Below, piece after piece: positions 1 to 64,000 of a stretch of DNA of 64,000 bases (positions within the stretch are counted from its first letter, which is position 1; every line of letters starts with the position of its first letter). Under the pieces are notes generated by a model. The model was not told where the DNA came from and did not search any database. It was given only the letters and a program-made list of their open reading frames with translations. The DNA is from Chloroflexus aurantiacus J-10-fl (lineage in GTDB: Bacteria; Chloroflexota; Chloroflexia; Chloroflexales; Chloroflexaceae): positions 4,836,001 to 4,900,000 of the forward strand of contig NC_010175.1 of NCBI RefSeq assembly GCF_000018865.1, written 5' to 3'. Both the position numbers and the translations under genes were made by a program.

Positions 1-617
1 CCGGGATTTTTGGGAGCGATTTTAACTGGGGAACGCTGCGTATTCTGTTGACGCGAGCGCCGCATCGAGGTGCCTATTTGCTGGCTAAACTGGTAGCGTT
101 GCAACTGGCATTGCTGGTCGCCATTCTTATCACGCTTGTCCTCGGCACCCTGCTGGCACTGCTCTTCGGTGCGGTACTTGGTTTGCCACAACGCATCGGG
201 TTCTTAGAGGTGCTTCTCTTGCCGGTTGGTATCTTGCGGGCATTAGTGGTGATGTTGCCCTACACCCTGATTGCCGGCGCCAGCGCTATCTTTGGCCGCT
301 CGGTGATCGCCGGCGTCGGTGGCGGTTTGATCTTTCTCGCTTTTGATGTGAGTGCCGGTTCGCTCAACACCATCGGCGCGGTCGATCCGCTTATTCGCAC
401 GCTGGTCAATCTCTTGCTCCAGCCTAATATCAACCGACTGGTCGTCGAGAATAGTCGAATGTTCGGCCTCGATCAAAGTGTGCTGACCTCGGCCCTCGAC
501 CTCAGTCTGCTGCCATCGCAGTGGCAGGCGCTGATCATTGTCGCAGTCTACAGTGCTATCTTTGGCTACAGCGCCTACCGCACGCTCTCCCGGCAGGATA
601 TTGGTGGTGCGAACTAA
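1..617 (+). CDS. ABC-2 type transporter permease subunit, C-terminal part (5' end outside window)
   Basis: The reading frame is already open at base 3 and runs about 204 codons to TAA at 615-617, so the gene begins before the window. The first visible residues read WGTLRILLTRAPHRG followed by LLAKL. This is the typical cytoplasmic sequence of ABC-2 permeases just before a membrane helix (family knowledge). The rest is strongly hydrophobic, with about five likely membrane segments and a final cytoplasmic tail. A TTG at 48 could be mistaken for the start, but coding similarity continues upstream of it. It should pair with an ATPase encoded outside the window. Substrate unknown. The gene converges on the antiporter gene 12 bases downstream. 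Confidence 0.75.
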   Translation, partial: GIFGSDFNWGTLRILLTRAPHRGAYLLAKLVALQLALLVAILITLVLGTLLALLFGAVLGLPQRIGFLEVLLLPVGILRALVVMLPYTLIAGASAIFGRSVIAGVGGGLIFLAFDVSAGSLNTIGAVDPLIRTLVNLLLQPNINRLVVENSRMFGLDQSVLTSALDLSLLPSQWQALIIVAVYSAIFGYSAYRTLSRQDIGGAN

Positions 618-629
618 AAATATTTTATG

Positions 630-2543
630 TCAACCTATTCGTAGACCTACTTCACGCAGGCTATCAGGCTTACCGACAATGGTTAGCTCGTCGCCGTGGC
701 GTAGCCGGGTGTAGCCGTGAGGGACTATTGCCTGACCATCACGGCTGATCTCAAGCAACAACACATCAGCAGGTAGCCGCAGATCGCGCACCAGACGACC
801 ATCGATCTCGCGATTGGTGACGGTCATCTGCACCACGTCGTACACCGGATCGGTATGCAGGAGAAGCGAGAGGGATTGGGGCGCACGTACCGCCTGCTCT
901 AGCAGGTTCACCATCGCCGTCGCTGGATCGACGATGATCGCACCCAACTCGCGGAACTGCTCGCGCAATTCAGAGCGATTGGGTCGCACGATCAGGCGCG
1001 GTACGCCAAACTTTTCCAGTGCGATCTGGCAGGCGCGCAGATTGTCTTCGTCTTTTTCCAACAGAGCCACCACCGCATCAGTAGCGCGTGTAATCAGGCC
1101 ACTCAACGTCTGCAAACTAACCTCTGGAATGTAGCGCTCGTCCACATCCTCGGCTGCCAGGCGTTGCACGTGATCGCGATCCGTATCCGCCACCCGTACC
1201 TGCCAGCCCCGCGCACTCAATTGGCGAGCCAGGGCGATAGATTGCTGCTCGACGCCGAGGATGAGGACATCGCGAACATCGTCGCGAATGCCGGGTTCAG
1301 GCAGGTTGGCTTCACCCAGGCGTTGCAGGGCAAAACGCAACGTAAGCGGCCCGAAGATTTCATTCAGCACGATCACAGCAATGATCAACGTGGCAAAGGC
1401 ATCGCCCGACATCGGCAACAGCAGCGAGGCTTCGCGCGCTAAACCCAGTGCAATGCCTGCCTGCGTTATCAAGCCCAGCCAGAGGAGTGACCGAAAGCGT
1501 GACGGTTCACCGGCAATCGTCAGGCCCAGCATACTCCCGCTAAAGATTGCCAGTGCGCGCACGAGGAAGATAACCGCAGCAAAGATCAGCGCCGTCAAGA
1601 GAATATCAAGCTTAAGCCCCAGGCCGGTGATGGTGAAGAACGCAACATAGACAACCGGACTGATGTCGTGCAGCAATTCGGCAAACTCATCACGGTACGG
1701 CGAGAAATTGGTTATCAGGAAACCACTGATTAACGCGACGAGAAGCGGCTCAATTACGATTTTGATCGACCAGCTCGCTGCTGAAACCGTCTTGAGCCAG
1801 TCGGCACCGGCAAAGATGCCGTAACCGAGGGCAACAATAAGCGTCAGCTTCACCCATCGCGACCAGCTCTGGCGTAAAATAACTTGCAGCACCTGACCGA
1901 CACCATAGCCGGCAATACCCGACAGGATCAGATCGAGCAGTAACAAGGCGAGGAAGGCGAGATTAACTCCGCTGCCCTCAACCAGCGCTACGGCAAACGA
2001 CGAACTGATCGCAAAGATCACGATGATAGCAACGTCCATTGCCACTGTCAGGCCCAGGATCAGGCGGGTTGCCGGGCCACGCGCCCGCAGCTCTTTGATG
2101 ACCGCAATGGTTGAAGGTGGAGAGAGCGCCAACAGAATAGTCGATCCCAGGAGTGCGACGGCGATCTTGTCGCCGATATTCAGCCCCTGCGTGAATGGGA
2201 TTATATCGAGCAGGAAAAAGAGCGTGGTGCCGATGAGACCCAGTGCGATAGCAATGATCATGCCCAGCGACCACAGAATAGAACGCAGACGGCTGAGCAG
2301 GTCTTTGTAGAATAACTCACTCCCGGCAACAAATGCAATCACCGCCAGCGCAATCTGATCGATGAAACGCAGGTTTTCGCCGGCGCTTGAGGGCAGGAGT
2401 TGTAAGCCAAATGAACCAACCAATACACCAGTAAAGAGATAGCCCGTAATGTACGGCAGGCGTATCTGCGCAAACCACTGTCCGATACGGTGCGATGCGA
2501 GACAAATCAGGGCAAAGCCAGCCAGGTAGATCAGTGTCTGCAA
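630..2543 (-). CDS. Kef-type (CPA2) cation:proton antiporter with C-terminal TrkA domains
   Basis: About 637 residues. The first 390 or so form a dozen hydrophobic helices of the Na+/H+ exchanger fold (early segment RLPYITGYLFTGVLVG). The remainder is a cytoplasmic TrkA-N/TrkA-C pair (VLILGVEQQS..., ending in a ligand-binding TrkA-C with ELTIVGK). Family role: K+ or Na+ efflux in exchange for protons, gated by a nucleotide or other ligand. The Rossmann glycine motif is degenerate (GVEQQS instead of GxGxxG), so nucleotide binding is doubtful. I prefer the TTG start at 2543, because a perfect AAAGGAGG lies 8 bases upstream. The longer GTG start at 2582 has no such site. Confidence 0.85.
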   Translation of the reverse strand: MQTLIYLAGFALICLASHRIGQWFAQIRLPYITGYLFTGVLVGSFGLQLLPSSAGENLRFIDQIALAVIAFVAGSELFYKDLLSRLRSILWSLGMIIAIALGLIGTTLFFLLDIIPFTQGLNIGDKIAVALLGSTILLALSPPSTIAVIKELRARGPATRLILGLTVAMDVAIIVIFAISSSFAVALVEGSGVNLAFLALLLLDLILSGIAGYGVGQVLQVILRQSWSRWVKLTLIVALGYGIFAGADWLKTVSAASWSIKIVIEPLLVALISGFLITNFSPYRDEFAELLHDISPVVYVAFFTITGLGLKLDILLTALIFAAVIFLVRALAIFSGSMLGLTIAGEPSRFRSLLWLGLITQAGIALGLAREASLLLPMSGDAFATLIIAVIVLNEIFGPLTLRFALQRLGEANLPEPGIRDDVRDVLILGVEQQSIALARQLSARGWQVRVADTDRDHVQRLAAEDVDERYIPEVSLQTLSGLITRATDAVVALLEKDEDNLRACQIALEKFGVPRLIVRPNRSELREQFRELGAIIVDPATAMVNLLEQAVRAPQSLSLLLHTDPVYDVVQMTVTNREIDGRLVRDLRLPADVLLLEISRDGQAIVPHGYTRLRHGDELTIVGKPDSLREVGLRIG

Positions 2544-2851
2544 TCCGGTAACCTCCTTTGCAATAAACTGAACGGCGGGCACGATCAGACGTGTGATGTT
2601 GGGTGAGTATAGGTGGAGCGTCTACCATAACCCAAGTTGCTACCTTTGTCACCACAGAGACACGGAGGACACAGAGGATGGGGAGAACCCAGGTTGCTGC
2701 CGTGAGACGTAACGTAGCACGTCCATGGGAACTGGCTGCTCACCACGTTGTTTGTGTGATTACGCCAGACAGTGCTGATTTCGACGATGTTTGAGCTGTA
2801 CGCTGCGATCATCCCCATCTTCATTAGACCGCGACGTAACCAGCCAGAGCA
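2544..2851. other. Intergenic stretch with short repeats, no gene
   Basis: No convincing coding frame. It holds two similar phrases (CCCAAGTTGCTACC near 2632 and CCCAGGTTGCTGCC near 2688). Between them, at about 2650-2676, is an imperfect CCACAGAGACACGGAGGACACAGAG tract that looks like a dispersed repeat. The short frames on either strand have no recognisable product. Confidence 0.5.
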
Positions 2852-3454
2852 TTACAACCACTGAACGATCAGCTCGTGCAGCGGACGCCGCGGACGCCGT
2901 TTTGGTTCTTGCGCAAGGTAGCCAATCGGTATCAGCGCCTGGGGATGCAGATCGTCGGCCAAGGCCAGTGCAGTACGCACGGCTGCCGGTGCAAACAGCG
3001 GAGCACACATCCAGCCTGCAGCCAGGCCGAGAGCAAACGCGGCCAGCAACATGTTTTGGACAGCACAACCCAAACTCTGGATCGCCATCGTCGTCTCAGC
3101 AGCCTGACGGTCAGCGTCGGGATAGGTGTCGAGATCGTTCAGGTAGAGACAGGGCACGATAATGACCGGCGCGTTCAGCACGCGCTCTTGCGAGCGTTGT
3201 AACCGCACCTCGATAGTTGCCGGATCAAGACCATCGAGGGCCAGGTGATGACGCCAGGCTGCCCCCATCGCCTGCGCCAGAAGCTGTTTCCGTTCGAGCG
3301 ACTCAACCACTACAAAGCGCCAGGGCTGGCGACCGTGCGGCGATGGCGCCCAACTGGCAGCGTGGAGGATTTGCTCAATCGCCGCACGCGGCGGCGGATC
3401 GGGACGGAACGACCGTACCGTCCGCCGGGTCTGAACAAGCGTAAAAAAATCCAT
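2852..3454 (-). CDS. Nitroreductase-family FMN oxidoreductase, FbiB C-terminal-domain-like
   Basis: 200 residues of the nitroreductase fold: RRTVRSF near the N-terminus (FMN phosphate binding), WAPSPHGRQPWRF around residue 40, and a C-terminal IPIGYLAQEP segment. The ATG at 3454 is preferred. It lies 4 bases after the cofE stop and has GGTAAG about 8 bases upstream; the upstream GTG-type start would overlap cofE. In actinobacteria, FbiB fuses a CofE domain to a nitroreductase domain that reduces dehydro-F420-0 (established knowledge). Here the two lie side by side in one operon. I infer the same role, final reduction of dehydro-F420-0. A generic nitroreductase remains possible. Confidence 0.75.
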   Translation of the reverse strand: MDFFTLVQTRRTVRSFRPDPPPRAAIEQILHAASWAPSPHGRQPWRFVVVESLERKQLLAQAMGAAWRHHLALDGLDPATIEVRLQRSQERVLNAPVIIVPCLYLNDLDTYPDADRQAAETTMAIQSLGCAVQNMLLAAFALGLAAGWMCAPLFAPAAVRTALALADDLHPQALIPIGYLAQEPKRRPRRPLHELIVQWL

Positions 3455-3458
3455 TGGC

Positions 3459-4214
3459 TTACCGAAAGAGATCAAACCGCGGATCGCGGATCAACTGACG
3501 AGCAGTAGCAGTCTGACTGGGTAGATAGTGATAGCCACGAATAATCGCCGCCGGCACCCGATCTATCTTGCCCATGACCAGCTCGGCGGCGGCAGCCAGT
3601 TCATCGGCAACAGCGATTAACGTTGCCTGCATCGTGTACCCATACGGATCGGCGACGCCGGCAAAATCGTGGAGCGGCAGCATCCCGGCGACCCCAATCG
3701 CCACATTCACCTGTCCCTCGCGCCATGGCCGACCGAAGGTGTCGGTAATAATTACGGCTGGTGCGTAGTCGTAGCGCCGGGCCAACCCTTCACGCAGGGC
3801 AGCGGCACTGGCGTCGGGATCGAGCGGCAACAACGCCAGCCGCCGCCCACCATCCACATTTGACTCGTCAACACCACTGTTGGCACACACCAGACCATGG
3901 CGGGTTTCGGTGATGAGGACGCCATTCGCCATCTTCACGATGCGCTTACTTTCGCGCAGCACCACCTCTTGATAACGGGCATCTTTCTTCGCGGTACGGG
4001 CGATCTCTTGCGCAAAGGGTGATGGCTCGATGGTTGATGGATCGACCAGACGACCCTCGGCCTTCGAGACAATCTTCTGCGTGACGACCAGAATGTCGCC
4101 CTGTTCGAGGCCGCCTGCGGCATCGATAGCCGTAGCCAGTATTGCCACCAGGTCATCACCCGGCTGCACCTCACCGATCCCGCGCAACGGCAAAATCCGT
4201 ATCTCACCTTGCAT
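3459..4214 (-). CDS. cofE: Coenzyme F420-0:L-glutamate ligase
   Basis: 251 residues matching CofE in length and landmarks: an N-terminal ILPLRGIGEVQPGDD segment, VVTQKIVSKAEGR near residue 45, ANSGVDESNV near 115 and TDTFGRPWREGQ near 160 (metal and GTP binding region). The enzyme adds gamma-linked glutamates to F420-0 using GTP, in the cytoplasm. It starts 6 bases after the mtnP stop and is followed immediately by the nitroreductase gene, so the three are co-transcribed. Its presence implies that the organism makes the deazaflavin F420. The other cof genes are not in this window. Confidence 0.92.
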   Translation of the reverse strand: MQGEIRILPLRGIGEVQPGDDLVAILATAIDAAGGLEQGDILVVTQKIVSKAEGRLVDPSTIEPSPFAQEIARTAKKDARYQEVVLRESKRIVKMANGVLITETRHGLVCANSGVDESNVDGGRRLALLPLDPDASAAALREGLARRYDYAPAVIITDTFGRPWREGQVNVAIGVAGMLPLHDFAGVADPYGYTMQATLIAVADELAAAAELVMGKIDRVPAAIIRGYHYLPSQTATARQLIRDPRFDLFR

Positions 4215-4220
4215 AACGCC

Positions 4221-5087
4221 TCACGACCAGTAGCGTCCGGCGATTGGGGCCAAACGCTCTTTCACGGCTGCCGGAATATGATCGGGATGAGTAACAATAG
4301 CATAGCGTAGTGCATCGTGTGCCGGGCTGGTAAAGTTCTCATCAATCTGGGCCACAGCGTGACGCACAATCTGCTGCGAGAGGTTTACGTTCGCGCTCAG
4401 CACCTTTATCACCTGCTCGGCGGTCACGGCATCGTGTTCGGGATGCCAGACATCGTAGTCGGTGACCATAGCCAGGGTGGCGTAGGCAATTTCGGCTTCA
4501 CGGGCCAGCTTTGCTTCGGGAAGCGCCGTCATCCCGATCAGGCTATGACCACGGCGACGGTTCTCTTCGCTCTCGGCTTTGGTCGAGAATTGCGGCCCCT
4601 CCATGACCACCAGTGTTCCGCCCTGATGGACAACCGCGCCGGCAGCCTGCGCCGCATGCAGCAGAATATTGCTCAGATACGGGCAGAATGGACGATCAAA
4701 GGCCACGTGCGCCACTACGCCGCCCTCGAAGAAGGTTGCCGGACGAATGCCCTTGGTGCGATCAAAAATCTGATCGGGAATCACGGCGTGGCCGGGGGCA
4801 TAATCCTCGCGGAGCGAACCAACTGCACTTACCGAGATCAACGCCCGCACTCCCAACAGCTTAAACGCATAGATATTCGCCCGTGCCGGCACTTCGCTGG
4901 GGTTCAGGCGATGACCACGCCCATGCCGCGGTAGGAACGCCACCCGCCGCCCTTCCAGTTCACCGATGATAAACGCATCGCTCGGATCGCCGAACGGTGT
5001 AGTCAGGCGAACCTCTTCCGGGTTTTTGAGGTCGGGCATGGCATAGAGACCGCTACCACCAATCACACCGATTGTTGCGCTATGCAT
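4221..5087 (-). CDS. mtnP: S-methyl-5'-thioadenosine phosphorylase (PNP/MTAP family 2)
   Basis: 288 residues. GVIGGSGLY at the start binds phosphate, the middle has MEGPQFSTKAESE (family signature), and TDYDVWHPEHDAVT is the usual purine-site region. The enzyme splits methylthioadenosine with phosphate into adenine and methylthioribose-1-phosphate, the first step of methionine salvage. The ATG at 5087 follows AGGAG by 7 bases. A longer frame to 5273 exists, but it reads through the promoter and part of a mobile repeat. It is the first gene of the mtnP-cofE-nitroreductase operon. Confidence 0.92.
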   Translation of the reverse strand: MHSATIGVIGGSGLYAMPDLKNPEEVRLTTPFGDPSDAFIIGELEGRRVAFLPRHGRGHRLNPSEVPARANIYAFKLLGVRALISVSAVGSLREDYAPGHAVIPDQIFDRTKGIRPATFFEGGVVAHVAFDRPFCPYLSNILLHAAQAAGAVVHQGGTLVVMEGPQFSTKAESEENRRRGHSLIGMTALPEAKLAREAEIAYATLAMVTDYDVWHPEHDAVTAEQVIKVLSANVNLSQQIVRHAVAQIDENFTSPAHDALRYAIVTHPDHIPAAVKERLAPIAGRYWS

Positions 5088-5126
5088 GGGGAATGCTCCT
5101 TTGTCTAGCAGACTACGCCATAGAGC

Positions 5127-5155
5127 AGTATACCGCAGGGGGCGCGGGGTGACAA
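5127..5155 (-). promoter_or_regulatory. Sigma70-type promoter of the mtnP-cofE operon
   Basis: On the minus strand TTGTCA (5155-5150) and TATACT (5132-5127) are separated by 17 bases, about 40 bases before the mtnP ATG. Spacing and hexamers are close to consensus. Sequence-based prediction only. Confidence 0.65.
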
Positions 5156-5254
5156 GGTGACGGGGTGAAGCTCCGTGACCAGGGTGGTGCTGGGCTACGA
5201 TTGATTGTGGGTGGCAGGGAAGCTGTGCGCACGAGGGGGTGGTACCTGTGACGA

Positions 5255-5529
5255 GAACCTGTTTCAAAAACATCTCCTATGAAGGTATCTCATTCATTGC
5301 CGACCGATTCCTTGATCGTGACGAGTACACCCGGCACCCACGTAACCAGCCGGGTCAACGACGTGACACGTGCCAGATTGTGAGCACGGCTGGCGCGGCA
5401 GCATGGCTGCCGCACGCCAAACCACGCCACACGCGGATGATGAGCGATCAAGGCAACCTATGCAGCGCGTGATAGTACCGGAGATGGTTATGAGAACACG
5501 ACAGTACAGCTTTTTATGAAATTAGGTTC
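5255..5529. mobile_element. MITE copy 1, non-autonomous relative of the IS5-family element
   Basis: A 275-base element with no gene. It begins GAACCTGTTTCAAAAA and ends TTTTTATGAAATTAGGTTC, so its ends form an imperfect inverted repeat. They match the ends of the IS copies at 16752-17602 and 56100-56950. It is nearly collinear with the MITE at 16144-16418 and carries the core GGCAGCATGGCTGCC palindrome. The flanks (GA/GG) no longer show a TA duplication. Mobilisation by the IS transposase is inferred. Confidence 0.8.
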
Positions 5530-5657
5530 GGGTCTCCGCACAGAGATTGACTTGGCACCGTGAGTGCAGGACTCCACAGACATCAGTACTCATTCTGAAA
5601 GTTTCTCCCGTTGCTACAATACGAGTGAAACGTTGGGTATACAACAGGACGGCAACA

Positions 5658-6338
5658 ATGTCTGGCAAGCAACCATCACCCGCAACCCTGGTCGGCCTAT
5701 GTGTGGCGCTGGGTTTGCCCTTCATCCTGACCCTGGTGTCAGGTGGACGTTCGGAGGTGTTGTGGGACACTCCGCGCACCGTACTTATCATCGCTCAGGA
5801 ATGGGTCGTTACGATTATTTTGATCGGCATCGTGATCTTCTGGGAGCGCCGACCGTTGGCGTCTATCGGGATCGTGCGCACGACGTGGCGCGATGTCTTG
5901 TGGGGACTGGGAGGTTTCGTGGTCGGTGCGCTCTCGTTTGTTACTACCATCCCGCTCGTGACGGCGTTGGGGCTGGGAACAACTACCACCGGTATTAATC
6001 AGTTGGCGCAGACCCCAATCGCGCTACGGGTGGCAATCGTGATCACCGCCGGGATCACCGAAGAGATACTCTTTCGCGGCTATCCGATTGAGCGCTTTAC
6101 CGAAATGACCGGCAAGCCGTACTGGGGAGCAGGGATTGCCTACCTCGCTTTTGTGCTGCTCCATATTCCCTTTTGGGGATTGGGTGGCACTATCCAGATC
6201 GGGGTCTGGTCGCTGCTTGTAACCGGTCTTTATGTCTGGCGGCGAAATCTGCCGGCCTGTATGGTGATGCACGTGTTGAATGATGCGTATGCGTTTATCT
6301 TGCTCCCGGAATTGTTCGCGCAGTACCTGCCACAGTGA
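5658..6338 (+). CDS. CPBP-family intramembrane metalloprotease
   Basis: 226 residues with about seven hydrophobic helices. The family motifs are all present: EEILFRG near residue 136 (EExxxR), FVLLHIPFW near 170 (FxxxH) and VMHVLNDAY near 210 (second His/Asn). Such proteins (CAAX protease and bacteriocin-processing family, Abi) cleave substrates inside the membrane; the substrate here cannot be told. The ATG at 5658 has AGGACG 8 bases upstream. The frame extends further upstream without a better start. It stands alone between MITE copy 1 and an empty stretch. Confidence 0.85.
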   Translation: MSGKQPSPATLVGLCVALGLPFILTLVSGGRSEVLWDTPRTVLIIAQEWVVTIILIGIVIFWERRPLASIGIVRTTWRDVLWGLGGFVVGALSFVTTIPLVTALGLGTTTTGINQLAQTPIALRVAIVITAGITEEILFRGYPIERFTEMTGKPYWGAGIAYLAFVLLHIPFWGLGGTIQIGVWSLLVTGLYVWRRNLPACMVMHVLNDAYAFILLPELFAQYLPQ

Positions 6339-6653
6339 GGGGCATCGGTTAGATCGTATTTGTGAGCTATCGATAGGGTGTCGGATTATCTCGCGAAGGG
6401 CAATGTCCTACAGTGCAATAGGTGCAGGGTGCGTCGGGGGTGGGTGTTGTAAGGGAAGATGAAGATTCAGGAGTGGACAGAATACGCGAGTGCATGCAAG
6501 AGGTAAGGTTTTAGAGATGTTCTGGATGCCTTCATCCCCAACTCCGCTCTCGCGGTGCAGGAGTGAGGCTAATGAGGTCGGGAAGAGGAAGGAATAACGC
6601 ATTCATACGCTGTAACGTTTTAGCAGATGTGCCTGACTGCGACTGGAGCATAT
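6339..6653. other. Intergenic stretch, nothing recognised
   Basis: No coding frame, terminator or repeat that I can support. It marks the boundary between GC-rich core genes and the AT-richer gene at 6654. Confidence 0.4.
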
Positions 6654-7916
6654 ATGACAACACCGACGTTTGATGAGCATCTTCACTCGCTTTGGCAAGG
6701 ATTTTTCTCAACGTATAGCTCACTCTCCATCTTTGCCAGTAAGATCGGTGAGCGTGCTGATCAGTTCGACGAGGAGCGTATCCAGCAAATGGCAAGTGAT
6801 CTGGCCTTCGCTCTCGGTGAATGTAGAGAGGTAGTACTGGCAGGATTGCGCAACTACCTTACCTCTTGGAAAGACAAAGATACCTTACCCGATGTCCGTA
6901 ACAATGATGAATTTCATGATGTCATAAAACATATTAACGATCCATCATTCAAACAACTTTTGTCTGATTGGGAGCAAAAAGAACCACAGAAGAGTGATGT
7001 GTTAATGGAAATACTGAGAGAACTCTTTATTCGTCCACCTATCAGTGCTGTCTATTTGCGGCAAAGCTGTCTGATTGCGCTGGTTAGTGCTGTTGAGGAT
7101 TTTATCAATAATTTGCTGTACGCTTATGGCGTATACAAAGATAAGGATAACTGGAAGCAGCGCTGGAACAAACTTGATAAAGTTATCACAGAGTGTTTTG
7201 CGTCTGATCCTTGGACATCATTGCCCGACAACGAGGCTACGGATTTGAGGGAGAAATATAAGCGTTGGCAGGAAGGGTACACGGAAATTATCCAGCGTCG
7301 CAATATACTTGTCCATAACGGTGGCAGAGTTGACGAGCATTATTTAGACCAAGCACCGAAAGCACATCAACCACCAGGAATTACGGCAGGACAGATAGTC
7401 CTTGTTTCTCCTTCCTACCTGCAAAAAGCATTCGACCTGTCACTTACATTACTCTTCACACTTACGCAGTTGGTGTGGCGAAAAGGACTTGCTATAGGCC
7501 AAACGAACCAAAACGCCGATAAGATGGCGTCTGATTTGATATACGAACTCTTACGCCAAAAACAATATGCACTGGTCATTGAACTTGCAGAACTTGCAAT
7601 CAAATTCCACCTCGACCAGAGTGAACGTATGCTCGTTCTGGTGAATAAAGGTGTTGCACTACGCAAGTATGGACGGAAGCAGGAACTCAAATCCATTATT
7701 AGCCAGTTACGCCGGAGTGACGCATGGCTTTTTCAGATGGCTGCATATATCTTGAACGGAGAGAATGATGCAGCCAGGCGTATTATGATTAATAATAGTC
7801 CTAATCTACGACGACAAGCGAAACTCTCATGGCCTTTGTTCGATTTTATTCGTGAAAAACCGTGGTTTAGTTCTCTCTTCGGGTCAGTCAATAAGGCTGT
7901 ACTATCGCCTGAATGA
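6654..7916 (+). CDS. HEPN-domain protein with helical C-terminus, function unknown
   Basis: 420 residues. An RNILVH motif at 216-221, followed by NGGRVDEHYL, matches the RxxxxH active-site pattern of HEPN ribonuclease domains, particularly those in RiboL-PSP-like proteins. The region before it is mostly helical. The C-terminal 120 residues (VNKGVALRKYGRKQ...) look like TPR-type helices. The ATG at 6654 follows GGAG by about 7 bases. Base composition is clearly AT-richer than the neighbours and a MITE follows 3 bases after the stop, which suggests transfer. No partner gene (MNT or other antitoxin) is adjacent. HEPN proteins are often toxins or phage-defence RNases; that role is inference here. 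Confidence 0.6.
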   Translation: MTTPTFDEHLHSLWQGFFSTYSSLSIFASKIGERADQFDEERIQQMASDLAFALGECREVVLAGLRNYLTSWKDKDTLPDVRNNDEFHDVIKHINDPSFKQLLSDWEQKEPQKSDVLMEILRELFIRPPISAVYLRQSCLIALVSAVEDFINNLLYAYGVYKDKDNWKQRWNKLDKVITECFASDPWTSLPDNEATDLREKYKRWQEGYTEIIQRRNILVHNGGRVDEHYLDQAPKAHQPPGITAGQIVLVSPSYLQKAFDLSLTLLFTLTQLVWRKGLAIGQTNQNADKMASDLIYELLRQKQYALVIELAELAIKFHLDQSERMLVLVNKGVALRKYGRKQELKSIISQLRRSDAWLFQMAAYILNGENDAARRIMINNSPNLRRQAKLSWPLFDFIREKPWFSSLFGSVNKAVLSPE

Positions 7917-7919
7917 CTG

Positions 7920-8347
7920 GAGCCTATTTCAAAAAACGTCTGCCAGGAGTTAGCCCATTCTTGAACGACTCTATGATCGTAACGAGCACATCCGGCATCC
8001 CCGCGACCAGCATGGTCAACGGCATGACACGCACCGGATCGTGAGCACGGCTGCTGCGGCAGCATGGCTGCCGCACTCCACATCGCGCACCACGTGCGTG
8101 ACGAGCGGCAAAGGCAACCAATCCAGCGCGTGATGGCACGACCAGAGCTGCTCTCTGCCAACAAGATAGGAGCGGGATAAACTGTCTTCGGTGATTGGCA
8201 AGCGTTCATACGTCTGTGCGACTCAATTGTCACTTCCATGGTGAGCTTTGTGTCTGATAACGACAGCTTCGGTGATTGGCAAGCGTTCGTGTATCTGTGC
8301 GACAGTCTGATAACACGATAGTATAGCTTTTTTTATGAAGTAAGTTC
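7920..8347. mobile_element. MITE copy 2, enlarged by an internal duplication
   Basis: Starts GAGCCTATTTCAAAAAA and ends TTTTTTTATGAAGTAAGTTC, the same inverted ends as the MITEs at 5255 and 16144, with the same core (GGCAGCATGGCTGCC near 8058). It is 428 bases instead of 275. The phrase CTTCGGTGATTGGCAAGCGT occurs at about 8189 and again at about 8270, so an internal segment has been duplicated. No coding capacity. Confidence 0.75.
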
Positions 8348-8689
8348 TATTCCCGACAGCACAGCAGTACATCGTGCGCTGAGGGCGGGTGTTGTCAGGA
8401 ATGGTGAAGGCTGACAGTGCATCGGGATGACGCGCAATCATGCCTCGTCGGGTAGATGGTCGTTTCAGCGGAGGACATCCTCGCCGTTTGGCAGTGGCGG
8501 GCAGGTGGGCACGCCGCTCACGCTGGCTGGAGGAAGACGGAATGGTTCGGAAGTACGTCTCCCGAACTCCATAGAATCCGCCGATGTTGGCCGTGCGCGT
8601 GGATTGTTGATCGAATGCCCATCGGTCTCCCCTTTCACCCTGGTATAATACAGGGCACCGTATGCCCGCTTGAGGACTGTTACACCGGT
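8348..8689 (+). promoter_or_regulatory. Leader of the STAND-like regulator gene with a TATAAT box
   Basis: 342 bases without a supported gene. A perfect TATAAT lies at 8644-8649, 40 bases before the ATG at 8690, in the context TGGTATAATA (extended -10-like). There is no good TTGACA 17 bases upstream, so the promoter may need an activator. The long frame that runs through this stretch from 8456 is not needed for the downstream gene. Confidence 0.4.
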
Positions 8690-11600
8690 ATGAATGAAGA
8701 GACAGTGTTGTTACAGGCAAAGGTCGCGCCGCCGCGACCACACCGCTATCGGTTGGTACGACCGGCGGTGACTGCGCGTTTGCGTGAGGCGTTTGATTAT
8801 CGGGTAACGCTGGTGCAGGCCGGTGCCGGCTATGGTAAGACGACGGCATTGGCCGAGCTGGCTATGAGTTCGGCAACGGTGTGCTGGTATACCATCGGTG
8901 AAAATGACCGTGATCCGGTTTCGTTTCTGACGTATCTGGCCGCTGCGTGTGCCCCGGTGTTGCCGCAGGGGGCGCCAGAGGCGCTGGCGACGCTCCGTTC
9001 GCATCCGGCTGACCGTGCGGTCTGGACGCAAACTGTCGATGGGTTGCTTAATGCGTTGGCCGGTTCGCCACGACGACCTGTGTTGCTGATCCTCGATGAT
9101 TATCACTTTGTCGCGGCGTCAGCCGAGATTCGGGCATTGACTGAGCGGCTGATTACGTATGCGCCGCCATGGCTCAGTCTGTTGATTGCGACGCGCTATC
9201 CGATTGTGAGCGGTGAGCTGGTGCGATGGCGCGCTCGTGGTGAGGTGCTGGAGTTACACCGCGATGCGCTGGCTTTTACCCACGATGAGATTGCTGCGCT
9301 TTTTCGCGATGTGTTTGGTATGGCGCTGAGTGACGCTGATGTTGATCTGCTCGATCACCATACCGAGGGGTGGCCGATTGCGCTTCAGTTGGTCTGGCAG
9401 GGGTTGCGGAGTGGGCAGGCGCGCAGTGTGAGTGAGCTGTTGGCCAGTGGCCCGGCGTCGCTGGCGGCGTTGTTCGATTTTCTGGCTTCGGATGTGTTGG
9501 ATCGACAGCCGCCAGAGATTGCGTCTTTTTTGCGGGCAACTGCGCCGCTGCGGGTGCTGACTGCGGCGGCGTGCGATGCTGTACGCCAGGCTGATGATAG
9601 TGATCAGTTGCTGGCTCAGGTGCGCGACCGCGATCTTTTTGTGGTTGAGCTGGATGCCAGTCATTACCGTTACCATCATCTGTTTCACGATTTCTTGCGT
9701 CAGCAGACGCGCAGTGATCCCGATCTGGCCGAGCGGCATCGGCGTGCAGCGCGGCATTATGCGGCAGCCGGGCAGGCCGAGGAGGCGATTTATCACTGGT
9801 TTGCCGCCGGTGAGGTGGCCATTGCCGCCGACGCGATTGTCGCAGCCGGTGAGGATGCGCTGCGCAATGGTCGGCTCGATACGCTGACCGATTGGATTGA
9901 TGCGTTGCCGGCTGAGCTGATCGCGAGTCGTCCGCGCTTGCAGAGCTATCTTGGCGATCTGTACCGGTTGCGTGCCCGTTTTGATGAAGCCCGTAACTGG
10001 TATGCGCAGGCCGAGACGATCAGCCGACAACACGGCGACCGCGCCGAGCTGGCCCGTGCCTTGTACGGTCAGGCTCTGGTCTATATCGATCAGGTGCAGC
10101 CGGTGCAGGCCGAGAGTGTGTTGCAAGAGGCGTTGCGGGTCAGTGAGGGGTTGGAGGATCAGGTTGCCCGCGCCCGTGTGCTTGAGTTGCTGGCCGAGAA
10201 TAAGCTGAATATGGGGCAGCCGGACGAGGCAGAGGCGTTGCAGCAGCAGGCACGCCAGTTGCGCGCCGCCAGCCCGGCAGCCGATCTGCTGAGCGCACGG
10301 GTGAAGCTGCGCACCGGTCAACTGGCGGCGGCACGGACGTTGTTGCAGGCGTGGCGGGATCGGGAGCGTGTGGCGACGGCACGGGGTGCCACCCCCGCTC
10401 CACGCGGTCATCGCGAGGCGGTGCTGGTGCTGGCGTTGATTGCCGCTTTTGAAGGGGATGTTGATCAGGCGCTCAGTCTGGCCGAAGAGGGTGTGCAGGT
10501 CGGTACTGAACGCCACTCCCGCTTTATTACCTCTGTCGCCTACGCCCGGCTTGGGCACGCCTGGTTGCTCAAGAGTGCGCTAACCGGTGTGTCGGCACGG
10601 GATCGCGCGCTCGAATATTACCGCCAGGCATTGGCCGAGGGCCAGGCGATAGGCGTCGACCGGTTACGGGTGGAACCGCTCTGGGGTTTAACCCGCCTCT
10701 ATGGGCTGGCCGGTGATTTGGCGGCTGCCGAGAACGCCGCCGTTGATGGTCAGGCTTTTTGTCGCTGGGCAGGTGATTTGTGGCTGGGGGCGATGATCCA
10801 GTTGCAACGAGGTGTGAGCCATTTGCTTGGCGGTCAGTTTGACCGTGCGCAGGAGATATTGCTGGCTGCCCGCGCCGATTTGCGTGCCTGTAGTGATCGG
10901 TTTGGTCAGGCCGTAGCCACGCTCTGGCTGGCATTGGGATACTACGAACAGCGGCATGATGCTGCGGCGACGGCGGCGATTGATGAGGCGCTGGATTTAA
11001 GTGCCACCGCCGGGTACGACTATCTCTTTACCCGGCCAACCTTTCTCGGTCTCCCCGATCCGCGTCGGGTCATCCCGCTCTTGCTGGCGACCCGTGCTCG
11101 CGGCCATCATCGCGACTACATCGAGCGGCTGTTATCCGCGATGGGGCTGCGTGGTCTCGAAGCCCACCCCGGTTATCAGTTGCGGGTTCAAACTCTGGGG
11201 ATGTTCCGGGTCTGGCGTGGCGATCACGAGATTGAGGCGCGTGAATGGCAACGGGATAAGGCCCGTCAGCTTTTCCAGGCGCTGATCGTGCATCGCAATC
11301 GCTGGCTGCAACGCGATGAGTTGGCCGAATTGCTCTGGCCACAGCTCAATCCTGAAGCGGCTGTGCGCGACTTTAAGGTTGCGCTGAGTGCTCTTTATCG
11401 AGCGCTGGAGCCGAATCGTACTGAAGCAACGTCGGCATTTATTGCCCGTGAAGGCAGTGCCTATCGGCTACGGCCAACGGCAGACATCTGGCTTGATTGC
11501 GCCGAATTCAGTGCCGGTTGCACAACCGGTTTGCGGCTGCTTGATCAAGGTCAGATCGGTGCCGGCATGCAACGACTCCAGGCTGCGTTGCAGCTTTACC

Positions 11601-11968
11601 AGGGTGATTTTCTTCCCGATACGATTTATGAAGGCTGGGCCGACGCGGAACGAGAACGATTGCGGAGTATGTTTCTGCGCAGTGCCGACCGCCTGGCCCA
11701 GTGTCTGGCTGAACAGGGGCAGAACGAGGAGTTGATTGCGCTGGCCGAACGTATCCTCACCTACGATAACTGCTGGGAACGCGCCTATCGGTTGTTGATG
11801 CTGGCCTATGCCCGTCAGGGTAATCGGGCCGCTGCGCTACGGGTTTTTCAACGTTGTAGCGATAACCTTGCCCGTGAACTCAATGTCGATCCGGCACCGG
11901 AGACCATTGCACTCGCCGAACGGCTGCGACACGGGGAGATGCCTTTGCCACATGAAGCGGTCGGGTGA
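8690..11968 (+). CDS. Large STAND-type transcriptional regulator: AAA/NB-ATPase, TPR array, BTAD with OmpR-type winged helix
   Basis: 1092 residues. Walker A GAGYGKTT lies at 45-52 and Walker B VLLILDDYHF near 135, as in MalT-type ATPases. About 450 residues of TPR-like helices follow. The C-terminal 250 residues carry a winged-helix (LGMFRVWRG... ELAELLWP) and a bacterial transcriptional activator domain ending RELNVDPAPET, as in AfsR/SARP proteins. The MalT-like N-terminus combined with a BTAD C-terminus is common in Chloroflexi. It probably senses a small molecule and activates transcription. The target is unknown, since no divergent operon sits next to it. The start at 8690 fits the N-terminal KVAPPRP pattern of this family. 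Confidence 0.85.
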   Translation: MNEETVLLQAKVAPPRPHRYRLVRPAVTARLREAFDYRVTLVQAGAGYGKTTALAELAMSSATVCWYTIGENDRDPVSFLTYLAAACAPVLPQGAPEALATLRSHPADRAVWTQTVDGLLNALAGSPRRPVLLILDDYHFVAASAEIRALTERLITYAPPWLSLLIATRYPIVSGELVRWRARGEVLELHRDALAFTHDEIAALFRDVFGMALSDADVDLLDHHTEGWPIALQLVWQGLRSGQARSVSELLASGPASLAALFDFLASDVLDRQPPEIASFLRATAPLRVLTAAACDAVRQADDSDQLLAQVRDRDLFVVELDASHYRYHHLFHDFLRQQTRSDPDLAERHRRAARHYAAAGQAEEAIYHWFAAGEVAIAADAIVAAGEDALRNGRLDTLTDWIDALPAELIASRPRLQSYLGDLYRLRARFDEARNWYAQAETISRQHGDRAELARALYGQALVYIDQVQPVQAESVLQEALRVSEGLEDQVARARVLELLAENKLNMGQPDEAEALQQQARQLRAASPAADLLSARVKLRTGQLAAARTLLQAWRDRERVATARGATPAPRGHREAVLVLALIAAFEGDVDQALSLAEEGVQVGTERHSRFITSVAYARLGHAWLLKSALTGVSARDRALEYYRQALAEGQAIGVDRLRVEPLWGLTRLYGLAGDLAAAENAAVDGQAFCRWAGDLWLGAMIQLQRGVSHLLGGQFDRAQEILLAARADLRACSDRFGQAVATLWLALGYYEQRHDAAATAAIDEALDLSATAGYDYLFTRPTFLGLPDPRRVIPLLLATRARGHHRDYIERLLSAMGLRGLEAHPGYQLRVQTLGMFRVWRGDHEIEAREWQRDKARQLFQALIVHRNRWLQRDELAELLWPQLNPEAAVRDFKVALSALYRALEPNRTEATSAFIAREGSAYRLRPTADIWLDCAEFSAGCTTGLRLLDQGQIGAGMQRLQAALQLYQGDFLPDTIYEGWADAERERLRSMFLRSADRLAQCLAEQGQNEELIALAERILTYDNCWERAYRLLMLAYARQGNRAAALRVFQRCSDNLARELNVDPAPETIALAERLRHGEMPLPHEAVG

Positions 11969-11991
11969 CAGAGGCCGGATGGTTATGACTG

Positions 11992-12786
11992 CTACGCACG
12001 CAACCCGCGTGCCCGCAGGTGGGCATCGAGCCAGGCCGCCTCGTCGGGGGTGAGGTCGGGCGGCGGCGGGGGTTGACGGTAGTCGATCCGCAGGTCGTAG
12101 CGTGCGTTGCGGTAGACCTGATGCACGAGGGTGGTCAACGGCAAGGGCACATCGGGGTCGGGACGCCGCAACGGCACCGGCACCGTCGGGAGCGGTTTGG
12201 CCAGCGGACAGAGCCAGATGTCAATCTCCGGCCAGCGTTCGACGCGGCTGAGGAAGATTACGTAAGGGGCAGCGGGGAGCGGATCGGGGCGAGCCAGCCG
12301 TGGCCGGCGGCCACCCCGCAGCAGGTCGATTTCGAGCAGGTGCACCCCACTTTGAAACAGCTCCCGTCGCTTTTGCTCGTAAGCATCGGCACCGTCGGGG
12401 GTCGGACGCTTGTTCACCGGTGAGAGCAGTTCAATAGCGGTGACCAGGGTATCGTCGGTCACGGTGCGAATTTCCAGCCGTGCGTAGCGGGTGGGCACTT
12501 CGAGCAAGGCTGTTCCGGTCAGTGATGGCGTGTCCACCACGGCTGTTGCCGGCGTTACCGCTGCGCTTTCCCGCTCGAACACACCGACATCGGGCACCAG
12601 GGCGCGCCGGGGCACTGTGATCTCAACCTGCTCTGGCGCGACGTAGGGAGTAATCTGCGCAACGTACCCCGGTGCAATCTGGGCCTGTACATAGTCGCGA
12701 ATAGCCGTAATCAGCCCGATGTGTACATCAGGCCACAGGCTCGAACGCTCCAGATACGGATCCATGCCCGGAAATGGTGGTTCCAT
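11992..12786 (-). CDS. DUF4058 family protein, copy A
   Basis: 264 residues. It starts MEPPFPGMDPYLE, the hallmark of DUF4058, and includes VPTRYARLEIRT, ELLSPVNKRP and LLEIDLLRGG (family core, distantly restriction-endonuclease-like; no proven function). The ATG at 12786 follows CAGGAGC. A TATAAT box on the minus strand (12819-12814) lies 28 bases upstream. It is nearly identical to copy B. Differences cluster between residues 20 and 52 (HIGLITAIRDYV here, HHRLVNAMSDYL in copy B). Confidence 0.85.
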   Translation of the reverse strand: MEPPFPGMDPYLERSSLWPDVHIGLITAIRDYVQAQIAPGYVAQITPYVAPEQVEITVPRRALVPDVGVFERESAAVTPATAVVDTPSLTGTALLEVPTRYARLEIRTVTDDTLVTAIELLSPVNKRPTPDGADAYEQKRRELFQSGVHLLEIDLLRGGRRPRLARPDPLPAAPYVIFLSRVERWPEIDIWLCPLAKPLPTVPVPLRRPDPDVPLPLTTLVHQVYRNARYDLRIDYRQPPPPPDLTPDEAAWLDAHLRARGLRA

Positions 12787-12930
12787 AGATTGCTCCTGGG
12801 TAGTTCTGTAGAGATTATAGCAAATAGTGTGCTCGAAGTAACTGTCGTCAGTACCTGGAGACGCTCCAAGCGAGGGTATACGTGGCCCAAGACAGGGAAA
12901 CGGGTGATACAAATACTCCAGAAACGGGCA

Positions 12931-13725
12931 TCACTGCCGTAACCCGCGTGCCCGCAGGTGGGCATCGAGCCAGGCCGTCTCGTCGGGGGTGAGGTCGGGC
13001 GGCGGCGGGGGTTGACGGTAGTCGATCCGCAGGTCGTAGCGTGCGTTGCGGTAGACCTGATGCACGAGGGTGGTCAACGGCAAGGGCACATCGGGGTCGG
13101 GACGCCGCAACGGCACCGGCACCGTCGGGAGCGGTTTGGCCAGCGGACAGAGCCAGATGTCAATCTCCGGCCAGCGTTCGACGCGGCTGAGGAAGACTAC
13201 GTAAGGGGCAGCGGGGAGCGGATCGGGGCGGGCCAGCCGTGGCCGGCGGCCACCTCGCAGCAGGTCGATTTCGAGCAGGTGTACCCCACTTTGAAACAGC
13301 TCCCGTCGCTTTTGCTCGTAAGCATCGGCACCGTCGGGGGTCGGGCGCTTGTTCACCGGTGAGAGCAGTTCAATAGCGGTGACCAGGGTATCATCAGTCA
13401 CGGTGCGAATTTCCAGCCGGGCGTAGCGGGTGGGCACTTCGAGCAAGGCCGTTCCGGTCAGTGAGGGGGTGTCTACCACGGCTGTCGCCGGCGTTACCGC
13501 TGCGCTTTCCCGCTCGAACACACCGACATCGGGCACCAGGGCGCGCCGGGGTGCCGTGATCTCAACCTGCTCCAGTGCGACGTAGGGAGTAATCTGCGCA
13601 ACGTACCCCGGAGCAATTTGGGCCTGTAAATAGTCACTCATTGCGTTCACCAGCCGATGGTGTACATCAGGCCACAGGCTCGAACGCTCCAGATACGGAT
13701 CCATGCCCGGAAATGGTGGTTCCAT
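12931..13725 (-). CDS. DUF4058 family protein, copy B
   Basis: 264 residues, same start MEPPFPGMDPYLE and same domain as copy A, 939 bases away head to tail. The near identity at DNA level, including the RBS and the -10 box (13758-13753), shows a recent tandem duplication of roughly 830 bases. It ends LRQ, whereas copy A ends LRA. It may be co-expressed with copy A or from its own TATAAT. Function unknown. Confidence 0.85.
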   Translation of the reverse strand: MEPPFPGMDPYLERSSLWPDVHHRLVNAMSDYLQAQIAPGYVAQITPYVALEQVEITAPRRALVPDVGVFERESAAVTPATAVVDTPSLTGTALLEVPTRYARLEIRTVTDDTLVTAIELLSPVNKRPTPDGADAYEQKRRELFQSGVHLLEIDLLRGGRRPRLARPDPLPAAPYVVFLSRVERWPEIDIWLCPLAKPLPTVPVPLRRPDPDVPLPLTTLVHQVYRNARYDLRIDYRQPPPPPDLTPDETAWLDAHLRARGLRQ

Positions 13726-14386
13726 AGATTGCTCCTGGGTAGTGGTGTAGATATTATAGCATGGACGGCATCTTGTCAGCGGCTGAACCATGTTACCGTG
13801 TTATATCAAATCTTCGTTCATCAGTCCCGTGATAGCGGTTGCCCCGCTCCGGGGGGAATCACCGCTTATGCTCTTCCATCACCTGTACCAGTGTTACGGG
13901 ATACGAAAGGAGGCTGATGGGCAGGCTGGAAGCCTGCTTCACGATCCACGCCACTGCTCACGCACAGCCAGATCATCACGGATGGTCAAATCAGGTGGGT
14001 GTGAACTGCACGCACCTCGTCCCTCCGCACCAGATCGCGAGCACGGCTGGCGCAGCAGCGTGGCTGCCGCACTCCAAACGATGCGTCACGGCAATACGGG
14101 GGGGGGAAGCGGTACTCCCCTGGAGCAGATACAACCTCGACCCGCAGCGGTAGCGTTACACCACGCACCGGATCGCGAGCACGGCTGGCGCAGCAGCGTG
14201 GCTGCCGCACTCCAGACGATGCGTCACGGCAATCCGGGCGGGAAGCGGTACCAGGATGATGGTGCGATCACAAGCAATGACGTCTCGTACTGATATACCA
14301 CCACTCGTGCCACCTGCAAGCAGCACTGAAACAACAACCTCAGCGCTCGAAGATGTCTAAAAACAATCTTGTAGACGAACGTTCAA
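13726..14386. repeat. Non-coding stretch with a two-copy direct repeat carrying the MITE core
   Basis: No supported gene. An 81-83 base unit occurs at 14033-14115 and 14171-14251, starting GATCGCGAGCACGGCTGG and ending GGAAGCGGTAC. The units contain CGCAGCAGCGTGGCTGCCGCACTCC, the same core as MITE copies 1-3 (GGCAGCATGGCTGCC there). The outer MITE ends are missing, so these look like internal remnants or a second repeat family sharing the core. Confidence 0.65.
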
Positions 14387-15163
14387 TCAGTTATCTTGAG
14401 AAGCATACAAAAAACCTAAATGGGCATGAACTGGATTTCGTGCAGTTCGCACGTGGAACCCTCGTTGTTGTAAATATTCCACCAGATGCTCATGAGAAAA
14501 TTGCGTTACACCATCGTGGTATTCGAGACAGATGCGCTTAATGCGTTGTAATGCCTGCGCACTCGCATTGAACAGAATATCAAATTCAGCACCTTCACAG
14601 TCTATTTTTAAAAAGTCACATACCCCAATAGGGTGTTCATTCAATATATCATCCAGGCTACGCCCAGGTACAACTATGGAGTCGACAGCCTGTGTGGCTG
14701 ATGTTGTTGAATGCTGCACCGCTGCCCCGGTAGCAAACAACACCATCTCTTCTGATGATGCGCCTACTGCGAACGGAAATGCCTGCACGTTTTGGATCGC
14801 ATTCAAGGCAAGATTTTCCTTCAGCAAGCGAAACGACTCCGGAAACGGCTCATAGACAAAAACCCGACATGTCGGATGATCATACGCGACGGAAACAGCA
14901 AAATCACCCAGCCCCGCACCAATATCAACAACAGTCCAGCCATCCTGGATAGGAGTTCCGTATGTCTCATAATCACGATCAAGACAGGTTTCTTTAATAA
15001 TCCACACATCCATTAAACTACGCACTTTAAATTGACAGCCATTTTTAAGCTTAATCACCGTCTCGCCTTGCCGGAATAGGAGACCGAAACACACATACCA
15101 GTTCACAATCTTTTGCAAAATAGTAAATACTGATCGCAGGTAATACCATAATCGACGTTTCAC
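14387..15163 (-). CDS. FkbM-family SAM-dependent methyltransferase
   Basis: 258 residues. The SAM motif VVDIGAGLGDFAVSVA is near residue 78, YEPFPESFRLLKENLALN follows at about 105, and DFLKIDCEGAEFDIL near 190 is the FkbM signature. The GTG start at 15163 follows GGGAGGATTT. Members methylate hydroxyls in polyketides, lipids or surface glycans, and many lie in polysaccharide loci. Here the neighbours are mobile elements and a broken secreted protein, so the substrate cannot be guessed. AT-rich compared with the core. Confidence 0.8.
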   Translation of the reverse strand: MKRRLWYYLRSVFTILQKIVNWYVCFGLLFRQGETVIKLKNGCQFKVRSLMDVWIIKETCLDRDYETYGTPIQDGWTVVDIGAGLGDFAVSVAYDHPTCRVFVYEPFPESFRLLKENLALNAIQNVQAFPFAVGASSEEMVLFATGAAVQHSTTSATQAVDSIVVPGRSLDDILNEHPIGVCDFLKIDCEGAEFDILFNASAQALQRIKRICLEYHDGVTQFSHEHLVEYLQQRGFHVRTARNPVHAHLGFLYASQDN

Positions 15164-15483
15164 AAATCCTCCCTGCTAGCCTAAACGTTATTTCAGAAAG
15201 GGCTGACCACACCTGACCGGTAGTGTGGTAGTGTAGCATTGTAGCACAGACTGAAGTCTGTGCCCTGACACCCTCCGTCAACGTCGAGTCTGATTCATCA
15301 TCGCGCAGATACAGTCCCAATAATGAAGCGAACGACGCACACCTTGTATGGTTACCCCGGTGCGTCGTTCGTATGGGCGGACATCCGTGCGGGCAGTGCA
15401 GAAACCCGGTTCACGCACGTAATATAACGAAACGGACTGACAGGATATTTACGAAACAGGTTCTACACAATCCATCAAGGTAG
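15164..15483. repeat. Intergenic stretch with a perfect short palindrome and a solo IS-like end
   Basis: GCACAGACT-GA-AGTCTGTGC at 15244-15263 is a perfect 9-base inverted repeat, and related sequences look like dispersed hairpin repeats. Near 15449-15464 the sequence TTACGAAACAGGTTCTA resembles a single MITE/IS terminus. No gene seen. Confidence 0.45.
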
Positions 15484-16143
15484 CTACCGACAAAGTGAAG
15501 TCGGATTCAGAGCCAGTTGGGGATCGCTAAAATACTTCCACCAGTTACTGGCAATCGAATCGGGACCACATCCGGTTTTTGCCGGTAGATGGCTGAACCA
15601 AAACTCCAGAAAACCAAGATGATTACAGTTCCATAGCGAGCAAGAAACAGGTGTTGCCGTACTCAAAGGATTGCTAAGGTTTGGGTAATTACTAAAATCG
15701 GCACAATTCGACAACACTGTAGAGGGATTAGTGTAATCGTAATCACGTACACCATTCGGCGGATAGTGAATATTGCCACATCCACTATACGAGTAATTTG
15801 GCGACAACGCCTTAACTAATGCAAACCTCTCCCAATTGTGAGTAGTGCGGTTTTGCTGCCAGCTACCGTACACTCTGGTCATTGTCGATTCTGCGCGATG
15901 CCCAAAATTATGAATGGCACTATCCAGATCACGCTCAGGGCTTGGCCCCATAATCGGTATGATGCGATTGCACGAGTGCGGACCCGGTACCGGCATAGAA
16001 TTATAGAAATACGCATTCGGTCCTACCAGTGTAGACTCATAGAAACCAAACCAGGGACCGTTGTATATCCACACCTCATCTATCTCACCCCGGTTCGCCC
16101 GCCCACAAATATCGAAGGCAGGCGAGTTCACGATTGCATTGTA

Positions 16144-16418
16144 GAACCTATTTCAAAAAACATCTACGAGAAGGTATCTTCTTCATTGCCACTCGATTCG
16201 ATGTTCATGACGAGCAAACCTGGCCTCCGCGTGACCAGCCGGGTCAACGACGTGACACGTGCCGGATCGTGTGTACGGCTGGCGCGGCAGCATGGCTGCC
16301 GCACTCCAAACTACGCCACACGCGGATGATAAGCGATCAAGGCAACCTATTCAGCGCGTGATGGCACCGGAGATAGTTATTAGAGCGCGACAGTACAACT
16401 TTATTATGAAATAAGTTC
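16144..16418. mobile_element. MITE copy 3
   Basis: 275 bases, the same length as copy 1 and closely similar throughout, with ends GAACCTATTTCAAAAAA and TTATGAAATAAGTTC. TA flanks it on both sides (16142-16143 and 16419-16420). Its right end cuts the dam gene fragment, supplying that frame's last codons and stop. It contains GGCAGCATGGCTGCC near 16281. Confidence 0.85.
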
Positions 16419-16721
16419 TAATAATAGCTTCTTTCCTTCTTCTGTCAAATACTTTCGTACAGTTTCAGGAAATATTTTTCCTTCATATATCATCTGATAC
16501 AGGCGTATGATATAAGGATTGATATCATTCACAATTGCATAATCGGGCTGAACATTGAAAAGTACAGCTCCTGAACCTAAAAATGGCTCAATCCATCGTC
16601 CCTGACCGTGCCAGGAGATATTGCTTAGAATAAACTTAGTCAGTTTAGTCTTAATTCCTTGACACTTTATTGGTGGAACAATGACTCGTTGTACTGTACG
16701 TGGTAAACCTCTAGTGTTCAT
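16404..16721 (-). pseudogene. DNA adenine methylase (D12 class, Dam/DpnIIA-like), N-terminal fragment
   Basis: About 100 residues of the N-terminus of a D12-class adenine-N6 methyltransferase. PPIKCQGIKTKL is the SAM-binding start (usual form PFxKWxGGKRxL), WIEPFLGSGAVLF is motif I, and AIVNDINPYIIRLYQMI is the following segment. The catalytic DPPY part is missing, because the frame is cut at 16419 by MITE copy 3, which contributes the last residues and the stop. It cannot be an active methylase. It is cargo of the composite unit and shows where the element sat before. Confidence 0.85.
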
Positions 16722-16751
16722 ATTGTAAACCTTTATACCGCAAATAGCTTC

Positions 16752-17602
16752 GAACCTATTTCAAAAATGTCTTCTTATGCTAAAATAGTGGTATGAGCAG
16801 ACATGATCTCACCGACGACCAATGGGCGGTGATCGAACCGCTTATCCCCAAGAAACCACGTGCGCGGGGTCGTCCACGCAACGACGACCGCCGGACACTG
16901 AATGGTATGCTGTATGTGCTCCACACCGGCTGTGCCTGGGCAGACCTGCCAAAGGAGTACGGGTCCCCCAGCACCTGCTGGCGACGATGGCACGCGTGGT
17001 CGCAGGACGGGACGTGGGAGCGCATCTGGCGCACGCTCCTGAGCCGCCTCGACGCCGACAGCAAGCTGGACTGGGCACACGCGTTGCTGGACGGCAGCTT
17101 CGTTCCAGCGAAAAAAGGGGCACTGGCGGAGGCACAACGAAGGTCGGCAAAGGCTCCAAGGTGATGGTCGTGGTAGATGGCACTGGTGTGCCCATCGGCC
17201 TGCACGTGGCGAGCGCACACCCGCACGAACGCACCCTGGCTGAAGCGACGGTGCGGACCATTCGGGTGCCACGCCGACGCGGCCGGCCCAGCACGCGACC
17301 AAACGAAGTGGTGGCGGATAACGCCGATGACCGTGCAGCGTTGCGCAGCGACGTGCGTCGGCGTGGGATCACACCCACCATGCCATCTCGTGAGCGGCGC
17401 AATCGTCAGCGGCCAAAGCGCGGGCGTCCGCTGCGTACCGGCGCAAGCTATCAGCACCGCTGGACGGTCGAGCGGTGCTTCGCGTGGATGGACACGTATC
17501 GTCGGTTGGTGGTGCGCTATGATCGTCATCTGCATAGCTCTCGTGCGTTTTGTCTCGTCGCTATCATGTTGTGGTGCGTTGACCGAATTTTGAAATGAGT
17601 TC
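16752..17602 (+). mobile_element. IS5-family (IS427-like) insertion sequence, copy 1
   Basis: 851 bases with inverted ends GAACCTATTTCAAAAAT / AGAACTCATTTCAAAATTCGG (reverse of the right end). It encodes one transposase in two overlapping frames. Size, two-frame organisation, DDE residues and TA target fit the IS427 subgroup. The second copy at 56100-56950 has the same length. Confidence 0.9.
16793..17598 (+). CDS. IS5-family transposase, two frames joined by -1 frameshift
   Basis: Frame 1 (16793-17164) starts MSRHDLTDDQWAVIEPLIP, a classic IS5/IS427 start with DUF4096-type DNA binding, and contains the first catalytic Asp in LLDGSFVPAKK. Frame 2, readable from before 17117 to 17598, carries MVVVDGTG, VVADNADD (second Asp region) and WTVERCFAWMD (catalytic Glu). 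At 17111-17120 an A6G4 run sits where the frames cross. Slipping back one base there joins PAKK to the RGTGGGTTK... sequence expected in the family. The full product would be about 268 residues and appears intact. Confidence 0.88.
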
Positions 17603-18300
17603 TAGTCACTCAGATGCTGCCCATTACTTAGAATTGGGTCATATACGATGACATACACCTTTCTGACAATAATTTCGGCAGGTGCAAACGAGCGAGCAAC
17701 GATTGGGAGGAATATATCATACGGCAGACTTTGCATACCGCCACTGAAGGATGAGTGATGGTGAGGGGGTATATTCGAGTTGCTGATGGATGGAGAGGTT
17801 TGATTCGCTGTAGATGCCAATAGATCATCGTATCGTACCGTGACAGTGCTCTTGTGAGAAGCGAACGTGATCTGGACATTACCGACAGCGTGATGTGCAA
17901 CGTTTGCCAGCGCAGCCTGTATTGTTTCACTGAGCGTTTGCTGTTCAGATGTTAGCGAAGTAAAAGGACGATTAATTGTAATTGAAAAGTCTATCTCATA
18001 GGGTCTAAAATGACCACAAGGGTCAGTTTCGCCAAAACTCCGCGCCATCACCTGGGCATCAATTCCTTCCGAATGCAGGATGTGTTGAACTTTGTGGGCT
18101 ATTTCTGGCATCATCGGGCCAGGAGTCCACATCCATCCGCCGACTGAAGGACATTCATTATGTAGCGATGATGGATTATTAACCGTTAATGGGTTAGTTT
18201 CTTCTATTGCCTGTAAAGCGGGAGGAGCAATTCCAGCAGCAAGAAACAAGATCACACCAATAAGCACTGTCAGAGCGTACTGCTTTGCTGGTATGTTCAT

Positions 18301-18662
18301 TCTTTATTCTCCCTATCAACCATACAAACGTGTGCAAATACGATGATCCTCAGAGCTTATCCGAATAATTGATATCAGGTTTACCTGACACGTAGAGCAA
18401 CCCCTATTCCATCAGCGTTTTCACATAGCCCCTTAATCTACTCGCCAACAAACAAAGAATCGTGGCACCTGTCAGGCGAACAATGGTCACAAGCCGGAAC
18501 AATATTCGTCAGATACGAACACTTTCGCTACGAACGTAATTACCCCATCCCTGTTACCAATTTGTAACCGCTCAGCAACCTCCTTCTGCTACCCTCGCCA
18601 TCAAATCCCCGGTTGTAAGCTGCGCGTTTGCGCTATCGCGGCGGTGACGCCGCACACGACAC
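18301..18662. other. Intergenic stretch before the acyl-CoA ligase operon
   Basis: 362 bases between the divergent secreted-protein pseudogene and the operon. It must hold both promoters, but I see no convincing -35/-10 pair and no operator palindrome. Confidence 0.35.
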
Positions 18663-20207
18663 ATGGATGTGATGTATCTCGGTGATTGGCTTGGCCGTCG
18701 TGCCCGGTTGTCTCCGACCAGGGTTGCCCTGTTCGATGCCCAACACGGCATGCAACCGCTCACCTACCGCGAGTGGAATGAGCGGGTCAATCAGACGGCG
18801 CATCTGTTGCGCGATATGGGCGTGGCACGTGGTGATCGGGTCGCGGCCCTGGCCCAGAATTGCGTCGATCTGCTCGATCTGTGGTTTGCCTGTGCAAAGC
18901 TGGGGGCGATTTTTCAGCCCCTGAACTGGCGCCTCACCGCAGCCGAGTTGCGCGATTTGATCGTTGATGGCGAGCCGCGCGTGCTGGCGTATGGCCCCGA
19001 ATACGCCGCGATGTCACTGGCACTGCGTCCACAGACACCCTTTGTCGCCCACTGGCTGGCAATCGATGATGCGCCGGCAGCCGATCCATCCGATCTGACC
19101 ATAGCCCGGCGGAATGCCTTTCCTACCCATTTCGAGGCAGTACCGCTGAGCTGGGATGATCCGTGGGTGATCTGTTACACCGGTGGTAGCACCGGCTTGC
19201 CGAAAGGAGCAATTCTTACCTATCGCAGCATTGCTGCAAATGCCGTGAATACGGTGATGAGTTGGGGGTTGCGCCCCGATGATGTTGCCATTCTCAATGC
19301 GCCGCTCTTTCACACCGGCGGCCTGAATGTCTTTACTGCACCCCTGCTGCAGATCGGTGGTGCCTCGATTGTTTGTCGCTCGTTCAACGTCGATCAGGTC
19401 TTCGATCTCATCGACCACGGCCCGGCGACGCTCTTTTTCGGCGTGCCCACGATGTTCATCGCTATGCAACAACATCCACGCTGGCCGACGGTTGATTTTA
19501 GCCGGATGCGGATTGTTATCAGCGGTGGTGCGCCCTGTCCGGAACCGGTGTTTCATGCCTTTTGGGCACGCGGGATCGATTTCAAGACCGGGTATGGCCT
19601 GACCGAAGCCGGTCCCAATACCTTCTGGCTGCCACCCGAACTGGTGCGGGAGAAGCCAGGGGCGGTTGGCTACCCTTTGATGTTTATCGATGTGCGGGTG
19701 GTTGCGGCTGATGGTCGGGAATGTGGTGTTGATGAGATTGGCGAATTGCAGATCCGTGGCCCTCATGTCTGCGCCGGCTACTGGCGCCGTCCTGCCGAGA
19801 CGGCTGCGGCTTTTCGTGACGGCTGGCTGCGCACGGGTGATCTGGCCAGTTTCGATGCCGATGGTTGTTTTCGGATCGTTGGGCGGCTGAAGGATGTGAT
19901 CATTTCGGGTGGCGAAAACATCTATCCCGCCGAGGTTGAGAGTGTGCTGGCCGGCCATCCGGCCGTCGCGGAAGTGGCCCTGGTCGGTATGCCAGACCCT
20001 CACTGGGGTGAAGTTGGTTGGGCGGCGGTGGTGGTGCGTCCCGGCAGTACCTTCTCGGAACAGGACTTGATCACTTTTGCCGGGCTGCGTCTGGCGCGCT
20101 ACAAACTACCCAAACGAATTGTCACCCTCGCTGAATTACCGAAGACCGGTGCCGGCAAGATTGATAAGCAGGCTATCAAACACATGTTTCAGCAGTTGCA
20201 GGTATGA
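18663..20207 (+). CDS. Acyl-CoA synthetase (AMP-forming; long-chain or aryl type)
   Basis: 514 residues with the adenylate-forming motifs in order: YTGGSTGLPKGA near 173 (P-loop), KTGYGLTEAGP near 306, GWLRTGDLASFD near 384, GRLKDVIISGGENIYPAEVE near 405 and GAGKIDK near the C-terminus (catalytic Lys). It activates a carboxylic acid with ATP and CoA. It opens a same-strand run of eleven genes that includes hydrolases, beta-oxidation-type enzymes and a Liv importer, so the substrate is probably the compound, or its product, brought in by that importer. Chain length cannot be read from the sequence. Confidence 0.9.
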   Translation: MDVMYLGDWLGRRARLSPTRVALFDAQHGMQPLTYREWNERVNQTAHLLRDMGVARGDRVAALAQNCVDLLDLWFACAKLGAIFQPLNWRLTAAELRDLIVDGEPRVLAYGPEYAAMSLALRPQTPFVAHWLAIDDAPAADPSDLTIARRNAFPTHFEAVPLSWDDPWVICYTGGSTGLPKGAILTYRSIAANAVNTVMSWGLRPDDVAILNAPLFHTGGLNVFTAPLLQIGGASIVCRSFNVDQVFDLIDHGPATLFFGVPTMFIAMQQHPRWPTVDFSRMRIVISGGAPCPEPVFHAFWARGIDFKTGYGLTEAGPNTFWLPPELVREKPGAVGYPLMFIDVRVVAADGRECGVDEIGELQIRGPHVCAGYWRRPAETAAAFRDGWLRTGDLASFDADGCFRIVGRLKDVIISGGENIYPAEVESVLAGHPAVAEVALVGMPDPHWGEVGWAAVVVRPGSTFSEQDLITFAGLRLARYKLPKRIVTLAELPKTGAGKIDKQAIKHMFQQLQV

Positions 20208-20220
20208 AGCGGAGAACGCT

Positions 20221-21288
20221 ATGAGCAAGATTCCAACATTACCCGGTATCACTTCGACGATGGTGGCAACCAGTCGTTTGCAGATGCATGTTTTGAGCAG
20301 TGGCCCGGCTGACGGCGAAGCGGTGCTGTTCATCCACGGTAATGCCTCGTCGGCCACATTCTGGGAAGAGACGATGCTGGCGTTGCCGGCACAATTTCGC
20401 GCGATTGCGCCCGATCTGCGCGGTTACGGTGAGACCGAGGATTTGCTGATCGATGCGACCCGTGGCTGCGGTGACTGGGTTGACGATCTGATCGCCTTGA
20501 TCGATACCCTCGGCATTGATCGCTGCCACGCGGTGGGGCATTCACTGGGTGGTGTGGTGCTGTTCAATCTCATCGCGGCTGTGCCGCAACGTATCATCAC
20601 GGCCACCCTGGTAGCACCTGGTTCGCCTTACGGTTTTGGTGGTTGCAAAGGGCTAAACGGCGAGCTGTGCTGGCCAGATGGTGCCGGATCGGGTGGCGGC
20701 ACGGTCAATCAAGCCTTCGTGGAGCGTATGGCTGCCGGCGATACTACCGAAGAGGCAGGCAACGCAGCCCCCAGAGTTGTCATGAACACGTTCTACTGGA
20801 AACCACCGTTCCGCCCGGCCCGCGAAGAGGCATTGCTGGCCTCGATGCTAAGTGAGAAGGTGGGACCGCAGCGTTACCCCGGCGATTTCAAGCCATCGCC
20901 GCACTGGCCGGGTGTCGCACCGGGGGTCTGGGGACCAATCAATGCCATTTCACCCCTCTACGTTGGAGATGCGGTCGAGCGTTTTGTGGCTGCGGAGCCG
21001 AAGCCCCCTATCTTGTGGGTGCGTGGTGCTGATGACCAGATCGTGAGCGATATGTCGCTCTTCGATGTTGGTACGCTCGGTCAACTCGGCATCTTACCCG
21101 ATTGGCCCGGCGCCGATGCCCATCCTCCGCAACCGATGATCGGGCAAACGCGCGCTGTGCTGGAGCGCTACGCCGCCGCCGGTGGCCGCTTCCGTGAGCT
21201 GGTCTTCGCCGAATGTGGTCATACGCCGTACATTGAGCATCCTGACCAGTTCAACGCTGCATTCCACGATCACCTGCGTAACAGGTAA
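20221..21288 (+). CDS. Alpha/beta hydrolase
   Basis: 355 residues. HGNASSATFWE is the oxyanion region, VGHSLGG near residue 105 holds the nucleophile Ser, GADDQIV is the likely acid region and CGHTPYIEHP near the end holds the catalytic His. The ATG at 20221 has GGAG upstream and lies 13 bases after the ligase stop. The protein is longer than simple hydrolases because of an insertion after the nucleophile (PYGFGGCKGLNGELCW...), probably a cap domain. It may hydrolyse an ester, lactone or C-C bond in the pathway of this operon. Confidence 0.85.
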   Translation: MSKIPTLPGITSTMVATSRLQMHVLSSGPADGEAVLFIHGNASSATFWEETMLALPAQFRAIAPDLRGYGETEDLLIDATRGCGDWVDDLIALIDTLGIDRCHAVGHSLGGVVLFNLIAAVPQRIITATLVAPGSPYGFGGCKGLNGELCWPDGAGSGGGTVNQAFVERMAAGDTTEEAGNAAPRVVMNTFYWKPPFRPAREEALLASMLSEKVGPQRYPGDFKPSPHWPGVAPGVWGPINAISPLYVGDAVERFVAAEPKPPILWVRGADDQIVSDMSLFDVGTLGQLGILPDWPGADAHPPQPMIGQTRAVLERYAAAGGRFRELVFAECGHTPYIEHPDQFNAAFHDHLRNR

Positions 21289-21316
21289 CAGGCTTGAGCG
21301 GGAAAGTGAGAAAGCT

Positions 21317-22093
21317 ATGCCAGTTATCCAGGCCGGAGATATTGAGGTTCACTACCTTGACGTTGGTGAAGGCGAGCCGATTATCTTCGTGCACGGCAAT
21401 TGGGCCAGTTGCGGCTGGTGGCTACGGGTGCTCGAACGTCTCCCTGCCGGGTATCGTGGGCTGGCTCCCGATCTACGTGGTCGAGGCGCCACGCAGGGGC
21501 CAGACCACGACTACCGGATGCCCGCACTGGCCGCCGATCTGTGGCGTTTCGCCGATGCCCTCGGCATCCAACGCTGCCATCTGGTTGGACATTCGTTGGG
21601 GGCGGCGGTGGTCTTGCAGGCCGCACTCGATCAACCTGATCGGGTAGCAACGATTGCCGTGCTGGCACCGCCATGGGTTGATGGCATGCCCGACGAGGTC
21701 TATCAACCAGATCGGCAACAACTCTTGAAAGATAACCCTGATTTCTTTGCCCAGGCCATCAGGGCGATGGCACCAACCGCGCCAGATGACGAACTTTGGC
21801 GCGAACTGGTGACTATCGGTCACTCGCAGCGGCTGAGTGCTGCCAACGGGGCAATCAATGCACTGCGTGAATGGAAACCCGGTGATCGTCTGCGCACGAT
21901 TGGCGCCCCGGCACTGGTGATGGGTGGCGAACTCGATCCGTTGGTGACCCCGGAGACGGTGAAGCGGGCAGCCGAGGCCCTGGGGGTCGAGCCACAGATT
22001 ATTGCCGGGGTCGGTCACTCGGCCAATCTCGAAGCACCGGATCGATTCCTGGCGCTGTTGTTGCCCCATCTGGCAACAGCACGCGCTTCCTGA
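21317..22093 (+). CDS. Alpha/beta hydrolase (second in operon)
   Basis: 258 residues. HGNWASCGWW oxyanion region, GHSLGAAVVL near residue 97 with the nucleophile Ser, GGELDPLVTP for the acid and GVGHSANLEAPDRF for the His. It resembles 3-oxoadipate enol-lactonase or meta-cleavage hydrolases in general form, but so do many esterases. The ATG at 21317 lies 28 bases after the previous stop. It shares little sequence with the first hydrolase, so it is not a local duplicate. Confidence 0.85.
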   Translation: MPVIQAGDIEVHYLDVGEGEPIIFVHGNWASCGWWLRVLERLPAGYRGLAPDLRGRGATQGPDHDYRMPALAADLWRFADALGIQRCHLVGHSLGAAVVLQAALDQPDRVATIAVLAPPWVDGMPDEVYQPDRQQLLKDNPDFFAQAIRAMAPTAPDDELWRELVTIGHSQRLSAANGAINALREWKPGDRLRTIGAPALVMGGELDPLVTPETVKRAAEALGVEPQIIAGVGHSANLEAPDRFLALLLPHLATARAS

Positions 22094-22106
22094 AGAGGAT
22101 GTGAGC

Positions 22107-22499
22107 ATGCATGCACTGACAGCAGGTACCCGTTATCAACGGCAACATACGATCAGCCAGGAAGACATCAACCGCTTTGCGGCGATTAGCGGCGATACGA
22201 ACCCGATTCACACCGATCCGGCAGTCGCAGCGGCAACGCGCTTTGGGCGCACCATCGCTCACGGTATGCTGCTCTACGGTTACATCCGTGCCACACTGCG
22301 CAACCTGGCTCCATCAGCGGTACAGCAACAACAGACCCTCAGCTTTACCAATCCGGTCTTTGCCGGTGATACGGTTCATGTCACCGTGGAAGTGACCGGT
22401 AAGGACGATAACACGATCAATTGCACGGTCAACGTCACCCGTGCTGACGGTAAGGTCGCCTGTAGTGGTGAGACAAGATTGATTGTTGGGCATGAGTAA
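22107..22499 (+). CDS. MaoC-like (R)-hydratase, hot-dog fold
   Basis: 130 residues. FAAISGDTNPIHTDPAVA is the hydratase-2 active-site motif (Asp and His), followed by FGRTIAHGML. It hydrates enoyl-CoA to (R)-3-hydroxyacyl-CoA. The ATG at 22107 follows GAGGATGTGAGC. A GTG two codons upstream is an alternative. Its stop overlaps the ATG of the next gene by 8 bases, so translation is coupled. Confidence 0.85.
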   Translation: MHALTAGTRYQRQHTISQEDINRFAAISGDTNPIHTDPAVAAATRFGRTIAHGMLLYGYIRATLRNLAPSAVQQQQTLSFTNPVFAGDTVHVTVEVTGKDDNTINCTVNVTRADGKVACSGETRLIVGHE

Positions 22500-23280
22500 T
22501 CTGGTAACCATTCTAACAAACGGCCCGGTTGTAACTCTCACCCTTAACCGGCCGATGCAGCACAACGGCCTGACGCCAGAGCTGTTAACCGAGCTGGAAG
22601 CGCACATTATTGCAGCACGTCAGCATCATGGACTACGGGCTATCGTCTTGCAAGCCAGTGGCACCTATTTTTCGTGCGGGACTGACCTGGTAGCCCTGGT
22701 CCGGCAAACCGACCGGCTCGCTTACGCCGATCATGGGTTGCGCCTGTTGCATCAGGTGATGTTGACGCTGATAGATCTGCCGGTGCCGTTCATTGTCGCT
22801 GTGCAGGGACCGGTGAACGGAAGCGCGCTGGGGCTGGTTGTGGTGGCTGACATCGTCCTGGTGACACCCAATGCCCATTTCACGGCCTACGCGACAACCC
22901 TCGGTCTGTCGCCGGAAGGAGGGTGGACGACGCTCTTGCCACGACTGATCGGCCAACGACGTGCCGGCGAAGTGTTACTTCTCGAACGGCCGATCACGGC
23001 CGAGGAGGCAGTGGCCTGGGGATTAGCAAACCGCCTGGTCGCGCCCGGCCATCTTTTTGACGAAGCCCAGGCCCTGGCCTACCAGATTGCAACGCAGATG
23101 CCGGGTAGTGTCGCCTGCACACGCCGGTTGCTCTGGGCGGAACGGGAACAGATCGCTGCCGCCCTCAATCGTGAACGAGAAGTGTATTGCGAGCGTATTC
23201 AGTCGATTGAGGCTGATCTTGGCTTGAAAGCCTTTCTCGACCGGCAACGCACAACAATGACCACGGAGGAAACGGTATGA
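22492..23280 (+). CDS. Enoyl-CoA hydratase/isomerase (crotonase) family protein
   Basis: 262 residues of the crotonase fold: FSCGTDLVAL near residue 60 (CoA site), VAVQGPVNGSALGLVV near 100 (oxyanion hole) and LSPEGGWTTLLPRLIG near 137 with a conserved Glu. The usual A-G-x-G-G of the oxyanion hole reads NGSALGLV, slightly unusual. Substrate unknown. It overlaps the MaoC gene before it and the hot-dog gene after it (ATGA). Confidence 0.85.
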   Translation: MSNLVTILTNGPVVTLTLNRPMQHNGLTPELLTELEAHIIAARQHHGLRAIVLQASGTYFSCGTDLVALVRQTDRLAYADHGLRLLHQVMLTLIDLPVPFIVAVQGPVNGSALGLVVVADIVLVTPNAHFTAYATTLGLSPEGGWTTLLPRLIGQRRAGEVLLLERPITAEEAVAWGLANRLVAPGHLFDEAQALAYQIATQMPGSVACTRRLLWAEREQIAAALNREREVYCERIQSIEADLGLKAFLDRQRTTMTTEETV

Positions 23281-23636
23281 CAGCGCTGACCGTTGGAATG
23301 CAGGCGACCGTCCAGCGCGTGATCGATCAAGCCCTGATTGACGAATATGCACGGCTCTGCGATGACCAACCGCAAAAGACTGTGCCAGAACCGCTGATCG
23401 GTGCGCTGTTTTCCCACGTGCTGGGTGTCAAATTACCGGGAGCGGGGTCAGTATATCTCCGCCAGGAACTCATCTTCCACGATACGGCCCGTATTGGCGA
23501 GATGCTTACCGCAACGGTGACCATTACCCATATTCGGACCGATAAACCACTGGTTACGCTCCGCACGCAGTGTACCGGCAGTGACCAACGCCTGATTGTT
23601 GATGGCGAGGCACTCGTGATGGTGCCGCAAGTGTAA
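23277..23636 (+). CDS. Hot-dog-fold protein, MaoC/PhaJ-like, catalytic motif degenerate
   Basis: 119 residues. LIDEYARLCDDQPQ aligns with the start of hydratase-2 proteins, but the D-x-N-P-x-H motif is missing: after CDD comes QPQKTVPEPLIGALFSHVLG. Strands VYLRQELIFHD and GEMLTATVTITHI fit the second half of the fold. It may be a non-catalytic partner of the MaoC protein two genes upstream, forming a heteromer, but that is inference. ATGA overlap with the crotonase gene. Confidence 0.65.
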   Translation: MTALTVGMQATVQRVIDQALIDEYARLCDDQPQKTVPEPLIGALFSHVLGVKLPGAGSVYLRQELIFHDTARIGEMLTATVTITHIRTDKPLVTLRTQCTGSDQRLIVDGEALVMVPQV

Positions 23637-23704
23637 CACGCTATGTTGTTCGGGCAACCGCCCGCCGGAATAATGCAGATGTCTGTGACAAAGGAGAGCG
23701 ACCG

Positions 23705-25069
23705 ATGCACACTGTCCGTTTTGTCCGCCAACTGGCTATCACGTTGCTGATAGTCTTTGCCCTCGCGCTGAGTGCGTGTGGCGGTGGGTCGACCGCACAG
23801 CCAACCGCAGCCCCAGAACCGACTGCGGCACCGACCAGCGCGCCTGAACCAACCGCCGTACCGACCACCGCCCCAGAGCCAACTGCGGCACCAACCACCG
23901 CGGCCACGACCGGCGAACCGATTGTGGTTGGGCTAATGACCGACAACTCTGGTTTGCTGGCTATCTACGGCCCGATGCTTGAACGCGGCTTCACGCTCGG
24001 CCTGGAATATGCGACGAACGGTACCAATCAGGTGGCAGGCCGGCCAATCAATGTGGTGGTGAAAGATACCGCCAGTAATCCAGAGACCGGGGTCTCGTTG
24101 GCCCGCGAGGCAATCGAGAGTGATGGTGCCGACGTGCTCGTTGGTTCACCCAGCTCGCCGGTAGCACTGGCGATCTCGGCAGTTGCCGCCGAGAATAAGA
24201 TCGTCTATATCGCAGCACCGGCAGCTACCCCGGCCCTCACCGGCGAGAATTTTAACATCTACACCTTCCGCGCCGGTCGTACCAGCGTGCAAGACGCCCT
24301 CACCATGAGCGCCGCTCTCTTGCAGACCGGCAAGAAATTCGTGCAGATTGCGCAAGACAATGCGTTCGGTCGCGGTTCAGCGGGCGCATTCTACCTCACG
24401 GTCAAAGCCCTCGGTGGCGAATTCGTGCTCAATGACACCGCAGAGGGTGCCGGTACCGTCTTTGCACCGCCGGATACGACCGACTTCACCCCGTACATCA
24501 ACCAGCTCCTCGACTCTGGGGCAGAAGTCTTGATCGTGACCTGGTCGGGAACCGGTTTCGTGCCCATGTTCCAGCAGATGCAGCAACTGGGTGTGTTCGA
24601 TGTCATGACAGTTGCGACCGGGTTTGGTGACAATCAGACGATGGTCAACGGCTATGCCGATGCCATCGGTTCGGTCGGTGTGAGTGTCTATCACTACAGC
24701 CTGTTCGATAATCCGGTGAATAACTGGCTGGTCGAACGCCACAAAGCAGCGTATGGCGTTCCTCCTGATCTCTTCACAGAGAGTGGCTTCAACGCCGCTA
24801 TCATGCTGGTCAAGGCGTTGGAAGAGACCAATGGCGATCCGGCTGCCGATGGCTTGATTGCCGCTCTCGAAGGGATGACCTTCGACGGGCCGAAGGGAAC
24901 CTACACGGTGCGGACCGAAGATCACGTACTCCTCCAGCCGATGACCCTGGTGCGCCTGCTCAACACCAACGATCCTGACTTCAAGTTCTTCGAGCTGGTC
25001 ACCCTCTTCACTCCCGAACAGACGGCACCGCCCTGTGCTGTACCGGCAGCATTAGGACGCTGCAAGTAA
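23705..25069 (+). CDS. Liv-type ABC transporter substrate-binding lipoprotein
   Basis: 454 residues. The signal peptide ends in LALSACGGG (lipobox, Cys near residue 23). About 45 residues of PTAAPEPTAAPT-type linker follow, common in Chloroflexi. The periplasmic-binding fold then starts at IVVGLMTDNSG. The mature domain resembles LivK (type I fold; PVALAISAVAAENKI, FGRGSAGAFYLTVKALGG). It captures the substrate outside the membrane for the permeases encoded downstream. AAGGAGAGCG precedes the ATG. Ligand unknown, though the operon suggests a carboxylic acid rather than an amino acid. Confidence 0.9.
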   Translation: MHTVRFVRQLAITLLIVFALALSACGGGSTAQPTAAPEPTAAPTSAPEPTAVPTTAPEPTAAPTTAATTGEPIVVGLMTDNSGLLAIYGPMLERGFTLGLEYATNGTNQVAGRPINVVVKDTASNPETGVSLAREAIESDGADVLVGSPSSPVALAISAVAAENKIVYIAAPAATPALTGENFNIYTFRAGRTSVQDALTMSAALLQTGKKFVQIAQDNAFGRGSAGAFYLTVKALGGEFVLNDTAEGAGTVFAPPDTTDFTPYINQLLDSGAEVLIVTWSGTGFVPMFQQMQQLGVFDVMTVATGFGDNQTMVNGYADAIGSVGVSVYHYSLFDNPVNNWLVERHKAAYGVPPDLFTESGFNAAIMLVKALEETNGDPAADGLIAALEGMTFDGPKGTYTVRTEDHVLLQPMTLVRLLNTNDPDFKFFELVTLFTPEQTAPPCAVPAALGRCK

Positions 25070-25080
25070 CCGTTACACTC

Positions 25081-25110
25081 GCCGCGCATGCCGGTGTGGG
25101 CATGCGCGGC
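25081..25110 (+). promoter_or_regulatory. Strong hairpin between binding protein and ATPase genes
   Basis: GCCGCGCATGCC at 25081-25092 and GGCATGCGCGGC at 25099-25110 form a perfect 12-base stem with a 6-base loop, 11 bases after the binding-protein stop. No T-run follows, so it is more likely an mRNA stabilising or processing element, or a leaky terminator, giving more binding protein than membrane components. Confidence 0.7.
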
Positions 25111-25135
25111 ACATGCTGGAAGCGAAGGTGCGTTT

Positions 25136-25906
25136 GTGAGCGAATGGATCATTCAAACCCAGGCCCTGACCCGTGATTTCGGCTCCCTGCGCGCCGTTGA
25201 TCACGTCGATCTGCGGGTGCGCGCTGGAAGCGTGCATGCGATTATTGGGCCGAATGGTGCTGGAAAGACGACTCTTTTCAATCTGATTAGCGGTTATCTC
25301 AAACCGACAGCGGGACGGGTCTTCTTGCGTGATCGTGAGATTACGCACGTCCCCCTGCATCGAATGGCCCATCTCGGTATCGGGCGGTCGTTTCAAATTA
25401 CCAACATCTTTCCAACCCTGACCGTACTGGAAAATGTTCGTCTGGCTGCGCAGGCTCGTGGACGGGATAATCTGCACATCTGGAAGCGGGCAAGCCAGCT
25501 CCACAGGTACAGCGAACGGGCCTACGCAGCGTTACAACAGGTTGGCTTACACGAACGGGCACTCCAGATTGCGGCCACGCTCCCCCACGGCGACAAACGT
25601 CGGCTTGAGCTGGCGATTCTGCTGGCCGGTGACGCCGATATTCTCCTGCTCGACGAGCCAACGGCAGGGATGGCAACGGAACAGGTGCCGATGTTGCTGG
25701 ACTTACTGCGTAACATTCGGCAAGGAACGAACAAAACGATTTTGATCGTCGAACACAATATGTCGGTGGTGATGAGTCTGGCTGAAACAATTACGGTGAT
25801 GCACCAGGGGCGTGTGCTGGCAGAGGGCAGCCCGGCTGAGATCAGTGCCAATCAGGCGGTACGCGATGCCTACCTGGGAACGACCTTCACCGGAGGTCGG
25901 CAATGA
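25136..25906 (+). CDS. livG: Liv-type ABC transporter ATP-binding protein (LivG)
   Basis: 256 residues. Walker A GPNGAGKTT near residue 40, LivG-type signature LPHGDKRRLELA near 158, Walker B ILLLDEPTAGM near 180 and a switch His in IVEHNMSVV. The GTG start at 25136 follows GAAGGTGC. The frame continues to an ATG at 25088, but that lies inside the hairpin. It overlaps livF by 4 bases. It drives import together with LivF. Confidence 0.88.
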   Translation: MSEWIIQTQALTRDFGSLRAVDHVDLRVRAGSVHAIIGPNGAGKTTLFNLISGYLKPTAGRVFLRDREITHVPLHRMAHLGIGRSFQITNIFPTLTVLENVRLAAQARGRDNLHIWKRASQLHRYSERAYAALQQVGLHERALQIAATLPHGDKRRLELAILLAGDADILLLDEPTAGMATEQVPMLLDLLRNIRQGTNKTILIVEHNMSVVMSLAETITVMHQGRVLAEGSPAEISANQAVRDAYLGTTFTGGRQ

Positions 25907-26610
25907 GCGAAATATTGCTGGACGTTGATAGCATTCACACCTATATCGGTCAATTTCACATTCTTGAAGGAGTATCGCTGCGCGTGAGAAGCGGAAGCAT
26001 CACCGCGCTGCTAGGGCGTAATGGTGCCGGCAAGACCACGACGCTACGTTCGATCATGGGCCTGAATCCGCCGCGACAGGGAAGTATTCGCCTGGCCGGA
26101 GAAGTGATCAACGGGCGTCCGGCGTATGACATTGCTCGCCTGGGGGTCGGCTACGTCCCTGAACACCGGGCTATTTTTCGCGATCTCACCGTCGAGGAGA
26201 ACTTGCGGCTCGCCGAACGTAAACGCGGTGATCTGGCCCGACGGAGCGACCTGATTATGAGCCTCTTCCCCGACCTGAAGCGCTTTTACCGCCATCCCGG
26301 CGGCAAGCTCTCCGGCGGCCAACAGCAAATGTTAGCGATTGCCCGGGCCCTGGTAGCAGAGAATCGCTTACTCTTGATTGACGAACCGAGTGAAGGGCTG
26401 GCCCCGATCATCGTTGAACAAATTATGGCCGCGTTGCGCCAGATGGCGACGGAAACAACGATTTTGCTCGTTGAACAGAATTTTGCCATGGCAGCCCAAC
26501 TGGCCGACGAATACTACATTCTCGACGATGGTCGCAGTGTTCAGCACGGAAAGATGGCCGACCTGGTCCACGATCAGGCAACGATTAACCGGTACCTGGG
26601 AGCCGGGTAA
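25903..26610 (+). CDS. livF: Liv-type ABC transporter ATP-binding protein (LivF)
   Basis: 235 residues. GRNGAGKTTTLRSIMG (Walker A), KLSGGQQQMLAIARAL (signature), LLIDEPSEGLAP (Walker B) and LLVEQNFAMA (switch). It is the second, shorter ATPase of a Liv system, and the SEGLAP form is typical of LivF. ATGA coupling with livG. A 114-base gap separates it from the permease gene. Confidence 0.9.
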   Translation: MSEILLDVDSIHTYIGQFHILEGVSLRVRSGSITALLGRNGAGKTTTLRSIMGLNPPRQGSIRLAGEVINGRPAYDIARLGVGYVPEHRAIFRDLTVEENLRLAERKRGDLARRSDLIMSLFPDLKRFYRHPGGKLSGGQQQMLAIARALVAENRLLLIDEPSEGLAPIIVEQIMAALRQMATETTILLVEQNFAMAAQLADEYYILDDGRSVQHGKMADLVHDQATINRYLGAG

Positions 26611-26724
26611 GAGAGATGACAGCAGGAGCTTAGCGCGTCATCTAATGCAGAGATGACGCTCGTCAGACCGTTGCAAGCGACCGGCACGATGCCGCGCCGT
26701 TATCGTGCCACAGTGAGGAGATCC

Positions 26725-28200
26725 ATGAATGAATTTATTCGACAGCGACGAGGCTTGCTGGCCGGGATCGGTGCGACATTGATCTTTGCATACTGGGCAG
26801 TCACCCATTACGAACCGCGTGTTCTCGCCAGTATTCTCCTCTCTGGCCTGACGCTGGGGGCACTCTACTTTTTAGTCACATCTGGCCTCTCACTGATCTT
26901 CGGCCTGATGGATGTACTCAATTTCGCCCATGGGACACTGTTTATGATCGGTGCCTATGTGGGCTTTACCCTCTACGCCAACCCGCGTTTGTTGCTGAAC
27001 ACTATGCCGTTTGTGCTGGCGTTTGTAGCGGGGTGGCTCCTGACGCGCTGGTTCCCCACCAATCGAATGAAGGCACCGCGCTGGTGGTTCTGGCTTGGGG
27101 CATTCATCGTGGGCGGGCTGGCACTTTGGGGGTTCGAGCTGGCACCGCTGGCCACCACTGCGCTCAGTTCAGGTGGGCGAGTGCCTACTGAGGAAGCGCA
27201 GGCGCCAACTGCTATCTTCATCGGACGAACGGTAGGGTTGAGCGTAGCCGGCTTCATTGCGGGGATCGCCTTTCTGATCGGAAAGGAACACTCTCGGCCA
27301 CCAACGAGGGCCGATCTCGTCCTGGGGTTGAGTATGCTTGCGCTGGCATTGATCATCGCACCATTCCGCCTCGCTGCCGAAGGCTGGCTATTGAGCATCA
27401 ACGCAAACATCCGCTTTCTCCTGGCCCTGGTGATCGGGGCCGCCAGTGGCGCAGCGCTGGGTGGTCTGATGGAATGGAGCCTGATTCGCCCGCTGTACAG
27501 CCGGCCTATTTATCAGGTACTGGTCACACTGGGGCTGGTCTTTGTCGGCACCGAGCTGGTGAAAGGCATCTGGGGGCCGGGTGGCTACTTTATGGAATTG
27601 CCCGAATGGTTTAGCCGTCGCGGACCTGACTGCCCATCACCCAACCTGATCGCCTGGCTCCGCGACAACTGTGCCAGTATTGACGTATTGGGGCGACCAT
27701 TCCCCAGTTATCGCATCTTTATTATTGCCCTGGGCATTGCCATGTTTATCGGCATTGCCCTCCTCTTACGCCGCACCCGCCTGGGGATGATCATTCGGGC
27801 CGGCGTGCAGGACGGCGAAATGGTGCAGGCATTGGGGATCAACGTTCGCCGCGTCTTCACTCTGGTCTTTGCACTTGGAGCCGGCCTTGCCGCGTTGGGC
27901 GGGGTGGCAGCGGCACCATTCCTCGGTATTAGTCCTGGTTTGGGACAGGAGTTTCAGTTACAGGCCTTTATCGCCGTGGTGATCGGGGGAATGGGCAGCT
28001 TCACCGGTGCAGCGATGGGTGCGCTGCTGGTGGGGCTGGCGCGCGCCTTTGGCGACCAGATTGTCCTGACCGGCATCCAACTACCGTGGATGAGCGAAGC
28101 GATCACCTTCTCACCTTCAATTGCGCGCGCTTCAACAGTCTTGATCATGGCGCTGGTGCTCTTGCTGCGCCCGGCAGGTCTCTTTGGGAAGAAGGAGTAG
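26725..28200 (+). CDS. livH: Liv-type ABC transporter permease (LivH), enlarged
   Basis: 491 residues against about 290 to 310 for usual LivH. The N-terminal part (GLSLIFGLMDVLNFAHG near residue 60) and the C-terminal part (YQVLVTLGLVFVGTELVK, RAGVQDGEMVQALGIN, GLGAxx-type end with VIGGMGSFTGAAMGALLVG) are standard. Between about residues 90 and 235 an extra segment with four or five hydrophobic helices and a loop rich in polar residues is inserted. The ATG at 26725 has GAGGAG 8 bases upstream, better than the frame's first ATG at 26653. It forms the pore with LivM. Confidence 0.88.
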   Translation: MNEFIRQRRGLLAGIGATLIFAYWAVTHYEPRVLASILLSGLTLGALYFLVTSGLSLIFGLMDVLNFAHGTLFMIGAYVGFTLYANPRLLLNTMPFVLAFVAGWLLTRWFPTNRMKAPRWWFWLGAFIVGGLALWGFELAPLATTALSSGGRVPTEEAQAPTAIFIGRTVGLSVAGFIAGIAFLIGKEHSRPPTRADLVLGLSMLALALIIAPFRLAAEGWLLSINANIRFLLALVIGAASGAALGGLMEWSLIRPLYSRPIYQVLVTLGLVFVGTELVKGIWGPGGYFMELPEWFSRRGPDCPSPNLIAWLRDNCASIDVLGRPFPSYRIFIIALGIAMFIGIALLLRRTRLGMIIRAGVQDGEMVQALGINVRRVFTLVFALGAGLAALGGVAAAPFLGISPGLGQEFQLQAFIAVVIGGMGSFTGAAMGALLVGLARAFGDQIVLTGIQLPWMSEAITFSPSIARASTVLIMALVLLLRPAGLFGKKE

Positions 28201-28203
28201 GCG

Positions 28204-29247
28204 ATGCTGACACGTTTGAAAGCACCACAATGGGCCGGTCTGGCCTTGATCGGCGGTCTGATCGCCTTCCCCTATCTGATAGCACTGCTCACCGGGCAGC
28301 CAATTGACAGTGGGATACCGAAATTCTGGCAGGGTATGCTCATCCAGGTCTTCATTCTGGCCGTTTTTGCGATGAGCTACGACATTCTGATGGGCTATAC
28401 CGGCATTCTCTCCTTCGGCCACGCCCTCTTCTTCGGCACAGGTGCCTACACGATTGGGATTTTGCTCAAACATGCCGGCTGGGATCTCGGCTCAGCATTC
28501 GTGGCCGTCATCGTCATTGCGGTACTGCAAAGCCTGATCGTTGGCCTGCTCTCGTTGCGGGTCAGCGGTGTCTACTTCGCGATGGTGACACTGGCCTTTG
28601 CCCAGATGTTCTTCCTCCTGGCCGAAGCAACCGACTTTCGCCAGTGGACAGGGGCAGAGGATGGGTTGCAAAGTATTCCGGTACCGGCGTGGATCAGCCC
28701 GACCAACGAACGTCTGCGCTTCTACTATCTTGCGTTAGGATTTGCAGTAGTGATGTATCTCCTGGCCCGCCAGGTCGTCAATTCGCCAACCGGGCGGGTG
28801 ATGATGGCGATCCGCGACAACGAGGTACGGGCCAGAGTCTTGGGCTACCATACGCTCACCTACAAGCTGATCGCCATCACCATCAGCGGTGTTATGGCAG
28901 CGCTGGCCGGTGCATTCAACGCACTGTGGAATCTCAACGCAAACCCGGCGGTGCTCAGCGTAGGGACAACGATCAATGCGCTCCTGATGACGATCATTGG
29001 TGGCGTCGGTTCGCTGATCGGGCCGATGCTTGGCGCCGCCGTGATCCAACTGCTGGGGTACTGGCTGAACTTCTTCTTCGGGCCGGCATGGCCACTGCTG
29101 TTTGGGATCGTGTACATTCTCATCGTGCTCTTCCTGCCATACGGCATCGTCGGTACCTGGCGGTTGCGCGGTACGAGTTGGGTGACGATGTGGCGCAACC
29201 GCTGGCAGGAATTAGCCAGGCGACGCGGTGACGGCGTAGCGCGGTAG
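28204..29247 (+). CDS. livM: Liv-type ABC transporter permease (LivM)
   Basis: 347 residues, about nine helices. MSYDILMGYTGILSFGHALFFG near residue 55 and GVYFAMVTLAFAQM near 120 are LivM signatures, as is RDNEVRARVLGYHT near 200 (ATPase contact loop) and TIIGGVGSLIGPMLGA near 260. It starts 3 bases after the livH stop. Last gene of the operon, followed by a terminator. Confidence 0.9.
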   Translation: MLTRLKAPQWAGLALIGGLIAFPYLIALLTGQPIDSGIPKFWQGMLIQVFILAVFAMSYDILMGYTGILSFGHALFFGTGAYTIGILLKHAGWDLGSAFVAVIVIAVLQSLIVGLLSLRVSGVYFAMVTLAFAQMFFLLAEATDFRQWTGAEDGLQSIPVPAWISPTNERLRFYYLALGFAVVMYLLARQVVNSPTGRVMMAIRDNEVRARVLGYHTLTYKLIAITISGVMAALAGAFNALWNLNANPAVLSVGTTINALLMTIIGGVGSLIGPMLGAAVIQLLGYWLNFFFGPAWPLLFGIVYILIVLFLPYGIVGTWRLRGTSWVTMWRNRWQELARRRGDGVAR

Positions 29248-29266
29248 GGTGGTGATACTTCATAAG

Positions 29267-29293
29267 AGCGGGGTGGATGTCCACCTCGCTTTT
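29267..29293 (+). terminator. Rho-independent terminator after livM
   Basis: AGCG-G-GGTGGA-TG-TCCACC-T-CGCT followed by TTTT: a stem of ten pairs with one bulged mismatch, a two-base loop and a short T-run, 19 bases after the livM stop. It closes the 18663-29247 operon. Confidence 0.7.
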
Positions 29294-29839
29294 GCGTGTA
29301 TTGCAGGTGATGTTTTGCTGCGGAGGGGGATGTGCATTCAAGACTGGTGGTTAGGATGGATGCGGTTGATCCCTTCCAGACCAGTACCGGTAGACCGGAA
29401 GTCCGCGCTTGCAGGAATGGGGGAAGACAGGACGAGTGGCATTATTCCCGGTGCAATGGAGTGCTCAACACAACAGCTTTCGTTCCGGGCGATTCAGGCC
29501 CCATCGCAGCATTTTGCAAAGATGGAAATGATGTTATGGCAATTGGTCACTACAATGATGCGTTAGGCTGGTGCCTTTTTTGCCGGATAGTGGCCTGAGC
29601 GGATATCTTTCTATCTTTCCGCGCAAGAGCATATCTTAACGGTGAACATGTACAACCAGCTTTAAGACCGGAAAAAGTCAAACTTGCCAGACAGATGTTC
29701 TTGACAAAACATTTGTTCTATTGTACGATATTTATAAAGATTATCAGCACCCAATACTTTAGAAAACGCAGATGATTGATTAACCTTCCGTGAAATCGTC
29801 TCGGTATACCAGGTTGTCGAAAATGTTCAGGTGATCATA
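29294..29839. other. Intergenic stretch, nothing recognised
   Basis: About 545 bases without a supported gene. The second half becomes AT-rich and leads into the methyltransferase gene, so its promoter is probably here, but no clear boxes are visible. Confidence 0.4.
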
Positions 29840-30784
29840 ATGTCAATCAACTATCTCGAACAGACTTACACCCTTAACCATGAATTTCACTCTTTTACCA
29901 AATCTGTAGTCATACATGCTGATTGTTTTGAATGGCTAAGCGAAGTCCCAGGCGATAGCATTCATGCCATTGTCACCGATCCCCCCTACGGCGTGAAGGA
30001 ATACGATCCTGAGCAATTGGAAAAGCGCTCAAATGGCAATGGAGGAATCTGGCGCATTCCGCCATCTTTTGATGGTCATACCAGATCACCCTTACCAAGA
30101 TTTACTGCACTAAATCCAAAGGAAAGAGAACGAATACAACATTACTTTTACGAGTGGGCCAGGCTGGCTTTACGAGTGTTACGTCCTGGTGGCCACGTAT
30201 TTCTTGCATCAAATGTTTTTCTTTCCCAAATAGTCTTTACTGCCATTGTTCAGGCCGGTTTCGAGTTTCGTGGACAGGTTGTTCGGTTGGTCCGAACGCT
30301 TCGCGGTGGTGATAGACCAAAGAATGCTGAGGAAGAATTCCCCGATGTTTGCTCAATGCCACGCGGTTGCTACGAACCCTGGGGTATTTTCCGAAAACCT
30401 ATTCCAGACGGCATGACCGTAAGTGAGTGTTTACGGCTTTTCCAAACAGGGGGATTGCGCCGTAAACAAGACGGTAATCCTTTTGAAGATGTTATCGAAA
30501 GTGAACGCACACCGCAAAAGGAGCGGGCGATAGCAAATCACCCAAGCCTGAAACCACAATCGTTTCTGCGCCAAATTGTGTATGCCTCTTTGCCTCTTGG
30601 CGAAGGAGTAGTCCTTGATCCTTTTATGGGTTCTGGATCGACCATTGCTGCGGCAGAAGCAATCGGCTATGCTGCGATTGGTATTGAAAAATATCGAGAA
30701 TATTACCTTATGAGCTTACAATCGATTCCAGCCTTGTCTTCACTGTATACCACAGGCAATCAATTATCTTTTCAGTTCAGTTGA
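29840..30784 (+). CDS. Solitary DNA methyltransferase (N4-cytosine / N6-adenine, beta-type order)
   Basis: 314 residues. The catalytic DPPYGVKEYD lies near residue 47 and the SAM motif DPFMGSGST near 255, so the catalytic motif comes first as in the beta group of amino-methyltransferases. A target-recognition region lies between them. The ATG at 29840 has AGGTGAT upstream; the GTG at 29831 is less likely. No restriction endonuclease or specificity gene is adjacent. The AT-rich composition and the truncated garR fragment next to it suggest acquisition by transfer. It could protect DNA or act as an orphan epigenetic methylase. The recognition site cannot be predicted from sequence alone. Confidence 0.85.
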   Translation: MSINYLEQTYTLNHEFHSFTKSVVIHADCFEWLSEVPGDSIHAIVTDPPYGVKEYDPEQLEKRSNGNGGIWRIPPSFDGHTRSPLPRFTALNPKERERIQHYFYEWARLALRVLRPGGHVFLASNVFLSQIVFTAIVQAGFEFRGQVVRLVRTLRGGDRPKNAEEEFPDVCSMPRGCYEPWGIFRKPIPDGMTVSECLRLFQTGGLRRKQDGNPFEDVIESERTPQKERAIANHPSLKPQSFLRQIVYASLPLGEGVVLDPFMGSGSTIAAAEAIGYAAIGIEKYREYYLMSLQSIPALSSLYTTGNQLSFQFS

Positions 30785-31069
30785 GTCCTTGTATATCCAG
30801 TTAGCTTTCATTTTCTTTGTACCGCTTTGGGTGACGCTGGCTGTAATCGTTCGCCGACTCGCACCTGAACGTCCAGAAAAGGCCCAATCATCTTGCTCTA
30901 ATCGGGCAGCGTAGACACCCTTGAAACAGAATGGTTTAGGTAACACGGATACACGCGGGTCTGGCGGATGCACGCGGATACACCGTTGATCGTGCGTATT
31001 GGGCGCGTCACCGTAGGTATCGCTGGGGATCGTCAGTGGAACGCGGATGCGCACGGGTCTGGCGGATGC
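30785..31069. repeat. Junction region with an 18-base direct repeat
   Basis: CGGGTCTGGCGGATGCAC occurs at 30956-30973 and again at 31054-31071, 98 bases apart, each followed or preceded by GCGGAT-type phrases. The second copy abuts the point where garR similarity is lost. No gene is seen here. The repeat may mark the recombination that removed most of garR. Confidence 0.55.
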
Positions 31070-31235
31070 ACAGCGCCGGAGGACTCTCGGCAGAATGCAG
31101 ACCTTCAGCAGGCAGTTCATCCATTGGTTGGCGTGAGCGATTCCAGACCATAACCGAAAAGCCGGCACGGTGGAGATTGTGGGCCATCGGTTTGCCCATA
31201 ATCCCAAGCCCGACAAAACCGACCTGTGGTGTCAT
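31070..31235 (-). pseudogene. garR: 2-hydroxy-3-oxopropionate (tartronate semialdehyde) reductase, N-terminal fragment
   Basis: MTPQVGFVGLGIMGKPMAHNL is the NAD(P)-binding start of the beta-hydroxyacid dehydrogenase family. It continues through VWNRSRQPMDEL and AEGLHSAESPPAL, then similarity stops near 31070. Only about 55 of roughly 295 residues remain, with no catalytic Lys. It lies directly after hyi, its usual pathway neighbour (glyoxylate to glycerate), so the pair was probably once complete. Confidence 0.75.
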
Positions 31236-31334
31236 GTGTAACTTTCTGTCGATGATGGATAACAACGAGACACACTATGCAATCCCCACAACGCCAGGTT
31301 TGGGGCAAACATCGCGGCGTCATGACTAGAGCGA

Positions 31335-32171
31335 TTAACGCTCCTGTTCTTCACCCACTGCCGACCAGCGCATAGCTTCAAGCGCTATCGGTTGCCGACG
31401 ATCTGGGGGTAGCCATTCCAGGCAAGCGGCCAGTTCACGGTCAGGGATGAACTCCAGACCGACAAAACCGGTGTAGCCACTCTCAACAATTGCCCGGAAG
31501 ATGTACGGAAAATGCAGTTCGCCGGTACCGGGCTGGTGGCGATGGGGAGCATCGGCGACCTGAATATGACCAATCCGAGCAACGTGTTCGCGAATCGTGC
31601 GAGTGATATTTCCTTCCATCAACTGCATGTGGTAACAGTCGTACTGATAGCGCAGATTCGGTGCACCAACACTCGCCAGAAATGCCAGCGTCTCGGCGGT
31701 GTTGGTCAGTAGATAGCCACTGTTTTCCCAGGCATTGAGCGACTCGACGACCACCTCAATCCCGGCTGCGGCTGCCTGCTCGCAAGCCCAGGCCAGATTC
31801 TCGCGTACCCGTGACATCTGTGAAGCGCGATCTTCTCCGGGCAGGAGCTTACCAACCAGGGCATTCAGTCGCCGACACCCAATCTGTTGGGCAAACTCCA
31901 GCGCCACCGGAACATTGGCGCGAAACTCATGTTGCCGTTCCGGATGGTTCAATAACCCTCGTTCACCATGGGCCAGCACACCGGCGGCAAAATTGACCAG
32001 TGCTACTTGCAGATCGAGATCACGCAACTGGCGGCTGATTGCCTTGAGATCAACCCCATCCGGCCACCAGAACTCGACTGTACCGAAACCGAGCCGTGCC
32101 GCCGTGTCGAAGCGTTCAGACCACGCCAGTTCGCGCATGGTAAGTGATACATTAAGCGCAATGTGGAGCAT
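31335..32171 (-). CDS. hyi: Hydroxypyruvate isomerase-like TIM-barrel protein
   Basis: 278 residues of the AP endonuclease family 2 (xylose-isomerase-like) barrel: LGFGTVEFWWPDG near residue 30, VVESLNAWENSGYLL near 145 with the metal-binding Glu, YDCYHMQLMEGN near 180 and GYTGFVGLEFIPD near 240 with the second Glu. Family role: hydroxypyruvate to tartronate semialdehyde. With garR truncated, the downstream step must come from elsewhere or the pathway is lost. The upstream flank is short and shared with the next operon. Confidence 0.85.
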   Translation of the reverse strand: MLHIALNVSLTMRELAWSERFDTAARLGFGTVEFWWPDGVDLKAISRQLRDLDLQVALVNFAAGVLAHGERGLLNHPERQHEFRANVPVALEFAQQIGCRRLNALVGKLLPGEDRASQMSRVRENLAWACEQAAAAGIEVVVESLNAWENSGYLLTNTAETLAFLASVGAPNLRYQYDCYHMQLMEGNITRTIREHVARIGHIQVADAPHRHQPGTGELHFPYIFRAIVESGYTGFVGLEFIPDRELAACLEWLPPDRRQPIALEAMRWSAVGEEQER

Positions 32172-32200
32172 ATTACCGCCTCAACGTCTGTATAATGCCA

Positions 32201-32860
32201 TCACTGTAACAATGCCACCTCTCGCGTAATATCACCAACCAGGACGCTTTCATCGCCTTCAATCTGCTGACGCACACGTTGCCAGGTTGACTCAAGGAGC
32301 GAGAGATTGTTTGCCTGTCCGCGACCCCAGACGAGCGTTAGTAATTCAGTTGATGTAAACCGGCGGGTTGGCGCTTCGGCTAATACGGTGAGGAGGGCGA
32401 ATGCAGGCAGATCGAGATCAAGTGGTTGATCGCGAAAAGAGATGGTGCGCGCGGCTAGATCAAACGTGAAAGGACCGGCTGTGAACGGCAGCGGTAGATA
32501 ACGCTGTCGCCGGCGCAATTGCGCACGTACCCGTGCCAGGAGTTCATCGGTACGGAAGGGTCGGGCAATGTAGTCATCAACACCATGGGCAAAGGACTCC
32601 ACCACCAGTTGATCATTACGAGGGCCAATCAGCATGAAGACTCCCTGCCATTGTTTGAGCAGTGCAGGAATCTGATCGAGATACGACTGATCTGGAATAC
32701 TGACCAGCGCCAGATCGATCTGGCGACTTAATGTGTCGTAAAGAGTGGCAGCCCCCCGTGTGATCCATATCTGATAACCAGACGCAATGAAGATAGGCAG
32801 CAGGTATTCATCAGCGTATTCTCCCAATCCCCCAATCACTACTCCATACGGAACACTCAT
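32201..32860 (-). CDS. OmpR-type regulator with degenerate receiver domain
   Basis: 219 residues. The C-terminal winged helix (FDLAARTISFRDQPLDLDL... FTSTELLTLVWGRGQ) is OmpR-like. The N-terminal half folds like a receiver and ends with the usual DDYIARPFRTDELLARVRAQLRR, but the phosphorylation strand reads LALVSIPDQ, with Ser where the Asp should be, and the first acidic pair is replaced by GGLGEYADE. It should not be controlled by ordinary phosphorylation. ATG at 32860 preferred (AAAGG upstream). No kinase is nearby. Confidence 0.8.
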   Translation of the reverse strand: MSVPYGVVIGGLGEYADEYLLPIFIASGYQIWITRGAATLYDTLSRQIDLALVSIPDQSYLDQIPALLKQWQGVFMLIGPRNDQLVVESFAHGVDDYIARPFRTDELLARVRAQLRRRQRYLPLPFTAGPFTFDLAARTISFRDQPLDLDLPAFALLTVLAEAPTRRFTSTELLTLVWGRGQANNLSLLESTWQRVRQQIEGDESVLVGDITREVALLQ

Positions 32861-32883
32861 GTGAAGCGCCTTTATCGTTTCCA

Positions 32884-33696
32884 TCATGGCGAGACCGTAC
32901 ATGATGCTGGAGGTGAGGTCACGACCTCGACAACTGCACCATCGATCAGGCCCAGAAACTGGCGGAGTGCCAGCTCTGCATTGCGCGTACCCTCCTCCAT
33001 AATCCCATCCTCGCAGGCTGCCTGCAGAATTTGCTGTTCAGCCGCCTGGCGAGCTATTGTCTCCAGATTTGGATTGTCTGGAGCCAGTAAACCACGTTCA
33101 CGACTGTAGACACGAGTTTTGCTGTTGTCAAGGGTTGCGCTAAAGACCTGTACCGGTGGTAGACGCACGGTAATTTGCCGGCCATCAGGCGAAACAGTGA
33201 CCGCATCAGGGGTGATCTGACTCAGATCGACCCCTACCACCACCGTGCCGTGAGCGATGAGTAATATCGCATCGCTGGCCAGCCAATCACCGATAATCGG
33301 AATATTGCTGCCCTGGCGGATATCAATAACCCGCTCAATGGTGTATTTGCTGGTTTCGAGTCGGCTGAGTTGCTGTATTCGCTGCACGACAGCCGCACCG
33401 CTGATGATCTGGGGTGTCGGCGTCTGGACGATCACCTGCACATTCGGGATTGCACTGCCAAGGGCACTGATGCGCTGTGTTATCCAGAAACCGCCAATCC
33501 CGATCAACAGCACGACTATTAGGAGAACGATGACCGAACCCGAAATACCACTTCGGATTGGCTGTGACCGATAACCGATTCTGGGTTGCACATCCAAATA
33601 ATCGTCGTCATCGAACCATTCGCGTTCACGGCGCAAACGCATCAGCCGTCTGGCCCGCTGTCGAATCTCATCGTCATCATCATCGTCGTGGTACAT
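32884..33696 (-). CDS. DUF4230 family membrane-anchored protein
   Basis: 270 residues. The charged N-terminus (MYHDDDDDDEI, then Arg-rich) is followed by one membrane helix (SVIVLLIVVLLIGIGGFW, about residues 54-71) and an outer domain with LSRLETSKYTIERVIDIRQGS, VVGVDLSQI and an RQAAEQQILQAACEDGI helix, which fits DUF4230. Role unknown; members occur near secretion or envelope genes. It lies 23 bases upstream of the regulator gene, likely in the same transcript. Confidence 0.8.
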   Translation of the reverse strand: MYHDDDDDDEIRQRARRLMRLRREREWFDDDDYLDVQPRIGYRSQPIRSGISGSVIVLLIVVLLIGIGGFWITQRISALGSAIPNVQVIVQTPTPQIISGAAVVQRIQQLSRLETSKYTIERVIDIRQGSNIPIIGDWLASDAILLIAHGTVVVGVDLSQITPDAVTVSPDGRQITVRLPPVQVFSATLDNSKTRVYSRERGLLAPDNPNLETIARQAAEQQILQAACEDGIMEEGTRNAELALRQFLGLIDGAVVEVVTSPPASCTVSP

Positions 33697-33738
33697 GGGG
33701 CAACCTCATGCAAGTGTTTGAAGTGATGGTCATTGTCA

Positions 33739-34461
33739 CTACATCTTTTTTGCACCGACATGAATTGCAACCGCACCCAGGCCATAGAGGCGGTAAAAGA
33801 CGTGACTCCAGCCCGCTTCACGCATCATTGCCGCCAGATCATCGGGAGGCGGAAAGGCACGCGCCGATTGTGGGAGATAGGTGTAGGCGCGGCGATCACC
33901 ACCCAGCAAGGCCCCGATCCACGGTACAACGTGCTCAAAATAGATACGGTGCCCCCAGCGCAGCAATGGATGCCGTGGTCGAGCTACTTCCAGACACGCC
34001 ATGGTGGCACCGGGCCGGGCCACCCGGTACATCTCCCGCAGCGCTGCCGGGATGTCGGTGACATTCCGCAAAACGAAACCGGTGGTAATCGCATCGAAGG
34101 TGTTGTCGGGAAACGGCAACTGCAACGCATCACCGGCCACAAAGGCAGCACGTCCACTTTGGGCCAGGTCAGCAATTTTCGGTTGGCCGGCCTGCATCAT
34201 GGGCACGGTAAAATCAACCCCGACCACCAGCCCTTCACGGGCCCAGGCTGCCAGTTCGATCAAAAAATCACCGGTACCGGTACCAACATCAAGCGCACGA
34301 CCGTGTACCGGTGGCGCAACATATTCCACCACTTTACGCCGCCAGCCCTGATCAAGCCCAAACGTCATCACCCGATTGACCCGGTCGTAGCCGCGGGCAA
34401 TGCGGGCAAACATTTGCTCAACATACGCCGCTTTTGCTTCCGGCGGTGGTAGTACATTCAT
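33739..34461 (-). CDS. menG: Demethylmenaquinone methyltransferase (UbiE/MenG family)
   Basis: 240 residues. YDRVNRVMTFGLDQGWR near residue 25 (UbiE signature), SAM motif ALDVGTGTGDF near 56, and FVLRNVTDIPAALREMYRVARPGA near 130 (second signature). It methylates demethylmenaquinone, the last step to menaquinone, and menF and menD occur later in the window. In filamentous phototrophs menaquinone is the main quinone, which fits. Confidence 0.9.
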   Translation of the reverse strand: MNVLPPPEAKAAYVEQMFARIARGYDRVNRVMTFGLDQGWRRKVVEYVAPPVHGRALDVGTGTGDFLIELAAWAREGLVVGVDFTVPMMQAGQPKIADLAQSGRAAFVAGDALQLPFPDNTFDAITTGFVLRNVTDIPAALREMYRVARPGATMACLEVARPRHPLLRWGHRIYFEHVVPWIGALLGGDRRAYTYLPQSARAFPPPDDLAAMMREAGWSHVFYRLYGLGAVAIHVGAKKM

Positions 34462-34551
34462 CGCAGTTCACCTCTCTACCATCGCGCATGCAACGAAATA
34501 TATTCACGCGATTTAATACGCTCATGTTCCCTATCAAACCAAATCAACACA

Positions 34552-35475
34552 CTAACGAAAGAGCGCCCGTAGTTCAGCGGGAGAACGGGCAACGGCAAGT
34601 GCAGCCATCAGCTTCAGGCGGGCTTTGATCCCGCTCAGATCGGGGGCAAAGATGACCCCCAGCTTGCGCAGATCGTGGTAGGCGCCAACGTAGCCAAATT
34701 CATCACCCAGCCCCCCGGCCCCGGCCCGGCTGACCACGACGACCGGAATCCGGCGCTGCACTGCTTCGCCAATCGCCGGCAACCACCAGGGTGGAACTCG
34801 TCCGCTACCCAGCGTCTCAATCACAATTCCGGCGACATTATCGGCAATACTGTGCCGTAGCTGACGATCATCGGCACCAACTCCAATGCGTATCAGATCG
34901 ACCGGCTCAACCAGGCGCGGCGCGGCGATCTGCTGTCGTCCTACCGGCTGCAAGCGCAGGCTGACCTGATCGCCTTCAACCCGTCCCAGTGCACCCAGTG
35001 GCGCCGTCACCATACCAGGCCCCTGACTGAACTGCATCTGAATCGTGGCAGCGGCGTAGATAGTGTTATCAACCACGACCAGCGCTCCTGCGCCGGCAAC
35101 GGCCGGGGTTGCCGCAACAGCCATCGCAGCCTGAAGACCATTCGTCTCACTCACCCCACCGGTGCTGAGGCGTGGTAAACTGGTAATAACGACCGGCGAC
35201 CCGGCAGGGAGTAAGAGATCGATGAGGAAGGCGGCCTCTTCCAGCGTGTCACTGCCGGTCGCAACCAGAATACCATCATACCCATCACGCACCTGTTGGA
35301 TGCGCTGTACCAGAGCAAAGATTTGCTGTGGCGTAAGATGGCTACCCGGCAGATTGGCAAACTCTTCAATCACGACCGTGAGATCGGGCCGCACGGTCAG
35401 TTGATCATCACGGGCACCCAACGCCCGTCGAATCGCTAACGCACCACCGGTTGATAGAATCAGTAGTTTTGGCAT
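34552..35475 (-). CDS. Asparaginase-like protein lacking the first nucleophile Thr
   Basis: 307 residues, type I/II asparaginase fold. The N-terminal motif is STGGALA instead of STGGT(I/L)A, so the catalytic Thr is Ala. The second motif, ATGSDTLEEAA, has Ser in place of the second Thr but keeps the Asp. FSQGPGMVTAP and VIETLGSGRVP follow at the usual places, and the C-terminal domain is present. Without the first Thr it is unlikely to be a normal L-asparaginase; it may act on another amide or have lost activity. It overlaps the upstream methyltransferase gene by 16 bases. Confidence 0.8.
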   Translation of the reverse strand: MPKLLILSTGGALAIRRALGARDDQLTVRPDLTVVIEEFANLPGSHLTPQQIFALVQRIQQVRDGYDGILVATGSDTLEEAAFLIDLLLPAGSPVVITSLPRLSTGGVSETNGLQAAMAVAATPAVAGAGALVVVDNTIYAAATIQMQFSQGPGMVTAPLGALGRVEGDQVSLRLQPVGRQQIAAPRLVEPVDLIRIGVGADDRQLRHSIADNVAGIVIETLGSGRVPPWWLPAIGEAVQRRIPVVVVSRAGAGGLGDEFGYVGAYHDLRKLGVIFAPDLSGIKARLKLMAALAVARSPAELRALFR

Positions 35476-36224
35476 AGTGGTTTACGGGCAACCCAGCAGA
35501 TACGCTGAGTTGTATCAGTTGGCGGTTGAAAGGTAAAGCCGTCGTAGCATCCTTCGATCTTCAGACCGGCTGCCTCGATCAGCGCAGCCACCAGGTCATT
35601 GGGATATGCCCGTTCGATATGCAGCTCGTCAAATCGTTCGTAACCATCGCGGTCGTTGCCAATAAAACCGGTCAGCCACATGGTAGAGAGGTTAGCCGCC
35701 GGATCGAAATGGGTTCGTTCGACCTGGACATAGCCCGGCTGTTCATGAAAAGCGTACTCACCCCAATCAACGGCTAAAAAGTGGCGAGTATTCATATCGG
35801 CGACAAACAATCCACCCGGCACCAGCACCCGCGCCACGCCGCGCAAACACGCCGCCAGGTCATGACTCCCGATCAGGTAATTGAGACTGTCGTAAGTACA
35901 CGTCACCAGATCAAACGTATGCGCCGGCAGCAATTGCGCCAGTTCTCGCATATCACCCTGTCGCAACTCAACCGGCACCGGTACCTCGGCCAGCTTCGCC
36001 GCCGCCTGTGCCAGCATCGCTGCCGAAGCATCGACTCCCGTTACCTGCCAGCCGCGCTCGGCCAGAATTGCCAGCAGCGTGCCGGTACCACAGGCAACGT
36101 CCAGCACCCGTCGCCCGTACACCGGATGGCGTTGCAACAACTCTTCCAGATAGAGGGCGGTCAGCAGCGCAAAACGTATCTGACCGCTACCATCATACAC
36201 GGTCGCGTAGCGCTGATATGTCAT
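35460..36224 (-). CDS. SAM-dependent methyltransferase, substrate unknown
   Basis: 254 residues. VLDVACGTGTLLAIL (motif I) near residue 40, VTGVDASAAMLAQA (motif II), LVTCTYDSLNYL (motif III/IV) and LVPGGLFVADMNTR near 145. The ATG at 36224 overlaps the preceding flippase-like gene (ATGA). The C-terminal half (YERFDELHIERAYP) suits a small-molecule methylase such as those acting on glycine or sugars, but I do not recognise the substrate. Confidence 0.8.
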   Translation of the reverse strand: MTYQRYATVYDGSGQIRFALLTALYLEELLQRHPVYGRRVLDVACGTGTLLAILAERGWQVTGVDASAAMLAQAAAKLAEVPVPVELRQGDMRELAQLLPAHTFDLVTCTYDSLNYLIGSHDLAACLRGVARVLVPGGLFVADMNTRHFLAVDWGEYAFHEQPGYVQVERTHFDPAANLSTMWLTGFIGNDRDGYERFDELHIERAYPNDLVAALIEAAGLKIEGCYDGFTFQPPTDTTQRICWVARKPLCQNY

Positions 36225-37183
36225 GGAGTAATTGTACCACTTCGCCCGAGGGGAAACCATAACGAAACGATAAAGCCGACGATAATGTGTTCAACATTGA
36301 TGAGCAAGAAGAGCGCCGATAGCGTTAACGCCTGCTCTTGTGAATAGCCGTAGGCGGCGAGAATCGCGACCAGTACCACATCACGCACGCCAAGACCGCC
36401 AATCGAGATGGGCAATGCCTGCAACACGGCAATCAACGCCGATGCACCAACAAAGACCAGGAACGGCACGGCACTTAGATCAAGGGCCAGGAAGAGCAAC
36501 CAGAGTCGGAAGAAGGTGAAAAAGGCCGAGACCAGCGTTGCCCCACCGAGCGTTGCGATAAGGGTCGGCGTCAGCGTCAGACTGTGCATCTGCTCATTCC
36601 AGCGATCCAGGCGGGAGCGCAGCCGTGGCGCAAATCGCGGCAAGAGTGTGGTCAGCACCCACGAACGTGGCCGCCTTGCCGTCAAGACCACCGTGATCGT
36701 GAGCAGACCAACACCCATCGCGATCACGATCATCTGTTGTAGCTCACGGCTGGGGAGGAGCTGACCCAGCGCGAAGACGCCAATCATCCCCAACAGGGCC
36801 ATAATGATCAGATCACACAGCCGATCCAGCACAACCGAGAGCAGTGCCGGCGCTGTCGGTTGACCCCGTTCGCGCAGATACATCGCCTTCAACAGATCAC
36901 CAGCTTGCCCCGGCGTTGTCGTTCCGTAAAAGATACCGACCATGTAGAGGGCACAGGCCGTTGGCAGATCGAGGGAGAGATTCATCGCCCGCATGATCTG
37001 AATCCATCGCCACGACTTGATGATAATGAACGGTGGCAGCAGGGCCAGCGACCAGAGAACCGGCACCAGATCAGCCGAACGCATAGTCTGCCACAACAGG
37101 TTGAGATCGCAGGTCACGATAAACCACAGCAACAGCGCCGGCCCGACCAGACGGAGTAGCCACGAAAGCAGAACACGCATCAC
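36221..37183 (-). CDS. UPF0104 / flippase-like integral membrane protein
   Basis: 320 residues with about eight helices. SWRWIQIMRAMN near residue 55, FYGTTTPGQAGDLLKAMYL near 90 and ALPISIGGLGVRD near 265 are markers of the lysylphosphatidylglycerol-synthase-like transmembrane family (TIGR00374, YbhN/AglD). Members are thought to move lipid-linked intermediates. It follows the GT2 gene by 3 bases, consistent with lipid-linked sugar export. Confidence 0.85.
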   Translation of the reverse strand: MMRVLLSWLLRLVGPALLLWFIVTCDLNLLWQTMRSADLVPVLWSLALLPPFIIIKSWRWIQIMRAMNLSLDLPTACALYMVGIFYGTTTPGQAGDLLKAMYLRERGQPTAPALLSVVLDRLCDLIIMALLGMIGVFALGQLLPSRELQQMIVIAMGVGLLTITVVLTARRPRSWVLTTLLPRFAPRLRSRLDRWNEQMHSLTLTPTLIATLGGATLVSAFFTFFRLWLLFLALDLSAVPFLVFVGASALIAVLQALPISIGGLGVRDVVLVAILAAYGYSQEQALTLSALFLLINVEHIIVGFIVSLWFPLGRSGTITP

Positions 37184-37186
37184 GAA

Positions 37187-38131
37187 CTACTCCTCTTCAT
37201 TGCTACGCAGGGGGCGCTGAAAGCGGAGTGCGGCAACCTGTTCGGCGTTCAGTCCGAACATAAAGACAATAATGCTGCCAACAAATAAGCCCATCGCCGA
37301 GTTGGGAATATGAAAACGGAAGGGGTCGGTGATAAAGAAGCTGATCAGAAACGAGAGCAGAGCCAACCCCTGCATCGAGAGCGCTACCGGAAAGTAGACG
37401 CGCAATGGTGCGAAGAGTGAGACAATCCGCAAAATGATCAGCCCGAACCGGATGCCGTTGCGCAGGAGCTTTTGCCCACTTCGCCCACCCTGCCGGCGTT
37501 GTCCGGTGACCGGGACATAGCCGACGTGGTAGCCCGCTTTGAGCAACGCCAGCGTGCTGGTAGTGGGGTAGGAGTAGCGATTGGGCAAGAGATTGATGAA
37601 CTCCATGATGACATCGCGGCGCATCGCCCGATAACCACTGGTCAAATCGCGCACCTCGGTCTCTACCAGATAACTGCCGAGCGCATCGAGGGCACGATTG
37701 CCCCAGCGCCGAAAGATCGAGTCGCCCTGTGTCTCGCGGGTACGGGCCCCCACCACCATATCATAACCGGCGGCAATGCCTCCCAACAGATCGGGAATGT
37801 AGCGCGGATCCATCTGTCCATCGGCATCCATCAGCAAAACGACCTCACCACGAGCGCGGCGAATACCAGTTTTAACGGCGGCACCGTTGCCGCGATTCAC
37901 GGGATGACGGATAACCCGCGCACCTGCCGTATGTGCAACGGTGGCCGTATCGTCTTGCGAGCAGTCATCCACCACCACAATCTCAGCCTCGGGTAATACC
38001 GCTCGCACACGCTCAATGACCTGAGCGATCCCATGCGCCTCGTTGTAGGCCGGGATGACCACACTTACTGTAAAGGGATATGTCTGAACCACAACCGGTT
38101 CTGTTTGGGCTGTCGTGTCTATCTGTTGCAT
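37187..38131 (-). CDS. Family 2 glycosyltransferase, polyprenyl-phosphate sugar synthase-like
   Basis: 314 residues. VSVVIPAYNEAHGI near 22, VVDDCSQDDT near 53 and LLMDADGQMDPRYI near 98 (DxD motif) define a GT-A fold of the dolichyl-phosphate mannose synthase group. RDLTSGYRAMRRD near 160 is also typical. Two hydrophobic helices (about 230-290) anchor it in the membrane. It probably charges undecaprenyl phosphate with a sugar used by the neighbouring GT39-type enzymes. Confidence 0.88.
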   Translation of the reverse strand: MQQIDTTAQTEPVVVQTYPFTVSVVIPAYNEAHGIAQVIERVRAVLPEAEIVVVDDCSQDDTATVAHTAGARVIRHPVNRGNGAAVKTGIRRARGEVVLLMDADGQMDPRYIPDLLGGIAAGYDMVVGARTRETQGDSIFRRWGNRALDALGSYLVETEVRDLTSGYRAMRRDVIMEFINLLPNRYSYPTTSTLALLKAGYHVGYVPVTGQRRQGGRSGQKLLRNGIRFGLIILRIVSLFAPLRVYFPVALSMQGLALLSFLISFFITDPFRFHIPNSAMGLFVGSIIVFMFGLNAEQVAALRFQRPLRSNEEE

Positions 38132-38137
38132 GATACT

Positions 38138-40297
38138 TCACCGAACTGCTATTTGCTGCACCATCACACTCAACGGACGGGCATCGGTACTACCGGGAAA
38201 ACGCTCATACGGCAAGAATGTCGGCGCGCTGAGCAAGATGATTACCTCACGTGCCCCCTGCATCTGCGCAGGTACAGGCAGATGATACACCCGCCAGCCT
38301 CCCGGCGCAACGTTTACCTCATACCGCCGATCACCAATCGTCACCGTCAGGTTCGTCGGTTGCGGCACCGCCAGCCGTAGTGTCAGGATCTCGTTGCCGA
38401 TCAGCGGTGTTGGCAACGGCAGGCGCACAGCACCTTCACCCTGCAACCAGCGGAACGTTGTATCACCCGTGCGCTCACCGAATGAGAAGCCATACAGATA
38501 CCCCAGATCAAGATCATCACCCAGGGTTAACGCCGTCGTCGGTGCCGGTGATAACCAGCGCACTGCCAGCCGTTGCGCGTCCTCGCCGGCGCGCTCTTCC
38601 ACATCGCGCAATAACACCTTCGCTGCTTCAAGATCGCCCTGCGCCCTCGCCAATGCACCACGCACGAGATCACCACGGTGGGTTGGATAGGAACCGATCA
38701 CCTGCCAGGCTTCGTCATACCGACCTTCAGCCAGCAGCCAGCGGGCAAATTCGGCCTGACCATCGGCAAAATCGGGGTCGGCGGTCAGCATGCGGCGAAA
38801 TGCCTGTTCTACTGCTTCATCATCACCGCGTTGCAGCGCAGCCATCGCCGCAGCGTATGCCTGCTCGCGGGAAATACCATTCTGGATAATCTGCGGGTAA
38901 TTGCGGTAGCTGAAAATCAGGAAGGCCAGCCCAAGGCTGACGATCAATGCGGGTAATTGCCGGCGATCCAGACGCCAGCGGTGTTGTCCCAACCGGGCCA
39001 GCGTCGCTGCACCGTACAACGTCAGCCAGAACCAGATCGGCAACAGATAGCGCGGTTCAACGTGGATGAGCATCACCATCAGGCAGGTATAGCCAATCCA
39101 ACCGAGCGCTAACAGTCGTACTGCCCAATCCTGGCCACGTCCAAACAGCGTAAATGGTGCCGCCAGGATCAAGCTCAACCAGGCGAGATCACTGATCAGG
39201 CCATGAAGCCAGACTTCCCGCAATGGTCGGGTGAAGAAGCTGGCTTTCACGAAGAAATCCTCGATAAACTGAGCCTTCCAGATATGCTGAAAATGCGGCC
39301 AGAGATTGCGGGTAAAGCGCCACGGTTCTGTTTGCAGAATGCGGCGCAATTCGGCACTCACAAACCGTTGCCGATCTTCTTGTGGAATCGCTTGTAGAAT
39401 CCCTTTGGCTTCCCCCTCACCACGCCCTTCGTGTACCGCATCACTCATCGCGATCCAGAGATTAACCGGCCCCAGGGTATCGATCACAATAAAATCGCGG
39501 TAGAGCAGGTAATTCCGCAGCGTCCAGGGAGCGATGGTAAGCACAAAGGGTAGCAGAAACGCCAACAGCGCCACGACAATGGGCTGCCAGTGCCGACGAT
39601 GGTGGACTGTCCAGGCACTGACACCGATGAAGAGTATTGCAAAGATCGCCCCGTACAATCCCGGTGAGCGAGCCAGCGCAGCGATAGCCAGCGTTACCCC
39701 GGCACCAGCTAACCAGCCGGGATGGCGCGAGTCGCGCCAGCGCACCAACAGCCACACATGAACTGCCAGCATGAAGAAGAAGAGCGGTTCGCTGAGAATC
39801 AGCACCGGCAATTCGACCATCGGCATCCAGAGGGCCAGAACTGCTGCGAAGATCAGGCCGGTACGCTGATCGAAGAGCCGTCGTGCCAGATCATACCCAA
39901 TAGGGATCAGGGCTAGCGATAGCGAAATTTGCACGGCCCGGATCAGCGCAATCCCAATCGCCGGATCGCCCAGCCATAGCCCGATACGGATCATTGCGGC
40001 GAAGAAGAATATATGACCGGGTGGTCGGATGAGCCACGAGTTATCGCGATATTCGCCGGTCACCGCCAACTGAAGCGCCCGCACATAATAGTCACCATCG
40101 TCGGCTGCCGAGAAACGCGGGTCGATCTGATAGATGAAAAGAAACCAGAGACGCAGGATTAGACCAATTATCATCAGGAGACCAACCCAAATGACCGGTC
40201 GTCTGATCAGCAGGGCGATCCGCCATCGGTGTGGTTGTACTGCGACGATAGAACGTGGAGCAGGAGATACCATTGTGACCTGTTTGCTACCTTTCAT
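38138..40297 (-). CDS. Polytopic glycosyltransferase (GT39/ArnT-like) with TPR and C-terminal soluble part
   Basis: 719 residues. About ten membrane helices run from residue 30 to 455. The first outer loop has SAADDGDYYVRAL, an acidic motif at the position of the catalytic Asp in ArnT/PMT enzymes, followed by RPPGHIFFFAAMI. A helical segment (QRGDDEAVEQAFRRMLTADPDF, about 495-570) looks like TPRs, and the final 150 residues form a beta-rich domain. It would transfer a polyprenyl-linked sugar outside the membrane. The start may be the ATG at 40273 (8 codons inside). Confidence 0.8.
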   Translation of the reverse strand: MKGSKQVTMVSPAPRSIVAVQPHRWRIALLIRRPVIWVGLLMIIGLILRLWFLFIYQIDPRFSAADDGDYYVRALQLAVTGEYRDNSWLIRPPGHIFFFAAMIRIGLWLGDPAIGIALIRAVQISLSLALIPIGYDLARRLFDQRTGLIFAAVLALWMPMVELPVLILSEPLFFFMLAVHVWLLVRWRDSRHPGWLAGAGVTLAIAALARSPGLYGAIFAILFIGVSAWTVHHRRHWQPIVVALLAFLLPFVLTIAPWTLRNYLLYRDFIVIDTLGPVNLWIAMSDAVHEGRGEGEAKGILQAIPQEDRQRFVSAELRRILQTEPWRFTRNLWPHFQHIWKAQFIEDFFVKASFFTRPLREVWLHGLISDLAWLSLILAAPFTLFGRGQDWAVRLLALGWIGYTCLMVMLIHVEPRYLLPIWFWLTLYGAATLARLGQHRWRLDRRQLPALIVSLGLAFLIFSYRNYPQIIQNGISREQAYAAAMAALQRGDDEAVEQAFRRMLTADPDFADGQAEFARWLLAEGRYDEAWQVIGSYPTHRGDLVRGALARAQGDLEAAKVLLRDVEERAGEDAQRLAVRWLSPAPTTALTLGDDLDLGYLYGFSFGERTGDTTFRWLQGEGAVRLPLPTPLIGNEILTLRLAVPQPTNLTVTIGDRRYEVNVAPGGWRVYHLPVPAQMQGAREVIILLSAPTFLPYERFPGSTDARPLSVMVQQIAVR

Positions 40298-40371
40298 GCA
40301 TGCTGTGATGTCTAACGCAGACGCAAGGTGTGTTCTGATGTACGACGCTATTGTACATGATTAGGAGGTAG

Positions 40372-40603
40372 GCGAGAGAAGATAGGAAATAGGTGGGTGC
40401 ACAGTGGGGCTGGTGAGAAGATAGGCGAGAGAAGATAGGAAATAGGTGGGTGCACAGTGGGGCTGATGAGAAGATAGGCGAGAGAAGATAGGAAATAGGT
40501 GGGTGCACAGTGGGGCTGATGAGAAGATAGGCGAGAGAAGATAGGAAATAGGAGGCGAGAGAAGATAGGAAATAGGTGGGTGAGAGAAGATAGGCAATAG
40601 ACA
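40372..40603. repeat. 53-base tandem repeat between two glycosyltransferase genes
   Basis: Units start GCGAGAGAAGATAGGAAATAG at 40372, 40425 and 40478, each 53 bases, with a fourth shortened unit at 40531 and a degenerate tail from 40554. Unit bases 20-50 read GGTGGGTGCACAGTGGGGCT with one varying position (GGTGAG/GATGAG). The open frames across it (on the minus strand, PIFSRL repeats) are produced by the repeat and lack start signals. The whole 40298-40607 interval has no gene. Confidence 0.85.
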
Positions 40604-40607
40604 GTTA

Positions 40608-42809
40608 TCACTTTGTAGCTGGCGCTGTCAGGCTGTAGAGGGTAAAACGGCCATCACCGATTCGCCTGCGCTCAGGTTCGGGGATTGGAGGTGGCCCTTG
40701 GGCATTATCCCAAAGGAGATAGTCGGCGTCCAGCGCCTGTAATTCGGTCGCGGTGACGGTTGGTGATACGCGCACGTGAACGAGGTGCGCTATCGCGGAA
40801 TATTTTGCCAACGGCAAGCGATCAGGAATAGCGGCTACCAGTCGCGAGCCATCCGCCGGTAACGAGCGCTGCACCAACGTCACTGCTGCCACTTCGTCTG
40901 CCGGTTGTGCTGCCAGTACCGCCTGCGTTGCCGTCATTGGCCCCGGACTGAGTAAAACGACCATGATCAAGGCAGCCGCCACCAGGTGTCGCTGATCTGT
41001 CCACAGTTGTGCTATGGCCCACGCTGCGGCTACTGCGTACAGCGGTGTGAGCGGGAGAAAGAAACGGGGCAAGATGAACGCAGTCGCGATAGCAGCCACG
41101 TACAGGGCAATCAACGCAAGCAACGTCAGCCAGCGCCGGTCGGCCCGATGCTGCCATGCCAGCCAGCCTGCTGCAACCAATCCCCCAATTGCCAGCCAGT
41201 TCGCCGGCCAGCCGAGTAAGCGTAATTGATCGGCGCGCCCGAATTCACTCACATCTTCGGCACCGGCCCCGATGAAACCAACCACATTCCGACTCCAGTT
41301 GGTCAAAAAACGCAGCGGATCACGGCCAATTACCTCAAACAGACCGATGCTGTTGGGAACCTCATCCCAACGTCCCCAATCGGTATTGGCGTACACTGCC
41401 AGCCAGATATTTTTAGCCTGCTGATTGAACAGGAGCTGCCCGGTTTGCAGGGTATTCACCACCAATTGGGGGGCGGCAGCCAGCACAAACCCCAATCCGA
41501 AGAGCAGTGCCGGACGGCGACCGGCAATGTACCAGAGGGTTACAGCGCCCCAGGGCAGCAACAGCAAGCCGGGATGACGCACCAGAAACGCTGTGCCGGC
41601 AAAGACACCACCAATCAGCGCCAGCAGTGCGTGAGAACGTCTATGAACATGTAATGTCACGGCTACGGCCAGTGTCATCAGCGCCGCAAACGGCATATCG
41701 CTCCCGACCAGCAAACCATACTGCACGACTATGCCGCTCAATGCCAGACACCCGGCTGCCAGGAATGCTAATCCAGGTGAGAGCAGACTGCGGGCCAACA
41801 GATAGCCTCCGGCAATCAAGACACCACCTGCCAGCAGCGAAATCAGGCGCGCAGCCAGAAAGGGGTTGTCGTGCGTCAGCGGTCGTACCAGCCAGAGCAG
41901 CAGCGGATAGCCGAGATTGTAGAAACCATCGGCCTGAAAGATAGTTTCCAGCGTATCACGGGTAGCAAAGACGCGAAAATCGTTCTCAACACCGGGGCGG
42001 GCCAGGGTTACGTGGGCAACCATTGCCGGAAGTAATGCACCCATCCAGAGGATTATCATCACACCTGCCAGTCCCGGCGTCGCCCATCGCGGCCAGCGCA
42101 CAACGAGACTCGGCCAGCGCCAGATTAACCAGATTGTCAGCAGTCCCGCTACCACGATTGGCGGCAAGTAGAGCAGCGGATAGGGGCTACTGCGGTAGAA
42201 CAACCACCAGACCAGCCCATACACACTAACGGCAAGCGCCGGTTGCCAGCGTGGACGACCTTGCAGCAGCAGCCCACACAGTGCGCCAACCATCAGCGCG
42301 TAGCCCACCTGGGCCGGATATGGCCATACCGGTGGGGTCACGGTGACAACAACCCGGTCGAGGACAATCTGTTCCGGTGACTCTGGAGCCGTTATCTGTA
42401 CCACCAGATCAATGGCTTTACGCCAGCCACTACTCACCGTAATATCGTGCTCTTCCCACTGGCCCTGCGCAATCAGTTGGATAGGTGGCTGATCATTGAT
42501 CGCGATAACAACCGGCATTCCGGCTGGCGCCAGCCAGCGCATTGTCACTGTGGCCGGTGCGCCAGCCTGGGGAATGCGTAAAGCGGCTGCCGGCAATACC
42601 CGTCGGCCAACACCAGCGTCAGCTTGCGCCGTAGCCGGAATCGGTTCGGGATCGGAAAATCCTTGAACGATCCCGGCATCGTTACGGCCAATATCAAACT
42701 CGCGCCGCAGCGGCACCTGTGTGAAGAGCGTGATCACACACGCGGCGAAAACAGCCCAACCGAGCGCAGGCAGATATTTCGAGATCACAGATTGCACGTG
42801 TGCAGCCAC
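40608..42809 (-). CDS. Polytopic glycosyltransferase (GT39/PMT_2-like)
   Basis: About 733 residues. A short N-terminal helix and a beta-rich outer domain (about 40-165, TVTMRWLAPAGMP, SGWRKAIDLVVQI) precede some twelve membrane helices. The loop FRVFATRDTLETIFQADGFYNLGYPLLLWL resembles the catalytic first loop of this superfamily. I place the start at the GTG at 42809 (AGGCG upstream, after the stop of the HEAT/SH3 gene). The frame opens at 42974, but that part overlaps the upstream gene. Likely adds sugars to a surface protein or glycan. Confidence 0.78.
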   Translation of the reverse strand: MAAHVQSVISKYLPALGWAVFAACVITLFTQVPLRREFDIGRNDAGIVQGFSDPEPIPATAQADAGVGRRVLPAAALRIPQAGAPATVTMRWLAPAGMPVVIAINDQPPIQLIAQGQWEEHDITVSSGWRKAIDLVVQITAPESPEQIVLDRVVVTVTPPVWPYPAQVGYALMVGALCGLLLQGRPRWQPALAVSVYGLVWWLFYRSSPYPLLYLPPIVVAGLLTIWLIWRWPSLVVRWPRWATPGLAGVMIILWMGALLPAMVAHVTLARPGVENDFRVFATRDTLETIFQADGFYNLGYPLLLWLVRPLTHDNPFLAARLISLLAGGVLIAGGYLLARSLLSPGLAFLAAGCLALSGIVVQYGLLVGSDMPFAALMTLAVAVTLHVHRRSHALLALIGGVFAGTAFLVRHPGLLLLPWGAVTLWYIAGRRPALLFGLGFVLAAAPQLVVNTLQTGQLLFNQQAKNIWLAVYANTDWGRWDEVPNSIGLFEVIGRDPLRFLTNWSRNVVGFIGAGAEDVSEFGRADQLRLLGWPANWLAIGGLVAAGWLAWQHRADRRWLTLLALIALYVAAIATAFILPRFFLPLTPLYAVAAAWAIAQLWTDQRHLVAAALIMVVLLSPGPMTATQAVLAAQPADEVAAVTLVQRSLPADGSRLVAAIPDRLPLAKYSAIAHLVHVRVSPTVTATELQALDADYLLWDNAQGPPPIPEPERRRIGDGRFTLYSLTAPATK

Positions 42810-42825
42810 AATCGCCTGAAACGCC

Positions 42826-43875
42826 CTACGGCGTCGCTGTTGGTGCAGGAAGCGGTAACGGTTCCTGGATCGGCACTTCAGTTGGCGGCGGCGAAACCAG
42901 CGCGCGATTGACCCAGCCGGTACCACTGCCATCGGGGTTGGCAATAAAAGAGTCCGGACTCCGTTGCTCGCCAAGACGAATCAGATACCATTGATCGTTG
43001 GCCGTGCGAGCCAGGAAGATGATCTCATCGCCGGCATTAATCCGACCAATCGGCTGATTATTCGTACCGGGTAAGGGGCGAACATTCGCTACCTGCAGGG
43101 CCGTGCCGGTAATCACCTGGGTTGCCGGCAATGTTGTCGGTTGGCTTGCCGGTGTTGGCCGGCGCGGGGTAGCCGTTGGGCGCGGTGTGGGTAACACCAG
43201 CGTCGGCAATTCGGTCTGACCGGGAACATAACGGCCAAACTGATCAAGCTCATTCCGAAGGGTACCAATGACACCAAACGCCAGCGCCATCGACAACAGG
43301 AAGATCACGCTGACCACGGCCAGCTTCACCAGTTCAAGGCTCTGTGCCCAGATACTGCGCCGGCTCAGCAGTTCAAGCGCACTCTGGGCGGCACCGGGCA
43401 CCGACTCGCCCCAGGTCGTTCGTCCCTGATCCGAACGCGCTACGTCACGAAGTGCGAAAAGGGCACGCACATCACCAACCTGGGTCAGTGCCCGTACCGC
43501 ACCCCAACGCACATTCGCATTGGGATGCTTGAGCACCTTGATGAGTGGGCCGGTCGCCCGTCCATCACCGATCTGCGCCAGCGCTTCCGTTGCCCGGTAG
43601 ACCGTCAACCATGGTCGATCAGGGTCAAGCACGGCACACAGAGCCGGCACGACGGTTGCGCCCAGTGCAACCAGGGCATCCACCGCTTCGGCGTGGCGAG
43701 GGTGATTGGCATCACCCAAGGCGGTAATTAATTCGTTTACTTCAGCCCGCGATACCTGTTGACCAGTTGTGGCAGCCGCTGCCCGTGGCAATGTCGGCAC
43801 CGTCAGACGACGGGTTGGGCGAGGTGCCGGTGGTGGTTCAGGCGGCGACTGATTTGATTGTGGTTCTGTCGTCAT
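42826..43875 (-). CDS. HEAT-repeat membrane protein with extracellular SH3 domain
   Basis: 349 residues. A Pro-rich N-terminus precedes three or four HEAT/PBS repeats (EALAQIGDGRATGPLIKVL, VRWGAVRALTQVGD, about 45-160). One membrane helix follows (VSVIFLLSMALAFGVIG, about 190), then a PT-rich linker and a bacterial SH3 domain (ANVRPLPGTNNQPIGRINAGDE, about 265-325). The layout suggests a signal or scaffold function linking cytoplasm and cell wall. It overlaps coaBC by ATGA. Confidence 0.8.
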   Translation of the reverse strand: MTTEPQSNQSPPEPPPAPRPTRRLTVPTLPRAAAATTGQQVSRAEVNELITALGDANHPRHAEAVDALVALGATVVPALCAVLDPDRPWLTVYRATEALAQIGDGRATGPLIKVLKHPNANVRWGAVRALTQVGDVRALFALRDVARSDQGRTTWGESVPGAAQSALELLSRRSIWAQSLELVKLAVVSVIFLLSMALAFGVIGTLRNELDQFGRYVPGQTELPTLVLPTPRPTATPRRPTPASQPTTLPATQVITGTALQVANVRPLPGTNNQPIGRINAGDEIIFLARTANDQWYLIRLGEQRSPDSFIANPDGSGTGWVNRALVSPPPTEVPIQEPLPLPAPTATP

Positions 43876-45110
43876 CGATCCTCAAACTCTTCACCAGATG
43901 GCCGGCGAGTGCTCAGCCAATATTCAAAACGCTCTACAATAACATCCAACAACGCTGCCGCGGCGACAGCCTTTGGCTGCCGTGGCAACTCGACGGCACG
44001 CTCACCGTCCAGCACGGTAAGCGCAATCTCAGGTTGACCAATACTGGCCACTGCATCATTGGCGACAATCAGGTTCAAGCCTTTACGTCGCAGCTTGTGC
44101 CGGGCGTTGACCAGCAAATCATTGGTTTCAGCCGCGAAGCCAACCTTAAATATATCATGCCGCCCGGCCAGCTCACCCACAACATCGGGGTTTTGTACCA
44201 GATGCAGCACCATACCCTCATCATTGTGCTTCTTGATCTTCTCGGCAGCCGTAGAAGCCGGGCGAAAATCGGCCACTGCTGCATTCATGATAAGGATATC
44301 GGCCTGTGCACAGGCCGACTGCACCGCAGCCTGCATCTCTAATGCCGTCTCGACCGCGACAAAGGATACCGCTCGTGGTGGGGTCAAGGCAGTCGGGCCA
44401 CTGATTAACGTGACCTGTGCACCCAGATCACGGGCACGGGTAGCCAGCGCATACCCCATCTGCCCCGACGAACGATTACCGATATAACGTACCGGATCAA
44501 TCGGTTCCCGGGTGCCACCGGCAGTAACGACCACCCGGCGCCCACGGAGCGGGCCGTACCGACGTCCCCACAGGGCATGTATCTCGGCCAGCAAATCGGC
44601 CGGTTCGGGCAGCCGACCACGTCCGACAACCGGCTCGGCCATCCGCCCCACCTCTGGCTCAAGCACATACGCTCCGCGCTCACGCAACACCGCCAGATTC
44701 GCCTGCGTTGCCGGATGTTCATACATCGCCGGATTCATCGCCGGAGCGATCAGCAGCGGTGCTCGCGTCGCCAGGACTGTGGTCGTCAACAAATCATCGG
44801 CTAACCCGGCAGCCAGACGGGCAATCGTATTCGCGGTTGCCGGAGCAATGACCACCATATCGGCGTGCATCCCCAGGCTCACATGGCCCACAACCCCATC
44901 TTCGGGCAGACTCCACATATCGGTCAGCACCGGGCGTCCGGTCAGAGCCTGGAAGGTTGCTGCCCCAACAAAACGCTCGGCAGACTCGGTCAGAATCACA
45001 TCAACCAGCGCCCCGGCCAGCGTCAGATCGCGAGCCAGTTGGGCCACCTTGTACGCAGCGATACTTCCGCACACACCGAGGACAATTCGCTTACCAGCCA
45101 GCGTATCCAT
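43872..45110 (-). CDS. coaBC: Bifunctional phosphopantothenoylcysteine decarboxylase / phosphopantothenate-cysteine ligase
   Basis: 412 residues. The N-terminal flavoprotein (GVCGSIAAYKVAQLARDL; the FMN site; APAMNPAMYEHPATQ with the conserved PAMN) is followed by the ligase domain (VVTAGGTREPIDPVRYIGNRSSGQMGYALA near 190; NAAVADFRP near 280; KKHNDEGM and the Lys of GFAAET nearby). Two steps of CoA synthesis from 4'-phosphopantothenate. Standard length. First gene of the minus-strand group running towards 40608. Confidence 0.93.
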   Translation of the reverse strand: MDTLAGKRIVLGVCGSIAAYKVAQLARDLTLAGALVDVILTESAERFVGAATFQALTGRPVLTDMWSLPEDGVVGHVSLGMHADMVVIAPATANTIARLAAGLADDLLTTTVLATRAPLLIAPAMNPAMYEHPATQANLAVLRERGAYVLEPEVGRMAEPVVGRGRLPEPADLLAEIHALWGRRYGPLRGRRVVVTAGGTREPIDPVRYIGNRSSGQMGYALATRARDLGAQVTLISGPTALTPPRAVSFVAVETALEMQAAVQSACAQADILIMNAAVADFRPASTAAEKIKKHNDEGMVLHLVQNPDVVGELAGRHDIFKVGFAAETNDLLVNARHKLRRKGLNLIVANDAVASIGQPEIALTVLDGERAVELPRQPKAVAAAALLDVIVERFEYWLSTRRPSGEEFEDR

Positions 45111-45534
45111 ATATCACCCGGTAACCGACCTGTCATAGCGAACAGATACTCCCGCGGGCGCATTGTAGCACATGTGGCAGGATGGCGGAGTGACACCATG
45201 GGCATCGGTCAGATGTGATCCTCTTGCTGAAGCGTTGCCACATATACCGCCGGCGAGTCGCCAGTGGGTTGTGGGTGACGTGACAGCAGGGGCACGGCAT
45301 GTGGTTTTTACGCCACAGCGCAGTTGTTGTCAGCGTCGCAGGGGCGACGCATGCGTCGTCCCTACTGGCCTCCAGCGGCACATCATTCAGGTGCAGCATC
45401 AGGGTCATAGTTAGCCGGTGCCGTCATGACCTCTATACTACCAGCTTTGATATAAGCAGGCTACCAGTCACCTCTGTACCAATCCGCAACCTCTGCCCAG
45501 AGCGATACCTGCAAAATACACAAAAGAAAAACGC
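45111..45534. repeat. Intergenic stretch with a 24-base near-perfect palindrome
   Basis: Between the divergent coaBC and rex genes. AGGGGCGACGCA-TGCGTCGTCCCT at 45340-45363 is a palindrome with one mismatch. It looks like a dispersed hairpin repeat rather than an operator, because it lies 200 bases from either promoter. No gene seen. Confidence 0.55.
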
Positions 45535-45569
45535 TTGCAGAACTGTCATGCTTGTGCTACACTTCACAT
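45535..45569 (+). promoter_or_regulatory. rex promoter overlapped by a Rex operator
   Basis: TTGCAG (45535-45540), a 17-base spacer and TACACT (45558-45563) form a sigma70-type promoter. TTGTGCTACACTTCACAT (45552-45569) fits the Rex operator pattern TTGTGAnnnnnnTCACAA with two half-sites TTGTG / CACAT and covers the -10 box. Rex bound there would block its own transcription when NADH is low. The prediction agrees with Rex autoregulation known in other bacteria. Confidence 0.75.
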
Positions 45570-45606
45570 ACTTCACCCGATCCACCCGATCCAATGGAGG
45601 AGTTGC

Positions 45607-46245
45607 GTGGAGCGTTCTGATCTACCACCAGATGTTGTCATTCGGCGGCTTCCCCTCTATGCACGGAGTCTGCGTTACCTGCTTGAAGAGGGTGTCCACT
45701 CTGTATCGTCGCAAGAATTAGGAGAACGGATCAACGTCACTGCGGCCCAAATCCGCAAAGACCTCTCATATTTCGGTGAATTTGGCAAACAGGGTATTGG
45801 CTACGATGTCGAGAAGCTGCTTCAGCACATCGAACGTATTCTCGGCTTACATCACCACTGGCCGGTAGCACTCGTCGGTATCGGCTTGCTGGGCCAGGCC
45901 ATTGCCCGCTACGAAGGCTTCCGCACCGAAGGAATTGAGATCGTTGCTCTCTTTGACTCCGATCCGGCCAAAATTGGTCAGAAGATCGGCGATCTCACGA
46001 TTCAGGATTTCGCCCACGTGCGACGCATCATCGCCGAGAAGCAGATCAAGATGGCGATTATTGCTGTGCCTGCCCAACAGGCACAGCGCGTTGCCGATGT
46101 CCTGGTCGAGGCGGGTATCCGGGCGATTCTGAGCTACGCGCCGATGATCCTGCAAGTCCCCGAAGATGTCTGGGTGCGCTACATCGATCCGGTCGCGGTA
46201 CTGCAAAGCATGACCTACTACCTGGCTCGCGAGCAGGAACATTGA
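45607..46245 (+). CDS. rex: Redox-sensing transcriptional repressor Rex
   Basis: 212 residues. The N-terminal winged helix ([37 protein letters not shown], the Rex recognition helix) is followed by the NAD(H)-binding fold ([15 protein letters not shown], GxGxxG type) and a C-terminal domain-swap helix. Rex represses fermentative and respiratory genes and is released by NADH. The GTG at 45607 with GGAGG 6 bases upstream is a better start than the ATG-type codon at 45535, which lies in the promoter. An operator sits in its own promoter and a terminator follows. Confidence 0.93.
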
Positions 46246-46276
46246 CAGAACACCGCTAACCTGGCGGGCATAGTGA

Positions 46277-46306
46277 ACAGGGCGAAGGGGCTTCGCCCTG
46301 TTTTTT
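46277..46306 (+). terminator. Rho-independent terminator after rex
   Basis: ACAGGGCGAAG-GGG-CTTCGCCCTGT followed by TTTTT: a perfect 11-base stem, 3-base loop and T-run, 31 bases after the rex stop. Rex is therefore transcribed alone. Confidence 0.9.
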
Positions 46307-46499
46307 GCTACCAGAACTTACTTCATGCATCCGTATAATCTCACCTCACAATCCACTCTCCCGACACAATCTACTAAGCACGACACGCTCGAATAGGTCG
46401 TTATCTCGCATCAGAACAACCATAACGTGATACAATGCATAAAGGCAAGATTGTAACAATCCCGGGTCGTAAAGGGAGCGTGTACTACATCACAATCGT

Positions 46500-47948
46500 A
46501 TGACCAATCCTCTCATCGGAGTACGGGTAACTACTGCCACGCTACGCGAAGTGCCGCGGATGGAGGCGGCTGCCGATGTGGCCCGGCAACGCGCTCGCGA
46601 GCTTGGGCGACCGGTGTTGGTGAGTATCACCACTCGTGTCGGGCTGCGCGATCCCCTGGCGCTGTTTGCCCGTGGTGCCGGTGTTACCCATAATCGCTTT
46701 TTCTGGAGCACGCCGGCCGCTGATTTTGAATTGACCGGTCTCGGTGCAGCATGGAGTTTTACACCAACATCTGGCGCTGATCGCTTTGCTGTCAGTGCTG
46801 CGGCATGGAAGCAGTTGGTGAGTGAGGCAGTGATTGATGCCGATCCCGAACTGCCGGTACAGGGACCCGTTGCCGTGGCCGGGTTTCGTTTTGATCCCGA
46901 TCAACCCCCAAGCGATTTGTGGCGGGATTATCCGATGGCATTGCTGATGGTACCACGCTTGCTGATCGTGCGCCACGGTGATGTGACAACGTTGACGGTG
47001 AACGGGATGGTGGATGCGCACAGTTCGACGCTGGCACTAGGGGCAGCCGCTGCCCGTCGTTTGCAGGCACTGATCGGTCTCCCACTACGACCGCGGCGTC
47101 CTCCGCTTGATTTGCAGGTTGATGTCTCGCTCGATCCCGAGACCTGGAAAGCTATTGTTGCCAATGCCGTGAGCGAACTCCGCGCCGGTACGTTGGAGAA
47201 GGTGGTGCTGGCACGTGCTGTGCGTTTGCGCAGCACAGAACCGTTTGATACGGCTGCGACGCTGCACGGGTTGCGCCGGGATTATCCGCATACATTTGTC
47301 TTTGCCGTGGCGCGCGGTGGCCGAACATTTCTCGGCGCTTCACCCGAACGTCTGGTAGCGCTCCGGAATGGCGCAGTGGCCGCTTCGGCGCTCGCCGGTA
47401 CGGCACCACGTGGCAAGACACCGGATGAGGATGCCGCGTTGGCCGCGGCGTTGTTGCAAAGCGCTAAAGATCGCGCCGAGCACGCTTTTGTGGTGCAGAT
47501 GATTCGCTCTGCGCTGGCCGAGTATTGCGACGCGGTGCAGGCGCCGTCTACCCCTGAGATTATGCGGGTGCGTAATGTCCAGCATCTGTTTACACCGATC
47601 ACAGCCTGCATCCGAGCCGGGTACGATATTTTTGATCTGGTTGGGCGTCTTCACCCAACTCCGGCGGTTGGTGGTAAACCGGGTCCCGCTGCACTGGCCT
47701 GGATTCGTGATCACGAACGACTTGATCGGGGATGGTACGCGGCTCCCGTGGGATGGGTTGATGCCCGGGGTGATGGCGAGTTCGCTGTTGCCCTCCGTTC
47801 GGCATTGATCGGGCGGCGCGAAGCAACGCTTTTTGCCGGTTGTGGGATTGTGGCAGCTTCTGATCCAGAGCGTGAGCTAACCGAAACCAGAATTAAGCTG
47901 CGGGCAATGTTAGAGGCGCTTGGGGCAAGTGAAGAGATGATTGGCTAA
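46500..47948 (+). CDS. menF: Isochorismate synthase (MenF type)
   Basis: 482 residues. The chorismate-binding half starts about residue 220: LEKVVLARAV, FVFAVARGGRTFLGASPERLV, ASALAGTAPRG, VQHLFTPI and LHPTPAVGGKPGPAAL are the family motifs with Mg-binding acidic residues. It converts chorismate to isochorismate, the entry to menaquinone. menD follows after 11 bases. A TACAAT box lies 64 bases upstream (46431-46436). Confidence 0.9.
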   Translation: MTNPLIGVRVTTATLREVPRMEAAADVARQRARELGRPVLVSITTRVGLRDPLALFARGAGVTHNRFFWSTPAADFELTGLGAAWSFTPTSGADRFAVSAAAWKQLVSEAVIDADPELPVQGPVAVAGFRFDPDQPPSDLWRDYPMALLMVPRLLIVRHGDVTTLTVNGMVDAHSSTLALGAAAARRLQALIGLPLRPRRPPLDLQVDVSLDPETWKAIVANAVSELRAGTLEKVVLARAVRLRSTEPFDTAATLHGLRRDYPHTFVFAVARGGRTFLGASPERLVALRNGAVAASALAGTAPRGKTPDEDAALAAALLQSAKDRAEHAFVVQMIRSALAEYCDAVQAPSTPEIMRVRNVQHLFTPITACIRAGYDIFDLVGRLHPTPAVGGKPGPAALAWIRDHERLDRGWYAAPVGWVDARGDGEFAVALRSALIGRREATLFAGCGIVAASDPERELTETRIKLRAMLEALGASEEMIG

Positions 47949-47959
47949 GCGAGGGTTGC

Positions 47960-49723
47960 ATGAACGTTACAGCGCATATCGAAGCGCTGACGCATTGGGT
48001 GGCAGCAATTGCGCAGAGTCTGGCGGCAAATGGGGTCAAAGATGTGGTTGTTTGCCCCGGTTCGCGTAGTACACCACTGGCGCTGGCCGTAGCGCGCCAC
48101 CCGTCGTTGCGGGTCTGGATGCATCTGGATGAGCGTTCAGCCGGTTTTTTCGCACTGGGCATGGCTCGTGCGCGCGGGATGCCGGCTGCTGTGCTGTGTA
48201 CCTCCGGCACGGCGGTGGCCAATCTGTTGCCGGCAGTCGTTGAAGCTAACCTCGCCCGGGTGCCGCTCGTGATCCTGACTGCCGACCGCCCACCTGAGTT
48301 GCGCGATAATGGTGCGCCGCAAACAATTGATCAGATCGGAATTTTCGGGCGCAATGTGCGCTGGTTTGTTGATCTGCCCACACCGGATATGGCACTCTTG
48401 CCCTTTTTACGGGCTACGCTGGGTCGTGCTGTCGGACTGGCGCGCAGTGCTCCTGCCGGCCCGGTGCACCTGAATCTGCCCTTTCGAGAACCACTCGTTC
48501 CTGATCGGGCGCGGATGGCAGCCCTGTTTAGCGAAACGCCATCAGCGGTTCAGGTAACGCCGGCACGTCGCATGATCGGTGGAGCAGAACTGGCAATGCT
48601 GGCAACCAGCCTGGTTGAATACCGCCGGGGACTGATCATCGCCGGTCCCGATTGTCCACCCGATCTTGGCCCACTGCTCACCACCCTGGCCCATCGTCTG
48701 CGCTACCCCATCCTGGCCGATCCATTGTCGGGAGTACGCTACGGGCCGCACGTCGATGAGTATACCCTGGGCACATATGATGCCTTCTTGCGTGATGAGC
48801 GCTTCGTGTCCAGTTACGCGCCAGAAGTTGTCTTGCGCTTCGGGGCAATGCCAACCAGCAAACCGCTCTTGCTTTACCTGCAACACCATCCTCACGCTCG
48901 CCAGATTGTGATTGATGGCGGTGCCGGCTGGCGTGAGCCGACCAGCCTGGCCCGCGAACACCTGCACGTCGATGAACACTGGTTCTGTATCGCGCTGGCC
49001 GACGCGCTGGCATCCTCGCAACGTGAAGGGCCGACCCTCTGGCTACGCGCATGGGTAAGCGCCGAGCAGACGGCACGGACGATCATTCAGTCACATCTCC
49101 TACCCCAAGAGCACATCAGTGAACCGGGACTGTTTGCCCGTCTCGGTTCCTGGTTGCCTGCCGGTGCAACGCTGTTTGTTGGCAATTCGATGCCGGTACG
49201 CGATTGCGACACGTTTCTCGGCCCACGCACGAACCCGCTGTACGTGGTTGGCAATCGGGGAGCTAACGGCATTGATGGCCTGGTTTCAACCGCGCTCGGC
49301 CTGGCTGCCGGTCAGGCGAGACCGCTCGTGATGGCGTTGGGTGACCTTTCGCTCCTGCACGACTCCAACGGCCTGCTTGCCGCTCGGCTCCACCGGCTCG
49401 ATGCTACGATCCTGTTGATCAACAACGATGGTGGCGGTATCTTCTCGTTTCTGCCCCAGGCCAGCGAAACTGACCAGTTCGAGCTATTATTCGGTACGCC
49501 ACACGGTGTTGATTTCGCACCACTGGCGGCAATGCACAACGCGCACTACACCCTGGCCACAGATTGGTCAGCGGTACACGAAGCACTTCAGGCCAGTTTT
49601 ACCGGCGGCTTGCATCTGATCGAGGTACGCACCCGGCGCGATCAAAATGTCATTGATCACCGCACGATCTGGCCACTGGTCAGTAATGCGCTGGCCCAGG
49701 CCGGGATTACGGTCGCCGAATAG
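47960..49723 (+). CDS. menD: 2-succinyl-5-enolpyruvyl-6-hydroxy-3-cyclohexene-1-carboxylate synthase
   Basis: 587 residues. VVVCPGSRSTPLALAVA near residue 30, TSGTAVANLLPAVVEA near 80 and LTADRPPELRDNGAPQTIDQ near 100 are MenD signatures. The TPP motif GDLSLLHDSNGL...NNDGGGIFSFLPQA is near 455. It joins isochorismate with 2-oxoglutarate. The menF-menD order is common. The menC, menB and menE genes are not in this window. Confidence 0.93.
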   Translation: MNVTAHIEALTHWVAAIAQSLAANGVKDVVVCPGSRSTPLALAVARHPSLRVWMHLDERSAGFFALGMARARGMPAAVLCTSGTAVANLLPAVVEANLARVPLVILTADRPPELRDNGAPQTIDQIGIFGRNVRWFVDLPTPDMALLPFLRATLGRAVGLARSAPAGPVHLNLPFREPLVPDRARMAALFSETPSAVQVTPARRMIGGAELAMLATSLVEYRRGLIIAGPDCPPDLGPLLTTLAHRLRYPILADPLSGVRYGPHVDEYTLGTYDAFLRDERFVSSYAPEVVLRFGAMPTSKPLLLYLQHHPHARQIVIDGGAGWREPTSLAREHLHVDEHWFCIALADALASSQREGPTLWLRAWVSAEQTARTIIQSHLLPQEHISEPGLFARLGSWLPAGATLFVGNSMPVRDCDTFLGPRTNPLYVVGNRGANGIDGLVSTALGLAAGQARPLVMALGDLSLLHDSNGLLAARLHRLDATILLINNDGGGIFSFLPQASETDQFELLFGTPHGVDFAPLAAMHNAHYTLATDWSAVHEALQASFTGGLHLIEVRTRRDQNVIDHRTIWPLVSNALAQAGITVAE

Positions 49724-49769
49724 CATGCCTCATAGCTTCAATGAGTCACACAAGGGTAAGGATGTCGTG

Positions 49770-50957
49770 ATGATCAATACGCTGAGCACAAATGCCGAGA
49801 TTATTGCGCAAGAAGCGCTCTACACCAGTGGCTTGTATCCAAAGCGGCCACTGGCAATCGTGCGCGGGGAAGGGGCGCGCCTGTACGATGCGGATGGCCG
49901 GGTCTACATCGATTGTGTCGGTGGTCAGGGTGCGGCCAATCTCGGCCACTGCCACCCGGCTATCGTCGCAGCGATTCGCGAACAGGCAGAGCGGCTCATC
50001 AGTTGTCCCGAAATCTTTCCCAACGATGTCCGGGCAGCATATCTGGCCGAATTAGCGGCGGTCGTACCATTCCCCTCGCGTATCTTCCTCTGCAACAGCG
50101 GGGCAGAAGCGGTTGAAGCAGCTTTGAAATTTGCGCGGCTTTTGACAGGTCGGCCTGGCGTCGTTGCAACCATGCGCGGCTTCCATGGCCGTACCATGGG
50201 GGCGCTCAGTGCCACCTGGGAGAGCAAGTACCGCGAACCATTTTTACCCCTGGTGCCGGAATTCAGCCATGTGCCTTACGGAAACGTGGAAGCGTTGCGA
50301 GCCGCTATCGGCCCACAGACGGCTGCGGTGCTGATCGAACCGGTGCAGGGAGAGGGTGGGGTGCGACCGGCGCCGCCCGGCTATCTGGCAGAAGTCGCCA
50401 CCATCTGCGCTGCGAATGGCACGTTGTTGTTGGTTGATGAAGTACAGACTGGCTTTGGGCGAACCGGCAAGCTGTTTGCGATTGAGCATAGTGGCGTCAC
50501 GCCTGATATGCTCATCCTTGCCAAGAGCATTGCTGCCGGGGTACCAATGGGTGCCGTGGTCATCCACGAACGTCACGGCGCACTACCACCGGGAACCCAT
50601 GGCTCAACCTTTGGGGGCAACCCTCTGGCCTGTGCTGCGGCCCGGGCCGCCCTGCACGTGTATCAGAGCGAACGGATACCTGAGCAGGCGGCGGCCAAAG
50701 GGGCATGGCTGCTACAAACACTGCGCGACCTGCGCCTGCCGTCGGTTCGCGAAGTCCGGGGATTGGGCCTGTTAGTCGGTCTTGAGCTGAAAAGTCGCTC
50801 CCAGCCCGCCATCGCAGCGCTGATCGACCACGGCGTCCTGGCCCTACCGGCGGGACCCAATGTCTTGCGGCTGCTACCACCGCTGGTTATCGAGCAGGCC
50901 GACCTGGAACGGGTGGTAACAGCCATTGAAGCGGTACTGAGTACCGAAGAGAGATAG
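49770..50957 (+). CDS. Class III PLP aminotransferase, ArgD/LysJ type
   Basis: 395 residues. NSGAEAVEAALKFAR near 100, GFHGRTMGALSATW near 130, LLVDEVQTGFGRTGKLFA near 220 and the PLP lysine in ILAKSIAAGVPMGAVV near 250. It matches acetylornithine or LysW-aminoadipate semialdehyde aminotransferases in length and motifs; which one cannot be decided, because no other arg or lys genes adjoin. The ATG at 49770 is preferred (AAGG upstream). It follows menD by 46 bases and may be co-transcribed. Confidence 0.85.
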   Translation: MINTLSTNAEIIAQEALYTSGLYPKRPLAIVRGEGARLYDADGRVYIDCVGGQGAANLGHCHPAIVAAIREQAERLISCPEIFPNDVRAAYLAELAAVVPFPSRIFLCNSGAEAVEAALKFARLLTGRPGVVATMRGFHGRTMGALSATWESKYREPFLPLVPEFSHVPYGNVEALRAAIGPQTAAVLIEPVQGEGGVRPAPPGYLAEVATICAANGTLLLVDEVQTGFGRTGKLFAIEHSGVTPDMLILAKSIAAGVPMGAVVIHERHGALPPGTHGSTFGGNPLACAAARAALHVYQSERIPEQAAAKGAWLLQTLRDLRLPSVREVRGLGLLVGLELKSRSQPAIAALIDHGVLALPAGPNVLRLLPPLVIEQADLERVVTAIEAVLSTEER

Positions 50958-50999
50958 GGCAAGTGGCAGGCTGCACATTACCGTTACGCACCTGGTAGT

Positions 51000-51569
51000 G
51001 CGCAGCTTGCCGGGAACAACTCTGCGCTGAGCGCTGACACCGCGTCCACCGTGCTGCCCGGCGTTCCTGGCGGCGCGGGGGCGGTGATCCGCGGCACGAA
51101 GGTTGCCAATGTCCTCTCCGATGCCGACCTCCTGCGCCAGATGGGACGCGCCGTTCCTTCAGGACGCGCCGTCACCTCCCTGAGCCAGGCGGCCCTGGCA
51201 ACCATCCGGACATACAGCATCCAACCCTACGGTGAGGTTGACCGCCCCTGGCACCGTCGGGTACCGCCGTCCATCACCTGGTGGAGAAGCGGCTCTGGCG
51301 GCAACCAGGGTTCACGAGCCTGAAAGAGGCTGAACAGCGGATCCTGGCAGTGCTCATTCCACAGACGCTGCACGGCCCGGCCGGGAAAGGTGAAGCAGAC
51401 GATAACGGATATGATCCGCGATCAGCTTCCGTATCAACCGGGCGAACTGCCATCAGCGCAAAAAATCTGGGAGGTGCATCGTAAGGTTTATACCGACCTT
51501 GGGTTCGAGGATTGGGCGCAACTCATTTGGGAAGTCTACTTCAAACCACTCGGGCTACCCTACCAGTAG
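51000..51569 (+). pseudogene. Rhs-type toxin tip 1, HNH/EndoVII-like, broken by two compensating frameshifts
   Basis: Frame A (51000 to about 51250) reads ADTASTVLPGVPGGAGAVIR, the pre-toxin motif shared by the other tips below, then TYSIQPYGEV. Frame B (about 51250-51400) reads APSGTAVHHLVEKRLW... with a VHH motif at the place of the AHH/GHH motif of HNH/EndoVII toxins. From 51411 the first frame resumes with MIRDQLPYQPGEL...ending FKPLGLPYQ. The parts fit one toxin sequence, so frame is lost near 51250 and regained near 51400. No Rhs shell or start precedes it. The product is probably dead. Confidence 0.7.
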
Positions 51570-51601
51570 GCCAACCACCAGTTGGAAGAGGAGGACCCTC
51601 A

Positions 51602-52447
51602 ATGCGAGAGATTATTAAGTTCAGAGTGGAGATTAGCAAGGAAGAGGCGACCCATCGACCGCAGTGGGAACGCGAGGTGCTGCAAATCCTGGAGCCTTTG
51701 GGCTTTATTGCTATTGAGCGATGGCCCAATCCGCGTGTGCTCACGTTCCAGTTCGACCATTATCCTGCCCAGTTGGACGAGGTCTGGCAACACCTGCAAG
51801 CCCGCGGCTTCTACGGCTCGGTCTGGGAACGGCGGGAATACACCCCCACCGAACTCCTCGACGCCGCCTTCCTCAGGCTTGGCACGGAGGCCGTGGTCAG
51901 TTCCGTCGACGGCACCCTCCGCTGGGACTGGGTCACCATCTGTCCCCATTGCGGCTTCGCCGAGGAGCGCTGGGACTGGCAACACCTCCAGATCAGCGAC
52001 CTGCCCACCGGCCCGCACCTGGCGGCGGTCGATTGGCACCCCCTGGTTGTCAGTGCACCGCTGGCGGAGGCGCTGCAGCAGGCAGACGTCACCGGCCTCT
52101 CCCTCATCCCGGTGGGTCCAGAGCGGCCCGCCGGGTGGTATGCGCTGCAGCCAACCCACCTCTTGCCTCCGCTGCTGGTGCCACCGACCCGGATGCGCCG
52201 GCTACCCACGGCAACCCCGCACTGCGCCCGCGACCACCACTGGGAATCTCCCACATCGGAGCTCTATTATCGACAGGACGGCTTTGCTGCCGCCGACGTC
52301 AATGCCTCGTATGAGGTGTTCGGGGATGGCGGCAGGGCCACAGGGCGCATCGTCATCATCTCAAACCGGGTCTACCGCCTGCTGCTGGCGATGGGGGTCA
52401 CGCAGCTTGTTGGCTGTGAACCGATCCGGGTTGTGGCCTCAGCGTGA
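51602..52447 (+). CDS. Putative immunity protein for toxin tip 1
   Basis: 281 residues, starting 32 bases after the toxin tip with GAGGAGGA 8 bases before the ATG. It has one CPHCG motif near residue 116 and a C-terminal segment VFGDGG...VIISNRVYRLLLAMGVTQL that recalls the double-CXXCG immunity proteins of myxobacteria (SitI6 group); only one CxxC is present. It is large for an immunity protein. The position directly behind a toxin tip is the main argument. Two long frames on the same stretch (other phase, other strand) are shadows. Confidence 0.55.
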   Translation: MREIIKFRVEISKEEATHRPQWEREVLQILEPLGFIAIERWPNPRVLTFQFDHYPAQLDEVWQHLQARGFYGSVWERREYTPTELLDAAFLRLGTEAVVSSVDGTLRWDWVTICPHCGFAEERWDWQHLQISDLPTGPHLAAVDWHPLVVSAPLAEALQQADVTGLSLIPVGPERPAGWYALQPTHLLPPLLVPPTRMRRLPTATPHCARDHHWESPTSELYYRQDGFAAADVNASYEVFGDGGRATGRIVIISNRVYRLLLAMGVTQLVGCEPIRVVASA

Positions 52448-52689
52448 GCGGGTCGCGCTGGGGTGAGGGCGGACAAGGCAACGAGGGATCCCGGCGCCGC
52501 CACCGGTACGACGACCGCCTGACGGCCATCGGCCAGGCCACGGTCAGCACGAACACAACGATAGCGGCAGAGGAGGGGGGCACGCGCACTATCAGCGCCC
52601 CGTACGCCACGCCGGCGGGTACGCGCGATGAGGGACCTGGCCGGCACACGGCTGAGCCGCTGAGCCGGGAGCGTGGCGCGACGTGATAG
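52448..52689. other. Spacer between cassettes 1 and 2, decayed
   Basis: GC-rich, no supported gene. It ends in TAG at 52687-52689, just before the pre-toxin frame of cassette 2. Probably recombination debris. Confidence 0.35.
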
Positions 52690-53208
52690 TCCACCCCGAC
52701 CCTGCACACCACCACCGTGCTGCCCGTCGTCCCCGGCGGCGGATGGGCACTGATCCGCGCCGCTGCCCACGCCGATGAGGCAGCGGGTGCCCTGCCCGCC
52801 ATAGCCCACGCCGCCTCATCGGCGGGTGCGGCGCAGGCGGCGGCGCGGGGTGGGGCGGGGGTGGCGGAGGCGGCGACTACACCCGCTAGTGCGGCCGTCG
52901 GTACGCTGGCAGAGCCGCGGCGCGCACCGGATTTCGTGGTGACGCCACACGGAGAAGCCATTCCGGTTCCTGATGGCGCCGTCGGTCCGCTCTCCACCCG
53001 GGCGCCGGGGTTTCAATATATCGGGGGATCGGGCGGGAAAGGGCTCGACCAGCGTGTGTCCGCTGTCCGTATTATGGACGCAAACCAGAGGCAAGGACGG
53101 CGCGTTGTGTATATGAATGAGCGTGATCAGAGAGTCAATCCGTACACTGGGCGAACCATTTCCAAGAGCGACCCTCTGGCCCATCTCTATCTCAAGGATT
53201 GGGAGTAA
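52690..53208 (+). CDS. Rhs-type toxin tip 2 (orphan, no shell)
   Basis: The open frame from 52690 reads TVLPVVPGGGWALIRAAAHADEAAGALP, the shared pre-toxin segment, then an Ala-rich linker, and from about residue 75 the toxin part RAPDFVVTPHGEAIPVPDGA, GFQYIGGSGGKGLDQRVSAVRIMD and NPYTGRTISKSDPLAHLYLK. Conserved-looking Asp, His and Lys residues suggest a real toxin fold, but I do not recognise its activity. There is no start codon with an RBS for the pre-toxin, so expression would need recombination into an Rhs gene or internal initiation. Confidence 0.6.
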   Translation, partial: STPTLHTTTVLPVVPGGGWALIRAAAHADEAAGALPAIAHAASSAGAAQAAARGGAGVAEAATTPASAAVGTLAEPRRAPDFVVTPHGEAIPVPDGAVGPLSTRAPGFQYIGGSGGKGLDQRVSAVRIMDANQRQGRRVVYMNERDQRVNPYTGRTISKSDPLAHLYLKDWE

Positions 53209-53213
53209 TTTGG

Positions 53214-53579
53214 ATGAAGGACATACGCACGTTGCACGATCTCGTTGACGAGGAATTAGCCGCTGTCTGCTTTGTACGGGATTATGTGGAGTTTTGCTTT
53301 GATGGTCCGATCCTGCGCGCCCTGGTGCCTCCCATCCTGGCATGTGACGGCACCCAGATCACCTTTCCCGACCCCACGTCCCGCGATCAACTGTGCGCGC
53401 TCATCGGCACGACCGTGCAGCGCGTCGAACTGCAGGACGACGTGGCGATCACGCTCACCTTCACCTCCGGTCACGTGCTGCGCATTCGGCTCGATGATGA
53501 TGCGCGGGCACGCATATGGCCGGAATCAGAAGCAGCGCATTTTGTTCCTGGTATTGGGAAGCCGATCCAGGTGTGGTAA
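53214..53579 (+). CDS. Putative immunity protein for toxin tip 2
   Basis: 121 residues starting MKDIRTLHDLVDEELAAVCF, with IRALVPP-type and ITLTFTSGHVLRIRLDD segments, ending AAHFVPGIGKPIQVW. The ATG at 53214 lies 5 bases after the toxin stop, with GGGAG at the end of the toxin gene as RBS. The layout is exactly that of Rhs toxin-immunity pairs, and the reading frame is intact. Specific family not named. Confidence 0.65.
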   Translation: MKDIRTLHDLVDEELAAVCFVRDYVEFCFDGPILRALVPPILACDGTQITFPDPTSRDQLCALIGTTVQRVELQDDVAITLTFTSGHVLRIRLDDDARARIWPESEAAHFVPGIGKPIQVW

Positions 53580-53906
53580 TCGCGACCGGGCGTGCCGCTG
53601 CGTAGCACGCACGCTCGGAAACGGCGAACGAACCAGGCTCCCTGGAAGGTCGCTCACCCAGGACGGGGTGCGCTGCAGCCAGCGTCGGGCAGCGGAGGAA
53701 GAGAGCGGGATGCGGTGATCGGGCCACGCGAAGGCCAGACCGCGCCTGGCAACGCATGCAGTGCGGTGCCTGATGCTGACGAGACATCGCTTTGGGTGAT
53801 ACCGGTCGGCGGTGCTGATGCGGGCAACGATCTCCTGGTAGCGCGACGATAGGGCAGCAAGCACGGGCGGGGCGGGGGCGCTCCACTGGCACGCTGGATG
53901 CGATGA
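53580..53906. other. Spacer between cassettes 2 and 3, nothing recognised
   Basis: 327 GC-rich bases without a supported coding frame. The in-frame TGA at 53904-53906 bounds the next Rhs fragment. Confidence 0.35.
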
Positions 53907-54668
53907 TGGGAGCATCCCGTCAGGGAGCGCAGTGCCGCGCGTCGCGTCGCTCCCAGCCTGCCGCTTACCGTCTGGCCGAGCGACGCGACTGCGCAGGGGA
54001 TGTGGCGCAGCGCCGGCAGCGGCCCGGTCAACCCGCAGGACCTGAACCGCTCTGCGTACGCGCTGAACAATCCGCTGCCCGCCACCGACCCGACGGGGCA
54101 TCTGCCGCTGCTGCCGGTGCCCATCGCTGGCGGGCTGGCGCTGCTGAAGGCGATTGACGACGGCTGGACGGCGTGGGATGCCGTGCAAGCCACCCACACG
54201 CTGGCCGATCCGCAGGCGTCGGTTGAGGAGAAGCGCGCGGCGGCGGCCAATCTGACCCTGACCGCCGCGCTGGAAGCGGCTGAACCTGATGACCTGCTGC
54301 CGGTTGCGCTACCCCTCGATGACCTGCTGCGGGTTGGGATTATCGGGGGTACCAAGGGGGCGGGAAAGTCATTACCCGCTGCGTATGAGATCACGAAGGC
54401 TGGTGGCCGTCATGCTGGCGTTCTCAAAAACTATTTCTCACGGCGTTCGGCAGAAATTGAGCGTGCACTACGCAGCCTGGAGCGGCAGGCCGCACTGCAT
54501 CGTGACAAGCTTGCCAATCCCGCACAGTATGCCGAAAAGTGGGAAACTATGACTGCCAAAGATCGGGAAGATCTACTGCGGTACTGGCATAAAGAAGCTA
54601 CCAATTACGCAGAGCAGGCTGATGTGCTGCGCGGCCTGCTGATGGAACGTGGTCAAGGAGGGCCGTGA
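53907..54668 (+). CDS. Rhs core end plus toxin tip 3 (orphan)
   Basis: From about 53940 the frame reads LPLTVWPSDATAQGMWRSAGSGPVNPQDLN, then SAYALNNPLPATDPTGH, the end of the Rhs/YD core. The tip follows: LALLKAIDDGWTAWDAVQATHTLAD, DLLPVALPLDDLL, then AGGRHAGVLKNYFSRRSAEIERALRSLERQ and RYWHKEATNYAEQADVLRGLL, a helical, charged toxin domain of a type seen at Rhs C-termini but with no activity I can name. An internal ATG at 54000 exists (MWRSAGSG). The first 95% of an Rhs protein is missing. Confidence 0.65.
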   Translation, partial: WEHPVRERSAARRVAPSLPLTVWPSDATAQGMWRSAGSGPVNPQDLNRSAYALNNPLPATDPTGHLPLLPVPIAGGLALLKAIDDGWTAWDAVQATHTLADPQASVEEKRAAAANLTLTAALEAAEPDDLLPVALPLDDLLRVGIIGGTKGAGKSLPAAYEITKAGGRHAGVLKNYFSRRSAEIERALRSLERQAALHRDKLANPAQYAEKWETMTAKDREDLLRYWHKEATNYAEQADVLRGLLMERGQGGP

Positions 54669-54934
54669 TGGATAACAACACCTTTCTCTATTTTCTGCAG
54701 GATTTCGTCATGCTGCTACATGAACAAGCCATGGAAAGCAAGCAAAGGTGGGAAGCATGCCTGACTGCCAACCCTACTCGGGAAAGGAATACAGACGCTT
54801 GTAGCTATGAACGGGGGCGTGTCATAGCTTATTATGAGGTATTGTCGCTTTTTGTCCATCAAATGATCGCGTTTGATATTCCGGCTGATCAGCTCGGCAT
54901 CCCCAACATCGATCCCGATGAGCTGCTGCGCTAG
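54668..54934 (+). CDS. Putative immunity protein for toxin tip 3
   Basis: 88 residues, MDNNTFLYFLQDFVMLLHEQAME..., acidic and helical, ending NIDPDELLR. The ATG overlaps the toxin stop (TGATG) and AGGAGG lies 7 bases upstream, so it is translationally coupled. Intact. Confidence 0.65.
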   Translation: MDNNTFLYFLQDFVMLLHEQAMESKQRWEACLTANPTRERNTDACSYERGRVIAYYEVLSLFVHQMIAFDIPADQLGIPNIDPDELLR

Positions 54935-55041
54935 CATAGCGTCCATTCTAGCCTGGACACCAACCAACTGCTATCGTAGCATGCGATAGTAATCACTCCC
55001 CGTCTCTCCACTAGCCCATCATGAACAGCAGTGCCAGGTGA

Positions 55042-55491
55042 TGGGGAGCGCAGCGCGGCGGCGTGCCCGCCACGCCGCAGGACCTGAACCGCTCTGCCTA
55101 CGCGCTGAACAATCCGCTGACATACACCGACCCGACGGGGCAGTGGGTTGAGAGCGCGTGGGACCTTGCCAATCTGGCCCTGAGCGCCGCTGCCGTCTGG
55201 CAGAACCCCAGCGACCCCTGGAATTGGGCCGCGCTCGCTGCCGACACCGCGTCCACCGCGCTGCCCATCGTTCCTGGCGGCGGAGGGGCACTGATCCGCG
55301 CCGCTGCCCACGCCGACGAGGCAGCGGCTGCCCTGCCCGCCATAGCCCACGCCGCCTCATCGGCGGGTGCGGCGCAGGCGGCGGCGCGCCCATCGGCAAT
55401 CCACGAGCGACCGGTGTATGTTCGGCCAATCCCAAACGGCCAGCGGCAGTGGCGCACCTTCGGAGCTGGCATTGCGCATTGCTACCATTGA
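55042..55491 (+). pseudogene. Rhs core end plus pre-toxin, tip 4 truncated
   Basis: The frame PATPQDLNRSAYALNNPLTYTDPTGQ marks the core end, followed by ESAWDLANLALSAAAVWQNPSDPWNW and ADTASTALPIVPGGGGALIRAAAH, the best copy of the pre-toxin. After the Ala-rich linker only some 30 residues remain (PVYVRPIPNGQRQWRTFGAGIAHC), then a stop. The GAAGGAG directly downstream is followed by ATAG instead of ATG, as if an immunity gene start had been lost. Confidence 0.6.
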
Positions 55492-55548
55492 CTGAAGGAG
55501 TTAGAATAGCTCGCACGAGCCATCGCTCCCAACCAGCCGCTCACCGTC

Positions 55549-55916
55549 TGACCGAGCGATGCGACGGCGAAGGGGATGTGGCGCAGCGCCGGCAGCGGCC
55601 CGGTCAATCCGCAGGACCTGAACCGCTACGCATACGCGCTGAACAACCCGCTGACGTACACCGACCCGCTGAGGCATCTGCCGCTGCTGCCGGTGCGTCT
55701 AATTGGCGGGATTGCGCTGCGGAAGATCACGTTCCTTACAGCAGCCCACATACCCACCTGCCGGAAGTCCATAGGTATCCCATCACGGGATGTCAATTCA
55801 TTCATCGCACTGACCAGGTGACAACAGCAAGTGACATCAACCGCGTAGACGCAGCACTCCGATCCAGCGAATTGCGCCACCGCGTTAATCGTTCTGACCG
55901 AGGAGGGCCACGATGA
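55549..55916 (+). pseudogene. Rhs core end plus toxin tip 5, frameshifted
   Basis: Starts with the same DNA as cassette 3 (CGATGCGACGGCGAAGGGGATGTGG region versus CGACGCGACTGCGCAGGGGATGTGG), reads GSGPVNPQDLNRYAYALNNPLTYTDP, then LIGGIALRKITF. Near 55740 the frame changes. The other frame continues THLPEVHRYPITGCQFIHRTDQ...LRHRVNRSDRGGPR to 55916, which overlaps the next gene by ATGA as toxin and immunity genes do. Upstream of 55569 an in-frame TGA sits in the LTV*PSDATAKG segment. Confidence 0.6.
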
Positions 55917-56099
55917 GTCAATTCATCTTACTGACCGGTGATTGCCAGACGCTGGATAACCACTTTGATGTGCACGTGAAGCTGGTGCAGCCAGATCAAC
56001 CCTTCCTGGTTCATGCTGCACATGAATTGTTTCCCACAGCACGTGGAGCGTGTTGGACAGTTGTAGCCACAGAGACAGGGTTAAGCGATACGCTGTTTA

Positions 56100-56950
56100 G
56101 AACTCATTTCAAAATTCGGTCAACGCACCACAACATGATAGCGACGAGACAGAACGCACGAGAGCTATGCAGATGACGATCAGAGCGCACCACCAACGGA
56201 CGGTACTTGTCCATCCATGCGACGCACCGCTCGACCTTCCAGCGGTGCTGATAGTTTGTGCCAGCACGTAGCGGATGCCCACGCGTGGGCTGCTGACGGT
56301 TGCACCGCTCACGAGGTGGAACGGTGGGTGTGTTCCCACACCGACGCAGGTCGTTGCGCAACGCTGCACGGTCATCGGCGTTATCCGCTACCACGTCGTG
56401 TGGTCGCGTGCTGGGCCGGCCGCGTCGGCGTGGCACCCGTATGGTCCGCACCGTCGCTTCAGCCAGGGTACGGTCGTGCGGGTGTGCGCTCGCCACGTGC
56501 AGGCCGATGGACACGCCAGTGCCATCGACCACGACCATCACCTTGGCGCCGTTGCCGACCGTCGGTTTGCCTCCGCTAATGCCCCTTGGTTCGCTGGAAC
56601 GACGCTACCGTCCAGCAACACACGTGCCCATGCCAGCGTGCCGTCGGCAGCGAGGCGGCTCAGGAGGGTGCGCCAGATGCGCTCCCACCTCCCGTCCTGC
56701 GACCACGCGTGCCATCGTCGCCAGCAGGTGCTGGGAGACCCGTCCTCCGTTGGCAGGTCTGCCCAGGCACAGCCCGTGTGGAGTACAGACAGCATACCAT
56801 TCAGTGTCCGGCGGTCGTCATTGCGCGGACGACCCCGCGTGCGCTGTTGTTTCGGGATGAGCGGTTTGATCACCGCCCATTGGTCATCGGTGAGGTCATG
56901 TCTGCTCATACCGCTATTCTAGCACAAGCAGACATTTTTGAAATAGGTTC
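56100..56950 (-). mobile_element. IS5-family (IS427-like) insertion sequence, copy 2
   Basis: 851 bases, the same length as copy 1 and opposite in orientation, with ends GAACTCATTTCAAAATTCGG and TTTTTGAAATAGGTTC. TA on both sides (56098-56099, 56951-56952) is the target duplication. It has diverged from copy 1 at many positions but keeps both ends. Confidence 0.9.
56104..56909 (-). pseudogene. IS5-family transposase of copy 2, slip site lost
   Basis: Frame 1 (56909-56538) starts MSRHDLTDDQWAVIKPLIPK and has LLDGSVVPANQGA. Frame 2 (56541-56104) has MMVVVDGTG, VVADNADD and WKVERCVAWMD. The A6 run at which copy 1 can slip is AACCAA here (56586-56591), so the -1 shift that would join the frames is unlikely. 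DDE residues are still present. Likely inactive in cis, though mobilisable in trans by copy 1. Confidence 0.75.
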
Positions 56951-57304
56951 TACTGAAGCACAAGCTCATATACTTGCAAATGGCTGCTTTGAGGCAACGC
57001 GCTTAGCGCGTACCTTGATGTACTTAGTTGAATGTGCTCAATCAGTCGTATTATGGTACGGCGATGACTAGCACAATCTGCCATTGGTTGAGGAAGCGAC
57101 CGAATGTTTGGAACATGTCAAATACCAGGTCCTACAACCTTCTTGTGAAGTTTATCTTCGTTTTGAGAAAAAGTAAGGAAATCCTGATCCGCGATTTAAT
57201 TTCACTGAAAGTTATCAATTCATCGACAGGTCATCCTTTACTTCAGGATGAGAAATGTGGTTTCCCAGGCAATGAATGTATGATCATCCGGTAGAGGTAA
57301 GAGA

Positions 57305-57613
57305 ATGGATAGCGCATCCATCATTCAAGCTCTCGAACAAGAATGGGAACAACAGACAGGTTTCCCCGCCCGCCTGAGAGTAGGTGAGTTTGATGAAGCA
57401 GGACTTGAACGACTGCTCAGTCTGCTTTCGACCATTGAGCAGGAAGGGAATGTTCCACTGAGTTGGCGAATGGTTGCGCTGCTTTGGTTTATCCCCCTCT
57501 TTATGACGTGGCAACGGGAACGATTGGTTGAACAGGGCGAAGACCCGTATACGTTCGAGGAAGCTTTCCATCGAGTGCTGAATAAGCTGGAGAATATCTT
57601 AGGGCTGCCATAG
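57305..57613 (+). CDS. Small acidic protein, possible orphan immunity protein
   Basis: 102 residues: MDSASIIQALEQEWEQQTGF...ERLLSLLSTIEQEGN, a hydrophobic helix WRMVALLWFIPLFM, then EDPYTFEEAFHRVLNKLENILGLP. AGGTAAGAG precedes the ATG. Intact, AT-richer than the tips. The location inside the toxin-immunity series and the size suggest an immunity protein whose toxin has been lost. No family recognised. Confidence 0.5.
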   Translation: MDSASIIQALEQEWEQQTGFPARLRVGEFDEAGLERLLSLLSTIEQEGNVPLSWRMVALLWFIPLFMTWQRERLVEQGEDPYTFEEAFHRVLNKLENILGLP

Positions 57614-57627
57614 GGCTGATACTCTCT

Positions 57628-57807
57628 ATGCTGCGAGTGATGCGTAGCGTTGACTGTGCTTCTTCTGTTATGTATACCGCTGCTATCTGGCAAACCCTTA
57701 CCGCAGATACCACCACTGTTCTCCCAATCGTACCCGGCGGCACTGATGTAGAGATTAGAGTAGCGGCCTGTACTGACTGTACTGATGACGCAGCAGCAAT
57801 GCACTGA
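57628..57807 (+). pseudogene. Pre-toxin remnant
   Basis: The short frame contains AAIWQTLTADTTTVLPIVPGGTDVEIRVAA, clearly the same pre-toxin as at 55190-55310 (AAVWQNP...ADTASTALPIVPGG) but decayed and shortened. It ends with TGA at 57805-57807. A footprint of a sixth cassette. Confidence 0.7.
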
Positions 57808-58151
57808 CCGGAGCCAAACTGCTTGCCTGATCCAGTGATGAAGCTGTACAGATAGCTCAAGGTAGAGAGGTTATCGCTAACAAACCCTTTCACATATAAA
57901 GTGCTCAAATGTGCTAATGTGCCTTGAACAGTGAGCAACTTCGTAGAGGACAAATATTGTGCCGAACAATTTGGAACATGCCAGAAATGGGGTAATTTGA
58001 TGATAGGCCCTGGGCAATACCAGGTTGTTCTTACTCATGTCGGCGTAGACAAAGCCTCATAAACGGTGGTACAAACTCACCTGCATCGGTCAAGTACGAC
58101 GTCACAATGCTGATAAGTTCATCGCATCCGCTATAGAGGAGCAGTCTCCCG
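57808..58151. other. Decayed spacer, a possible small-ORF remnant
   Basis: 344 AT-richer bases. A 20-codon frame at about 57999-58061 (MIGPGQYQVVLTHVGVDKAS, then stop) is faintly like the start of a ribosomal L7/L12 C-terminal domain, but it is too short to call. Otherwise nothing is recognised. Confidence 0.3.
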
Positions 58152-58487
58152 ATGAGGACCGCAATACGAGGCACGCTGAGATGGCTTTCGGCGGAGGAAG
58201 GCGGACGTCGGCAGCCATTCGCCGGATTACGATACGCTACCGTGGCACGATTTCCAGGCCACGACACAACCTGGAGCGTCGTTGTAGAATTCACATCAAT
58301 ACCCGTTGCAGGAGAACCAATGACCGTTTCATTCCGGTTTCTTTCTCCTGATGCACCTGTTGAGCTTTTACAACCTGGAAGCCGTTTTGAGCTGATTGAA
58401 GGGGAAAGGGTTGTTGCAGTCGGTGAAGTGCTATTCAACGATGAAACTGGTTCCGTCCATCTGAACAATCAGCGGTTTCCTGAGTAA
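58152..58487 (+). CDS. Small beta-barrel protein resembling EF-Tu C-terminal domain
   Basis: 111 residues: MRTAIRGTLRWLSAEEGGRRQPF, RYATVARFPGHDTTWSVVVEF, VSFRFLSPDAPVELLQPGSRFELIEG and VVAVGEVLF. The alternation and the L-PGSRFEL-EG-R-VA-GEV ending match the EF-Tu domain III-like fold seen in small orphan proteins. GAGGAG lies 11 bases before the ATG. It closes the toxin-immunity region and may be an immunity protein, possibly a decoy for a translation-targeting toxin. That last idea is speculation. Confidence 0.5.
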   Translation: MRTAIRGTLRWLSAEEGGRRQPFAGLRYATVARFPGHDTTWSVVVEFTSIPVAGEPMTVSFRFLSPDAPVELLQPGSRFELIEGERVVAVGEVLFNDETGSVHLNNQRFPE

Positions 58488-58493
58488 AAACTT

Positions 58494-58511
58494 CCCCCGG
58501 TGCATCGGGGG
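58494..58511 (+). terminator. Hairpin after the EF-Tu-like gene, possible terminator without T-run
   Basis: CCCCCG-GTGCAT-CGGGGG, a perfect 6-base stem 6 bases after the stop codon. No T-run follows (GACGAGG), so intrinsic termination is uncertain. Confidence 0.35.
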
Positions 58512-58568
58512 ACGAGGTAGAGTCATCCAGGCAATAGAGAATATTGACAATTATTATTTTATGTAAAC

Positions 58569-59582
58569 TCACTCACCGCTAAAAAAACCTGCTCCAGCCG
58601 CCAGCGCAATTGCCCGCCGTGGCTCAATTACACGAGGACCATGCGGGTTAAAGCGCAATATCGCCGACTCGCCGGCTCGCAATTCTATTTCGCGTTCGCC
58701 ATCAAAGGCCAGTACCGCCGGTCGCTCACGACAGACGATCACCGTTTCACCGGGAGCCAGTATCCGATGCTCCGCAACGTGAACGGTTTGCATCAGGCCC
58801 GGTGCCACAGGTGCCCGTACCGGTTTCCCGCTAGCGGCAAGCCGCAAATACAAGCCGTGACCTGATGGATACTGACCGGCCAGCGCATGCGCCCCAATCG
58901 ATGACAATCCAATATTGCCCGGTTCGGTGCGCGTCAGTACCAGATCACTGATCCGCGTGCTGTCCCAGATAGCGCGTGCGGCGACAAATCGCTCGTCGTA
59001 GACAGCAGCATCCACCAGCGCTATATCATCCGGTGTTGTTTCGTGCAGTTGATCAATCGCCTGCGGCGTAGCCAGGCGGTAGACATCAATTCGTGGGGCA
59101 CGAACTACTGCCGCGTCGGCCCGACCACACGCGACCAGCCCTGCCGCCAGGCCGGCGGTGGTCGCTTCAATCATCAATGGAAAGACATTATTGGTGCCGG
59201 TTGATATTGGCATGAGCGGTACATCACCACACCCCTTGGCAACCAGTCGATTGGTACCGTCCCCGCCGAGAGTCACGATACAGCCAACGTTACGTTCAGC
59301 AAACAACCGTGCCGTGCGTAACGTGTCGTCAGGCGTAAACCAGGCCGGTATATCGAGGAGCGTTGCTTCAATCGTCAACGGGAGATTGTCGAGCGCCTTG
59401 AGGCCAATCCCGAACCGATCCGGCATGATCCAGACACGCTGAACCCCAACGGCTTCCAACCCTAGCAGAACCCGCTTAACGATGCTGACCTTCTCTTCAT
59501 TGTCAAACACCGAGCCATGCGCTACCAGCCGCCGAATATCCTTCCCTGATGCCGGATTAGCGATGATGCCAACAGTAACCAT
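58569..59582 (-). CDS. acoX: AcoX, NAD kinase-like protein of acetoin operons
   Basis: 337 residues. GIIANPASGKDIRRLV at the start, TLGGDGTNRLVAKG near 105 (the GGDGT nucleotide motif of the NAD-kinase/diacylglycerol-kinase superfamily), STGTNNVFP near 128, and a C-terminal beta domain (VLAFDGEREIEL). AcoX is regularly found with acoABC, but its exact reaction is not established. Last gene of the aco operon, 105 bases after the acoC-like stop. Confidence 0.88.
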   Translation of the reverse strand: MVTVGIIANPASGKDIRRLVAHGSVFDNEEKVSIVKRVLLGLEAVGVQRVWIMPDRFGIGLKALDNLPLTIEATLLDIPAWFTPDDTLRTARLFAERNVGCIVTLGGDGTNRLVAKGCGDVPLMPISTGTNNVFPLMIEATTAGLAAGLVACGRADAAVVRAPRIDVYRLATPQAIDQLHETTPDDIALVDAAVYDERFVAARAIWDSTRISDLVLTRTEPGNIGLSSIGAHALAGQYPSGHGLYLRLAASGKPVRAPVAPGLMQTVHVAEHRILAPGETVIVCRERPAVLAFDGEREIELRAGESAILRFNPHGPRVIEPRRAIALAAGAGFFSGE

Positions 59583-59687
59583 GGAACACGTCGCGGGGCA
59601 CTATTGCCCCGCGCTCCACTGCATAGCAGCAGGTAAGACACGGTAGCGTTTTGTTGCCGATCCTGCCGGTCTTCCTGCTGGCGAAGA

Positions 59688-61085
59688 TTACGATGACCTG
59701 ACAACAGGGAGTGCCTGTTGCAGAAACTCAACGATACTGTTCGTTACCCGAATAAATCCTGCACTTCCCGGTAGCACCCAGTTGAAATGGCTCATACCGG
59801 GAATAACCTCCAACCGCGCCGTTGCCCCCGCCCGCTCGACGATAGCCTGCGCTTCTGCCAGCGGCACAAGCTGATCGGCATCGCCGTGAATCACCAGCAA
59901 CGGTCGCGGGGCAATGTTACCCGCTATATCCTCCGGAGCGTACTCGATCAACGCTTCAGCACTTGCCAGCGATAACGTCACCTTCATCTGGGGGAACTCA
60001 GCCGCAACCTGATCGAGAAACGCCTGCGATTCCGGATCGGGTAATACAATCTCTAACGGATCGACCAGGCTTGACTTCCCAGTCAGCACCCGCTGCCGGC
60101 GATCTTCAGCCAGGTGCGCCAGGAATTGACTCCATTCCCACTGCCGACGCAAACTCCGTAACCAACGCGCACCGTTGCCGGGCGGCTCCAATGCCACCGC
60201 TGCACGAACTCGCCGATCAAGGGCAGCGGTTGTCACTGCGTGCGCACCACCCAGACTGATCCCGATCACAGCCATGCGCTCAGGATCGACAGTCGGCTGG
60301 TTGGATAGGAATGTCAGGGCAGCCCGCGCATCCGCCACCTGCTCAAGTGGCATGAGGCGACCCCGCTCTCCTTCACTCTCGCCAAACCCACGGTAATCGA
60401 AGACGAGTGCAACATAGCCGGCAGCATTGAGCACTTTGGCGATGTCGGGCATCACCATCGTCTTGAGGTAGGTATAGCCGACCAGCAATACCACACCTGG
60501 CCTGCGTTCACCCGGTGCTAGATCACGAGGCGTGTACAGCAAGCCATCAAGACGATGACCATCACTGTAGAAGCCGACCCGCTGGAGCGGCTGTACTGGC
60601 GTCGCCCGGGCTGCAATGGCTCGCTCAACATCTTCCCGGATAATCGCCCCACCAGGGCCACTCCCGACCAGCGTGCTCAAATCAATCCCATGCTCTTGGG
60701 CCAGCTTGCGCGCCGCCGGCATGGCGCGCGGTGCAGCGGTACGGGCTGGTGCCGGCGGCAGAGACACTGCCGGCGTATCTTGAACGGCAACCGGAGCCGG
60801 AACCGTCTCTACTGCGCCATTCCCGGCCACCTCGACCAGCCGCTCACCGGGAGCAGTGATGTAGGCGATAACCTTCGTCACCGCCACAACGCTCCCTTCC
60901 GGATAACACAGCCGCGCCAGCGTTCCACTCACCGGAGCTTCAACGACATTCGTGATCTTCTCCGTTTCCACCTCTGCAATTGGCTCACCCTGCTGCACCG
61001 ACTCGCCTTCGCGCTTGAGCCAGAGGTTGATCTTTCCCTCTTGCATGCTCAAGCCCCACTTTGGCATCACAACCTCGGTAGGCAT
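59688..61085 (-). CDS. AcoC-like protein: lipoyl domain, E3-binding domain, alpha/beta hydrolase
   Basis: 465 residues. The lipoyl domain (about 1-78) has the lipoyl-lysine in AEVETEKITNVV. A Pro/Ala linker follows, then a peripheral subunit-binding domain (PAARKLAQEHGIDLSTLVGSGPGG, about 125-160). From about 170 an alpha/beta hydrolase of the S9/dienelactone type is seen: VFDYRGFGESEG, GISLGGAHAV with the nucleophile Ser, HGDADQLVP and GMSHFNW. The normal E2 acyltransferase domain is absent. Known AcoC proteins also combine lipoyl and hydrolase parts, but the E3-binding domain in between is less usual. It transfers acetyl from AcoAB to CoA. Confidence 0.88.
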   Translation of the reverse strand: MPTEVVMPKWGLSMQEGKINLWLKREGESVQQGEPIAEVETEKITNVVEAPVSGTLARLCYPEGSVVAVTKVIAYITAPGERLVEVAGNGAVETVPAPVAVQDTPAVSLPPAPARTAAPRAMPAARKLAQEHGIDLSTLVGSGPGGAIIREDVERAIAARATPVQPLQRVGFYSDGHRLDGLLYTPRDLAPGERRPGVVLLVGYTYLKTMVMPDIAKVLNAAGYVALVFDYRGFGESEGERGRLMPLEQVADARAALTFLSNQPTVDPERMAVIGISLGGAHAVTTAALDRRVRAAVALEPPGNGARWLRSLRRQWEWSQFLAHLAEDRRQRVLTGKSSLVDPLEIVLPDPESQAFLDQVAAEFPQMKVTLSLASAEALIEYAPEDIAGNIAPRPLLVIHGDADQLVPLAEAQAIVERAGATARLEVIPGMSHFNWVLPGSAGFIRVTNSIVEFLQQALPVVRSS

Positions 61086-61114
61086 GATCTCTCCTGCAAC
61101 AAGCGCCCCCAGAA

Positions 61115-62149
61115 TCAGCCAAATGTCGCCCGCGCCGCTGCCACAATCCGCTCAGGCGAAGGCACATAGGCATCTTCCAGTGTCGGGCTAAACGGTACCG
61201 GGGTATGCGGCGGTGTGACCAGCTTGACCGGCGCATTCAAAAATTCCAGCGCCTGTGTCGCCGCCAGGGTGGCAATATCGCCCGCCACACTGCACCGTGG
61301 ATTATCTTCATCAACCACAACCAGACGGCCGGTCTTCCGCACCGACTCCAGTACCGTCGTCTCATCGAGTGGTGATAAGGTGCGAAGATCAATGACTTCA
61401 GCGCTGATACCTTGTTGCGCTAATCGCTCGGCCGCCTCTAAAGCGTGCAATACCATACGAGAGATGGCTACAATCGTGACATCACCACCTTCGCGCTTCA
61501 CATCAGCCTGCCCAAGCGGAATAACATATTCACCTTCGGGAACCGGCCCTTTCATATCGTAAAGCAGTTTGTGCTCACAGAAGATAACCGGGTCATCGTC
61601 ACGAATAGCCGCTGCCAGCAATCCCTTCGCATCAGCCGGAGTCGCCGGCGCAACCACCTTCAGGCCGGGGAAATGAACAAACGTCGAGTAGATCGAGTCG
61701 GAGTGCTGGGCTGCTGCCCGAAAACCGGCCCCGATCATCGTCCGAATGACGAGTGGAATGCGCGCCTTGCCACCGAACATGTAGCGCATCTTGGCGGCCT
61801 GATTGACGATCTGGTCGAGGCATACCCCCATAAAGCCGATGAACATCAGCTCAACCACCGGTCGTAGACCGGTTGCCGCTGCGCCGACACCGGCTCCAAC
61901 AAATCCCGACTCGGTAATTGGCGTATCACGCACACGCTGACGGCCAAATTCGTGTACTAAACCCTTCGTCACCCCCAACACCCCACCCCAGGCATCAAGA
62001 TGGCTCTCGTCTTCACTATGGGATGCTCCGGTGACATCTTCACCCATTAAGATAACCGTTGGATCGCGCCGCATCTCAAGACGCAATGCCTCATTGATCG
62101 CCTCACGATAGCTCAGAGTACGTACTGCCTCTTCAACCATTGCAGTCAT
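61115..62149 (-). CDS. acoB: Acetoin dehydrogenase E1 beta subunit
   Basis: 344 residues. The transketolase pyrimidine-binding part (MGEDVTGASHSEDESHLDAWGGVLGVTKGL, DTPITESGFVGAGVGAAATGLRPVVELMF) is followed by the C-terminal transketolase domain (EVIDLRTLSPLDETTVLESVRKTGRLVVVDEDN). With AcoA it oxidatively cleaves acetoin using TPP; pyruvate dehydrogenase E1 beta is similar, but acoX and the acoC type decide. 29 bases before the acoC-like gene. Confidence 0.88.
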   Translation of the reverse strand: MTAMVEEAVRTLSYREAINEALRLEMRRDPTVILMGEDVTGASHSEDESHLDAWGGVLGVTKGLVHEFGRQRVRDTPITESGFVGAGVGAAATGLRPVVELMFIGFMGVCLDQIVNQAAKMRYMFGGKARIPLVIRTMIGAGFRAAAQHSDSIYSTFVHFPGLKVVAPATPADAKGLLAAAIRDDDPVIFCEHKLLYDMKGPVPEGEYVIPLGQADVKREGGDVTIVAISRMVLHALEAAERLAQQGISAEVIDLRTLSPLDETTVLESVRKTGRLVVVDEDNPRCSVAGDIATLAATQALEFLNAPVKLVTPPHTPVPFSPTLEDAYVPSPERIVAAARATFG

Positions 62150-62226
62150 AGTATCACCTCATCGTTGAGTTGTCTGTGCCGAAGGAAAGCTACCCCTTCC
62201 CTACAGCTCACTATCTCTATTCGCAT

Positions 62227-63243
62227 CTAGCGTCGTACTGCGACGGCAGCTTCCTGGAAGGGCCACAAAGCCGACATCGGATAATCAACATAGACATCGG
62301 TCAACAGCTCTGCCGGATCGGGCAATGGGCTTTCGGCAGCGAAGCGTACCGCATCTTCCACCGCGGCACGAGCACGGGCATCGATCTCATCAAGCTCAGC
62401 AGCCGTCAACAATCCCTGCGCTGTCACAGTCTGGCGAAAACGGTGGAGACAGTCGAGCGAGCGATAATGAGCTTCCTCATCGCGAGTGCGATAGCGGATC
62501 GAGTCACCCTCGAAGTGACCATAGTAGCGATACGTCTGCGCCTCGATAAACGTCGGGCCTTCCCCGCGCCGGGCACGCGCTACAGCTTCACCGGCTGCCT
62601 CGTAAACGGCAAAGAAATCGAGGCCGTCAATGGCAATGCTCGGCATACCAAACCCACGTGCGCGTGCAGCGATGTCTTGCCCGGAAACAGAATAACGGGG
62701 TGACGTCGTCTCGGCGTAGCCGTTATTCTCACACACAAACACGACCGGCAATTTCCAGATTCCCGCCAGATTCAGACCCTCAAACGTCGTACCCTGATTC
62801 GACGCTCCATCACCGAAGAAGCAAACCGTTACCTGATCGGTACCCTTGATCTTCGCGGTCAGACCGGCACCACAGGCCAGTGGCGGGCCGCCACCAACAA
62901 TGCCGTTGGCGCCAAGCATGCCCTTATCGACATCGGCAATATGCATCGAACCGCCTTTGCCCTTACAGGCTCCTGTTGCCTTGCCGTAGATCTCGGCCAT
63001 CATCGCCCGCAGATCGACTCCCTTGGCAATGCAGTGCCCGTGACCGCGATGGGTGCTGGTAATAAAATCATCATCCCGCAGGTGCGCGCAGAGACCAACA
63101 GCTACCGCTTCTTCACCGGCATACAGGTGAACGAAACCAGGTATCTTCCCGGCAGCAAAATCGGTGTGCAACCGATCCTCGAACTCACGAATGAGCCGCA
63201 TCCGCTCATACGCCCAGAGGAGTTTCTCCCGACTGATGTCCAT
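62227..63243 (-). CDS. acoA: Acetoin dehydrogenase E1 alpha subunit
   Basis: 338 residues. The TPP motif FFGDGASNQGTTFEGLNLA...ENNGYA lies near 165-205, GFVHLYAGEEAVAVGL near 35, HRGHGHCIAKG near 65 and the phosphorylation-loop-like YRYYGHFEGDS near 260. It forms the E1 heterotetramer with AcoB. First gene of the operon, with a promoter about 190 bases upstream. No dihydrolipoamide dehydrogenase gene is present, so E3 must be shared. Confidence 0.88.
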   Translation of the reverse strand: MDISREKLLWAYERMRLIREFEDRLHTDFAAGKIPGFVHLYAGEEAVAVGLCAHLRDDDFITSTHRGHGHCIAKGVDLRAMMAEIYGKATGACKGKGGSMHIADVDKGMLGANGIVGGGPPLACGAGLTAKIKGTDQVTVCFFGDGASNQGTTFEGLNLAGIWKLPVVFVCENNGYAETTSPRYSVSGQDIAARARGFGMPSIAIDGLDFFAVYEAAGEAVARARRGEGPTFIEAQTYRYYGHFEGDSIRYRTRDEEAHYRSLDCLHRFRQTVTAQGLLTAAELDEIDARARAAVEDAVRFAAESPLPDPAELLTDVYVDYPMSALWPFQEAAVAVRR

Positions 63244-63439
63244 AGCACTCTCCGTTCGTCAATGAACGCCAACTATCGCCATAGCTCGCCAGCGAGCCGG
63301 AAAGGAAAATCAGACTGGGATGCGCAGAACCCCGATTGAGATGGGAGCGGAGGGACAATGAAGAGGCTGACGTAATGCTGAGAATTATTGTCTCGGGGTG
63401 ATGCAATCTATTCCGATTTGGAATAAAACCGATACCATT

Positions 63440-63468
63440 ACTATACGTGATGCAAATTGACTTGTCAA
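63440..63468 (-). promoter_or_regulatory. Sigma70-type promoter of the aco operon
   Basis: On the minus strand TTGACA (63468-63463), 17 bases and TATAGT (63445-63440), close to consensus. The -35 box lies in the short palindrome TTGACTTGTCAA, which could also be an operator half. A leader of about 190 bases separates it from acoA (63244-63439, no gene seen). Confidence 0.7.
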
Positions 63469-63580
63469 GCAGTTTGGTTTGCACGCTCGTGAGCCGCGAT
63501 CTGTATGAGATCAACCCACTATGCAGCAGCTATTTCATCCATACCATACAGCCGTTATGCTGCTGGACTGACACTGCGCA

Positions 63581-63901
63581 TCAATGCAGATTGTCAGTAC
63601 TGTGCTGGCGCACTACAAGGTGTGCCGCCAACAAGCCACTGATACGTTGTTGCAGGGGCAGCGGCTGGTTCAATCCATTCGCGCTCAGGTGCAGCACCAG
63701 CGTGAGGGGTAGTGCTGCGGCCAGCAGTGCGCTGCGCCATGCCCCCACTGGAGCGGAAACCACCTGTACCGGATGGCTTCCACTGTCGCACACTGAGCCT
63801 GGAGCACGATACACCGTTGACGGCGGGCACGGCGTATTATTGCCGGTGATGAGCAAACCGGAGGCGCAAACTCCCAGAGGATACCAGCGCTTTCGCACCA
63901 C
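63581..63901 (-). CDS. Uncertain ORF near the window end
   Basis: Up to about 106 residues from a GTG, with the frame open to about 63985. It contains RKRWYPLGVCASGLLITGNN and a hydrophobic stretch SALLAAALPLTLVLHL near the end. No family is recognised, no good RBS is seen and the composition is not clearly coding. It may be a fragment of a gene or mobile element continuing beyond the window. Confidence 0.2.
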   Translation of the reverse strand: MVRKRWYPLGVCASGLLITGNNTPCPPSTVYRAPGSVCDSGSHPVQVVSAPVGAWRSALLAAALPLTLVLHLSANGLNQPLPLQQRISGLLAAHLVVRQHSTDNLH

Positions 63902-64000
63902 GATGAAGCGCTCAGGGCCGCAGCGTGATGGCGACAGGAGCTTGCGTACCGTGACCGTTGCTACACCGGATTTGCTATCAGAGTACCGCGCTTACTCTCA

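Follow-up and report, generated by a model that had tools for sequence, protein, structure and literature searches.

A lipoyl, E3-binding and alpha/beta hydrolase fusion in place of a canonical E2 in a likely acetoin dehydrogenase operon of Chloroflexus aurantiacus

The fusion gene and its operon

The window analysed here is a stretch of 64,000 nucleotides from Chloroflexus aurantiacus J-10-fl (contig NC_010175.1, positions 4,836,001 to 4,900,000), and at 59688–61085 of the window lies a minus-strand gene for a 465-residue E2-like protein that joins a lipoyl domain, an E3-binding domain and an alpha/beta hydrolase domain. The start codon is at 61085 and the stop codon at 59690–59688; the initial annotation had the coordinates right, and the plus-strand frame across the same stretch has several stops. 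All features given below are on the minus strand. The lipoyl domain occupies residues 4–76 (60858–61076; Pfam PF00364, Biotin_lipoyl, E 7.9e-17), with the lipoyl lysine K43 in the motif ETEKIT (codon 60957–60959), and is followed by the E3-binding, or peripheral subunit-binding, domain at residues 119–154 (60624–60731; PF02817, E 9.3e-17). The hydrolase domain, about residues 166–462 (59700–60590), was delimited from Pfam, an AlphaFold model and a match to PDB entry 7qjm (Z 47.1 with the hydrolase model, residues 164–462). Its Hydrolase_4 match covers residues 212–433 (E 4.2e-20) and, like the lipoyl and E3_binding matches, lies above the curated cut-off. A helical insert, the lid, spans about residues 305–390, and the predicted catalytic residues are the nucleophile Ser277 in GISLGG (60255–60257), the acid Asp404 (59874–59876) and the base His433 (59787–59789).

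In 2-oxoacid and acetoin dehydrogenase complexes the E2 core is both catalyst and scaffold. A canonical E2 shares with the fusion the lipoyl and E3-binding domains and the E1 neighbours, but it has the PF00198 (2-oxoacid_dh) catalytic core. No such core was detected in the fusion by Pfam at E ≤ 0.01, nor is PF00198 among the 17 families matched by 18 fusions at E ≤ 0.001. The original proposal that the E2 acyltransferase core is gone, that a hydrolase with a full Ser-Asp-His set stands instead and that the E3-binding domain is retained is thus borne out. Elsewhere in the genome PF00198 matches five frames, four of them strong (canonical E2) and the fifth weak, with matches in 10 of the 14 control genomes; the loss of the core is therefore specific to the fusion complex. 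A separate E2-like protein of 427 residues in the same genome (L008:1258-2538, about 335,300–336,580), which has an E3-binding domain, a short PF00198 match and a weak lipoyl match in which the region of the lipoyl lysine reads TAHAEW, with no lysine, is by its sequence a degenerate or repurposed E2.

The genes for the E1 subunits lie upstream of the fusion gene and an AcoX-like gene lies downstream, all on the same strand. The AcoB-like E1 beta subunit (61115–62149) was identified by Pfam Transket_pyr and Transketolase_C and by its place in an E1beta tree, the AcoA-like E1 alpha subunit (62227–63243) by Pfam E1_dh (E 4.6e-101), and the AcoX-like protein, of the NAD_kinase/DAGK type (58569–59582), by Pfam NAD_kinase (E 2.2e-9); the last has no PDB relative at E ≤ 0.01. 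Between 52000 and 57000 of the window, short ORFs resemble, by eye, repeat-rich (RHS-like) and transposase fragments.

Full-length matches of the fusion type were found in 18 of 400 Chloroflexota genomes, that of C. aurantiacus included; this and the other genome searches described below were limited to 4 to 8 scored candidates for each genome. All 18 aligned homologues have the lipoyl, E3-binding and Hydrolase_4 domains, and K43 and the three triad residues are invariant in them, so the domain set is not a chance one. E1alpha and E1beta adjoin the fusion at all 18 loci and an AcoX-like gene is near at 17. The ten closer loci have the order E1alpha-E1beta-fusion-AcoX; among the eight with fusions 45–51% identical, seven have fusion-E1alpha-E1beta-AcoX, and the eighth, L085, has E1alpha-E1beta-fusion with no AcoX in the stretch examined. 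Between the C. aurantiacus fusion and its homologue at L074, dN and dS are 0.041 and 1.06 for the lipoyl domain, 0.155 and 2.26 for the E3-binding domain and 0.097 and 1.70 for the hydrolase; dS is near saturation, and no value was obtained for the linker, in which 22 of 35 aligned residues differ. All three domains thus look to be under constraint. AlphaFold run on the 18-row alignment gave a mean pLDDT of 83.8 and a pTM of 0.65, with residues 87–117 below 50. The protein is, as far as its sequence tells, a real, conserved and functional-looking subunit.

A second search for relatives gave full-length matches only in Chloroflexota, and it was insensitive, having missed the 45–51% identical kind. 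With query A1, neither the phylum of G401 (296 genomes) nor that of G406 (247 genomes) gave a full-length match at E ≤ 1e-60, although hydrolase-only matches occurred in eight and five genomes, respectively; the same result for the phylum of G402 (199 genomes) shows little, there being no match at all. A plasmid search with the fusion protein returned 18 records, none covering 80% of it. Four further Chloroflexota matches, all weak, had looked as if they reached into or beyond the E3-binding domain; they were set aside, as blastp aligned them only from about residue 160.

The three-part layout and AcoC-type proteins

That a hydrolase can stand where E2 has its core is already known, as the AcoC model itself (NF011457 / PRK14875) shows. 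AcoC, like the fusion, joins a lipoyl domain to an alpha/beta hydrolase and adjoins E1alpha, E1beta and often AcoX; unlike the fusion, its hydrolase belongs to another subfamily (Abhydrolase_1), and 10 of the 16 AcoC-type proteins have no E3-binding domain. Matches above the cut-off of the AcoC model were obtained in Chloroflexota (7 of 400 genomes) and in the phylum of G400 (3 of 299 genomes); among control genomes, 2 of 14 gave matches, none above cut-off.

In a non-random sample of 34 lipoyl-hydrolase proteins scanned with Pfam (L103, L104 and L106 left out; L120, with no lipoyl match, uncounted), E3_binding is present in 24: the 18 fusions and the proteins at L100 (the same as L107), L108, L131, L147, L148 and L149. 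The latter six have an AcoC-type hydrolase, unlike the fusion, and AcoX was seen only at L100. They come from three phyla or classes, namely other Chloroflexota, a deltaproteobacterium and alphaproteobacteria, and they rule out a three-part layout unique to the fusion. The L100 protein is from a nineteenth Chloroflexota genome (G352), which matches the fusion over residues 2–436. A plasmid search with this protein matched 144 records, 12 of which spanned 80% or more of it; the three of these that were checked all have three parts. The view that the layout sets the fusion apart was therefore mistaken, the same three parts being present in 6 of 16 AcoC-type proteins. As to whether such AcoC proteins are common, on which the initial annotation had made its case depend, the answer goes in part against that case: the layout recurs across phyla, although two-part AcoC proteins exist as well (10 of 16). 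Among open-licence literature, searched by titles and the starts of abstracts, no paper on the layout was found.

The proteins at L147:5677-7236, L148:5983-7281 and L149:5965-7263 are three-part AcoC-like proteins of alphaproteobacterial plasmid operons with no AcoX match, that at L147 differing further from the fusion in its two lipoyl stretches. The substrate of these operons is perhaps not acetoin.

E3_binding is absent from the proteins at L101, L102, L105, L110, L111, L135, L136, L137, L150 and L151. All ten adjoin E1alpha and E1beta, so complexes of this sort can do without the domain, which 10 of the 34 lack. AcoX lies beside six of the ten (L101, L110, L111, L135, L136 and L150) and was not seen at the other four, and is thus no strict marker. 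Canonical E2 genes lie beside AcoX at L046 and L132.

What, then, does the E3-binding domain do? The lipoamide dehydrogenase model found one gene above its cut-off in C. aurantiacus (3,799,809–3,801,200; 562.7 bits), the next scoring 286.3, below it; in the controls all 14 genomes gave matches, 11 of them above cut-off. This E3 gene is linked to none of the complexes, and the ORF beside it we take, from its first residues, to be a lipoyl synthase. With one gene above the cut-off, the fusion would have to share its E3 with the canonical complexes. An operon E3 gene that goes with the E3-binding domain was considered and ruled out: blastp of the genome's E3 against L069-L151 and L176-L186 revealed no E3 gene near either three-part or two-part proteins, its single match being at a canonical E2 locus, L134. 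Linkage to E3 consequently does not explain why the domain was kept. It is plausible that the domain brings E3 to the complex. In the E3-binding loop the four strong canonical E2 proteins of the genome and eight of the 18 fusions have an arginine (GGRI, NGRI, HHRV), which we take to help partner binding; the other ten fusions, the Chloroflexus-like ones, have A, V or T in its place, so their binding of E3 may be weak.

Origin of the hydrolase domain and the E1 partners

The initial annotation had treated the fusion as an AcoC protein with an extra domain, which is wrong in part. It scores 129.9 bits against the AcoC model, where the cut-off is 307, and its hydrolase belongs to a different subfamily. 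Among NCBIfam models the best match is to the UilS acyl-homoserine lactonase family (151.5 of 400 bits, below cut-off). The hydrolase domain scores 223 bits, at 44% identity, against a stand-alone Chloroflexota hydrolase and does not exceed 35 bits against those of the AcoC type, the highest such score of any of the 18 fusions being 40.8 bits; the AcoC-type hydrolases, compared with other stand-alone ones, score as high as 155 bits. Stand-alone Rhizobium hydrolases found in the plasmid search are 47% identical to the fusion hydrolase. Solved relatives of the fusion hydrolase are feruloyl esterases, monoacylglycerol lipases and DcsB, and those of the AcoC hydrolase at L150 are meta-cleavage and epoxide hydrolases.

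In a hydrolase tree of 54 rows with 16 of the 18 fusions (near-copies C_L071, C_L081, aco2_L103, aco2_L104 and aco2_L106 left out; stand-alone rows from 13 Chloroflexota loci of the fusion search and 9 of 29 from the AcoC-model searches), a starred branch parts the fusion hydrolases from the AcoC type. A single clade uniting these two types is rejected by 244 log-likelihood units (AU p 1.96e-50; 32 rows versus 22), from which it follows that there have been two or more replacements of the E2 core. The nearest kin of the fusion hydrolase are, by these comparisons, stand-alone hydrolases of a different subfamily from that of AcoC, and the fusion is best described as a variant of the AcoC kind that its hydrolase origin and model score place outside the AcoC family. 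The 18 fusions make up one side of a branch of this tree with support of only 90/54, so that a single origin for them is not established. In a tree of the lipoyl/E3-binding half (36 rows), 11 of 33 inner branches are starred and 15 are open. The hydrolases at L110 and L111 (L179, L180) and at L131, all adjoined by acetoin-type E1 genes, branch deeply, with long branches meeting at L131 (a program warning); they might represent further separate recruitments.

The E1alpha and E1beta of the fusion operon share 62% and 65% identity with their counterparts in a Mycetohabitans operon that has the order NAD kinase-E1alpha-E1beta-AcoC and also lipA. Their identity to the E1 proteins of three further E2 loci in the C. 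aurantiacus genome is 42–52% (E1alpha partial there). In a tree of E1beta with 12 of the 18 fusion loci (L103, L104 and L106 lacking), one starred set (99/97) holds the fusion type together with the E1beta of AcoC operons, that is, of ten two-part AcoC loci, L100 and L131, and of the canonical locus L067; the E1beta of L147–L149, which were excluded from the AU group, groups with canonical E2 loci. The joint E1alpha and E1beta tree also places the fusion partners with the AcoC-operon partners (100/99). L067, whose E2 has the PF00198 core, lies within the acetoin-linked set of the joint tree on a starred branch (100/100), and an E1beta tree in which it is kept outside is not rejected (p 0.137). 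One E1 lineage is therefore served by no fewer than two kinds of catalytic domain, and perhaps by a third.

The acetoin-linked E1 clade is named by its gene neighbours, and acoX is described in the cited part of the Pelobacter genome paper (PMC3543383) as typical of acetoin dehydrogenase clusters, with a function unknown. Because of the AcoX neighbour and the E1 identities, acetoin is the likely substrate, by association through gene neighbours and E1 trees. The cited part of a study of Thermomicrobium roseum (PMC6776052) mentions an "acetoin dehydrogenase complex" in nutrient-limitation responses.

A close homologue of the fusion, from Chloroflexus sp. MS-G, has been crystallised (PDB 7QJM). 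Its hydrolase domain is 83% identical to that of the fusion and its sequence includes the E3-binding segment; unlike the fusion, the construct has no lipoyl domain and is presented as a PET hydrolase, enzyme 202. That the construct starts after the lipoyl domain is seen from its first residue, which aligns at fusion residue 83; the modelled chain of 301 residues matches only fusion residues 164–462. The part of the original report cited here (PMC9772341) notes a peripheral subunit-binding domain in enzyme 202 and an active site covered by a helix that might move aside; its main text nowhere uses the words lipoyl, acetoin, dehydrogenase, lipoate or multienzyme. We read 7QJM as the C-terminal part of a putative lipoyl-E3-binding-hydrolase E2-like subunit. 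As far as the open-licence literature shows, this link to a crystal structure and the independent origin of the hydrolase are new.

Proposed chemistry, alternatives and implications

With E1 genes of the acetoin type on one side and an AcoX-like gene on the other, the fusion gene is read as encoding an acetoin dehydrogenase E2-like subunit. In the mechanism that we favour, and consider rather more probable than its competitors taken together, E1alpha and E1beta would use thiamine diphosphate to split acetoin and would charge the lipoyl K43 with the acetyl group, and the acetyl-lipoyl arm would move into the hydrolase domain. There Ser277, with His433 and Asp404, would take the acetyl group as an acyl-enzyme and then give it to CoA, and a lipoamide dehydrogenase held by the E3-binding domain, shared with the canonical complexes, would re-oxidise the arm. 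The initial proposal that the hydrolase either hands the acetyl group to CoA or sets it free is plausible; given what such a complex is for, the likeliest fate of the group is to pass to CoA by way of acyl-Ser277. The nucleophile serine is lost in 5 of 13 stand-alone relatives and the triad is kept in 18 of 18 fusions, which suggests that serine chemistry is required in the complex. The five relatives (L090, L091, L092, L094 and L098, with GWGLGG and similar motifs) are possibly non-catalytic or carry out other chemistry. Arginine and tryptophan residues of the lid are invariant in the fusions, and they are no sign of CoA binding since each is common to at least 5 of the 13 stand-alone relatives.

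The main rival to transfer is hydrolysis, in which the domain would act as a thioesterase that frees acetate from the acetyl-lipoyl arm, and acetoin would yield acetate and acetaldehyde with no acetyl-CoA. ABHD11, a serine alpha/beta hydrolase like the fusion domain and its nearest precedent in chemistry, is known to act on acyl-lipoyl thioesters and frees glutarate from a glutaryl-lipoyl peptide, with hydrolysis, no transfer and no specificity for glutaryl-CoA, according to the part of the work cited here (PMC12643935); unlike the fusion, it is mitochondrial and works on glutaryl adducts of another protein. The nearest kin of the fusion domain among stand-alone hydrolases, its sub-threshold match to a lactonase family and its structural neighbours, esterases, lipases and the thioesterase DcsB, point the same way. 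Complexes of the acetoin dehydrogenase kind conserve thioester energy, however, and hydrolysis would waste it, while AcoC proteins in similar operons are annotated (by annotation only) as acetyltransferases; hydrolysis to acetate seems to us unlikely. A quite improbable alternative is that the hydrolase clears wrong acyl adducts off the lipoyl arm, CoA transfer being left to a canonical E2 in trans. The four strong PF00198 genes of the genome could supply such an E2, and ABHD11, which removes an acyl group from lipoate by hydrolysis (PMC12643935, PMC7426941), offers a precedent. Against it, all 18 operons encode the hydrolase and the lipoyl subunit as one protein, and the locus scans, which rest on three E2 reference proteins, found no second E2-like ORF in stretches of 11–19 kb around 17 homologues, nor, by genome search, near the C. 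aurantiacus fusion. That the protein serves to hydrolyse polyesters or other esters, its further domains being accessory, in line with the way enzyme 202 was presented, we hold to be very improbable: 7qjm_A does align with residues 83–462 (phmmer E 2.3e-193), and enzyme 202 was screened as a PET hydrolase candidate (PMC9772341, in the part cited) and is tabulated as a PETase in the cited part of a second paper, but the solved construct begins after the lipoyl domain, PET activity in the group is described in the cited part of PMC9772341 as sparing, with the active site of 202 completely buried, and all 18 genomes have the gene in an operon with E1 genes.

Returning to the favoured reading of acetyl transfer by an E2-like subunit, its most general form would be that the E2 acyltransferase of one kind of complex has been replaced at least twice, each time independently, by serine hydrolases of different subfamilies, with an acyl-serine relay in the present case, where the complex lacks the usual E2 core, and a shared E3 tied in by the E3-binding domain that was kept; to this whole combination we give an even chance. 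If hydrolases of different subfamilies did take over repeatedly, the scaffold and the catalyst of these complexes would be separable, and complexes that lack the usual core would need another way of holding together. The structure published for a plastic hydrolase, 7QJM, would on this reading show the catalytic half of a metabolic subunit, and this crystallised homologue offers an immediate experimental handle. It would also be a warning that the mining of genomes for enzymes of the hydrolase fold may catch metabolic subunits.
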